The notes under the pieces: model-generated
Databases searched by the model: none
What the model was told of the DNA's origin: nothing
What the model saw: only the letters and a program-made list of their open reading frames with translations
From: Planctomycetaceae bacterium
Lineage (GTDB): Bacteria > Planctomycetota > Planctomycetia > Pirellulales > UBA1268
Direction of reading: 5' to 3'
Length of the DNA: 41,627 bases
Assembly (NCBI GenBank): GCA_021300535.1
Contig: JAJTED010000021.1
Location: 1-41,627 of the forward strand
Program-made: the position numbers and the translations under genes
Part shown: piece after piece, positions 1 to 41,627 of the stretch
Numbering within the stretch: the first letter of the stretch is position 1
Layout of the letters: every line of letters begins with the position of its first letter

Positions 1-374
1 CTCCGGCAGTCGGGCATACGAGTTGTCGAACCGCCAGCCTGCGTCCGCGATTGATCCCTGCATGTGCCGTGCGTTCCTTGACTGGGCGATCCGCGCCGCA
101 CCGCGGCTGCGAACGTCGAAGATTGTGAAGCACGGGCAGGCACTTTGTCCAAGCACGGGACGTGCGCCACGATCGGCTGACCGTGTGCCTGGTTGCCTGA
201 AAGCCCGAAGCGTGAGCTGAGGGAATGCGCGACGATTCACCCGAAGCTCGGCCTCGGCTCGCGCCTTTTGATGTTGCGCGGAGTGGCTCGGCAGGGCGTC
301 GCCGCTGCAGGAATCCGCTTGCGACCGTTGTTTTGCAGATCCTTCGAATTGGGAATCGGTCTCGGCGCCCGTCC

Positions 375-594
375 AAGAAGCCCCGGGTGGAAACCCGGGA
401 GCATGCTGCACGCGAACCCGCGGCGTCGTGCCGCGGTTCGCTTGGCGGGCCTCCGCCCGCTTGGAATCAACCCGGCCCTCCGGGCCTGGCACATGCCGGA
501 TGACGGGACGCAATTTCCCGGTTCAAACCCACATCGCATGGCACCAGTGAAGGCATGCGACCCGGAGTCCCCCGGCTTCCGCCGGGGGCTTTTT
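375..594 (+). repeat. Two hairpins of the A/B repeat family, reverse orientation
   Basis: Positions 375-400 hold an A-type hairpin in reverse orientation (arms around CCCGGGT/ACCCGGG, loop ggaa). Positions 569-594 hold a B-type hairpin (arms CCCCCGGC and GCCGGGGG, loop ttcc) followed by C and five T on the plus strand, the layout of an intrinsic terminator for plus-strand transcripts. Between them lie other GC-rich palindromes such as ggcgggcctccgcccgc near 446. The same A and B hairpins recur at seven other places in the window. Confidence 0.75.
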
Positions 595-717
595 GTGCGG
601 TTCGCGCGCGTCAAGCCGAGAGCAAGACTGGGGAACTCGCAACATCAAAACTCGCGCCTCGGGCTTCAAGGGAAAGGAAGCGGAACCACGACGCAGCGAC
701 GACTCTCACTCCCACCG

Positions 718-794
718 TGGCGCACGCCTCCAGGCGTGCGAATGTGGGCCGTGGTTCGCGTGCGTCGATTCGCAAGCCTGGAGGCTTGCGCCAC
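718..794. repeat. Inverted-repeat pair built on GC-AAGCCT/AGGCTTGC palindromes
   Basis: GTGGCGCACGCCTCCAGG at 718 and CCTGGAGGCTTGCGCCAC ending at 794 are imperfect inverted copies. Each also contains its own smaller palindrome, and about 25 bases separate the arms. A related single palindrome (GCAAGCCTCCAGGCTTGC) lies at 12109-12126 after fusA. This is a second, rarer dispersed repeat family, distinct from the A/B hairpins. Confidence 0.6.
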
Positions 795-903
795 GATCGG
801 CTGACCATCGTGCCTGCGGCTTTTCCGGAATCGCCTGCTGCGGCCTTGTGCGGCACGTTCCCGTTGTGGGGCCGGGCCGCGGCGGCTACCCTTCCCGCCC
901 CGC

Positions 904-2058
904 GTGAGTCCGCGGATGAACCGGAGGCCGATGGCCGTGCCGCCGCGCATCCCCCGCCCGCCGTGTCCGACCGCCATCCTCACGATGCTGGTCTGCGGCC
1001 TGCTCGTCGCGTCGGCCCGGGCCGCCGAAGACGCCGCCGCCGCGCCGCTGCGGGTCGCCGCCCTGCCGCCCGTCGAGTTCAACCTCGAGGAAGACCTCTT
1101 CGCCGGTGAGCCGATCGCCGACGCCGACCCGAATCCAGTTCCCGCGCGGCCCCCGCGGCGCGGCGGCGGCCCGTTCGGCGCCGCGGCTCCCGTTTCAATC
1201 GGCGGCTTCTGGGCGGCGCCGACCGCCGTCGTCGGCCAGCCGGCCACGCTCGGCATGAACGCCCAGTTCGCGCGGGTCGCCGCGCCGCTGGTGCCACCGA
1301 CCGACGGCGGGCCGTTGTGGATCGGCATCGGCCGCTTCGGCCGGCTCGAACTCGACACCACCGCGATCCTGCCCGACTCGCGGCAGCCCGTGCCCGATCA
1401 GTTGTGGCTCGTGGAGACCGGCCTGACGCACGTTCGCCCCCTGGCGGGCGGCGGCACGGCCGGCGGGACGTTTCTCTTCGGCTCGGCGAGCGACCAGCCC
1501 TTCGCCGCGGCCCGCGACCTGACGCTGATGGCGATCGCCTTCTGGAACACCCCCGCGAAGAACGACCGCGACGAGTGGAACATGAGCCTCTTCTATTCGC
1601 CCACGTCGCAGCTCCCCTACCCGCTCCCCGGCCTCGCCTATGCCTGGCGGCCCGCCGACACCTTCGAGGCCAAGCTCGGCGTGCCGGCGGCGGTCGAATG
1701 GCGGCCCGATGCCGCCTGGACCATCTCGGCGGCCTACTTTCCGTTGGTGAACATGAACGTCGAGGCCCGACGCCGGCTCGGCGCCGACTGGAGTTTCGTC
1801 GCCTTCTACCGCACCGACACGCAGATCTACTTCCTGGCCGATCGGATCCGCGACGCCGAGCGGTTCTACGTCTTCGACCAACGGGCCGCCGTCGGCCTGG
1901 AGCGCACGCTCGGCGGCGGCTTCAAGCTCGAGGCGCTCGCCTCATGGCTCTTCGACCGCGAGCTCTTCCAGGGCACGAACTTCACGTCGGGACGCACCGA
2001 CGTCGTCGAGTTCGACCCCGGCCTCGGGCTGTCGTTGCAGCTGCTGTGGCGGCGGTGA
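904..2058 (+). CDS. Probable outer-membrane protein, DUF6268-like
   Basis: The product (up to 384 residues) starts with an export signal: a basic Pro-rich stretch, a hydrophobic core (ILTMLVCGLLVAS) and ARA-A as the likely signal peptidase I site. The mature part is rich in alternating hydrophobic/aromatic and polar residues with Tyr/Trp-rich strands and ends in Arg-Arg, suggesting a beta-barrel. The C-terminal third (ADRIRDAERFYVFDQRAA) resembles DUF6268 outer-membrane proteins common in planctomycetes; this family call is from memory. The longest frame begins with GTG at 904, but ATG at 916 or at 931 (behind GGAGG at 923) may be the real start. It converges on the glycan cluster, whose last stop lies 10 bases away. 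Function is unknown. Confidence 0.7.
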   Translation: MSPRMNRRPMAVPPRIPRPPCPTAILTMLVCGLLVASARAAEDAAAAPLRVAALPPVEFNLEEDLFAGEPIADADPNPVPARPPRRGGGPFGAAAPVSIGGFWAAPTAVVGQPATLGMNAQFARVAAPLVPPTDGGPLWIGIGRFGRLELDTTAILPDSRQPVPDQLWLVETGLTHVRPLAGGGTAGGTFLFGSASDQPFAAARDLTLMAIAFWNTPAKNDRDEWNMSLFYSPTSQLPYPLPGLAYAWRPADTFEAKLGVPAAVEWRPDAAWTISAAYFPLVNMNVEARRRLGADWSFVAFYRTDTQIYFLADRIRDAERFYVFDQRAAVGLERTLGGGFKLEALASWLFDRELFQGTNFTSGRTDVVEFDPGLGLSLQLLWRR

Positions 2059-2068
2059 CACCCGCGGC

Positions 2069-3901
2069 TCACGGTGCCGAAACGCCCGGCTGCTCCCAGG
2101 CGTCGAGGACGAGCGCCAGACCGAGCAGCAGCCGCACCGCCCCGCCGGCGTTGACCGGGTTCTTGAAGGCCGTGCGGACGTCGGGGCCGGGCAGCAGCAT
2201 GGCGAGGGCCTGCGGATCGAGATGGCGATGCAGCAGGGGCCGCAGCGGCTCCACCTCGCGGCGGACCGCCCGCCAGCGCGGATGATCGACGTTGAAGAGC
2301 CGTTCGTAGCGGCGCGGATCGTGCCGCCGGACCGCCCGCCAATAGAGGCGGCGCACGCGGGTGCGGAGCGACGCCGTGAGCCCGCCGATGCCCGATCGAC
2401 CGCGGCGGGCCGGCTCGAAGCGGAACGAGTTCGTGTCGAGCGGCACGGTGACGAGATCGGGCCGAATCGCGCCGAGCACATCGTGCTCCAACACCCGGTC
2501 GGCGAACACCGCCGGTGGCAGGCCGAACAGCGTCTCCATGAACCGCCTGTCCGTCGCCGGCAGCAGCGGCCAGGAATGAAACGAGATCCGGTGCACCGCG
2601 GTGGCGAGGTGATTGCGGACCCGCTGATCCCAGCGAACGCGGCTGGCCTCGAACTCCGGGCGATCGGGGCCCCGAACACAGGCGGCCCGCAGGTCTTCGA
2701 GTACGGCGGCATGCATCCGGGCACCATCACTGCCCAGGAGGCGCGGAAGCAACCGCGACTCCACGCCCCAGCGATTCATGTAGGTCACGAGCCCCTCGAA
2801 GCTCCATGCCCCGGTCGCCACGTCGCAGCCCTCGGCGTAGGACACCGGCTCGTAGATCCAGTCGTAGGCGATGCCCGACCACAGGTAACGACCGGTCGAT
2901 GCAGCCGCCCCCACGCCCTCGGCGAAGTCGTCGGCCCCGGGCGCTGCGAGCAGGTGTCCGAACCGCGCGGCCCGCCGCGCGCGGGCGGGAAAGTCGGCGT
3001 CGCAGGTCTCCGTGGAGACGACCTCCAGCGGCAGGCCGAGCCTCCCGGCCACCGCGGTCGCCGCCCGCACCTCGAAGTCGTCGGCGCGGCCCAGGGCGAT
3101 CGCCCGGGTTGGCATGCCGAGCCGTCCGAGGCTCGCCGCGACCAGCCGCGAGTCGAGGCCGCCGGAGAGCAGGATCGCCGTGTCGCCATCCGGTGGCGCG
3201 TGGCGGCGAATCGCGGCCAGGTGTTCGTGCTCGATCCGCTTCCGCAGCTCGGGCGGTGATTCGCCCGCGGGCGGGCTGGGCCGGGCGAGGCGATAGACGG
3301 GTTCCGTGATCGCCCCGCGGTCGCGCGACCAGCGCAGCAGGTGTCCCTTCGGCAGCCGCTGCGTGCCGGCCAGAAGCGGCCGATCGAGCAGCGGCCCGTG
3401 CACGAGCAGGATGCCGGCGAGCCCGCGGCGATCGATCTGCGTCGCAAACAGGGGATGACAGCGAAACACTTCGGGCGTCGTCGCCGCGACGAGCGGCCCG
3501 GCGGCGGCATCGCCCAGACAGGCCCACTGCCAGGGAAACATTCCCATCGCATCGACGCCCACGGCGAGCCCGACCGCCGGCGACCAGGCGAGCCCCACAT
3601 GGTAGCCGTCGTGGACCTGCGGCCGGCCGGGGGCCGCGAGCCAGTCGGCGTGCAGATCACGGGCCGTCACGCGGCGGTCGTCGGCCGCGACGCCGTAGCC
3701 GATGAGCAGCGCACAGCCCTGCCCGCCTTCGTGCTCGTCGATCGGCGCCCGCGGGCCGGCGGCCCACACGCAGGCGAAGGCCCCGTGCCGCCGTTCGCCG
3801 ATCGTGACCCCCGGCAGTTCGCCGAACAGCCGGCGTGCGGCGGCGATGAACCGATCACGGCGGTGCGGGACGTCGTCGACGACGACCGCGAGATGGGCCA
3901 T
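2069..3901 (-). CDS. Asparagine synthetase-like amidotransferase lacking the glutaminase cysteine
   Basis: This 610-residue protein has the two-part layout of class B asparagine synthetases. The N-terminal half resembles the Ntn glutaminase fold (GVDAMGMFPWQW at about 115-126). The C-terminal half is an ATP-pyrophosphatase domain with SGGLDS at 246-251. The essential Cys2 of true glutaminases is absent, since the protein begins Met-Ala-His. It therefore probably does not hydrolyse glutamine, and may use another amine donor or catalyse an adenylation/amide-forming reaction. It is the last gene of a three-gene minus-strand cluster, 18 bases after its neighbour. AsnB homologues are common in surface-polysaccharide clusters, so modification of a glycan sugar is a reasonable guess. 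Substrate unknown. Confidence 0.75.
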   Translation of the reverse strand: MAHLAVVVDDVPHRRDRFIAAARRLFGELPGVTIGERRHGAFACVWAAGPRAPIDEHEGGQGCALLIGYGVAADDRRVTARDLHADWLAAPGRPQVHDGYHVGLAWSPAVGLAVGVDAMGMFPWQWACLGDAAAGPLVAATTPEVFRCHPLFATQIDRRGLAGILLVHGPLLDRPLLAGTQRLPKGHLLRWSRDRGAITEPVYRLARPSPPAGESPPELRKRIEHEHLAAIRRHAPPDGDTAILLSGGLDSRLVAASLGRLGMPTRAIALGRADDFEVRAATAVAGRLGLPLEVVSTETCDADFPARARRAARFGHLLAAPGADDFAEGVGAAASTGRYLWSGIAYDWIYEPVSYAEGCDVATGAWSFEGLVTYMNRWGVESRLLPRLLGSDGARMHAAVLEDLRAACVRGPDRPEFEASRVRWDQRVRNHLATAVHRISFHSWPLLPATDRRFMETLFGLPPAVFADRVLEHDVLGAIRPDLVTVPLDTNSFRFEPARRGRSGIGGLTASLRTRVRRLYWRAVRRHDPRRYERLFNVDHPRWRAVRREVEPLRPLLHRHLDPQALAMLLPGPDVRTAFKNPVNAGGAVRLLLGLALVLDAWEQPGVSAP

Positions 3902-3919
3902 GTGCTGCTCCCGGCGCGG

Positions 3920-5788
3920 TCAGGCCGCCCGACGGGCGGCCGCCAGCGCCTCGGCGGCGGTGGCGGCGAACCGGCACCCGAAAGCGGCGAGCCAGGTCTC
4001 GTGCATCGAGCGATTCTTGTGGTAGTCATTCGCCACCAGCGTGACGTCGCGGCCGGCGTGCAGCCCGGCCACCGCGAAGTGCAGTCGGTCGGTCACGATG
4101 CGGCGATGCCGCGCGGCCAGCGCGAGGTACGCGGCGGGCGTGCCGGCCATCCGCACCGGATCGCAGGCGATGAGCGGCTTGCGGCCGCCGCGTTCCTGGT
4201 CGCGCCGCAGGAAAACGCCCAGGTCGCGGTCCGGGCGCGATGGGGCGGGCCAGGACAGGCCGAGCGCGAGATCGGGCGCGAGGATGCCGCCGGGATGGAG
4301 GCCGAGGCTGCTGCGTTCGCGGACATACACGCGCTGGAACCCGCGGTCTTCCGGCGACGTGAACGACTGCGGCAGGATCACCAGCGGCAGCCCCGTGGCC
4401 AGGGCCCGGCCACGCAGGTCGTAGTTGCCGCGATACCGCTCCCCCATGTTGCCGCCGCCGCCGAAGACGAGCACGTCGATATTCGCGACCGGCCCGGCAA
4501 GTTCCGCGGCGGTGACCAGCCGCCAGCGGATTCCGTAGGCGGCGAACAGCTGCGTCATCGCGAGCTCGATGAGATCGTCGCCGACGTTGCCCACCGGCCG
4601 CACGTATCCCACCCGGCTGCCGACGAGGGGCGTGCAGACGGCGGCGAAGGCCGCGGGTGCCAGGAGCTGATGCCGCCGCATCGGCGGCGCGGTGCCCGGC
4701 TGCGGCGCATGCCGCGGCGCACTGCGGTCGAGCAGCCCGCGCACCCGCTCCGCGACCCGGCCCGTCATCCCCGCCGCGAGCAGCTCCCGATAGAAGGGAG
4801 CCACGACACTCTCCACGGCCGGCAGAGCCTCGACGGCCTCGGCCAGGCCGCGGCCGTGGTCGAAGCCCGCGAAGTGGCCGAGCGTGCCGCAGGCATCGAG
4901 ACAGAGCATGGTGCGCACGCACTTTTCGCAGCGGCCGCAGTTCGTCCGGCCGGCGCGGTTCGCCCAGCAGACCCGCAGGTGACGCTGCACCAGCGGATCG
5001 CCGCTGATGGCACGCAGTTTCTCCAGCCGGGTCACGTCCGGTGCCACGTGCTCGACCGCGAGCGCCGCCGACCCGAGGAGCGGATCGGTGCCGGGCCGGG
5101 CCCCCACGTCAGGATGCTCGAAGCCGAGGCCGTCGCTGGCGATCAGCAGCCGGCCGACCGTCGGGGTGAGCACGTGACCGACGGCGGCGAGTGCCGCCCC
5201 GAACTCGCGGAGCCAGGGCGTGGCCCGAACGAGCGGATGCCGGCGGAGGTTTGTGCGCACGCCCACGGCCCGGGCGCCGTGGGCGGAGGCCACGTCGCGG
5301 AGCAGGTGCTCGACGGCGGCGAGCCGGGCGGTGTCGCGGAGCCGCACGTCGTAGCCCGCCACGTAGACCAGCGTGTCCACCGGTCGGCCGCCGGCGAGGA
5401 GCGCATGGAAGGCGTCCACACCGCCACTGAAGCACAGCGCCGTGCCTTCTGCGGCGGCCGCCGCTCCGCTCCCGGCGACCAGGCGCGGCGCGGCCGCGGC
5501 CGGATACCAGAGGTCACGGAACGCCGCCGTGAGCGGGGCGAGGTTGCCGACCCAGATCGGGCAGGCGGGCGTCCGCAGGGCCAACGGCCGCCCGGCGTGC
5601 AACGAGGGCACGAGCAGGGCCGTGCCGAAGGCCTCCGCCGATGCGGCCAGCGGCGCGTCGGCCGAGGCGAACCAGAGCCGTCGGCCGGCCACCCGCGCGA
5701 CCACGCTCTGCGCGGATGGCAGGGCATGCCGAGCCGGTGGCCCGACGGTGACCGCCCCGGCGGCGGCGGAGATGAACGGAAGCCACAT
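3920..5788 (-). CDS. Fusion: QueC/ExsB-like PP-loop ATPase plus polysaccharide pyruvyl transferase
   Basis: The 622-residue protein joins two domains. Residues about 20-330 hold a PP-loop (CFSGGVDAFH at 119-128, with Ala in place of the usual Ser after Asp). They also hold a zinc-type cysteine cluster, C274 plus C284/C287/C290 (NCGRCEKCVRTM), as in QueC-like enzymes. Residues about 393-610 match polysaccharide pyruvyl transferases: GNVGDDLIELAM, VFGGGGNMGERY, VILPQSF, YVRERSS and VTDRLHFAVAGLHAG. I know of both families separately but not of a standard name for the fusion. It lies 3 bases after the glycosyltransferase and 18 before the AsnB-like gene, so co-translation is likely. Inferred role: activation and transfer chemistry on a surface glycan. 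Confidence 0.75.
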   Translation of the reverse strand: MWLPFISAAAGAVTVGPPARHALPSAQSVVARVAGRRLWFASADAPLAASAEAFGTALLVPSLHAGRPLALRTPACPIWVGNLAPLTAAFRDLWYPAAAAPRLVAGSGAAAAAEGTALCFSGGVDAFHALLAGGRPVDTLVYVAGYDVRLRDTARLAAVEHLLRDVASAHGARAVGVRTNLRRHPLVRATPWLREFGAALAAVGHVLTPTVGRLLIASDGLGFEHPDVGARPGTDPLLGSAALAVEHVAPDVTRLEKLRAISGDPLVQRHLRVCWANRAGRTNCGRCEKCVRTMLCLDACGTLGHFAGFDHGRGLAEAVEALPAVESVVAPFYRELLAAGMTGRVAERVRGLLDRSAPRHAPQPGTAPPMRRHQLLAPAAFAAVCTPLVGSRVGYVRPVGNVGDDLIELAMTQLFAAYGIRWRLVTAAELAGPVANIDVLVFGGGGNMGERYRGNYDLRGRALATGLPLVILPQSFTSPEDRGFQRVYVRERSSLGLHPGGILAPDLALGLSWPAPSRPDRDLGVFLRRDQERGGRKPLIACDPVRMAGTPAAYLALAARHRRIVTDRLHFAVAGLHAGRDVTLVANDYHKNRSMHETWLAAFGCRFAATAAEALAAARRAA

Positions 5789-5791
5789 CGA

Positions 5792-6652
5792 TCAGGCCGC
5801 CTTGCGGGTGGTGCCGGCATCCACGGGCGTGCCTTGGGCATCGCGTTCCCAGGGTTTGACCAGGCCATCGACGCAGAACGTCGGCCGCTGGCGCAGCGCG
5901 TGGAAGTAGGCGAGGTTGGGCGTGCCGGCGTTGTTGCGGACGAAGCTCGCCGGCGCGGGATGCCAGAGGTGGATCGGTGCGGTGGCGAGGAGGATCGAGG
6001 TCACCCGCAGCCCGAGCCGCTCGAGCCGGCACTGCAGGTCGCGATCTTCGAGTCCCCAGCCCACGAAGCCTTCGTCGAAGCCGTTGACCCGCTCGAAGTC
6101 GTCCCGCCACATGGCGATGTTATTGCCGGAGAGCCGCGGCCGCATCGGCACCCGGCCCCATTCGTAGGCCTTGGCCCGCAGCCCCTTGAGCCGCAGCCGC
6201 CAGGCTTCCGCCCGGGGCACGAAGCGGGAGACGTCGCCGTCGTGAATCACATCGACGTCGATGCGTGCCGAGGTCGCCGCGTCGAGCCGGATGCAGTCGC
6301 CCCCCACGACCCGGCCCCGGCGCCGCAGCGCCAGGTGATGCCGGAGATGGTCGCGGGGCAGGATGCAATCGCCGTCGGTGAACAGCAGGTAGGGCGCCGT
6401 CGAGGCGGCAGCGCCCTCGTTGCGGCATCGCGCCAGACGAAAGCCGGCGTGTGCGTGCGTCGTGAAGGTGAGCGGAAAGTCCACGCGTCGGGCCGTGGTG
6501 GCGATCAGCCGCAGGGTCTCGTCCTGGGAGCCGTCGTCGGTGACGACCACCTCGAACCGTCCGGCGACGCCCGCCTGGACCTCGATGGAAGCGAGGCAGC
6601 GGCGGAGGTGCTCGGGCCGCTGATAGGTGGAGACGATGACCGCGATGTCCAT
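5792..6652 (-). CDS. Family 2 glycosyltransferase with galactosyltransferase-type C-terminus
   Basis: A GT-A fold enzyme of 286 residues. MDIAVIVSTYQRPEHLRRCL and VVVTDDGSQDET are the nucleotide-sugar binding start, and LFTDGDC at about 91-96 holds the metal-binding DxD equivalent. GWGLEDRDLQCRL at 198-210 is the conserved acceptor-side block of the Glyco_transf_7C type. A longer start (TTG, two codons upstream) is possible, but ATG at 6652 has GGGAG about six bases upstream and is preferred. No membrane segment is evident, so it probably acts in the cytoplasm. First gene of the three-gene cluster; it probably adds a hexose to a surface glycan, donor unknown. Confidence 0.85.
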   Translation of the reverse strand: MDIAVIVSTYQRPEHLRRCLASIEVQAGVAGRFEVVVTDDGSQDETLRLIATTARRVDFPLTFTTHAHAGFRLARCRNEGAAASTAPYLLFTDGDCILPRDHLRHHLALRRRGRVVGGDCIRLDAATSARIDVDVIHDGDVSRFVPRAEAWRLRLKGLRAKAYEWGRVPMRPRLSGNNIAMWRDDFERVNGFDEGFVGWGLEDRDLQCRLERLGLRVTSILLATAPIHLWHPAPASFVRNNAGTPNLAYFHALRQRPTFCVDGLVKPWERDAQGTPVDAGTTRKAA

Positions 6653-6785
6653 GCCCAACTCCCTGTGTGCGACCTCGATGGGCTATCGACGCCCGCACGG
6701 GTGGGAATCGAGCCCAACCGAGTTCGCGAACCAGCCTCGCGGCGAAGCGGGCAAGGTGGGGAGGGCAGGCAATCGCCGGCGGTGT

Positions 6786-7796
6786 TCAAAAAAACCGCAG
6801 ACAGTGCCAATCGCCGAGCGTGGCATGGAGGGGCGCGATGTCGAGCACGACGCGATAGCGATCGATGACCCGCTTCACCTCGTCGCCGCGCAGGCCCGAG
6901 AGCACGAGTCCGCCGGCCAGCCCGCCGTCCGGTCGGCGGCGCACGGCCGCCCCCAAGACCGCCGCGTGCTCGATGAGCACCGGTGCCACGATGTTGGCGA
7001 GCACGAGGTCGTAGCCGGGCCCGCCGGCGGGCAGGTCGGGGGCGACGCGGACACGGTCCGCGATCCCGTTGCGGGCGGCGTTGGCCCTGATCGCCTCGTG
7101 CACGGTGGCGTCGATCTCGATGGCGTCTACGTCTCGCGCGCCGAGCACGGCGGCGGCGATGCCGAGGATGCCCGAGCCGCTGCCGAAGTCGAGCACACGA
7201 CCGCACGGTCGGCCGTCGTGTCGCCAGGCGGCAAGCGCTGCGAGGCACAGCCGCGTGGTCTCGTGCAGGCCCGTGCCGAACCCGAGCCCCGGCTCGATAA
7301 AGATCGTGGTGCCGGCGGGGGCCGGGCCGGCCGTCCCCGGCTCCCATGCCGGTCGCACGGTGCCGAAATCCGCGACCTCGATCGGCCCAAAGGCATCCCG
7401 CCAGGCCGTCTCGTCTTCGGCCACGGCGGTGCGCAGGGCCACCATGCGGCAGCCGTGGAGGCCCGTGAGGAGCATCGTCGCGGCCCGGGCCGTCGCCTCG
7501 GTCTCGAATGCGCAGGCGATGCGGGCGGTCGCCAGACTGCCGACCCAGTCGCGATCCGCAGGGGCCGCGGCGACGTCGATCACCAGCGGCGCCGCGACGA
7601 GCCCGAGCGTCGCCGCCTCGCCGACATCGACCGCCCCTTCATCGACGCCCATGAGCCCGTCGGCCACGGCCCACAGCCATTCGAGAAACGCGGCCCGGGC
7701 GACGGCCTCGCCTTCCGGCAGTTCCACGGTCGCATCGACGTCGAGATCGACGATCCAGCTGACCGCGGTCGGCGTGTCGCCTGTGGGCTCATGCAT
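6786..7796 (-). CDS. prmA: Ribosomal protein L11 methyltransferase (PrmA-like)
   Basis: An S-adenosylmethionine-dependent methyltransferase. RVLDFGSGSGILGIAA is motif I and DLVLANIVAPVLIEH holds the PrmA-typical LANI block after motif IV. The N-terminal ~110 residues would be the substrate-recognition domain. At 336 residues it is longer than the usual ~290. The reading frame is open further upstream, but ATG at 7796 is preferred: it has GGAG about 9 bases upstream and overlaps the end of gluQ by 8 bases, indicating coupling. Known role: methylation of L11 on lysines and the N-terminus; non-essential in E. coli. Confidence 0.85.
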   Translation of the reverse strand: MHEPTGDTPTAVSWIVDLDVDATVELPEGEAVARAAFLEWLWAVADGLMGVDEGAVDVGEAATLGLVAAPLVIDVAAAPADRDWVGSLATARIACAFETEATARAATMLLTGLHGCRMVALRTAVAEDETAWRDAFGPIEVADFGTVRPAWEPGTAGPAPAGTTIFIEPGLGFGTGLHETTRLCLAALAAWRHDGRPCGRVLDFGSGSGILGIAAAVLGARDVDAIEIDATVHEAIRANAARNGIADRVRVAPDLPAGGPGYDLVLANIVAPVLIEHAAVLGAAVRRRPDGGLAGGLVLSGLRGDEVKRVIDRYRVVLDIAPLHATLGDWHCLRFF

Positions 7797-8637
7797 GGGG
7801 CGGCTCCGCGAGCGTGGCAATGGGCTGGCGGAGCACGTCGGCAGGCGACCAGCCGGCGGCCCGCAGGTCGCGGATCGCCAGGCCGCCGCTTCGCTTGGCC
7901 AGGCGGTGGCCCGCGGCATCGCACACGAGCGCGGTGTGGCAGAACGCCGGCGGCCGCCAGCCCAGGGCCTCGAAGAGCAGCAGTTGCCGCGCCGTGCTCG
8001 TCAGCAGGTCGGCACCGCGGACCACCTCGGCGATATCCATCGCGTGGTCGTCGGCCACGACGGCCAGTTCGTAGGCGGCAAGGTCGTCGCGACGCCAGAT
8101 GACGAAGTCGCCGAAGTCCACGCCCGCCGTCCGCCGCACCGTGCCCTGCAGGGCGTCGTGGAACTCGAGCGTGCGGCCGTCGGGCACGCGAAACCGCCAC
8201 GGCACTCCGCCCGGCGCCGCGGCCCGCTCCCGATGGACGGGCCGCAGGGCCGGCGGAAACACCGGCTCGGCGGCGGTTGCATGCGGCGCGGTGGCCGCCT
8301 CCTCGACGTCACGCCGCGAGTGTGGGCTGGGGTAGATCATTCCGGCCGCCTCGAGCCGCCGCCAGACCTCCAGATACCAGTCCGCCCGGCGGCTTTGCTC
8401 GTAGGGCGCGTGCGGGCCGCCGACGTCCGGCCCCGCGGTCCAGTCGAGCCCCAGCCAGTGCAGGTCCGCGACCGCCGCGGCGGCGAACTCCGGGCGGCAG
8501 CGGGGCGTGTCGAGATCCTCGATCCGCAGCACGAGGCCCGCAGTGCCGGCCCGCGCCGCCGCGACCGCGAACGTGCGGGCGTGCCCCACGTGGAGGAATC
8601 CGGTCGGCGTCGGTGCCAGTCGGCCACGCAGCGGCAT
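7789..8637 (-). CDS. gluQ: Glutamyl-Q tRNA(Asp) synthetase, zinc-site cysteines missing
   Basis: A truncated GluRS-like class I synthetase of 282 residues lacking an anticodon-binding domain, matching GluQRS (YadB) length. The HIGH-type motif is APTPTGFLHVGHAR at 8-21 and the KMSKS equivalent is KRSGG near residue 251. GluQRS attaches glutamate to queuosine in tRNA-Asp. In the E. coli enzyme a four-residue zinc site sits after the HIGH half; here that region reads MIYPSPHSRRDV with no cysteines, so zinc binding looks lost. Start ATG at 8637 has no obvious Shine-Dalgarno. prmA overlaps its end. Activation of glutamate is likely; the tRNA target is inferred from the family. Confidence 0.85.
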   Translation of the reverse strand: MPLRGRLAPTPTGFLHVGHARTFAVAAARAGTAGLVLRIEDLDTPRCRPEFAAAAVADLHWLGLDWTAGPDVGGPHAPYEQSRRADWYLEVWRRLEAAGMIYPSPHSRRDVEEAATAPHATAAEPVFPPALRPVHRERAAAPGGVPWRFRVPDGRTLEFHDALQGTVRRTAGVDFGDFVIWRRDDLAAYELAVVADDHAMDIAEVVRGADLLTSTARQLLLFEALGWRPPAFCHTALVCDAAGHRLAKRSGGLAIRDLRAAGWSPADVLRQPIATLAEPPHA

Positions 8638-8701
8638 GATTGAGGAGCGTCGGTTTTTCAGTGGTCGCGCCGTTGCCCTTGAAGCTCGAGGGGTGAGCCA
8701 A

Positions 8702-8995
8702 GCGGCATGGATGGCGGGGTGGTTTTTATGCCCGGAGTCCCCGGGTTTCCACCCGGGGCTTCTTGGGTCACAAGAAGCCCCCGGCGGAAGCCGGGGGACA
8801 CCGGGTCACCCGCCTTCCCGCTCACCATGCACTGCGGGTTTTGCCCCGAGCAGTCGTGCGTCGTTGTGCGGCATGGATGGCGGGGTGGTTTTTATGCCCG
8901 GAGTCCCCGGGTTTCCACCCGGGGCTTCTCGGGTCACAAGAAGCCCCCGGCGGAAGCCGGGGGACACCGGGTCACCCGCCTCCCCGCTCCAAACC
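8702..8995. repeat. Tandem A/B hairpin unit, two copies, period 166 bp
   Basis: Copy 1 starts at 8702 and copy 2 at 8868, both with gcggcatggatggcgg. Each holds hairpin A (CCCCGGG-tttcca-CCCGGGG, 8739-8758 in copy 1) then hairpin B (CCCCCGGC-ggaa-GCCGGGGG, 8778-8797), followed by caccgggtcaccc. Copy 2 runs up to the stop of the CPBP protease gene at 8996. On the minus strand hairpin B is followed by a T-rich tract, so it probably terminates that gene's transcript before it reaches gluQ. Confidence 0.85.
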
Positions 8996-9739
8996 TTACA
9001 CCAGCCACCACGCCCCCGTGGCCAGCACCCAGCCGCCGAGGGCGAGGTTCGTCGCCGCGTGGGCGAGCACGCAGTCGATCGGCCGCCGCGTCGCCGCCGC
9101 GACGCCGCTCACGACCGCGAACCAGCCGACGGCCGCGACGGCTTCGCTCGGATGCGTGGCCGCGGCATACACGCCGCAGGCCCCGGCCACCGCCGGCGTG
9201 AGCAGGCCGAAGGGCACCTCCCAGAACTGCTCCTTGACGATGAACCGCAGGAAGAAGCCCCGCAGAAAGAGCTCCTCGACGAGGGGCGTGATCACGACGA
9301 GCCCGAGGCCGCGGACCGCGAGGAAGGCCCACGCTGCCGTCGCATTCGCGCCGAACTGCTCCCAGGGATTGAAGCCGCTCCGCTCATGCAGGTTGCCGGC
9401 CCAGCCGGCGTCGCGTTGCAAAGCCGACAGCACCACCCAGGGCACGACGAGCGCCAGGCCGAGGAGCGGCGGCCACCATGAGGGCCGGCCCAGCCAGGTC
9501 CGAATCGCCGGCCAGGCGACGACCACCAGTCCGGCCGTCACCGCCAGCCGGGCGGCATAGACCCATGGATAAGCCGCATAGGGGATGCCGAGGCTGCCGG
9601 CGATCCCGCCGCCGGAGGGCGTGGGCTCGAGAAGGCCGAGCGCGAGGAAGGCCACCATGGGCACCACGCAGGCCTGCCACGGCCGTGCCGGGCCGTGATC
9701 GGTGAGCGGTGGCTCCGCAGGCACCGCCCGTGATTTCAT
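8996..9739 (-). CDS. CPBP/CAAX-type intramembrane metalloprotease
   Basis: A 247-residue polytopic membrane protein with about six to eight hydrophobic segments. [15 protein letters not shown] carries the EExxxR signature of the CPBP (Abi/CAAX protease) family, ATHPSEA supplies a second-motif histidine, and [13 protein letters not shown] the last conserved His/Asn block. That combination resembles the CAAX protease-related family often found with exosortase/PEP-CTERM systems, but no exosortase is seen here. Substrate unknown. The gene is divergent from fusA, with 152 bases between the starts, and its stop touches a repeat hairpin that can act as terminator. Confidence 0.8.
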
Positions 9740-9749
9740 GGCGTTTTTT

Positions 9750-9806
9750 CCGTTCCCGAGGCGGGAACGGCCTCGGCTGTCGCGATTTTCCCGGCGCGAG
9801 TATATT
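9750..9806 (+). promoter_or_regulatory. Palindrome and -10-like box between the CPBP gene and fusA
   Basis: CCGTTCCCG-agg-CGGGAACGG (9750-9770) is a perfect 9-base inverted repeat 11 bases upstream of the CPBP gene start. TATATT at 9801-9806 is a good -10 for fusA, though no clear -35 lies 17 bases upstream. The palindrome is not a terminator in either direction, because its T tract lies on the wrong side. It could be an operator for one or both divergent genes; this is inference. Confidence 0.35.
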
Positions 9807-9891
9807 CGACGGGCTCGCCGCCATAGTCCCCGTATTCCCGCCCCGGCGGCCCGCGGGCGTTCCCTCCGTTTCCAGAAGGTGCTTCGTTTCC

Positions 9892-11982
9892 ATGGACCTG
9901 ACCAAGCTTCGCAACATGGGCATCTCCGCCCATATCGATTCCGGCAAGACCACCCTCTCGGAGCGGATTCTGTACTACGCCGGCCGCATCCACCGCATCC
10001 AGGAAGTCAAGGGCGGCGGCGACGGGGCGACCATGGACTACATGGACCTCGAGCGGGAGCGCGGGATCACGATCACGTCGGCCGCCACGAGCGTGCAGTG
10101 GGGCGACTGCGCCATCAACCTCATCGACACCCCGGGCCACGTGGACTTCACCGTCGAGGTGGAACGCAGCCTCCGCGTGCTCGACGGCGCGATCCTCGTG
10201 CTCTGCTCCGTGGGCGGCGTGCAGAGCCAGTCGATGACGGTCGACCGGCAGATGAAGCGGTACAAGGTGCCGCGGCTGGCGTTCGTCAACAAGATGGACC
10301 GCACCGGGGCCAACTTCGACCGCGTGGTGCAGCAGCTCAAGGACAAGCTCGGCTGCCATGCCATTCCCTACCAGATCCCGATCGGCAAGGAGGACAAGCT
10401 CCAGGGCGTGATCGACCTGGTGCGGATGAAGGCCATCTACTTCGACGGCGACAACGGCGAGCACGTTCGCGAGGAGGCGATTCCCGCCGACTATCAAGAC
10501 AAGGCCGCCGAGGCCCGCCACAAGCTGCTCGAAGACCTGGCGATGTATTCCGATTCGCTGATGGAGAAGCTCCTCTCGGAGGAGGTTCCCACGGAGGACG
10601 AGATCCACGCCGTCACCAAGGCGGCCGTCCATTCCCAGAGCATCACGCCGGTGTTCTGCGGCTCGGCCTACAAGAACAAGGGCGTGCAGCCGCTGCTCGA
10701 CGCGGTCGTCCGCTACCTGCCCAATCCGCTGGAGCGGAAGGTGATCGCCAAGAACTGGTCGAACGCCGACGAGAAGTTCGACCTCGAGGCCGATCCCAAG
10801 AAGCCGCTGGTGGCGATGGCCTTCAAGATCGTCGACGATCCCTTCGGCCAGCTGACCTTCATGCGGCTCTACCAGGGCACGCTGAAGAAAGGCGAGGCCT
10901 ACATCAACCAGCGCACGAGCCAGAAGCAGCGGTTCAGCCGCATCGTGCGGATGCACGCCGACAAGCGCGAGGAGATCGAGTCGGCCGAGGCGGGCGACAT
11001 CGTGGCCGTGATGGGCGTGGATGCCGCTTCCGGCGACACGTATTCCGCCGACGCCAAGTATTGCACGCTCGAGAGCATGTTCGTGCCGGAGCCGGTGATC
11101 AAGATGGCGATCACGCCCACCAACCGCGACGGCCTCGACAAGCTCGGCAAGGGCCTGCAGCGGTTCACCCGCGAGGATCCCACGTTCCGCGTGTTCACCG
11201 ACGAGGAGACGGGTGAGACGCTGATCGCCGGCATGGGCGAGCTGCACCTCGACATCTACGTGGAGCGGATCAAGCGGGAATACAAGGTCGACGTGACCGT
11301 CGGCGCGCCGAAGGTGAGCTACCGCGAGGCTCCCACCAAGAGCACGGCCTACGACTACAAGCACAAGAAGCAGACGGGCGGCTCGGGCCAGTATGCCCAC
11401 ATCATCGGCCACCTCGAGCCGCTGCCCGAGGACGCGACCGAGAACTTCGTGTTCGAGGATGCGGTGGTGGGCGGCCGCGTGCCGCGGGAATACATCCCCT
11501 CGGTCGAGAAGGGCTTCCTGGCCGTGCTCAACAAGGGGCCGATCGCCGGCTTTCCGATCGTGGGCGTGAAGGCCACGCTCGAGGACGGCTCCTACCACGA
11601 CGTCGACTCCAGCGACATGGCCTTCCAGGTCTGCGCCCGGGCCGGCTTCCGGGAGGCGTTCCTCAACACGAAGCCCGTGCTGCTCGAGCCGATCATGAAG
11701 ATGGAGGTCGAGGTGCCCGCCGATTTCCAGGGCGCCGTCACAGGCGAGCTCAACAAGCGGCGTGGCCTGATCATCTCGACGGAGACCGTGGGCAACGCGT
11801 CCACGATCATCGCCGAGGTGCCGCTGGCCGAGACCTTCGGCTACTCCACCGACCTGCGGAGCATGACGCAGGGGCAGGGGGTGTTCACGATGGAGTTCGC
11901 CAAGTACCGGCCGACTCCCGGCAACATCCAGAAGGAGATCGTCGAGGAGCGGAAGAAAGCGGAGCTGGCCGCGGCGAAGTAA
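9892..11982 (+). CDS. fusA: Elongation factor G, spd/mitochondrial EFG1 type
   Basis: Full-length EF-G of 696 residues, the GTPase that moves tRNAs and mRNA through the ribosome. G1 is AHIDSGKTT (13-21), switch [11 protein letters not shown] (57-66), G3 DTPGH (79-83) and G4 NKMD (133-136). The C-terminal domains end with the [13 protein letters not shown]-like block ([12 protein letters not shown]). Ser17 in place of the common Ala, plus the [16 protein letters not shown] context, match the spd-EFG1/mitochondrial EFG1 subfamily found in spirochaetes, planctomycetes and some deltaproteobacteria. The frame is open 61 codons upstream, but homology begins at ATG 9892. It stands alone rather than in a ribosomal-protein (str) operon. 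A partner spdEFG2 for recycling would be expected elsewhere. Confidence 0.95.
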
Positions 11983-12001
11983 GCCGCCGCCCGCGATCCC
12001 A

Positions 12002-12126
12002 CAAAAAGCCCCCGGCGGAAGCCGGGGGACACCGGGTCACCAGCCTCCCCGCGCACCATGCGCCGTGACGCCATAGGCACGACGGTCAGAGACCGCCGGT
12101 CCAGTGGTGCAAGCCTCCAGGCTTGC
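12002..12126. repeat. B hairpin and second-family palindrome after fusA
   Basis: A B-type hairpin (12009-12028) follows the fusA stop by about 26 bases. Read on the minus strand it ends in CTTTTTG, so it would stop transcripts coming from the DUF3050 gene. GCAAGCCTCCAGGCTTGC at 12109-12126 is a perfect palindrome of the second repeat family also seen at 718-794. Nothing else is visible between the two convergent genes. Confidence 0.7.
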
Positions 12127-12172
12127 GAATGCGAGTCGTGCAGCCACGGGCCGCATTCGACGGCTCGTGCCG

Positions 12173-12952
12173 TCACAGCGCCGCCGCGATTGCGTCCCAG
12201 AGCGCGATCCGCGACTCCAGGCAGTCGCGGGCCGTGGCGGAGGCGGCGGCCCACTTGGCGGCGTCGGCGCCGCACAGCCGGGCCATGATCCGCCGGCAGA
12301 CGGGGGCGTGTTTTTCGTCGTCGTGGGCGATGTGCCGCTCCAGGTAGAAGCGGAACGGCCCCCAGGCGGGATCGCCTGCGGCCAGCGCCGTGACCAGGCC
12401 GCGGAACATGTCGGGGATCACGTCCTCACGGCCGTAGGTGAAGGCGGCCACGATGCGATGGGTTTCCCCGCAGTCGATGATGGCGAATGACCGGCGGACG
12501 AACTCCAGGGCGGCCGGGGGACCGCCGCACGTGGCGAGCGCGTGGTCGAGCGATTCGCCGCCGCGCAAGGCGTCGAGGAGTCGGGTGATCGGGCCGGTGT
12601 CGGCGCCGGCCCGGGCCATGGCGGCGAGGTAGAGCTCGAAATGGCTGGCGTAGCCGCCGTCGGGGAGCTCGTCCGACTCTTCGTCGAGGACAATCTCGTT
12701 GACGAGCCGGCGGGCCTCGGGATCGGTGGTGGGCACCCACGGGATGGATGTGCAGGTGAGCCGCTGCTGCAGGGCCTTGAGGAGGCTTTGGAAGTCCCAG
12801 ACCGCGAAAATGTGGTGCTCCATGAACCGCCGCAGGCGGTCGGGGCTGTTCACGAGGCGGTAGATCGGGTGGTCGACGAGCCGGGCACGGCAGTCGCCGA
12901 GGTCGATCCCCGGGCGGGCCAGGCCGGAGGGTGGAGTCGCGGTGGTTGTCAT
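12173..12952 (-). CDS. DUF3050 protein, heme-oxygenase-like fold
   Basis: A 259-residue soluble, helix-rich protein. LVNSPDRLRRFMEHHIFAVW, the block around PWVPTTDPEARRLVNEIVLDEESDEL, and FYLERHIAHDDEKHAP are the hallmark stretches of DUF3050, a family predicted to have the heme-oxygenase-like helical fold. The histidines and acidic residues in HHIFAVWDF, DEESDEL and ERHIAHDDEKH could form a di-metal site, as in other members of that superfamily; this is inference. The true reaction is unknown. The gene is monocistronic, convergent with fusA and flanked on both sides by repeat hairpins. Confidence 0.75.
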   Translation of the reverse strand: MTTTATPPSGLARPGIDLGDCRARLVDHPIYRLVNSPDRLRRFMEHHIFAVWDFQSLLKALQQRLTCTSIPWVPTTDPEARRLVNEIVLDEESDELPDGGYASHFELYLAAMARAGADTGPITRLLDALRGGESLDHALATCGGPPAALEFVRRSFAIIDCGETHRIVAAFTYGREDVIPDMFRGLVTALAAGDPAWGPFRFYLERHIAHDDEKHAPVCRRIMARLCGADAAKWAAASATARDCLESRIALWDAIAAAL

Positions 12953-13004
12953 GTCTCCGTTTTAGCCGGCCGGCCGCAACAGGGGAGGGCAAAGTCGTGC
13001 CTCC

Positions 13005-13213
13005 ACCACAAACAGCCCCCGGCGGAAGCCGCGGGACACCGGGTCACGTGCGATCCCGCTCACCATGCGCCGTGGGTTTGAACGACGGAATCACGTGCCG
13101 TCGTGGGGCATTGACGGCGGGGTGGTTTTCATGCCCGGAGTCCCCGGGTTTCCACCCGGGGCTTCTTGGGCGCGGTGGATCTACAAACAGCCCCCGGCGG
13201 AAGCCGTTCGCCG
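13005..13213. repeat. A/B hairpin cluster, last B copy truncated at a gene stop
   Basis: Hairpin B variant at about 13014-13036 (right arm altered to GCCGCGGG), hairpin A at about 13140-13161, and a partial B at 13190-13206. The partial B starts normally (CCCCCGGCGGAAGCC) but continues gttcgccgggcta into the TAG stop of the DUF1559 gene. The DUF1559 gene therefore ends within or against the repeat. The altered B can still fold (GCCCGGCG/CGCCGGGGGC on the minus strand). Confidence 0.7.
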
Positions 13214-13215
13214 GG

Positions 13216-14163
13216 CTACTTGTAATCGCCTTCGTTGAGGACGCGGTATGCGCCTGTCCATGTGCCATAGGATCCCGTGGATCCGGATGCCGTTATCGCG
13301 TTCGCGTGGTCCCAGCTACAGAGTTGGGCATAGACGGGAGCTTGCAGCGAATCTTTGAGAAACTCCGTATGGCCGTCGCAGAACGCGGCCACGACGCCGC
13401 CAGGATGGTTCGACGCCGGCTGGCTCCACAAACCAGGGTGCGCTGCGGTGCCCGAGTTGATGATCTTTCCGGCGGGAGGGGAGCCACTGAGGCCAAAGGA
13501 CGCAGACAGCTGTCTGTTGATGTTTCCCATTGGTCCGGGGACGATGAAACCACTGATCTGCATGTTCCAAGACGCCGGAACTGTATTTTCCGGCCCGCCA
13601 GGGCCGCATTTTTCAGAGAGCACGAGCGTGTACGCTGTGCCGTCTGCGCTCGCGATTTCATCCATCGCAAGCCGGCCCGAGGTCGTGCTGGTATCAAGCA
13701 TGACACCTTCGAATCGCCGCGTATTTTGGACGGCGCCGCAGTTGCCCGCGTAGGCGAGCGTGGGACCCGTCTGCGAGTCGGGCGGGCTCGAGGGACAGAC
13801 GAACGTCGTCACGAAGGCCGCATTAGCAACAGGAACGATGCCAGTGGCATCTACCGTTCTGTAGATGTCGTTTCGTTCGATAAAAGGCAGGAGCATGATC
13901 GTCCAGGGCGAGGTGCCGCCGGCCGGCCCAGTGTTCCGCCACCCCGGCACGAACCCGTTCTGCTCGGCATGCCTGATCGCGGCAAACGCCAGCTGGTACT
14001 GGTTGTTCCGGCACACCGTTTGACGCCCACTCTCCCGGACCCCATTCAAGGCGGGCAGGAGCAGCCCCATGAGCACGGCGATGATCGTAATCACGACCAG
14101 CAGCTCGACGAGCGTGAATCCCGCCCGGCTGCGCGGATATCGAACGGATGGCATGCGAGGCAT
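13216..14163 (-). CDS. DUF1559 prepilin-like protein (H-x9-DG family)
   Basis: A 315-residue protein with a type III prepilin signal: basic leader, then Gly15-Phe16 in RAGFTLVELLVVITIIAVL, Glu at +5 and a hydrophobic helix. The middle has the DUF1559 pattern (CRNNQYQLAFAAIRHAEQNG, then WTIMLLPFIERNDIYR). His253 and Asp263-Gly264 (HPGGVVAAFCDG) form the H-x9-DG motif typical of these planctomycete proteins, which are greatly expanded in that phylum and of unknown function. ATG at 14163 has AGGAGA 8 bases upstream. It follows the pilus/secretion operon by 61 bases and may be an exported pseudopilin-like subunit. Base composition looks less GC-rich than its neighbours. Confidence 0.85.
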   Translation of the reverse strand: MPRMPSVRYPRSRAGFTLVELLVVITIIAVLMGLLLPALNGVRESGRQTVCRNNQYQLAFAAIRHAEQNGFVPGWRNTGPAGGTSPWTIMLLPFIERNDIYRTVDATGIVPVANAAFVTTFVCPSSPPDSQTGPTLAYAGNCGAVQNTRRFEGVMLDTSTTSGRLAMDEIASADGTAYTLVLSEKCGPGGPENTVPASWNMQISGFIVPGPMGNINRQLSASFGLSGSPPAGKIINSGTAAHPGLWSQPASNHPGGVVAAFCDGHTEFLKDSLQAPVYAQLCSWDHANAITASGSTGSYGTWTGAYRVLNEGDYK

Positions 14164-14224
14164 GGCGAAATCTCCTGCGAGGGGGCGGCCGCTCGGGCCT
14201 CCAAACTATTGTACCGACGGGGGA

Positions 14225-15421
14225 CTATTTCGGGATGAAGGAATGCCGCACGGTCATCTGCCGCACCTGGTTGCTCGACGGCTCGTAGCAGCGGATCCGC
14301 ACCTCGATGCCCCGCAGCGGCACGGGATAGGGGGGCGAGGTCTCGTATTCGGCCGGATCGTCGGGTACGACGTTGTTGTTGTCATCCAGCCCGTTTGTCC
14401 CGTCGTCGATAACGCCGTCATTGTCGTCATCGATACCGTTGAACTCGTAGTGCAGGCTCCAGGTGTCGTAGGTGCGGGTCAGCCCCGACCGGGCATCCGC
14501 GGCGCGGAGCAGGATGCTGGTCGCGGCGGTGGAGCCTGAAAGCTGCACGTAGTCGGCGTTCGGCAGAGACTGCGGATCGAAAACCCGGACGTCGAAGGAG
14601 ATCACGTTCGTGAGCACCACGTCCTCCCAGGCACGGTCGGTCTCGTCGAACGTGGCCTCCAAAGTCAGACGCCCGAACGAGTCCGTGAGGACGGCATAGG
14701 GAAACGTGCCGCTGCGAAGCTGGCCTGTGCCGCTCCGGAGGAACAGACGATTCTCCCGCTTCGTCAGGTCGGCCAGCGTGTTGGGCACCGCGGATGCCCC
14801 TTCCCGCCGCAGCGAGAGGTCGTAGAGCGGCGTCGAGTTCGAACCCAGGAGACTCGCGACCGGCACCGGCGTGGCCGTGCCGCCAGCGAAGAAGGGCGTC
14901 TGGCCGACGTAACCGACCACCAGCAACTGCCGGCGATGGAGGTTGAAGAGCGTCGTCCCCGGAAGCGGCTGATCGGCGGCCTGGCGGCAGAACCAGGCCA
15001 CCTCGGCAGAGTCCGACTCGATGGAATTGGATCCATACCGCCCCACGAACGGCCCGCCCACCGCTCGGGTCGTGAACAGGAGAATGTCGTCGGTGTCGCC
15101 GACCAGGCCGGACGGTGTTCCGGTGTCGGCCTGCGGCCCTTCCAGAAGCTCGAAGTAGCCGCTGTTCGACTCCGGCCGCGCCCAGGGCACCAGCTCCGCC
15201 GTCACGCCCGATAGGTCCTGCCGCAACTGCCACGCGGTGCTCCGCATCCGGCCCGCCAGGGCCACCAGACTCTGGCTTTGCGACGCGGCGCGGCCGAAGG
15301 TGCCGATCATCGTGGCCACGCCCGCCATCACGAGCAGCGCCACTGCCGAAGCGATGAGCAGCTCCGTGAGGCTGAAGCCCGGGCGGACCGCGGCGGCGGG
15401 AGATGGTTTCCGTGCCGGCAT
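14225..15421 (-). CDS. Prepilin-like protein, PulJ/GspJ-position minor pseudopilin
   Basis: 398 residues with a prepilin signal: Gly15-Phe16 in RPGFSLTELLIASAVALLVM. The body is mostly polar and beta-rich, and GspJ-like in position, following the GspK-like gene by 4 bases. The frame extends 87 codons upstream through the neighbour, but ATG at 15421 directly precedes the signal and is the only sensible start. Residues about 330-350 are Asp/Asn-rich (IDDDNDGVIDDG then LDDNNN), resembling calcium-binding DxDxDG loops. Homology beyond the N-terminus is not recognised. Likely a tip or minor subunit of the pseudopilus, processed by a prepilin peptidase not present in the window. Confidence 0.75.
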   Translation of the reverse strand: MPARKPSPAAAVRPGFSLTELLIASAVALLVMAGVATMIGTFGRAASQSQSLVALAGRMRSTAWQLRQDLSGVTAELVPWARPESNSGYFELLEGPQADTGTPSGLVGDTDDILLFTTRAVGGPFVGRYGSNSIESDSAEVAWFCRQAADQPLPGTTLFNLHRRQLLVVGYVGQTPFFAGGTATPVPVASLLGSNSTPLYDLSLRREGASAVPNTLADLTKRENRLFLRSGTGQLRSGTFPYAVLTDSFGRLTLEATFDETDRAWEDVVLTNVISFDVRVFDPQSLPNADYVQLSGSTAATSILLRAADARSGLTRTYDTWSLHYEFNGIDDDNDGVIDDGTNGLDDNNNVVPDDPAEYETSPPYPVPLRGIEVRIRCYEPSSNQVRQMTVRHSFIPK

Positions 15422-15425
15422 GGCG

Positions 15426-18400
15426 TCACTCCAGGAATCGTCGCAGGCGGATCGTGTCGCGGACGTTGAGGTTTTCCCCCTCGCGAAACCCGACGGGAAT
15501 CGACCGATCCACGATCGCGAACAGCCGGTGGCAGGTGCGGGAGCCGTCGCCCGAGTCGGTCGTCTCCAGCGTGATCCAGACGGCGAAGACGTGCGAGCGG
15601 ATCGTGGCCGTGTTGGCGAGGCGGATCGCGGTGGCGTGGGCGAGGAAGGGGTTTTGCGTGGCCGGATTGTCCGTGACGTCATCGCGGGCGATCGGCTGGT
15701 TGGCTGTTCCGGTCAGCGAGAGCACCTGGCCGAGCGACGTGGCGGGGCCCGAGCCTGCGAGGAATGGGTTCACTCGCATGGTGCCGGAGGAGACGATGGG
15801 CAGAGCCGTGCCTCCCACGAGTGTGGACCAGACGAGCGAATCGGAGTCGTCGGGGGCTGTGCCGCTGGCCATGGGGCCGCTGACTATGGTGTTGACGTTG
15901 ACCCGGCCCGGTTCTCGCCAGCTGGAGAACTGGTGAGCCTTGAGGCGGTCGAGCCCGCACGTCCCCGAGTCCGAGAGCTGCACCGCCACGCCGGCAAAGC
16001 GCGACGGCACGTGGATCGCATCGAGGAGCAGCCGATGGAAGGGAATGGTCGTGCCGCCCACCGTGATCGCGGTGGTGTCGGCCACCATGGACGACGGCGG
16101 AAACGCATAATTGCGAAACAGGTCCGGCGGGGAATCGGCGGGCACGAGCACCGTCTCGCCGTGGCTCACGAACGGCCGGTTCGGCCAGTGCAGCCAGGCC
16201 GGCTTGTTGCCCGGATACGCCCCGAGCGACGTTCCCGACTGCGTTATCCAGGCGTTGGCCGTTCTCCAGAATCGCGTCATCGCGGAACCGCCATCGGGCC
16301 GGCGTTTTCGCTGGCCCGGGGGCGGGGCCACTTCCACCTCGGCCGAGTCCACCACCACGTATGGGTTGTCGGGCCCGTTCGCCCGCCCCGGGTCGGCAAG
16401 CCGCTCCAGCGTCACCGTGCCGCTGGTCGCACGCGAGAACACTCCGGTCGTGCCAGAGGCCACGCCGACTGGATGACCGGTGCCGGCGGCGGCTCCGAAC
16501 TCCATCGGAGACGGCGGGTGCAAGCAGATGGTGTCGTTGTCGGCCAGCGACCGGCCTACCGTGCCGCTGATGATGCTCACGGTCGACGACTGGAGCACGG
16601 GCGTGCCACTGACGCTCGTGAGCCACCACTGCGTTCCCGAGGTTGCGGCACCCGGTCGGAATTGGGCGACGCTGTTCGTGTCGTAGCGGACCTGCCATGT
16701 CGCATTGGCCAGGGCCAGATTCGACGACGTGCCAGTGGTCAACTCGGAGGAAAGATTCTCGACCGTTCTGGACGTCGTGCCGGTGCTGCTCGTGCTCGTG
16801 ACCACGGCGTTCCAGGCCAGCCTCTGCAGGTTCACGAAGAGTTGTCCGGTGGCAAGGCCCGGATTCCACCACGCGGCCGTCTCGGTGATCACCATCTCGG
16901 GCCGTTCGACGCCGAAAACGACGCCCCTGTCCGGGTCGCCCGTCGTGGCCAGGTTGCCATCGACGTTCCAGCCGTTCGTGGGATTGGTGTCATACTCGAA
17001 CCCCGTCATCGTCGAGTCTTCGTCGCGGAAGTCGACGACGTTCACCGCCCACTGGGCCGCCTTGGTCCGCAACTCGACCGCCGCCGGGGTGGTGCCTGTC
17101 GCCGTCGTGCCGCCCAGGGCCAGCAACAGCGTGTACAAGCCCTTGCAATACTCGTGCCGATCCGAACCGCTGACAAGGGGACGGTTGAGGTTGAACCGCA
17201 GGCCCGCCGCCACGTCGGGAGCGGTCGCATTGGTGTTGGACCAGGGGTAGACCGGCGCGGTTGCGCTGCCGGTGAGAAAGGTCTGCACCTGCGCGGCAGC
17301 GGCACCGGTCAACGCCGGCGTGTCCCAGCTGTCGGTCGTGATCCGCATCCTTGCCCGCTGCGCCTCACCTCCGAGCGTGGCGGCGAGCCGTTGCGGGAGC
17401 GTGGCAGCGTCGGCGTCGGGTGCCCGCAGGAGCCGCTCCATGTCGGCGATGGCGAACGGGCTGTCGTCGAGGCCGGCGGTCGCGGCCGGGACGGCGGCGG
17501 TGTTTCGCGGAGCGAGGTGGTCGAGGCGGACCTCGTAGGGATCGTTCGTGCCGTCGGGGCCGCCCTGCGGCATCGTGAACTGCAGCGTGGGCTGGAGCTG
17601 CGACCCGCTCGGCGATGTCATCCTGGTCCGCACCCGGCACTGCAGGTCGGCCAGGGAGTTCGTGCCGGCGATCGTCTGCCCGTAGAGGCCGAACGACCCG
17701 GTCGCCGCCGTCTGCTGCAATGCGTTCGCATCGTCACCAGCGCCCCCCGGGACGCCGTCGGCGCCGTACCGACCGACCACGGTGAGGCCGGGGGAGGGGC
17801 GGCGCTGGGCGTTGGAGGCGGTGCCGGCCGTGGTCGACTGGGGTGGGCCGCCCAGCATCCGACTCCCCCACTGGCCGAGCAGCCCGCAGGAGGTCGGATC
17901 CACATCGGCCGGGCCGGCGCCCAGCCCCAGCCGTCCGCTGGATGCGCCGGAACCATCGGCCGTGCCGGCGGCATTGATGTTGATCCGTCCGTCGAGGTCG
18001 AGCACGAGATAGGAGACGCGGTACGAAAAGGTGCCATTCGGCGATGCTCGGGAGGGCAGAACGCCGCTGAGCCACACGCCATCGGCGATGCCGTCGTTGT
18101 CGTTGTCCACGGTCGCCGTCCCGCTGCTGTCGAACGACACCCGCGAAAACCCCGTGACCTGGCCGTCGCTCAACACGGGCTGGGCCAGCCATGGGTTGTG
18201 GTCGTCATAGGCATCCCACGGCTCCGCCGCCGTGGTGCCGGCCGCGGGCGTGCCCGAGAACTCGCGGCCATTGACGACTGCCGAGTAGGTCGAACTCGTC
18301 GTGCTCAAGACCGCCGGCGGGAATCCGGGCCGACCAGAGGTGTTGGCGAGCAACACAATACCGCCGCTCACGCCGACGGTGCGGAAGCTCACGGGACCGC

Positions 18401-18818
18401 CGAGGGCCGGATTGGGCACGATCGTGAGCACGCGGCCGTGCGGTGGGCCAAGCGTCAGCCCGGTTGCGGTGGCCGTCAGGAGCGGCGCGGCGGGATTGTA
18501 GGCGAACGTGACCGAACCTGTTCCCGACCCGGTTGTGCCGTATTTGTCGCCGAGGATGCTCTCCGTGATTCGCGTCCTCACGGCCGGATTCTTGGAGCCG
18601 CGAAGCGCGATCAGCAGGGCCTCGTCGAGCAGCGTCCGCGACTGGATGCCATCCACGGCGGCGGCCTGGGTGGCGTTCGCGAACGCCCGGGCCGCCGTCC
18701 GGGCCCGCACCGCCGAGATGATGAGGAACGCCCCGAGGAGGATGAAGAACGACAGGGCAGTGAGCACGAGCAGCAGCAGCATGCCGCGGCGGTCGGCTGA
18801 TCGATGGCGAGGATCCAT
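15426..18818 (-). CDS. Giant GspK/PilX-like membrane-anchored protein
   Basis: 1130 residues. The start (DRRGMLLLLVLTALSFFILL then GAFLIISAVRARTAARAFAN) is a basic leader followed by one long hydrophobic helix, like GspK or PilX minor pilins, but without the FTLxE consensus and Glu+5. The rest is a large, Thr/Ser/Gly-rich extracytoplasmic region, three to four times the size of ordinary GspK (~300-350). It includes a dockerin/EF-hand-like Asp cluster (DNDNDGIADGVWLSG). It sits between the I-like and J-like prepilin genes, the expected place for a GspK-type tip protein. Start ATG at 18818 lies 27 bases after the previous stop. Function by position only; it could instead be a surface adhesin carried at the pilus tip. 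Confidence 0.7.
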   Translation of the reverse strand: MDPRHRSADRRGMLLLLVLTALSFFILLGAFLIISAVRARTAARAFANATQAAAVDGIQSRTLLDEALLIALRGSKNPAVRTRITESILGDKYGTTGSGTGSVTFAYNPAAPLLTATATGLTLGPPHGRVLTIVPNPALGGPVSFRTVGVSGGIVLLANTSGRPGFPPAVLSTTSSTYSAVVNGREFSGTPAAGTTAAEPWDAYDDHNPWLAQPVLSDGQVTGFSRVSFDSSGTATVDNDNDGIADGVWLSGVLPSRASPNGTFSYRVSYLVLDLDGRININAAGTADGSGASSGRLGLGAGPADVDPTSCGLLGQWGSRMLGGPPQSTTAGTASNAQRRPSPGLTVVGRYGADGVPGGAGDDANALQQTAATGSFGLYGQTIAGTNSLADLQCRVRTRMTSPSGSQLQPTLQFTMPQGGPDGTNDPYEVRLDHLAPRNTAAVPAATAGLDDSPFAIADMERLLRAPDADAATLPQRLAATLGGEAQRARMRITTDSWDTPALTGAAAAQVQTFLTGSATAPVYPWSNTNATAPDVAAGLRFNLNRPLVSGSDRHEYCKGLYTLLLALGGTTATGTTPAAVELRTKAAQWAVNVVDFRDEDSTMTGFEYDTNPTNGWNVDGNLATTGDPDRGVVFGVERPEMVITETAAWWNPGLATGQLFVNLQRLAWNAVVTSTSSTGTTSRTVENLSSELTTGTSSNLALANATWQVRYDTNSVAQFRPGAATSGTQWWLTSVSGTPVLQSSTVSIISGTVGRSLADNDTICLHPPSPMEFGAAAGTGHPVGVASGTTGVFSRATSGTVTLERLADPGRANGPDNPYVVVDSAEVEVAPPPGQRKRRPDGGSAMTRFWRTANAWITQSGTSLGAYPGNKPAWLHWPNRPFVSHGETVLVPADSPPDLFRNYAFPPSSMVADTTAITVGGTTIPFHRLLLDAIHVPSRFAGVAVQLSDSGTCGLDRLKAHQFSSWREPGRVNVNTIVSGPMASGTAPDDSDSLVWSTLVGGTALPIVSSGTMRVNPFLAGSGPATSLGQVLSLTGTANQPIARDDVTDNPATQNPFLAHATAIRLANTATIRSHVFAVWITLETTDSGDGSRTCHRLFAIVDRSIPVGFREGENLNVRDTIRLRRFLE

Positions 18819-18845
18819 GGTGTGGGTTTCCGTTTCCGCCGGGAG

Positions 18846-19634
18846 TCAGTCGAGCGTCACGGGGTATTGATCGAGCCGCAGCAAACCGTCGAAGCCGATG
18901 ACATTCAGAATCGTGCCGCTGGTTAGCGGGTTGGGATCGATGACCACGAACGAACGCCGGAGGGCCGGATTTTCCGATCCCGACGTGATGGGCCCGGGCA
19001 TCGTCCACGACGACGTCACCCGCACCCAGCGCGGCGGATTCGTGAGGGCGACCGCATGGGAACAGGCTGGCAGAAACTGGAGGCGGGTCGCTTCATCGCG
19101 CAGGGCGGTTCCGCTCGTCAGTTGAAACCGCGGCGATGACGTCCCGCCATTGAGGCGGATCGTTCCGCTGATAGTGGGAGCCTTGCGAAAGACGGCGATG
19201 CTGAGCGTGGCGGGCAGCCCGGCCGCTGCAGTGCCTGACGCGGGTATCAGCATCGCGCCCCAGCGAAAGGCAGGATCGTCGGCCAGTTGGAACGTGGAGG
19301 TGCCGGTCCGTTGGGCGAGCCGGTTGGTGGCAGAGCCCGTGACCCCGGTCGCCGGCATGCCGCGCAGTTCGCCGAACACACAGGCCCTGGTCCCACTGGA
19401 AAAGATGTCGGCAGCCACGAGGCCGCAATTCACGCACTCGGCCCGGGCATTGGCCGCCAGGACGCCTCCCCGATCCTGCTGGGTCGCCTGGCCGAGCCGG
19501 GCGCTGGCCGCCGGCAGCAGGGCGGACACGCTCGCCAGGCCGACGGCGAGGATGCCGCAGGCCACGAGCACCTCGAGGAGCGACAGTCCCGCACGCGGGT
19601 GGCGGCTGACGGCGGTCGGTGCCAGGGCATGCAT
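18846..19634 (-). CDS. Prepilin-like protein, PulI/PilV-type minor pseudopilin
   Basis: 262 residues with Gly16-Leu17 in RAGLSLLEVLVACGILAVGL, a class-typical GspI/PilV prepilin signal with Glu+5. Past the helix (SVSALLPAASARLGQATQQD) the globular part is polar and not recognised. Frame extension upstream of ATG 19634 runs through the neighbour and is discarded. The gap to the preceding gene is 5 bases, so it belongs to the same operon. Expected role: minor subunit that primes pseudopilus or pilus assembly in the inner membrane. Confidence 0.75.
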   Translation of the reverse strand: MHALAPTAVSRHPRAGLSLLEVLVACGILAVGLASVSALLPAASARLGQATQQDRGGVLAANARAECVNCGLVAADIFSSGTRACVFGELRGMPATGVTGSATNRLAQRTGTSTFQLADDPAFRWGAMLIPASGTAAAGLPATLSIAVFRKAPTISGTIRLNGGTSSPRFQLTSGTALRDEATRLQFLPACSHAVALTNPPRWVRVTSSWTMPGPITSGSENPALRRSFVVIDPNPLTSGTILNVIGFDGLLRLDQYPVTLD

Positions 19635-19639
19635 GGTGG

Positions 19640-20593
19640 TCACTTTCCGATGACGGCCTGGGCCCGAGCCTTCGCGCGGGCGTCCCGCAGGGCGGTTGGA
19701 TCCGTCCCGGTCTGGGGCACGTTCGACGACACTGACACGCGGCCGGTCTGCGGATGGATCGCCACCCACAGGGCCCGGTCACTGGCCAGGGCCGTGCCGG
19801 CTTCGACATCTCTCCGCGGTGCCACGAGTAGGTAGACCGGAGACAACGGATGGGTGACGGTGGCGGTGCCCGCGCCGAGCAGCTGCTGCATGACGGCATC
19901 CACACCGCCGACGCTGTCGAAGGTCAGGCCGATCGGTCCCTTGTTCGCCAGGTTGCTCCAGGTGGCGTCGAAGCCGGCGCCATCGCCGATCCCGCTGTAG
20001 CGGAGGTCGAGGGCCGCGGGCTTCCCAAGATCGACGAGCATCTCCCCTTTGGCGGGATAGCGGGCGATGACCACGGGCAGCCCGCCCGGGCCGGATTCGG
20101 GCCAGATCGTGTTCTGCGCGGTCTGTCCGTTTGCCGTGCGCAGGCTGACGGTCGAGCCCCCCGAGAATCCCATCCATGGTGCGGCCGGCTGGCCGGGGGC
20201 CGAACGGCCGAACTGGATTCGATAGCCACTGGCAAGTTCTCCGGCACCGGCATTGGAAGGGGTGATGGTCACACTCGCGGTCGTGGCGGAGCGGTCCGCC
20301 GGCGGCATCCCGCTCGAGCATGAGCCCGTGATCAGCGGCAGCATGTCGGCAGCCGACACCGCGGTCACCGACCCCACGGCCCCGTTCGGCTCGAGAATCA
20401 GGCCGGCCCCGGCCGGATTGCCCAGGGCCCGGGCCTGGGTGGCCAGGATCGCCGACACGAGCGACTGGGCGGCCCGTCTGACCTCACCCGCTGCGCCCGG
20501 CCGGACGCCGACCAGCACGAGGCCGAAGAGGGAGGCGAAAATGACGGCCACGATGAGCAATTCGATCAGCGTGAAGGCGGCGCGGCGGTTCAT
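19640..20593 (-). CDS. Prepilin-like protein, GspH/FimT-type
   Basis: 317 residues beginning MNRRAAFTLIELLIVAVIF: a short leader with Ala6 (not Gly) before Phe7 and Glu+5. The block after the helix (EVRRAAQSLVSAILATQARA) matches the pattern of GspH/FimT minor pseudopilins. Its ATG overlaps the previous stop by 4 bases (ATGA), implying translational coupling. It is longer than the usual ~170 residues of GspH, with an extended C-terminal domain rich in Gly/Ser and beta-strand pattern. Probably a minor subunit of the same filament. Confidence 0.75.
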   Translation of the reverse strand: MNRRAAFTLIELLIVAVIFASLFGLVLVGVRPGAAGEVRRAAQSLVSAILATQARALGNPAGAGLILEPNGAVGSVTAVSAADMLPLITGSCSSGMPPADRSATTASVTITPSNAGAGELASGYRIQFGRSAPGQPAAPWMGFSGGSTVSLRTANGQTAQNTIWPESGPGGLPVVIARYPAKGEMLVDLGKPAALDLRYSGIGDGAGFDATWSNLANKGPIGLTFDSVGGVDAVMQQLLGAGTATVTHPLSPVYLLVAPRRDVEAGTALASDRALWVAIHPQTGRVSVSSNVPQTGTDPTALRDARAKARAQAVIGK

Positions 20594-21438
20594 TTCTTGG
20601 CCTCCGCGTCGAAGTTGGTGATCGCGCCCGCGCGAACGTCGGCCCCGTTCGCAGAGATATTCGGGCCCAGGAAAGGCTGCTGTGGGCCGCCAGAGAAAAT
20701 CAGCGGCCGCATCGTGCCTCCTTTGGCCGCCGCGGGCGTGCCACCTGTGAAGGGCTGCGTTGATGAAAAAAACGGTGTCCCGCTCGAAGGCGGGAGTTGC
20801 AGCGCCGAAGGCCAGAGCACGTAGCGAATCGGCTGCTTCCAGGCGTCGAGAAACTCGAAGGCGCCGTCGTTGTCGGTGTCGCCCATCTGGCTCGTTCCCA
20901 GGGCGTCGCAACTGAGACAGTCGGCGACGCCACCCATCATCACGATCATGAACAGGCATTCGGCATCGGCGAAGGAATCGGTCGGGGCGGATGTGGATGA
21001 GGCGAGTAGGCCGGCGTAGGCGGCTTGCGGCGGCGTCAGCGGCACCCCAGTTGTGGACGTGCCGGAAATGATGTTCTGCACCGTCGCCCAGCTGTCAGGC
21101 AGCTCATGAGTGGCGAGGAGCCGCAGCCTGGTCCCCCGGTCCGCCGCGGACGTTGCGCCCGGCACCGGCCGGGAGGCGTACGACGAGTAGTGCTGCTGGA
21201 TTACGGAGTCGAGCCGCGCGATCAACGCCTGCGTCGCCTGCACCCGCTGGCTGCCGCGGGCGGCGGAAACGGCCGACCCGATCATCGCCATCAGCACAAG
21301 GATGATCGACACCACCACGAGCAGCTCGACGAGCGTGAAGGCGGGGCGGCGGAAGGCACCCTCACCCCAGCCCTCTCCCCGAGGGAGAGGGAGGGAGGGG
21401 CGTGGGGCCGGCTCGGGATGGCTGGGGAGGGTGGTCAT
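20590..21438 (-). CDS. GspG-like prepilin with repeat-derived leader
   Basis: 282 residues. The prepilin signal is Ala33-Phe34 in RRPAFTLVELLVVVSIILVL with Glu+5. A later stretch, GDTDNDGAFEFLDAWKQPIR, resembles the calcium-site/DPWGxPY region of GspG-type major pseudopilins, though the protein is about twice GspG size. The start is ATG 21438, overlapping the gspF stop by 4 bases. The unusually long leader (33 residues) is mostly encoded by a dispersed GC-rich repeat at 21355-21405 (residues about 12-28, SLPLPRGEGWGEGA). Likely the major or a principal pseudopilin of the system. Confidence 0.8.
   Translation of the reverse strand: MTTLPSHPEPAPRPSLPLPRGEGWGEGAFRRPAFTLVELLVVVSIILVLMAMIGSAVSAARGSQRVQATQALIARLDSVIQQHYSSYASRPVPGATSAADRGTRLRLLATHELPDSWATVQNIISGTSTTGVPLTPPQAAYAGLLASSTSAPTDSFADAECLFMIVMMGGVADCLSCDALGTSQMGDTDNDGAFEFLDAWKQPIRYVLWPSALQLPPSSGTPFFSSTQPFTGGTPAAAKGGTMRPLIFSGGPQQPFLGPNISANGADVRAGAITNFDAEAKK
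21355..21405. repeat. Dispersed repeat inside a prepilin leader
   Basis: The plus strand reads ctcaccccagccctctcccc then gagggagagggagggagg. This is the widely dispersed bacterial element whose translations give peptides such as LTPALSPREREG on one strand and LPRGEGWGEGA on the other. Here it lies in frame between the start codon and the prepilin cleavage site of the GspG-like gene. The element is recognised from memory of such peptides in many genomes. Confidence 0.65.
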
Positions 21439-22766
21439 GACAGGTCGTTGATCAGCTTGATGAGCGGCATGAAGAGGGCGATCACGATGAAGCCCACGGC
21501 GCCGCCGAGGAAGATGATGAGCAACGGTTCCATGAGGCTCGTCAGGCTCTCCGTGAGCACCGCCACCTCCTCGTCGTAGGTGTCGGCCACCTTGTAGAGC
21601 ATGGTGTCGAGCTCGCCCGACTCCTCGCCCACGTCCACCATGTTCACCACCAGGTCGTCCACGACAGGCTTCTTGAAGCGGAACAGGTACATCAGGGCGC
21701 CCACCACCGGTACGAAGGCCGTCCAGAAAAGGAGCGCCACGACGTTGAACGGCGGGATGGAGTAGGTCTTGAGCGGCTTGGCGATCGCGTCGCCGTCGCG
21801 GATCGAGTCCGACACCTTGGAGAACAGCCGCTCGAACATCATGTTGCCCGAGGTCTCCTTGGTGATGTTGAGCGCCTCCAGGATCGGCACGCCGCTGGAG
21901 AGCAGCGTGCCCAGCGTCCGCGAGCTGCGGGAGAGGATGTTCTTCTCGACGAGCTGCCCGAAGATCACCACCTTGAGCACGAACAGATCCCAGCCGAAGC
22001 GGCCGTAGGGGATCATCTTGATGAGCTTGATGAGCAGATTGAGACCGAAGGGAATGGCGGGGATGAGGTACCAGTAGTTCACCACCCAGTTCGAGATGTC
22101 GATCAGCATCTGCGTCATCGCCGGCAGCTCGCTGTCGAAGTCGTCGAAGATCTTTTTGAACTGCGGCACGATCTTGATCATGATGAAGGCGAGGATGCCC
22201 ACGGCCACCATCACCACCACGATCGGATAGACGAGCGCGCCCTTCACCTTCCGCTTCAGCGACTCGCTCCGCTCCATGAACTCGGAGAGCCGCCGGAGGA
22301 TCACCTCCAGCGCCCCGCCCGCCTCGCCGGCCCGGATCATGTTGCAGTACAGCCGGTCGAAGGCCTTGGGGCTCTTGGCCATCGCCTCGGAGAGCGTGGC
22401 CCCGCCCTCGATCTCGTCGCACACGTCGAGGAGGCTGTTCTTCAGCCGGCCGGGCTTCTGCATCTCCGCCAGCAGCTTCAGGCTCCGCAGGATCGGCAGG
22501 CCGGCGTCCTGGAGGATGGAGAGCTGGCGGGTGAAGAGCGTGAGCTCCTTGCCCTTCACGCCGCCGATGGCGAATGTCCGCCCCGGCTTGCGGCCGCCGG
22601 CCGCCGGCCCCTTGGCCGCCTTGGCCTTTTTGGCCTTGAGCTTGGTGACCATGTAGCCCATCGAGCGGATCGTGGCCTGGGCCTCGGCCTCGCTGGCCGC
22701 GTCGACGGTATCGCGGATCTCCTTGCCGGTCGCCGCGTCGATGGCTTCGAACTGGAAGGTGGGCAT
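21435..22766 (-). CDS. gspF: GspF/PilC inner-membrane platform protein
   Basis: 443 residues with the two-copy T2SSF layout. The first domain has FTRQLSILQDAGLPILRSL and CNMIRAGEAGGALEVILRRL; the second has SRTLGTLLSSGVPILEAL and NMVDVGEESGELDTMLYKVA. Hydrophobic segments lie near the middle (VYPIVVVMVAVGILAFIMIK) and at the C-terminus (PLLIIFLGGAVGFIVIALF). An additional hydrophobic segment inside domain 2 (NVVALLFWTAFVPVVGALMY) is not usual in proteobacterial GspF. A Lys/Ala-rich linker follows the first ~45 residues. It couples the cytoplasmic ATPases to pilin extraction. ATG at 22766, 2 bases after gspE. Confidence 0.92.
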   Translation of the reverse strand: MPTFQFEAIDAATGKEIRDTVDAASEAEAQATIRSMGYMVTKLKAKKAKAAKGPAAGGRKPGRTFAIGGVKGKELTLFTRQLSILQDAGLPILRSLKLLAEMQKPGRLKNSLLDVCDEIEGGATLSEAMAKSPKAFDRLYCNMIRAGEAGGALEVILRRLSEFMERSESLKRKVKGALVYPIVVVMVAVGILAFIMIKIVPQFKKIFDDFDSELPAMTQMLIDISNWVVNYWYLIPAIPFGLNLLIKLIKMIPYGRFGWDLFVLKVVIFGQLVEKNILSRSSRTLGTLLSSGVPILEALNITKETSGNMMFERLFSKVSDSIRDGDAIAKPLKTYSIPPFNVVALLFWTAFVPVVGALMYLFRFKKPVVDDLVVNMVDVGEESGELDTMLYKVADTYDEEVAVLTESLTSLMEPLLIIFLGGAVGFIVIALFMPLIKLINDLS

Positions 22767-22768
22767 CG

Positions 22769-24487
22769 TCAGGCCTCCAGGATCGTCTCGCGGATGACTT
22801 CCTCGGCGGTGGTGGTCCCGCTGAAGACGCCCTCCATGCCGGATTCGCGGAGCGTCACCATGCCGTTCCGCCGGGCGGCCTCGCGGAGATCCTCCGTCGA
22901 GGCGTTGCGCATCACCAGGTCGCGCAGTTCGTCGTTCATGATCAGCAGTTCGAACAGCCCCAGCCGGCCCTTGTAGCCGGTGCGGTTGCACTTCTCGCAG
23001 CCGCGGCCGCGGTAGAACTTCTTGCCGATCGTCTGGTCGGTCGTCAGCTCCAGGTCGGCGAGCACGTCGGCCCCCGGCACCACCTCCTCGCGGCAGTTGG
23101 AGCAGATCCGCCGCACCAGCCGCTGGGCGAGGATCGCCTCCACCGTGGCCGTGATCAAAAACGGTGGCACGCCCATGTCGCGGAGCCGCGTCACCGTGGA
23201 CGGAGCGTCGTTGGTGTGCAGCGTGGAGAACACCATGTGGCCGGTGAGCGAGGCCTGCACGGCGATCTCGGCCGTCTCCACGTCGCGGATCTCGCCCACC
23301 AGGATCCGGTCCGGGTCCTGGCGGAGGATCGCCCGCAGGCAGGCGGCGAAGGTGTTGCCGATCTCGGCGTCGATCGGCACCTGGATGATGCCGTCGATGT
23401 CATACTCCACCGGGTCTTCGGTGGTGATCAGTTTGTCGTCGACCTCGTTGAGCTCCGACAGGGCCGAGTAGAGGGTGGTCGTCTTGCCGGAGCCGGTCGG
23501 CCCGGTGACGAGCACGATGCCGTTGGGCCGTTTGATGACCTCGCGGAACTTCCGCAGCATCGCCGGCTCCATCCCCACCTTCTCCAGGTCGAGGGACACG
23601 ACGCCCCGGTCGAGCACCCGCATGACCACGCTCTCGCCGAACAGCGTGGGCAGCACGCTGACGCGGAGATCGACCGGATGGCCGCCGACATTGAGCTCGA
23701 TGCGGCCGTCCTGCGGCAGCCGGCGCTCGGCGATGTCGAGGTTGGCCATGACCTTGATCCGGGTGGTGATGGCGAAGGCCAGGTGCCGCGGCGGGGGCAC
23801 CATCTCCTGGAGCACGCCGTCGGCCTTGAGGCGGATGCGGAACTCCGTCTCGAAGGGCTCGAAGTGAATGTCGCTGGCCCCGTCGCGGATCGCCAGCAGG
23901 AGCACCATGTTGAGCAGCTTCCGCACCGGGGCGCTCTCGGCCAGGGCCTCGACGCTCGTCAGGTCGGTGGGGCCGTCGCGGCCGGCGGCGGCGGCCGCCG
24001 CCGCCAGCTCGTCGTCCTTCTCCAGATCCTCGACGAGCGACTCCACGCTCTCGCTCTCGGAGGAATAGACCTTCTCGATCACCTTGGTGATCTCGGGCTC
24101 CGTGGCCACGCAGACGTGGATGTCGTAGCCGAGGAAGGTCCGCAGCTCGTCGGCGATCTGGATCTTCTGCGGCTCGGCCGAGGCGATCGTGAGCCGGTTG
24201 CCATCGAGAGCCAGCGGGATCACGCGATAGAGCTGGGCCATCGGCTCCGACAGCAGCCGGGCCACCTCCGGCGGAATGTGGCGGTCGTAGAGCGTGACGA
24301 ACGTGGTGCCCCACTGCTCGGCGAGCGCCTCGCCGAGCTGCTCGTCGGTGAAGTAGCCCAGCGACACACCCACCTTGCCGAGCAGCTCGCCGCCCCGCGT
24401 CGCCTGTTCCTCGAGCATCGTCGCGAGCTGCTGCTCGTCGATGAGGCCGAGGTCCACGAGGATTTGCCCGATCCGCTTCAGGGCCAT
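22769..24487 (-). CDS. gspE: GspE/PilB assembly ATPase, second copy in operon order
   Basis: 572 residues. The N-terminal MshEN/T2SSE_N domain (about 1-140) is followed by an acidic linker (SESESVESLVEDLEKDDE) and the AAA-like motor. Walker A is GPTGSGKTT (329-337), Walker B RILVGEIRD (394-402), His box STLHTND (421-427), and the zinc motif C462-C465/C497-C500. It powers pilin extraction at the inner membrane with GspF. ATG at 24487, 2 bases after the pilT stop. A paralogue lies upstream in the same run; this copy adjoins gspF and is the likelier partner for it. Confidence 0.92.
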   Translation of the reverse strand: MALKRIGQILVDLGLIDEQQLATMLEEQATRGGELLGKVGVSLGYFTDEQLGEALAEQWGTTFVTLYDRHIPPEVARLLSEPMAQLYRVIPLALDGNRLTIASAEPQKIQIADELRTFLGYDIHVCVATEPEITKVIEKVYSSESESVESLVEDLEKDDELAAAAAAAGRDGPTDLTSVEALAESAPVRKLLNMVLLLAIRDGASDIHFEPFETEFRIRLKADGVLQEMVPPPRHLAFAITTRIKVMANLDIAERRLPQDGRIELNVGGHPVDLRVSVLPTLFGESVVMRVLDRGVVSLDLEKVGMEPAMLRKFREVIKRPNGIVLVTGPTGSGKTTTLYSALSELNEVDDKLITTEDPVEYDIDGIIQVPIDAEIGNTFAACLRAILRQDPDRILVGEIRDVETAEIAVQASLTGHMVFSTLHTNDAPSTVTRLRDMGVPPFLITATVEAILAQRLVRRICSNCREEVVPGADVLADLELTTDQTIGKKFYRGRGCEKCNRTGYKGRLGLFELLIMNDELRDLVMRNASTEDLREAARRNGMVTLRESGMEGVFSGTTTAEEVIRETILEA

Positions 24488-24489
24488 GG

Positions 24490-25587
24490 TCAGCGCTCCA
24501 TTTCCTTGGCGGCCTTGCGGGCGACCGTCTCGGCGTCGTCGAAGATGCCCTGCTTGGCGTTGGAGATCCGGCGGGCGAGATCGTCCACGTTCTGCGCCTT
24601 GGCGAGCACGCTCTCCTCCGTCACCTTCTTCTCGCTCCACAGCTTGAAGAGGTGGTCGTCGAGGAGCTGCATGCCGAGCTTGGCCCCCGTCTGGATCGCC
24701 GAATTGATGCGAAAGGTCTTGTTCTCGCGGATCAGGTTGCCGATGCCCGGGGTGCAGACGAGCACCTCGTAGGCCGCCACGCGGCCGCCGCCGATCTTGG
24801 GGAGCAGCGTCTGCGAGAGCACGCCGAGGATCGCGGTCGAAAGCTGGGTGCGGACCTGCTCCTGCTGGTTGGTGGGGAAGGCGTCGATGATCCGGTTGAC
24901 GGTGCCCTGGGCGCCGGTCGTGTGCAGCGTGCCGAACACCACGTGGCCCGTCTCGGCGGCCGAGATCGCCGCCTCGATCGTCTCCAGGTCGCGGAGCTCG
25001 CCCACGAGGATCACGTCGGGATCCTGCCGCAGGGCCCGCCGCAGGGCCTCGGAAAAGCTCGGCACGTCGGTGCCGATCTCCCGCTGGTTCACCGTGCTCT
25101 TCTTGGAGTAGTGGTAGAACTCGATCGGGTCCTCGATCGTGATGATGTGGTGGTCGTAATTGTCGTTGATGAAGTCGATCAGGCCGGCGAGCGTGGTGCT
25201 CTTGCCGGAGCCGGTCGGGCCGGTGACGAGGAACAGGCCGCGGGGCCGGGTCACCAGCTTCTTGCAGACCTCCGGCACCCCGAGCTGCTCGGGCGTGAGC
25301 AGCTTGTTGGGGATCTGCCGCAGCACCATCGCCACGCTGCCCCGCTGCTTGAACACGCTGACGCGGAACCGGGCCAGGTCCTTGAAGGCGAAGCCGAAGT
25401 CGCAGCCCCCCTTCTCGGCCAGTTCGGCCTGGCACCGCTCCGGGGTGATCGCCTTCATCAGCGCGTTGGTGTCGTCGGCCGTGAGGACCTTCGTGGCCTG
25501 GGCCTTCATGTGCCCGTCCATGCGGAACACGGGCGGGATGCCGGCGGTGATGTGGATGTCGCTCACGCCCCCCTTCACCGCCGCCAT
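24490..25587 (-). CDS. pilT: PilT-type retraction ATPase
   Basis: 365 residues from ATG 25587. Walker A GPTGSGKST (123-131), IITIEDPIEF, Walker B DVILVGELRD (191-200) and the PilT-type His box GTLHTTGA (219-226) identify a retraction ATPase of type IV pili. The ATG overlaps the stop of the upstream small gene by one base (TGATG). The frame upstream encodes VDKLL before MAAVKGG, and family PilTs normally include that helix (xDKLLxxAV), so this ATG clips the expected N-terminus. Either the protein is slightly short or a one-base change separated it from the upstream frame. Its presence argues for pilus retraction rather than pure type II secretion. Confidence 0.9.
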   Translation of the reverse strand: MAAVKGGVSDIHITAGIPPVFRMDGHMKAQATKVLTADDTNALMKAITPERCQAELAEKGGCDFGFAFKDLARFRVSVFKQRGSVAMVLRQIPNKLLTPEQLGVPEVCKKLVTRPRGLFLVTGPTGSGKSTTLAGLIDFINDNYDHHIITIEDPIEFYHYSKKSTVNQREIGTDVPSFSEALRRALRQDPDVILVGELRDLETIEAAISAAETGHVVFGTLHTTGAQGTVNRIIDAFPTNQQEQVRTQLSTAILGVLSQTLLPKIGGGRVAAYEVLVCTPGIGNLIRENKTFRINSAIQTGAKLGMQLLDDHLFKLWSEKKVTEESVLAKAQNVDDLARRISNAKQGIFDDAETVARKAAKEMER

Positions 25588-25949
25588 CAGCAGCTTGTCG
25601 ACTGGAGGTCGAGCTCGAGCGGAACGTGGTCCGCTGCCGGCGGGGCGGCGGCGGGGCGGAGCACGAGCACCTTCGTGCCCTGGACGTCGAGCAGGGTACC
25701 GGCACATTCACCGAGCGCGGTCGTGAACGCGAACCGGGCCGGGTCGCCGCCGGCAGGCACGAGGGCCGCCGCCAGGGCCGCCACTTCCTCGACCGTGAAG
25801 GCCCGCGTCTTCAGCGGCCGCATCTGGTCGTTGATCCGCAGCATCGGTGCGGCGCCGCCCGAGAGCCGAACCTCGGTGCCGCCGTTGTCCACGGCCACCT
25901 TAAGCAGCTTCTCGACCTGCGCCACGAGCGGGGAAGAGGCCGTGCTCAT
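25587..25949 (-). CDS. Stand-alone PilT N-terminal-domain-like protein
   Basis: 120 residues starting at ATG 25949, which has GAGGAG 8 bases upstream. The segment VEKLLKVAVDNGGTEVRLSG and MLRINDQMRPLKTRAFTVEE aligns by eye with PilT's VDKLLMAAVKGGVSDIHITA and FRMDGHMKAQATKVLTADD. It is therefore a divergent copy of the PilT/GspE N-terminal (PAS-like) domain without any ATPase motor. Its stop overlaps the pilT ATG by one base. If one base were added near 25597 the two frames would join into one protein with two such domains in tandem. It may be a regulator of PilT, or half of a frameshifted fusion. Confidence 0.65.
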   Translation of the reverse strand: MSTASSPLVAQVEKLLKVAVDNGGTEVRLSGGAAPMLRINDQMRPLKTRAFTVEEVAALAAALVPAGGDPARFAFTTALGECAGTLLDVQGTKVLVLRPAAAPPAADHVPLELDLQSTSC

Positions 25950-26179
25950 GATCGCCACTCCTCGCAGCCGGAGGCTGCGCACGGGGGGATCGGCAGGCAG
26001 AGAGGGGGCCCGAACACGGCGGCGGCTTCATGGGACGTTCGGCTCGGGCCCCTGACAGCCGCCGAAGTCACTGGCTCTATTATGCGCGTCATCGGGTGAA
26101 AAGTCTCCTCCGCCCCAGGAAAAATCCCTCCGGCCGGCAAAAACCCGTGGCCGGGAAGGGGTCCGCCCCGCCGGGCCGG
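25950..26179. other. Intergenic gap inside the pilus/secretion run
   Basis: 230 bases between the first gspE and the PilT-N-like gene, the largest gap in this run. It is GC-rich with short palindromes (for example ggccgggaaggggtccgccccgcc near 26150). I see no gene, and no clear -35/-10 pair on the minus strand. Because it is the only sizeable break, a second promoter for the pilT-gspF-pilin part could sit here; this is inference. Confidence 0.4.
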
Positions 26180-27853
26180 TCACTCCGTCTTCTTGGAAAC
26201 CCGGAACACCTCGTCGAGCGTGGTGATGCCCCGTAGGGCCTTCGCCACGCCGTCTTCGAACATCACCCGCATCCCCTGGCCGACGGCCGCCCGCCGGATC
26301 TCCTGGGTGGCCGCCCCCTGGAAGGCGAGCTCGCGGATCTTGTTGGTCATGACCATCAATTCGAAGATGCCCAGCCGGCCCTTGTAGCCCGACTTCTGGC
26401 AGTGGGCGCAGCCGCGGCCCTTCATGAAGGTCGCCCCCTTGAGCATCTCGGGCGTGATGCCCGCGGACTCGATCTGGGTGTCGAGCGGCTGGTGCGGCTG
26501 CTTGCACTTGGTGCAGTTCACGCGGACCAGCCGCTGGGCGAGGACGGCGATCACGCTGGAGGCCACGAGGTAGGCCGGCACCCCCATGTCGATCATCCGC
26601 GTGATGGCCCCCGGCGCGTCGTTGGTGTGCAGCGTGCTGAACACGAGATGGCCGGTGAGCGACGCCTGGATGCCCATCTGCGCCGTCTCGGTGTCGCGCA
26701 TTTCGCCCACGAGGATCACGTTGGGCGCCTGCCGGAGCATGGCCCGGATGACGCGGGCGAAGTCGAGCCCGATCGAGTGGCGGATCTCCACCTGGTTGAT
26801 GCCGGCGAGGTAATACTCGACCGGATCCTCGGCGGTGATGATCTTGGTGTCGGGCCGGTTGAGCTCGTTGAGCGAGGCGTAGAGCGTGGTCGTCTTGCCC
26901 GAGCCCGTGGGGCCGGTGACGAGGATAATGCCGTTGGGACGGCGGATCAGGTTCTTGAACTGCCGGAAGTCGTTGTCGGAGAGCCCCAGCTGGCGGATGC
27001 CGACGCGGATGTTGTCCTTGTCGAGGATCCGCATCACCACCGACTGGCCGTGGTTGGTGGGGAGCACGCTGACGCGGAGGTCGTAGTCCTTGCCGTCGGC
27101 CGTGAGCTTGATGCGGCCGTCCTGCGGCCGGCGCCGCTCGGCGATGTCGAGCTTGGAGAGGATCTTGATGCGGGAGAGGATGGCACCGAGGAGGCGGCGA
27201 GGCGGATTGTCGCGCTCCACGAGCCGGCCGTCGATCCGGTAGCGGATCCGCACCCGGTCCTCGAAGGGCTCGATGTGGATGTCGCTGGCCCGGAGCTGCA
27301 CCGCTTCGGTGATGATCAGGTTTACGAGCTTGACCACCGGGGCGTCGGACTGGTCGTCGGGCCCCTGGGTGGCCGCCTGCTCCACGGCCGTCTCGGTGAA
27401 GTCGATGGCGGTGTCGGTAAACTCCTGGAGCATGGAGTCGGCGCTCTCGCCGTCGGAGAGGCCGTAGTTGCGGTTGATGGCCTCGACGATCTGCTCGCGG
27501 ACGGCCAGGGCCATCTCCACGTCGCGGTTGAGGATGAACCGCAGCTTCCAGGTGGCGACGCGGAGCGCGCCCCCCGACTCGGCCAGCGGGAAGATCGTGT
27601 TTTCGCGGGCCACGCTCTCCGGCAGGAGCTCGATCACCTCCGGCGGCACCTGGATGTCGGCGAGGTTCACGAACTTCAGCCGGTAGGCCTTCGCCAGGGC
27701 CTTCATCACCTTCTCGCCCGGTGCGTAGCCGAGCCGCACCACCTCCTCGTGCATCTTCTTGCCGGAGGTGCCGGCGATGCGGGTGGCCTCGGCGAGCTGC
27801 TCGGCCGAGACGATCCCCTCGGAGAGGAGAATGGTGGCAAAGGCGTCGGGCAT
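26180..27853 (-). CDS. gspE: GspE/PilB assembly ATPase, first copy, apparent small deletion
   Basis: 557 residues with Walker A GPTGSGKTT (314-322), Walker B NVILVGEMRD (378-387), His box STLHTND (406-412) and zinc motif C447-C450/C482-C485. A Gln/Asp-rich linker follows the N-terminal MshEN domain. Within that domain, LRVATWKLRFILNRDVEMAL (97-116) passes directly from LRVA to KLRF. Family members have about 10-12 more residues there (a DPxDxxxxD-type loop), so a short in-frame deletion is likely. Motor parts look intact. It starts 21 bases after the cupin gene. Two assembly ATPases plus PilT in one run suggests two motor states or a second, diverged system. Confidence 0.88.
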   Translation of the reverse strand: MPDAFATILLSEGIVSAEQLAEATRIAGTSGKKMHEEVVRLGYAPGEKVMKALAKAYRLKFVNLADIQVPPEVIELLPESVARENTIFPLAESGGALRVATWKLRFILNRDVEMALAVREQIVEAINRNYGLSDGESADSMLQEFTDTAIDFTETAVEQAATQGPDDQSDAPVVKLVNLIITEAVQLRASDIHIEPFEDRVRIRYRIDGRLVERDNPPRRLLGAILSRIKILSKLDIAERRRPQDGRIKLTADGKDYDLRVSVLPTNHGQSVVMRILDKDNIRVGIRQLGLSDNDFRQFKNLIRRPNGIILVTGPTGSGKTTTLYASLNELNRPDTKIITAEDPVEYYLAGINQVEIRHSIGLDFARVIRAMLRQAPNVILVGEMRDTETAQMGIQASLTGHLVFSTLHTNDAPGAITRMIDMGVPAYLVASSVIAVLAQRLVRVNCTKCKQPHQPLDTQIESAGITPEMLKGATFMKGRGCAHCQKSGYKGRLGIFELMVMTNKIRELAFQGAATQEIRRAAVGQGMRVMFEDGVAKALRGITTLDEVFRVSKKTE

Positions 27854-27874
27854 GGCGAGAGGGAACCGTCCGGG

Positions 27875-28243
27875 TCAGGCGGGTGTTTCGAGGAAGGTGT
27901 CGGTGTGCTCGTAGCCGGGGGCGCAGGTGCAGAGGAACACGAGCTCGGTCGGCCCCGTGTTGCGGATGGTGTGGCGGCAGCCCGGCGGGATCGCGATCGC
28001 GTCGCCGGGACCGACGGGGCGGGTCTCGTGGCCGAGGGTCATGGCGGCGGTGCCGGAGAGGATGTAGTAGATCTCTTCGGTGACGGCATGGTGGTGGGGG
28101 GTGGTGGCGGCGCCGGGAGCGAGCCGGGCCTCGGCCAGGCTCTGCTTCCGGATGGCGGAATTGCGGTGGGCGAGCAGTTCACGGATCGTCGAGCCGTCGG
28201 CCGTGACGAAGGGCGGGGCGTCCTGCTGGTTGACCACGTCCAT
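27875..28243 (-). CDS. Small cupin-domain protein
   Basis: 122 residues forming a single conserved beta-barrel. TPHHHAVTEEIYYILSG supplies cupin motif 1 (HxH, then Glu), and GDAIAIPPGCRHTIRNTG motif 2 with its metal-ligand histidine. Such proteins bind a divalent metal and may act as an isomerase, dioxygenase or sugar-binding sensor; the substrate cannot be told. It lies 54 bases after rsmD and 21 bases before the first gspE, so it may be co-transcribed with either. Confidence 0.85.
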   Translation of the reverse strand: MDVVNQQDAPPFVTADGSTIRELLAHRNSAIRKQSLAEARLAPGAATTPHHHAVTEEIYYILSGTAAMTLGHETRPVGPGDAIAIPPGCRHTIRNTGPTELVFLCTCAPGYEHTDTFLETPA

Positions 28244-28297
28244 GGAGGTGCTGAGGCCGAAGGTGCGAGTCTGGCGGACTGGAAACGTTCCCGCTGG

Positions 28298-28963
28298 TCA
28301 GGATACCAGACTGCCCGCGAAATGAAGACACGCCGGCGGGATCGGCCGGGCCTCCCAGGCGGCGGGATCGGGCAGGTCGGCGGCGGCGAAGGACATGTCG
28401 GCCTCGACGACGATCCGGCTGCCCGGCGGTGCGGCGCCGCGCAGGGCGGCGATCAGGGCGAGGAGCTCCGGCCGCCGCTCATGACCGGCGGCAAAGAACT
28501 CCCATGGCGGCGAGATGAAGACGATCCAGGGGAGGTCGCGCGGCAGGTCGGGGAGCCGGCGGGCCCAGAGGAGGACGTCGCCGGACCGGACCTCGACGCG
28601 ATCCTCGACCCCCAGCCCGCGGGCCGATCGGCGCAGGGCGTCGGCAGTGGGAAAGTGCCGCTCCACGAGGATCGCTCGGACGGCACCGCGGCTCACGGCC
28701 TCGAAGCCGAGCGCGCCGGTGCCGGCGAACAGATCCAGGGCGACGGCGCCGCGGACGTCCGTGCCCAGGAGATCGAACAGCGATTCGCGAACCCGGTCCT
28801 TCATCGGCCGTGTGCGGCCATGGGGCAGAAACTCGAGCCGCCGGCCGCGGAGGTCGCCGCCGATGATCCGCGGCGCGCTGGCGGCCTCGTCGCCGGCAGG
28901 CCGCTGGCTGGCGGCAGCGGAGGACGGTGCGGGAGGGCGGCGGACGGGGCGATGGCGGGCCAT
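28298..28963 (-). CDS. rsmD: 16S rRNA (guanine-966-N2) methyltransferase, RsmD-like
   Basis: 221 residues. RIIGGDLRGRRLEF and TRPMKDRVRESLFDLL are family hallmarks, and DLFAGTGALGFEAVSRG (77-93) is the SAM-binding motif I. The catalytic block is FISPPWEFF (SPPW at 151-154), where most RsmDs have DPPY/DPPF; the first position is altered. Start ATG 28963 has AAGGA about 6 bases upstream; the open frame further upstream runs through repeat DNA and is discarded. A ~30-residue Ala/Pro/Arg-rich N-terminal extension precedes the conserved domain. Known role: methylates G966 of 16S rRNA. Confidence 0.88.
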   Translation of the reverse strand: MARHRPVRRPPAPSSAAASQRPAGDEAASAPRIIGGDLRGRRLEFLPHGRTRPMKDRVRESLFDLLGTDVRGAVALDLFAGTGALGFEAVSRGAVRAILVERHFPTADALRRSARGLGVEDRVEVRSGDVLLWARRLPDLPRDLPWIVFISPPWEFFAAGHERRPELLALIAALRGAAPPGSRIVVEADMSFAAADLPDPAAWEARPIPPACLHFAGSLVS

Positions 28964-29019
28964 GAGGCGTCCTTTTATATGGCAAGACATCGCATCGTGC
29001 GATTTTTGCCTGGTGGGCC

Positions 29020-29260
29020 TCCCAAGAAGCCCGGGGCGGGAGCCCGGGGACACCGGGTGTGAACACCACCCCGCCATGCATGCCGCATGCACGGGCGCGT
29101 GACTCCCCGGTTCGAAACCGTGGCGGATGGTAAGCGGGGAGGTAGGTGACCCGGAGTCCCCCGGCTTCCGCCGGGGGCTTTTTGTGGGCAGCACGGCAAG
29201 AAGCCCCGGGTGGGAGCCCGGGGACACCGGGTGTGAACACCACCCCGCCATCCACGCCGC
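29020..29260. repeat. A/B hairpin cluster in a divergent intergenic space
   Basis: Reverse A at about 29030-29050, reverse B at about 29158-29182 (followed by TTTTTG on the plus strand) and reverse A at about 29203-29223. The two A copies share the flank gacaccgggtgtgaacacc and period about 173. The space separates divergent rsmD and the cyclophilin gene, so here the hairpins sit upstream of both genes rather than between convergent ends. No gene is seen in 28964-29352. Confidence 0.75.
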
Positions 29261-29352
29261 ATGCACGGGCGCGGAGCCACGCAGCATCGACGACGCCGTG
29301 CACCCGCACGGTGTGTTATCGTACCGTTTTCCAACATGCGGAGATTGAAACC

Positions 29353-30513
29353 ATGCGGGTCAAGCAGGTGGGAACGAGGCGGCGGTGGCGGACGGCATCC
29401 GTGGTAGCGACGCTGATGGCCGCCATGGGCGGAACGGCCGCGGCACAGGTTGCGGCGACGCAGGTCGATCCGGCCGCGGCCAAGGCGGAGTTTGACGCGG
29501 CCTCGAAGGAGATGAAGGACCTCGTCGGCGAACTCACCGTGCTCCAGGCGCAGTATCAGCAACCGCAGGCCGACAAGGCGGCTCTCGAGGCGAAGTTCGA
29601 CACCGTGAAGGTGAAGGCCCAGGCCACGAGCGAGCGACTCGAGAAGGCGGCCTTCGCCCTGGCGATCGCCGATCCCAAGAACGCCGAAGCCAAGGAGATC
29701 AGCGGTGCCGTCGTGGCCGGATCGCTCCAGGGCGACGATCCCCGCAAGGCGCTCGCGCTGGCCGCCCGGCTCGACGCGGCCGGGGCCGCCGGCGGCGACG
29801 TGGCGCTGATGGCGGCGACCGCGGCGATGATCCTCTCCGATGTCGACGCCGCGGAGGCCTGGCTGAAGAAGGCCGAGGCGGCCGGCGCGGCGAAGGCCCG
29901 CCTCGGCGACCTGCGCGAGGCAGCCGCCGCCGAACGGGAGAAGGTGGCCGCCGAGATGGCGAAGCGGGCCGCGGAGACGAAGGCCGACGACCTGCCGCGG
30001 GTGAAACTCTCCACCAGCCAGGGCGACATCGTCGTCGAGCTGTTCGAGAACGAGGCGCCCAACACCGTCGCCAATTTCGTCAGCCTCGTGGAGAAGGGCT
30101 TCTACGCCGGCACGCCGTTCCACCGTGTGATCCCCGGCTTCATGGCCCAGGGGGGCGACCCGACCGGCACCGGCACCAGCGGTCCGGGCTACGCGATCGC
30201 CTGCGAGTGCGATGCGGCGGGGGCCCGGAAGCATTTCCTCGGCACGCTTTCGATGGCCCATGCCGGGCCGAACACGGGCGGCTCGCAGTTCTTCCTGACG
30301 TTTCGACCGACGGAGCATCTCGACGGCAAGCACACGGTCTTCGGGCGCGTGATCGAGGGCTTCGACGTGCTGCCGAAGCTGATGCGGACGCAGGACGAGC
30401 AGGGCCGTCCAGTGCGGGGCATCAAGCCCGACACGATCGTGAAGGCCGAGGTGGTGCGGAAGCGCAACCACCCGTACGAGCCGAAGACGCTGCCCGACCC
30501 GCGGAAGCGGTGA
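29353..30513 (+). CDS. Exported cyclophilin-type peptidyl-prolyl isomerase with helical N-domain
   Basis: 386 residues. A signal peptide ([20 protein letters not shown] ending AAA-Q) directs export. Residues about 35-210 are Ala/Lys/Glu-rich and strongly helical, probably a coiled-coil or dimerisation/chaperone domain. The C-terminal cyclophilin domain has [20 protein letters not shown] with the catalytic Arg, then [18 protein letters not shown] and [14 protein letters not shown]. It assists proline isomerisation in exported proteins. ATG at 29353 has GGAG about 10 bases upstream; the longer frame upstream is repeat DNA. It converges on epmB across a tandem hairpin repeat. Confidence 0.92.
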
Positions 30514-30553
30514 GCGCCGGGGGCGTCGCTGCATTGGGGGCGGGAGCGACCTG

Positions 30554-30860
30554 CGGCATGGATGGCGGGATGGTGTTCATGGCCGGAGTCCCCGGGTTTC
30601 CACCCGGGGCTTCCTAACGCGCGGCCTCCCCACAAAAAGCCCCCGGCGGGAGCCGGGGGACACCGGGTCACCTACCTCCCCGCTCACCATGCGTTCCGGT
30701 TTGGAAGCGGGATTCACGTGCCGTCATGGGGCATGGATGGCGGGATGGTGTTCATGGCCGGAGTCCCCGGGTTTCCATCCGGGGCTTTTTGGGACGCGCG
30801 GCCTCCCCACAAAAAGCCCCCGGCGGGAGCCGGGGGACACCGGGGCACCTACCTCCCCGC
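30554..30860. repeat. Tandem A/B hairpin unit, two copies, period 175 bp
   Basis: Units begin with gcatggatggcgggatgg at 30556 and 30731. Each has hairpin A, ending in a T-rich run on the plus strand (GGGGCTTTTTTG in copy 2), then hairpin B with aaaaa before its left arm, giving CTTTTTG on the minus strand. Each therefore has terminator form for both directions, exactly between the convergent cyclophilin and epmB genes. Copies differ at a few positions, including a broken A arm in copy 2 (tttccatccgg). Confidence 0.85.
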
Positions 30861-31910
30861 TCACTGGATCCACTCCTTCGCCCGCGCGCCGGGGCGGGCC
30901 CGCACCAGGCGGGGCACCGCGTAGCCGGGCAACGATTCACGCAGGCCGCGGTGCAACGCGATCGCCCGCTCCGCGGCGACCTCGAAGTGGGCGGCCCCGG
31001 CGACACGATCGAGCAGATGCAGGTAATAGGGCATGACCCCGATCTCCACCAGCCGCTCCGCGAGCGCCCGCTGGGCCGCGAGGGAATCGTTGACCCCGGC
31101 GAGCAGCACCGCCTGATTGAGCAGCAGCGCTGGGGCGGCCGCCATCCGACGCGTCGCGTGCTCGACGGTCGCGTCGAGTTCCTGGGCATGGTTGGCGTGG
31201 ATCACGACGACGGTCGTGAGCCTGGTCGCCGCGAGGGTGGCGACGAGGGCGTCGGTGACCCGCGCCGGCAGGACCACGGGCAGCCGCGAGTGGATCCGCA
31301 GCCGGCGCAGATGGGGGATCGCCTCGAGGCGGCCGACGAGGTCGGCGAGCCGTGCGTCGTCGAGCAGCAGCGGGTCGCCGCCGGAGAGGATGACTTCCGT
31401 GAGCGTCTCGTCGCCGGCCACCGCCTCCACGGCGGCGGCCAGTCCGGCCTGGGTGACGCCGTTCTCGGCGTAGGGGAACTCACGGCGAAAACAGTAGCGG
31501 CAGTTCACCGCGCAGCCGCCGGCGGCCAGGAGGAGTCCGCGGCCGGGGTACTTCCGCAACAAGCCCGGTGCGGCGAGGGTCGCCGCCTCGTCGAGCGGAT
31601 CGGCTGTGAAGCCCGCGGCCGGAATCTGTTCGGCGGCCGCCGGCAGCACCTGGAGCAGCAACGGATCACGGGGATCGCCCGGCCGCATCCGCGCCGCGAA
31701 GCCACGCGGCACCAGCAGCGGAAAGCCGCCCATCGCGGCCCGCGCGGTCGCGGCGCTGTCGGCATCGAGCGCGAGCAAGGCGCAGAGTTCGGCGGGGTCG
31801 CGGATGGCGGCGGCGAGTTCCCGCTGCCAGGTGGCGGGGGCGTGCCGTGCGGCCGCCGGGCCGGTCTCGGGCGGCAGCGGCGGCGACGGGGCGACCGGGA
31901 GCGACTGCAT
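30861..31910 (-). CDS. epmB: EF-P (R)-beta-lysine pathway aminomutase, EpmB-like radical SAM enzyme
   Basis: 349 residues of the lysine 2,3-aminomutase family. C133-C137-C140 in GGCAVNCRYCFRREF bind the 4Fe-4S cluster and SAM, and LTEVILSGGDPLLLDD and RLRIHSRLPVVLPARV are family blocks. Length and the short N-terminus match EpmB, which makes (R)-beta-lysine for attachment to EF-P, rather than the longer catabolic KamA. The gene stands divergent from efp, 169 bases apart, which supports this role. EpmA, the ligase, is not in the window. The neighbouring efp is broken across the loop that would receive the modification. Confidence 0.85.
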   Translation of the reverse strand: MQSLPVAPSPPLPPETGPAAARHAPATWQRELAAAIRDPAELCALLALDADSAATARAAMGGFPLLVPRGFAARMRPGDPRDPLLLQVLPAAAEQIPAAGFTADPLDEAATLAAPGLLRKYPGRGLLLAAGGCAVNCRYCFRREFPYAENGVTQAGLAAAVEAVAGDETLTEVILSGGDPLLLDDARLADLVGRLEAIPHLRRLRIHSRLPVVLPARVTDALVATLAATRLTTVVVIHANHAQELDATVEHATRRMAAAPALLLNQAVLLAGVNDSLAAQRALAERLVEIGVMPYYLHLLDRVAGAAHFEVAAERAIALHRGLRESLPGYAVPRLVRARPGARAKEWIQ

Positions 31911-32079
31911 GGGCGCGTGCGCCGAGAGCGGGCGCAGTCCGGGAAACGGGGCGGACGTTGACAGGTCGCGGGGGCGCGGCCACTCTTGGAGGCCCTTCCC
32001 CCGCGGTCCGCTCCAGAATACGGCCGCCGCCCGGGGAAGGAAACACGCCTGTTCGACCGGACGACCCGAGGAGCCCGAG

Positions 32080-32602
32080 ATGCCCGCCTACAACACCAGC
32101 GAGTTCAAGAAGGGCCTCAAGGTCCAGATCGACGGCGATCCCTACATACAAGTGCAAGCTGCGGAACCTGCTGCGAAACACCGTGCTCGACCGCACCTAC
32201 AAGAGCGGCGACTCGCTCGACGCGGCCGACATCAGCACGATCGAGGCCCAGTACCTGTACAAGCAGGGCGAGGCGTTCGTGTTCATGGACAACGCCAACT
32301 ACGAGCAGTACGAGCTGTCCAAGGAGCAGGTCGACGACGCCTGGAAGTGGATCAAGGAAGGCACGGTCTGCTCGATGCTCCTCTACAACGGCAACCCGAT
32401 CTCGATGGAGCCGCCGAACCACATGGTGCTCAAGGTCGAGTATGCCGAGCCGGCGATCCGCGGCAACACGGCGACCAATCTGACGAAGCCGGTGAAGCTC
32501 GAGACCGGCGCGGAGGTGATCGTGCCCGCCTTCATCGAGCAGGGCGACACGATCAAGATCGACACGCGGACGGGCGACTACCTGGAGCGGGTGAAGGTCT
32601 GA
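32080..32602 (+). pseudogene. efp: efp broken by a short deletion and frameshift
   Basis: ATG 32080 (GGAG 6 bases upstream) starts a normal EF-P N-terminus, MPAYNTSEFKKGLKVQIDGD then PY. At about 32142-32149 the coding frame changes: the remainder (YKCKLRNLLRNTVLDRTYKS onward to the end, DTRTGDYLERVKV) lies in the +1 frame and ends at TGA 32600-32602. Between PY and YKC a normal EF-P has about 15 residues, including the KPGKG loop with the modified lysine; that stretch is missing. The span of 523 bases is about 44 short of a ~188-codon gene. Domains 2 and 3 are otherwise well conserved, so the damage is recent or is an assembly error. Confidence 0.85.
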
Positions 32603-32639
32603 TCCGAGCCGGTGCGGTGCCGCACGCGAACCCGCGGCC

Positions 32640-32915
32640 GCGTGCGGCATGGCAGGCGGGGTGATGGTTGAACGCGGAGTCCCCGGGTTTCCACCCGGGG
32701 CTTTTTGGCGCGCTGTTCACAAGAAGCCCCCGGCGGAAGCCGGGGGACTCCGGGTCACCCGCCTTCCCGCTCACCATGCGTTCCGGTTTCGAAGCGGGGC
32801 TCACGCGTCGTCATGCGGGATGGCAGGCGGGGTGATGGTTGAACGCGGAGTCCCCGGGTTTCCACCCGGGGCTTTTTGGCGCGCTGTCCCCAAAAAGCCC
32901 TCGGCGGTCAATGCC
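32640..32915. repeat. Tandem A/B hairpin unit, two copies, period 171 bp
   Basis: Units start with atggcaggcggggtgatgg at 32649 and 32820. A hairpins end in GGGGCTTTTTGG on the plus strand. The first B is intact at about 32727-32750; the second is degenerate (gccctcggcggtcaatgccg) and abuts the dnaE stop. They lie between convergent efp and dnaE. Nothing else is coded in 32603-32919. Confidence 0.8.
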
Positions 32916-32919
32916 GCCG

Positions 32920-35900
32920 TCAGGCCACGCCGGCGGGCGCCCGCCCCTGACCGCGCCGAGGGCCGTCGCCCCGCGAACCACCGGGGCCGTCACGGCGACC
33001 CCGGCCGCCGATCGCCACGGCGGCCCGCACGCTCCCCGGACCGAGCAGTTCCGCCACGGCCGCGTGGAGCTCCGGTGACCACGCCACCTGGTGGCGGTCG
33101 GCTTCGAGGAGCACCCGCGACCCGTCGGCGAGATCGATCACCAGCCGCAACGGCACGGTGCCGGGATGGCGGCCGACGAGCTCCGCGAGCCGGTCGAGCA
33201 CGGCGGCATCGTGCGTGCCCTCGACCATTCGCACGGTGACGCTCCGGGCCGGAAGCCGCCGGGCCTCGGCGATCGGCACGATCTCGTTGACCACGAGGTT
33301 CGTCTCCTCGCTGCCGGCCCGGCGATCGATCGAGCCGGCGACGAGAATCACCGCGTCGGGCTGGATCGCCTCGCCGAGCCGCGCGTAGTCCTCCGGCCAG
33401 CAGATCGTGCGGACGAGGCCGTCCATGTCCTCCAGGTCGAACATCGCGTAGCGGGTATGCGTGGAGCCGGGGCGGGCCTGCTTGGTGTTCGAGAGCTTGA
33501 GGGCGGAGACCAGGCCGCCGATCACGACCTCGCCCTTGGCCTTCACGCCGCCGAGCCCGGCGGTGCCGTGGCTGCACAGGCTGTCGAGGAGGTCCTTGTG
33601 CTCGGCGAGCGGATGGCTGTGGACGTAATAGCCCAGCACCTCCTTTTCGCCGGACCGCATCTCCAGGTCCGACAGCGGCGGCACGTCGGGCAAGACGGAG
33701 GGTTCCGCCGTCGCGGGACCGGCCGCGGGCGGGTCGAAGGCGGCGAACAGGTTCTTCTGGCCGCTCTTGCGGTCCGCCAGCCGCGCGGCACCGGCCGCCA
33801 TCGCCCGCTCGATGCCGGCGAGGATCGCGCCGCGGTGGCCCCCGAGCTGGTCGAGGGCGCCGGCCTTGGCGAGGTTCTCGATCGCGGTCTTGTTGACCAC
33901 GGAAGGGTCGAGCCGGCCGCAGAAGTCGTGCAGGTCGCGATACGGGCCATGCTTCGCGCGATCGGCGGCGATCGCCTCGGCGGCCTGCACGCCGCAGCCC
34001 TTGATGGCGGCCAGCCCGAAGAGGATCCGGCCGCCGCTCACGGAGAAGTCCGGCAGCGAGGCGTTCACGTCGGGGGGCGCGACCTCGATCCCCATCCGCC
34101 GGCAGTCCTCGACGTGCTCGACGAGCGCGTCCTTCTTCTTGAAGTTGCGGCCCGTGATGTCGCCGGAGAGCAACGCGGCCATGAACTCCCGCGGATGGTG
34201 CGTCTTCAGGTAGGCGGTCTGCCAGGCGAGGAGGGCGTAGGCGGTGGAGTGGCTCTTGTTGAAGCCGTAGCCGGCGAACTTCTCGATCAGCGCGAAGACC
34301 TCGTCGGCCTGCTGCTTCGTCAGGCCCTGCGCCTGGGCACCCTTCACGAACTGCTCGCGGAAGGCGGCGATGGTCTCCAGTTTCTTCTTGCTGATCGCCT
34401 TGATGCAGGTGTAGGCGGAGGAGAGCTCGATGCCTCCGAGCCGCTCCAGGATCCGCATCACCTGCTCCTGGTAGACCATCACGCCGTGGGTCTCGGCGAG
34501 CACGTCCTTCATCACCGGATGGAGAAACTCCGCCCGCTTCCGGCCGTGCTTCACGTCGACGTACTCGTCGACCATTCCGCCCTCGAGCGGGCCGGGGCGG
34601 TAGAGGGCGTTCACGGCCACGATGTCGAGGAAGTGGTCGGGCTTCATCCGCTGGAGCAGGTCGCGGATGCCGCCGCTTTCCAGCTGGAAGATGCCCTTCG
34701 TCTCGCCGCGGCACAGGAGCGCGAAGGTGGCCGCGTCGTCGAGCGGGAAGGCGAAGGGGTCGGGCCGTTGGCCCGTGGTCGACTCGATGATGTCGAGCGT
34801 CTTGGCGACGACCGTCAGGTAGCGGAGGCCGAGGAAGTCCATCTTCATGAGGCCGGCCCGCTCGACGTCGCCCATCGCCCACTGGGTGATCACTTCCTCC
34901 TTGCCCGTCACCCGCTGGAGCGGCACGTATTCCACGAGCGGGCGGTCGGCGATCACGACGGCGGCCGCATGCGTGCCGACGTTCCGCGCCAGACCCTCGA
35001 TCCGCCCCGCCAGGTCGACGAGCTCGCGGACCTCGGCGTCGGCCTCGCAGGCCGCCGCCAGCTGGGAACCCGGCGCGGCCGCGTCTTCCAGCGAGATGCC
35101 GAGCTGGTCGGGCACGAGCGCCACGATCTGGTCCACGCGGGGCACCGGCAGCCCCATCGCCCGGCCCACGTCGCGAATCGCGGCCCGGGCCGCCAGCGTG
35201 CCGAAGGTGCCGATCTGGGCGACGTTCGCCGCGCCGTACTTGCGCTTCACATACTCGATGACCTCGCCGCGCCGCTCCTTGCAGAAGTCGATGTCGATAT
35301 CGGGCGCCTCGCGGCGGTTGACGTCGAGGAACCGCTCGAAGAGCAGGTCGTATTCCAGCGGACAGACGTGCGACAGGTAGAGCGAGTAGGCGACGAGGGC
35401 CCCCACGCCCGAGCCTCTGGCCGCCGCCGGGATGCCCTGCTCCCGGGCGTGGCGGACGAAGTCCCAGACGATGAGGAAGTAGCTGGCGAAGCCGAGCGTG
35501 TCGATCACGGCTAGCTCGCGGTCGAGCCGCTCGAGCACCTGCGGATGGAGCTCCGCGGTGGCGGGATCGGCCGGCACGGTCCCGCCGGCCCAGCGCTTGG
35601 CGATGGTGGCGTACCGCTCCCGCAGCCCCTCCAGGCAGAGCCGCCGCAGTTCGGCGCTCGCCGTCCGGCCGCCCGGCACGTCGAAGCCGGGAAAGTGCCG
35701 CTTGCCGAGGTCGAGGTCGAGGCCCACGGAATCGGCGATCGTCTGGCTGCGGGTGACGGCGTCGGCCACCAGGCCGCGGTCGTGGCCGGCGAACGCGGCG
35801 TGCATCTCCGTCGGGCTCTTGAGGTAGAACTCGCTGGAGTCCATCCGCATCCGCGTGGCGTCGTTGCGGAACCGGCCGGTGTTCACGCACAGAAGGATGT

Positions 35901-36579
35901 CCTGGGCCTCGGCGTCCTCGCGGTTGACGTAGTGGCAGTCGCAGGTGGCGACCGGCGGGATGCCGAGCTCGCGGGCGATCTCGAGGGCGGCGTCGGTGAC
36001 CTGCCGCTGCACGTCGAGGCCGTTGTCCTGGATTTCGATGAAGTAGCGGTCGCCGAACGTCCGCTGGAACCAGCCGGCGATCTCTCGGGCCTGGGCCAGC
36101 GACTCACGCTGCTCGCGGGACGAGCCGACGAGGGCGCGGCTGAACTCGCCCGACAGGCAGCCCGACAGACAGATGATCCCCTCGCCGAACTCCTCCAGCA
36201 GCTCGCGGTCGATCCGCGGCTTGAAATAGAACCCCTCCAGATAGGCCTTCGTCGCCAGCTGCAGGAGGTTGGCGAAGCCGGTGCGGTCGCGGGCCAGGAG
36301 CGTGAGGTGGAAGCTCGATTCCTTCTGGCTGCCGGCGTCCTTTTGGAACCGGCTGCCGGGGGCGATGTAGGCCTCGTAGCCGATGATCGGGTTGATGCCC
36401 GCCGCCTTGGCGGCCTGGTAGAACTCGAGCGCCCCGTGCAGGTTGCCGTGGTCGGTGATGGCCAGGGCGTTCATCCCCAGCTCGACGGTCCGCGACACCA
36501 GCCGGTCGATCGGGCTGGCGCCGTCGAGCAGGCTGTAGTGGCTGTGGCAGTGCAGGTGAACGAAGGGCGACGTGCTCAT
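32920..36579 (-). CDS. dnaE: DNA polymerase III alpha subunit
   Basis: 1219 residues, the replicative polymerase of the DnaE type. The N-terminal PHP domain (HLHCHSHYSLLDG at 8-20, ITDHGNL at 41-47, CDCHYVNRED at 213-222) retains many metal-ligand histidines that are degenerate in E. coli, so a phosphoesterase/proofreading activity is possible. The polymerase palm holds PDIDIDF (426-432). GFNKSHSTAYALLAWQTAYL and the C-terminal OB-fold (VVIGGLVSALKLSNTK then YAMFDLEDMDGLVRT) follow. The last ~25 residues are Arg/Gly-rich low complexity, next to repeat DNA. It is slightly longer than the ~1160 of E. coli. Start ATG 36579. Confidence 0.95.
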   Translation of the reverse strand: MSTSPFVHLHCHSHYSLLDGASPIDRLVSRTVELGMNALAITDHGNLHGALEFYQAAKAAGINPIIGYEAYIAPGSRFQKDAGSQKESSFHLTLLARDRTGFANLLQLATKAYLEGFYFKPRIDRELLEEFGEGIICLSGCLSGEFSRALVGSSREQRESLAQAREIAGWFQRTFGDRYFIEIQDNGLDVQRQVTDAALEIARELGIPPVATCDCHYVNREDAEAQDILLCVNTGRFRNDATRMRMDSSEFYLKSPTEMHAAFAGHDRGLVADAVTRSQTIADSVGLDLDLGKRHFPGFDVPGGRTASAELRRLCLEGLRERYATIAKRWAGGTVPADPATAELHPQVLERLDRELAVIDTLGFASYFLIVWDFVRHAREQGIPAAARGSGVGALVAYSLYLSHVCPLEYDLLFERFLDVNRREAPDIDIDFCKERRGEVIEYVKRKYGAANVAQIGTFGTLAARAAIRDVGRAMGLPVPRVDQIVALVPDQLGISLEDAAAPGSQLAAACEADAEVRELVDLAGRIEGLARNVGTHAAAVVIADRPLVEYVPLQRVTGKEEVITQWAMGDVERAGLMKMDFLGLRYLTVVAKTLDIIESTTGQRPDPFAFPLDDAATFALLCRGETKGIFQLESGGIRDLLQRMKPDHFLDIVAVNALYRPGPLEGGMVDEYVDVKHGRKRAEFLHPVMKDVLAETHGVMVYQEQVMRILERLGGIELSSAYTCIKAISKKKLETIAAFREQFVKGAQAQGLTKQQADEVFALIEKFAGYGFNKSHSTAYALLAWQTAYLKTHHPREFMAALLSGDITGRNFKKKDALVEHVEDCRRMGIEVAPPDVNASLPDFSVSGGRILFGLAAIKGCGVQAAEAIAADRAKHGPYRDLHDFCGRLDPSVVNKTAIENLAKAGALDQLGGHRGAILAGIERAMAAGAARLADRKSGQKNLFAAFDPPAAGPATAEPSVLPDVPPLSDLEMRSGEKEVLGYYVHSHPLAEHKDLLDSLCSHGTAGLGGVKAKGEVVIGGLVSALKLSNTKQARPGSTHTRYAMFDLEDMDGLVRTICWPEDYARLGEAIQPDAVILVAGSIDRRAGSEETNLVVNEIVPIAEARRLPARSVTVRMVEGTHDAAVLDRLAELVGRHPGTVPLRLVIDLADGSRVLLEADRHQVAWSPELHAAVAELLGPGSVRAAVAIGGRGRRDGPGGSRGDGPRRGQGRAPAGVA

Positions 36580-36745
36580 CCGTGGGCCTCGCTGGGGATC
36601 ACGCGATTGTAGCGGACGTGCCCCGGCAGCCCGTGGTCACAGCCCGCCATGGCCGTCGTCCACTGGGCCGACCGGTGGAAACGCCGCGGGTTTCCCCGGC
36701 CGGCATTCGTCGCATCCTGCTTGGGCAGACTTGGGCCGCAGTCTG

Positions 36746-37414
36746 CTATGGCCGGTCGCCGATCTGCCGGAGGAGCTCGGCGAGCCGGGCCTGGAGGTCG
36801 AGCACGGCCTGCCATTCGGCAAAGTCGATCTCCACCTGCTCGTTGCCGGGCCGCATCACGGCCCCCTCGGTCGCGTCGCGGAGTACGGCCTGCACGTACT
36901 CGAGCAGTTCCGTGAGCTCCGCCGACTGGGCCGGGCTGAGCTTGTCGGGCAGTTGCGGCGGCCCGGCGGGCAGCAGCGGCGACCGCACTTTGCCGACGTC
37001 GGCGATGACGTCGGAGTTGTGCGTCGCGATCCGCTCCAGCCGCTCCCGCATCTCGCGGGCCCGCCCCTCCTCGGCGGCCGGGTGTCGGCCCGCGAGCGCC
37101 GCGATGCGGCGGTCGATGTCGCTGTGCGAGCCGACGAGCAGCAGGGATCGGCCCACGGCGATCATGTCGCCGTCGCGGACGATCCGCACCTGGATCTCCT
37201 CGCCGTTGACCTTCGTGCCGTTGGTGCTCTCCAGGTCGGTGGCGACGATCCGGTCGTTGTCGTCCTGGAGCTTGAGGTGGTAGCGGCTGATCCGCTCGTC
37301 GTTGAGCTGGATCGAGTTGCCTTCCTCGCGGCCGATCGTGACCGGGGTGGGGATGCGGTCGAAGACCTTGCCCCGATCGGCGCCGTGCAGCACCCGCAGC
37401 GTGATGAATGCCAT
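36746..37414 (-). CDS. FHA-domain protein
   Basis: 222 residues. Residues about 5-95 form a forkhead-associated domain: TIGREEGNSIQL with Gly-Arg at 28-29, ISRYHLKL with Ser43 and His46, and ESTNGTKVNG with Asn65, the phosphothreonine-binding set. The C-terminal part is helical and polar (REMRERLERI, then an EYVQAVLRD-type segment) and is not recognised. It probably reads out Ser/Thr kinase signalling, which is abundant in planctomycetes. The preferred start is ATG 37414 at the domain edge; the frame is open further upstream. No ribosome binding site is obvious. It precedes dnaE on the same strand by 166 bases. Confidence 0.85.
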   Translation of the reverse strand: MAFITLRVLHGADRGKVFDRIPTPVTIGREEGNSIQLNDERISRYHLKLQDDNDRIVATDLESTNGTKVNGEEIQVRIVRDGDMIAVGRSLLLVGSHSDIDRRIAALAGRHPAAEEGRAREMRERLERIATHNSDVIADVGKVRSPLLPAGPPQLPDKLSPAQSAELTELLEYVQAVLRDATEGAVMRPGNEQVEIDFAEWQAVLDLQARLAELLRQIGDRP

Positions 37415-37605
37415 AGGGACTGTCGCGTCCGCCGCAGCGGCCAGGCCATGCGGCCCGTCGCCCCGCCGCCGGCCGCCCGGACGCACCTCTTTCTCCCCTG
37501 GAGGATATACGCTGCGCGAGCCGCCGCGGTCAAAGGGCCTGCCGCGGCGGGGGAAACGGTTGCCGGTTCCGAGGGGGGGCCGCACCGGCTACCATGCGAG
37601 GACGG

Positions 37606-37679
<74 letters not shown>

Positions 37680-38084
37680 TTTGGAGGGTTGGCGGGCAGG
37701 AAGCCCGCCATAGGAGCGGCACCGGCGGGTGCCGAAGCGATGGGAGCCCGGAGGGCGAGGCATCGCGTGAAGCAGCCTGCAGGTTCGAGTCCTGCCGGGC
37801 GTATTGGAGGGCTGGCGGGCAGGAAGCCCGCCTTTCGAGAGGCACCGACTTCGGTGTAGCGCCGGCTTCGGGGGCGGCAAAAGTCTCCTCGCTGTGGCCG
37901 CAGCGGCCACACGCTCGTCGAGCGTTCGCCGACCCCCTCGCCTACCTCTCCCAATGTGTCTGGGAAACGCGACCCGTATCCCGGAACCGCTCTAAGCGGC
38001 ACCGGCGGGTGCCGAAGCGATGGGAGCCCGAAGGGCGAGGCATCGCGTGAAGCAGTCTGCAGGTTCGAGTCCTGCCGGGCGTAT
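37680..38084 (+). repeat. tRNA-Arg 3'-end repeats with an 88-bp three-hairpin unit
   Basis: Two near-identical ~89-base units (37716-37804 and 37996-38084) each carry hairpin GGCACC-ggcg-GGTGCC and nested hairpin GCGATG..CATCGC enclosing GCCC-gga-GGGC. Each then ends with the tRNA T-arm and acceptor 3' strand (gcaggttcgagtcctgcc gggcgta). A further hairpin unit, tggcgggcaggaagcccgcc, follows the intact tRNA (about 37690) and the first partial copy (about 37813). No gene is seen in this stretch; antisense reading frames are tRNA shadows. It looks like successive insertions or duplications at a tRNA 3' end. Confidence 0.8.
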
Positions 38085-38086
38085 TC

Positions 38087-38413
38087 TCACTCCACCGGGC
38101 GGCCCTGGGCGTCGAACCGCTCCACGGCGCCGTCGCGGTCCGCCGGTCGCGTTCCCACCGCGATCGCGTCCACACCGGTGGCGTCCTTGATCTCGATCCG
38201 GCCGCCGCCACCGCCGACCACCCGGCCGATGTGCACGAGCACGGTGCCGTCGGTGCCGGTGACGAGGATCTCCCGGCAGACGATCTGCTCGGCCTCGATC
38301 GCGCCGGCGGCCAATGTCTCCAGCCGCTCGGCGGGCAGGGCCGCCGCCCGCACGGCCAAGCCGATGGCGAGAAACAGGAGCGGGTAGACGGTCCAGCGTT
38401 CGCGGCTGCTCAT
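38087..38413 (-). CDS. Small membrane-anchored protein of unknown function
   Basis: 108 residues from ATG 38413. One N-terminal hydrophobic helix (VYPLLFLAIGLAVRAAAL) anchors or exports it. The remainder, ERLETLAAGAIEAEQIVCRE then short beta-like Gly/Asp-rich repeats (GTDGTVLVHIGRV, IEIKDATGVDAIAVG, ERFDAQGRPVE), suggests a small beta-rich or trimeric domain with an Ile/Val ladder. Family not recognised. It starts 7 bases after the thioredoxin-like gene and is probably co-transcribed with it. Its stop lies 3 bases beyond the last tRNA-end repeat. Confidence 0.65.
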   Translation of the reverse strand: MSSRERWTVYPLLFLAIGLAVRAAALPAERLETLAAGAIEAEQIVCREILVTGTDGTVLVHIGRVVGGGGGRIEIKDATGVDAIAVGTRPADRDGAVERFDAQGRPVE

Positions 38414-38420
38414 GTCTGCC

Positions 38421-39047
38421 TCACGCCTCGCCATGCAATTCGCGGAGCCGGCCGGAAAGCCGGAGGATGAGCTGCACCCGCTCGAACTGGTCGAGCCAAT
38501 CGGCCGTCACGGCGGCGACCGCGTCGGCGGCCGGCGGCACGATGCCTGTGGCACAACCGGCTCCGAACTGGGCGGCCGCGGCGGCGCGGTAGGCGGAGAG
38601 CGTCCGATCGCCGTAGAAGAGCACCGGCGTGAAGTCCTCGCTGAAGAAGGCCGCCACCGGCACCCGCTGGCCGCCGCAGACCTTGAGGTGCGCGGCGATG
38701 TCGGGCCGGGCGTCCCGGTCGAGAAACCGCAGGTCGATCGCCGGCGCGGCCGCGGCGAACCGGGCGAAGATCGGGCACTGGTTCACGCAGTCGCCGCACC
38801 AGGCGCCCGACAGCACGAGCACCGGCATGCGGCGGACGAAGCCCGCCAGCAGCCGCTTCTGGTCCGCCGTGACCGCGATGCGATCGTGGCTGGCGTCCCA
38901 GCGGGCCCGCTGGTCGGGCGTGGCATGCCGGTCGAGGTAGTCGCGATAGGGCAGTGCGGCGGCGAAGGCGGCGGCCCAGGCCTCGGCGGTGGGCGGCGCA
39001 CCGGCGCCGGGGATCGGGGTGGCGGGCGGCGGGACGACGGCGGTCAT
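38421..39047 (-). CDS. Thioredoxin-like protein
   Basis: 208 residues. The thioredoxin-fold core holds VLVLSGAWCGDCVNQCPIF with the redox pair C84-G-D-C87 and a third cysteine at 91, then LRFLDRDARPDIAAHLKVCG and RVPVAAFFSEDF with the cis-proline. The first ~70 residues (PYRDYLDRHATPDQRARWD) match the helical extension of the bacterial thioredoxin-family group with a WCGDC active site. No signal peptide is evident, so it is cytoplasmic. ATG at 39047 is preferred, with GGAG about 11 bases upstream. Likely thiol-disulphide exchange; partner unknown. Confidence 0.82.
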   Translation of the reverse strand: MTAVVPPPATPIPGAGAPPTAEAWAAAFAAALPYRDYLDRHATPDQRARWDASHDRIAVTADQKRLLAGFVRRMPVLVLSGAWCGDCVNQCPIFARFAAAAPAIDLRFLDRDARPDIAAHLKVCGGQRVPVAAFFSEDFTPVLFYGDRTLSAYRAAAAAQFGAGCATGIVPPAADAVAAVTADWLDQFERVQLILRLSGRLRELHGEA

Positions 39048-39202
39048 GCGGCAGGTCTCCTGGGGGCTCGTGGTGACGAGGCCGGATGATAGCGTTCCTC
39101 GTCTGCGAGGCCGCCTCCAAGGCCCGAGTTTGCCGCCCACCGTGTCGGCGCTGGGGGGCTGGGTAACGTTCTTGCCGCGGGAAAACGCCTGCTCAACCGG
39201 CC

Positions 39203-39231
39203 TTGACCCCGAAAAAAGCCCTCCCTACTGT
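39203..39231 (+). promoter_or_regulatory. Sigma-70-type promoter for the candidate RNA
   Basis: TTGACC at 39203-39208 and TACTGT at 39226-39231 are separated by exactly 17 bases. This is the best -35/-10 pair I see in the window. The predicted start is near 39238. No reading frame begins for over 200 bases downstream, while a strong terminator lies about 185 bases on, so the transcript is probably a non-coding RNA or a leader. Confidence 0.6.
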
Positions 39232-39237
39232 CCCCCC

Positions 39238-39425
39238 GCCTGAAGGCCAGGGAGCGTGACCGCGAGGCTCGCTCCCCTCGAAGTCGCCGGCAGCACGGAC
39301 GCTGGCCGGCGACCTCGAGCGGATCACATCCTCCGCACGACATACCGCGCCGACCAATCGCTCCCGGAAACGGTTCAGGTTCTCCGCCCCCCTGGGACCT
39401 GGACCGTTCCGGGGGCCTTTTTTTT
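39238..39425 (+). ncRNA. Candidate structured RNA, about 188 nt
   Basis: Bounded by a good promoter and an intrinsic terminator. Hairpins seen in order: GGGAGCG..CGCTCCC (about 39250-39276), TCGCCGGC-AGC-acggac-GCT-g-GCCGGCGA (about 39283-39312), GCGGA..TCCGC (about 39319-39336), then the terminator. There is no plausible start codon with a ribosome binding site inside. Size would fit a 6S-like or other small RNA, but I cannot match it to a known family. The downstream gene begins 40 bases past the terminator, so an attenuating leader is the alternative. Confidence 0.45.
39362..39425 (+). terminator. Strong intrinsic terminator
   Basis: A long stem pairs CCCGGA-a-ACGGTTCAGGT (from 39363) with ACCTGGACCGTTCCGGGG (ending 39415), with one bulged A and a C-rich loop. 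It is followed by CC and eight T (39418-39425). It would end the candidate RNA, 40 bases upstream of the next gene. A shorter competing stem (CCCCCC/GGGGG) is also possible within it. Confidence 0.8.
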
Positions 39426-39464
39426 GCGCGGCCATGGTGGCCGGCGCCGCATAGAATCTTCTCG

Positions 39465-39680
39465 ATGGCGACGCACCAGCCCCCTCCCGACGCCGAGCGG
39501 CTGATCCGCTGGATCATGCTGGCGATCGTCGGCTGGGGCGCGATTCACGCCGTCGGCGCCTGGACGCTCAATCACGACGCCCGTCGGCCGCTGGTGGTGC
39601 TGGCCTGTGTGTTCGGATTCCTGGGGTTCTGGCTCGCGATGCTCGCCGCGCGGCGGCGGAGGCTCGCAGGGAGGGAATGA
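39465..39680 (+). CDS. Small two-helix membrane protein
   Basis: 71 residues: polar start, two hydrophobic helices (IRWIMLAIVGWGAIHAVGAW and PLVVLACVFGFLGFWLAMLA) joined by a short polar loop (TLNHDARR), and a basic tail (ARRRRLAGRE). This is positive-inside and consistent with both ends in the cytoplasm. Family not recognised. Its stop overlaps the decarboxylase start by 4 bases (ATGA), so the two are probably translated together. No clear ribosome binding site is seen before ATG 39465. Confidence 0.7.
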   Translation: MATHQPPPDAERLIRWIMLAIVGWGAIHAVGAWTLNHDARRPLVVLACVFGFLGFWLAMLAARRRRLAGRE

Positions 39681-41401
39681 TGTCGATCGTCCTCGGATCG
39701 AGCCTCGACAACGGGCTCGCGGCGCCGGTGGCCACCCGGCCCGCCGTGCAGCGGGCCACGAGCGTGACCAGCCTGTCGATCGGGCAGTATCTGATCCGCC
39801 GGCTCTCCGACTACGGGCTGCGGCACGTCTTCGGCCTCCCCGGCGACTACGTGCTCTCCTTCTACAGCATGCTCGAGCACAGCCCGCTCGACCTCGTGAA
39901 CTGCACCCGCGAGGACTGCGCCGGCTACGCGGCCGACGCCTACGCGCGGGTCAACGGCATGGGCGCGCTGTGCGTGACCTACGGCGTGGGCGGCCTGAGC
40001 GTGGCCAACTCCATCGCCGGGGCGTACGCCGAGAAGAGCCCGGTCGTGATGATCTCGGGGGCGCCCGGTGTGGGCGAGCGGGCCAGCGATCCGCTGCTCC
40101 ATCACCGCGTCCGCGAATGGCGGACGCAGCTGGAGGTGTTCGAGAAGATCTGCGCCGCCAGCCTGGAGATCGTCGACCCCGCCACGGCCTTCCGCGACAT
40201 CGACTTCCTCCTCGACACGGCCTGGCGGCTGAAGCGGCCGGTGTACCTCGAGCTGCCGCGGGACATGGTCGCGGTGGTGCCCGACCAGATCCGTCCCTAC
40301 TCCCCGCCGGAGCGCCGCAGCGATCCCGACGCCCTCGCCGAGGCCGTCCGCGAGGCCGCCACGCGGATCGCCGCCGCCAAGCGACCGGTGATCATCGCCG
40401 GCATCGAGCTGCATCGCTACGGCCTGCAGGCCGACGCCGTGGCCCTGGCGGAGGCGTCGGGCATCCCGATCGCGGCCACGATGCTCGCCAAGAGCGTGGT
40501 CAGCGAGGTGCATCCGCTCTACATCGGCCTCTACGAGGGGGCGATGGGGCGGCAGGAGGTGACCGACTTCGTCGAGGAGAGCGACTGCCTGATTCTCCTG
40601 GGCACGATCCTCACCGACATCGACCTCGGGATCTTCACCGCCAAGCTCGACGCCACGAAGAGCATCTTCGCCACCAGCGATGACCTCCGCATCAGCCACC
40701 ATCACTTCCACGACGTGCTCCTCGACGACTTCATCCGCGGCCTCGTCGCGGCGCGGCCCAAGGCGGCGGCCCGGAAGCTGCCTCCCGGCCCGGCGGCGGC
40801 GGCCGGCCCGTTCACGCTCGTGCCCGACGCCCCGATCACGACCACGCGGCTGGTCCGCCGCCTCGACGAGTCGCTCGACGACAAGACGATCGTGATCGCC
40901 GACGTGGGCGACGCGTTGTTCGCTTCGAGCGAGCTGGTGATCCGCGGCCAGACGGAGTTCATCGCGCCGGCCTACTACACCTCGATGGGGTTCGCGACAC
41001 CGGCGACCCTGGGCGCGAAGATGGCCCGGCCCGACCTCAAGGTGATCGCCCTCGTCGGCGACGGCGCCTTCCAGATGACCGGCATGGAACTCTCCACGAT
41101 CGTCCGTCGCGGCCTGGCTGTCACGGTGATCGTCCTCGACAACAAGGGCTACGGCACCGAGCGGCTGCTCCACGAGGGGAGTTTCAACGACATCAACCCC
41201 TGGCAGTATCAGCTCCTGCCGCAGGTGCTCGGCGGCGGCACGGGCTACGAGGTCCGCACGGAGGGGGAGTTCGACGCGGCGCTGACCCGCGCCCTGGCCG
41301 ACACGTCGGGGATGAGCATCATCCGCGCGCACATCGGCCTCGAGGACCGCAGCCGCACCCTCGACCGTCTCGCCGCCGGTCTCGCCAAGCGGGTGCGGTG
41401 A
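39677..41401 (+). CDS. Thiamine-diphosphate 2-oxoacid decarboxylase (indolepyruvate/pyruvate decarboxylase family)
   Basis: 574 residues with the three-domain layout of ThDP decarboxylases. The N-terminal PYR domain has Glu79 (CTREDCAGYAADAYAR), needed to activate the cofactor, and the adjacent His142-His143 pair (LLHHRVREW) found in pyruvate and indolepyruvate decarboxylases but not in acetolactate synthases. The C-terminal PP domain has the metal/ThDP motif GDGAFQMTG (461-469) through DNKGYGTE (Asn489). It decarboxylates a 2-oxoacid to an aldehyde; whether pyruvate, phenylpyruvate or indolepyruvate cannot be told. ATG at 39677 follows GGGAGGG. About 25 residues precede the domain, unlike shorter homologues. 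Confidence 0.88.
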   Translation: MMSIVLGSSLDNGLAAPVATRPAVQRATSVTSLSIGQYLIRRLSDYGLRHVFGLPGDYVLSFYSMLEHSPLDLVNCTREDCAGYAADAYARVNGMGALCVTYGVGGLSVANSIAGAYAEKSPVVMISGAPGVGERASDPLLHHRVREWRTQLEVFEKICAASLEIVDPATAFRDIDFLLDTAWRLKRPVYLELPRDMVAVVPDQIRPYSPPERRSDPDALAEAVREAATRIAAAKRPVIIAGIELHRYGLQADAVALAEASGIPIAATMLAKSVVSEVHPLYIGLYEGAMGRQEVTDFVEESDCLILLGTILTDIDLGIFTAKLDATKSIFATSDDLRISHHHFHDVLLDDFIRGLVAARPKAAARKLPPGPAAAAGPFTLVPDAPITTTRLVRRLDESLDDKTIVIADVGDALFASSELVIRGQTEFIAPAYYTSMGFATPATLGAKMARPDLKVIALVGDGAFQMTGMELSTIVRRGLAVTVIVLDNKGYGTERLLHEGSFNDINPWQYQLLPQVLGGGTGYEVRTEGEFDAALTRALADTSGMSIIRAHIGLEDRSRTLDRLAAGLAKRVR

Positions 41402-41409
41402 GTCGTTGC

Positions 41410-41627
41410 GGGCCGGATTCCCGGGTTTCCACCCGGGGACTCCTGACGCGCTATTTCCAAAAAGCCCCCGGCGGGAGCCGGGGGACTCCGGGTTGGAGCG
41501 GATAGCGTTTCAAACTGCCGTGAATCGTCGTGCACCACCGCTCGTGCATGGATGACGGGGTGGTGTTCATGCCCGGAGTCCCCGGGTTTCCACCCGGGGC
41601 TTCTTGACGCGCTGTCTCCAAAAAGCC
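41410..41627. repeat. A/B hairpin units after the decarboxylase gene, cut by the window end
   Basis: Hairpin A variant at about 41419-41442, B at about 41464-41486, and a second A at about 41577-41602. A further B appears to begin with aaaaagcc at the window end. The first A lies about 18 bases after the stop, ends in a weak T tract on the plus strand, and is the likely terminator for the decarboxylase unit. Nothing coding is visible. Confidence 0.75.

Follow-up and report, generated by a model that had tools for sequence, protein, structure and literature searches.

The activity of EF-P depends crucially on a loop that extends to the peptidyl transferase centre (PMC6544042). The efp gene examined in this work lies in a stretch of 41,627 nucleotides from a draft genome of a Planctomycetaceae bacterium (the window, which is the whole of contig C193), and it resembles EpmA/EpmB-modified EF-P systems in encoding the N-terminus, the OB domain and the C-terminal domain, in adjoining epmB, and in being accompanied by an epmA homologue elsewhere in the genome. 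The likeness extends to the copies of relatives, which bear the KPGKG motif. However, the assembled gene differs from such systems in that it is loop-less and split over two frames, and no natural loop-less EF-P is reported in the titles and abstract openings surveyed. Also relevant are local assembly errors, which, together with scaffolding gaps, place incomplete or incorrect protein-coding sequences in public databases (Chen et al. 2020, PMC7111523). The present draft is similar to the MAGs with local assembly errors described there in that genes of a single draft are broken by missing stretches at unmarked joins. Whereas the errors in that paper were recognised by missing read support, the diagnosis presented here comes from relatives and from essential genes.

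The split efp gene and its partners

Direct reading of the sequence places the efp start codon, ATG, at position 32080 of the window. The 5' piece of the gene (MPAYNTSEFKKGLKVQIDGDPY-; 32080 to 32146, forward strand) comprises the start codon and the N-terminus up to the break, resembles the EF-P N-termini of relatives and was matched in a search of the genome itself with an E value of 1.8e-8. The 3' piece (32147 to 32602, forward strand) encodes the end of the N-domain, the OB domain and the C-terminal domain, with the YKCKLRNLLRNTVLDRTYKS... frame spanning 32147 to 32599 and the stop codon occupying 32600 to 32602. This piece scores 194.1 bits against TIGR00038 (cut-off 185.8) over profile positions 35 to 184, and both the OB and C-terminal domains exceed their cut-offs (PF01132, 80.9 bits; PF09285, 86.1 bits), while EFP_N is matched partially, from position 34 only, with a score just below its cut-off (22.5 versus 23 bits). 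A complete KOW-like N-domain is not found in a single frame with the remainder of EF-P, the break falling at 32146/32147. With a codon model trained on the window's other genes, the change of frame maps to this same point. The initial annotation had described an efp start and N-terminus followed by EF-P residues in another frame, and this description holds.

Pairwise alignment with the efp genes of relatives, which the initial annotation had proposed as a check, revealed a single gap in every one of the 29 cases, always of exactly 47 bases. The gene had been thought about 44 bases short; it is indeed short, although the estimated size was incorrect, and since 44 and 47 both leave a remainder of two, the frame shift is as originally described. 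The counterpart of the gap in relatives comprises 15 residues, mostly MIECNFVKPGKGQAL, plus two bases, and includes the KPGKG loop, so that the assembled efp is without the loop and its modified lysine, as had been claimed. The junction reads CCCTACA/TACAAG, can alternatively be placed one base further to the right, and shows one base of homology when compared with 28 of the 29 relatives and none with the other; both frames are open across it. Slippage between the short tac (TACA) repeats, which had been suggested as the origin of the deletion, should take out 51 bases, preserving the frame, and spare a single TACA. Both copies are retained here, with the intervening stretch absent, hence this origin is not supported. 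An intergenic repeat was considered also as a cause of the gap and was discarded, the nearest copy being 578 bases away.

The divergent neighbour of efp, epmB (30861 to 31910, reverse strand), is intact, as had been noted, with a score of 427.2 bits against TIGR03821 (cut-off 369.3). The gene was matched in 38 of 40 genomes, including the genome under study, and efp and epmB are adjacent on one contig in 18 of the 19 congeners that have both; in the remaining congener (G014) both genes lie at contig ends. The search for epmA elsewhere in the genome, likewise proposed beforehand, located a homologue on contig C47 (positions 1495 to 2406 of locus L033), the best family of which is TIGR00462, with a score (281.6 bits) slightly below the cut-off of 286.9. 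This cut-off may be over-strict for planctomycetes. The lysS gene is separate from the epmA homologue, on contig C154. Both genes of the EpmA/EpmB pathway are accordingly present in the genome.

The genome searched comprises 4,010,312 bases in 197 contigs and is 86.4% complete; within it, neither a second efp gene nor any match to the DNA pattern of the loop was found. Among 60 genomes, including the present one, efp was matched in 57, and the named relatives whose efp is closest are planctomycete MAGs, several titled Planctomycetaceae or Pirellulales. Exactly one match was found in 33 of the 36 other genomes of the same family, with two of the remaining three (77% and 51% complete) having no match and the third having one match accompanied by a 20-residue scrap. 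Of 23 genomes outside the family but within the order, 13 have an additional, distant match to the efp query, and these second matches are paralogues of about 33–40% identity. The loop is in frame at 125 of 128 efp loci from other genomes, a set that includes many single places fetched twice; the other three are uninformative, L056 and L117 being without the N-terminal part of the gene and L135 being unmatched. A short match in genome G021 was examined as a possible second broken efp, but the gene there is truncated where the contig ends and retains an intact loop.

The codons that remain beyond the break were also compared with those of 21 relatives from the same family (17 congeners and four from other genera). 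Across these 151 codons no residue is unique to the genome under study, synonymous codon differences number 23 to 42 per pair, and the average nonsynonymous/synonymous value is 0.34 for this genome versus 0.35 among the relatives; there is no sign of relaxed selection in this part of the gene. The gene thus appears to have passed through no measurable period free of selection, which fits either an error or a real event of very recent date.

Broken genes elsewhere in the same assembly

Several other genes of the same assembly (G000) are broken. In rpoC (contig C175, near 6103 of locus L231) exactly 76 bases are absent relative to 13 of 13 relatives, and the C-terminal part of the gene has one match in the genome. 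Similarly, pheT (contig C190, near 3048 of L151), which also has one match in the genome, is without exactly 169 bases that are present in six congeners; the 13 relative loci retrieved yielded 11 that were tried, and these six aligned cleanly, L173, L174, L177 and L184 being dropped for an unmatched anchor and L185, from another family, for want of a clean gap. The gap in an HPF/cold-shock-like gene (contig C90, near 3850 of L154) is exactly 47 bases relative to four of four relatives, the closest among 13 relative loci. In a PspF-like activator gene (contig C20, near 10011 of L142) the evidence is motif spacing, with two motifs being 95 bases apart here versus 174 in the five of 13 relative loci in which both motifs were visible. 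For folD (contig C40, near 5143 of L217) the family match is in two frames with approximately 31 profile positions skipped, and the main gaps, the size of which is approximate, are 98 bases (two loci), 125 (two) and 92 (one) among the five of 13 relative loci that gave an anchor, three of which have additional gaps that partly cancel. Family matches in two frames were observed also for rimO (contig C125, near 11405 of L226; approximately 44 profile positions skipped) and for an oxalate decarboxylase gene (contig C165, near 3431 of L230; approximately four positions skipped). Two further candidates gave less: a glutamine-synthetase-like candidate (L215) matches GlnA through its first piece alone, and in a hydrolase-like candidate (L154) the second piece has no match. 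The junctions in efp, rpoC, pheT and the HPF-like gene show 0–2 bases of homology, and the lost stretches range from 47 to 169 bases, with 51–74% G+C in relatives.

A bacterium whose only rpoC is cut and out of frame is not viable, therefore at least some of the deletions in the draft must be false. Indeed, lesions of the class found in efp recur within this assembly in rpoC and pheT, two genes that have to be intact, as is expected of local assembly errors.

The frequency of such breaks was assessed by a survey of same-strand changes of coding frame without a nearby stop codon, in the window and 40 further stretches of the genome. The minimum segment was lowered from 90 to 60 bases and the stop rule altered after the first form of the survey missed efp, with the loosened rule being used identically on the stretches from this genome and from relatives. 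The 504,351 bases taken from the genome contain 131 junctions, 29 of them with such a change (12 of 71 in the 278,301 bases of the window and first 20 stretches; 17 of 60 in the 226,050 bases of the second 20), versus three of 49 junctions in 286,108 bases from 15 stretches of relatives, which lie on efp-bearing contigs and are a non-random sample, the codon model having been trained on the window itself. The chance that at least 29 of the 32 changes would fall in this genome according to coding length is 0.0005 (binomial), and comparison by junction counts gives 0.015 (Fisher). The count is nevertheless crude: homology confirmed eight of the 29 candidates, efp included, the three in relatives are raw candidates, and some of the 29 seem to be false alarms, a repetitive protein in L228 for instance. 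Since many of the candidates are without confirmation, it is the exact gene cases that carry weight.

Two additional features were observed in these stretches. A run of 40 N at 583 to 622 of L217 (contig C40), across which the frame changes in a gene that resembles DAHP synthase by eye, is a marked scaffold gap, and marked gaps thus exist in the assembly. A histidine-phosphatase-like frame at 5960 to 6376 of L137 (contig C47) ends after about the first third of the family profiles, and is possibly one more broken gene.

Origin of the efp gap

Given that the same assembly has such gaps in essential genes with a single match, the 47-base gap in efp is, with high probability, a local assembly error. 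The initial annotation had listed a deletion arisen in assembly among its possible explanations, and the like deletions in rpoC, pheT and other genes support it. The flanks of the loop would have been joined nearly bluntly and the intervening stretch dropped, with the same technical cause presumably acting at efp and at the other genes; the near-blunt joins suggest that the assembler probably linked the flanks in scaffolding or across a spot of low coverage. The living organism, then, most likely carries a single, ordinary efp that includes a KPGKG loop, the lysine of which would be modified by EpmB and EpmA.

The initial annotation had also raised the recent loss of EF-P function. A genuine, very recent deletion of 47 bases in the sampled strain or sub-population could have inactivated EF-P, with epmB and epmA persisting for now, and several observations are compatible with such an event: the gap is exact and its flanks are otherwise good EF-P, the genome yielded neither a second efp nor the loop DNA, and the unchanged codons downstream also suit a very young event. 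Were it true, the locus would be a natural snapshot of EF-P loss, with epmB and epmA left without a substrate, in contrast to the other sequenced members of the family, which keep EF-P. However, the loop is present at every informative locus of relatives, the junction differs from the product expected of slippage between the TACA repeats, and rpoC and pheT are broken in like manner. Had efp been lost naturally, the essential genes should be sound; as they are broken, a biological reading fails this control, and recent loss is considered improbable. EF-P, unlike RpoC, is dispensable in some bacteria, and for this reason the damage to rpoC and pheT renders such an error likely at efp, rather than proven.

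Two further explanations are weaker still. The genome being 86.4% complete, a second, intact efp could be sought in the roughly 14% that is unassembled, as had been envisaged at the outset, and a distant second match does occur in the 13 genomes noted above from elsewhere in the order. Those extra matches are, however, the distant paralogues described, and no other genome of the same family has a second full match, hardly any likelihood being left to this explanation. Alternatively, efp could be real as assembled, with programmed frameshifting or ribosome hopping yielding a loop-less EF-P, in keeping with the two frames being open over the junction and with the conservation of the downstream protein. 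Yet the product would still be without the loop that PMC6544042 presents as crucial for activity, the arrangement is absent from all relatives seen, and like breaks of other lengths occur in rpoC and pheT, such that recoding seems scarcely credible.

With assembly error as the preferred explanation, the landing of the gap on exactly the part of EF-P that is modified by the enzyme encoded next door is best read as coincidence, since the assembly has many such breaks and one of them hit the loop. The gap is most likely uninformative with respect to EF-P biology. It is instead cause for caution: because rpoC and pheT are broken alike, apparent gene loss in this draft is untrustworthy, even when it falls at an exact functional loop, and pseudogene calls in the draft need care. 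An inexpensive control is to see whether essential single-copy genes are likewise broken in the assembly concerned, which can take one most of the way to resolving such findings even without reads.

A REP-like intergenic repeat

A REP-like intergenic hairpin (AAGCCCCCGGCGGNAGCCGGGGGAC) is present in 12 copies in the window, at positions 567, 8775, 8941, 12006, 13013, 29027, 29156, 29201, 30637, 30814, 32724 and 41462. The genome as a whole has 380 matches with at most two mismatches, whereas nine of 12 congeners have none and the remaining three have 2, 10 and 12. Seven of seven genomes outside the family but within the order likewise have none. On these counts the hairpin is a lineage-specific expansion. 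In 504 kb of the genome, all 60 of 60 copies with at most three substitutions lie in segments that are non-coding-like, and some copies are paired, at distances of about 120 or 165–175 bases.
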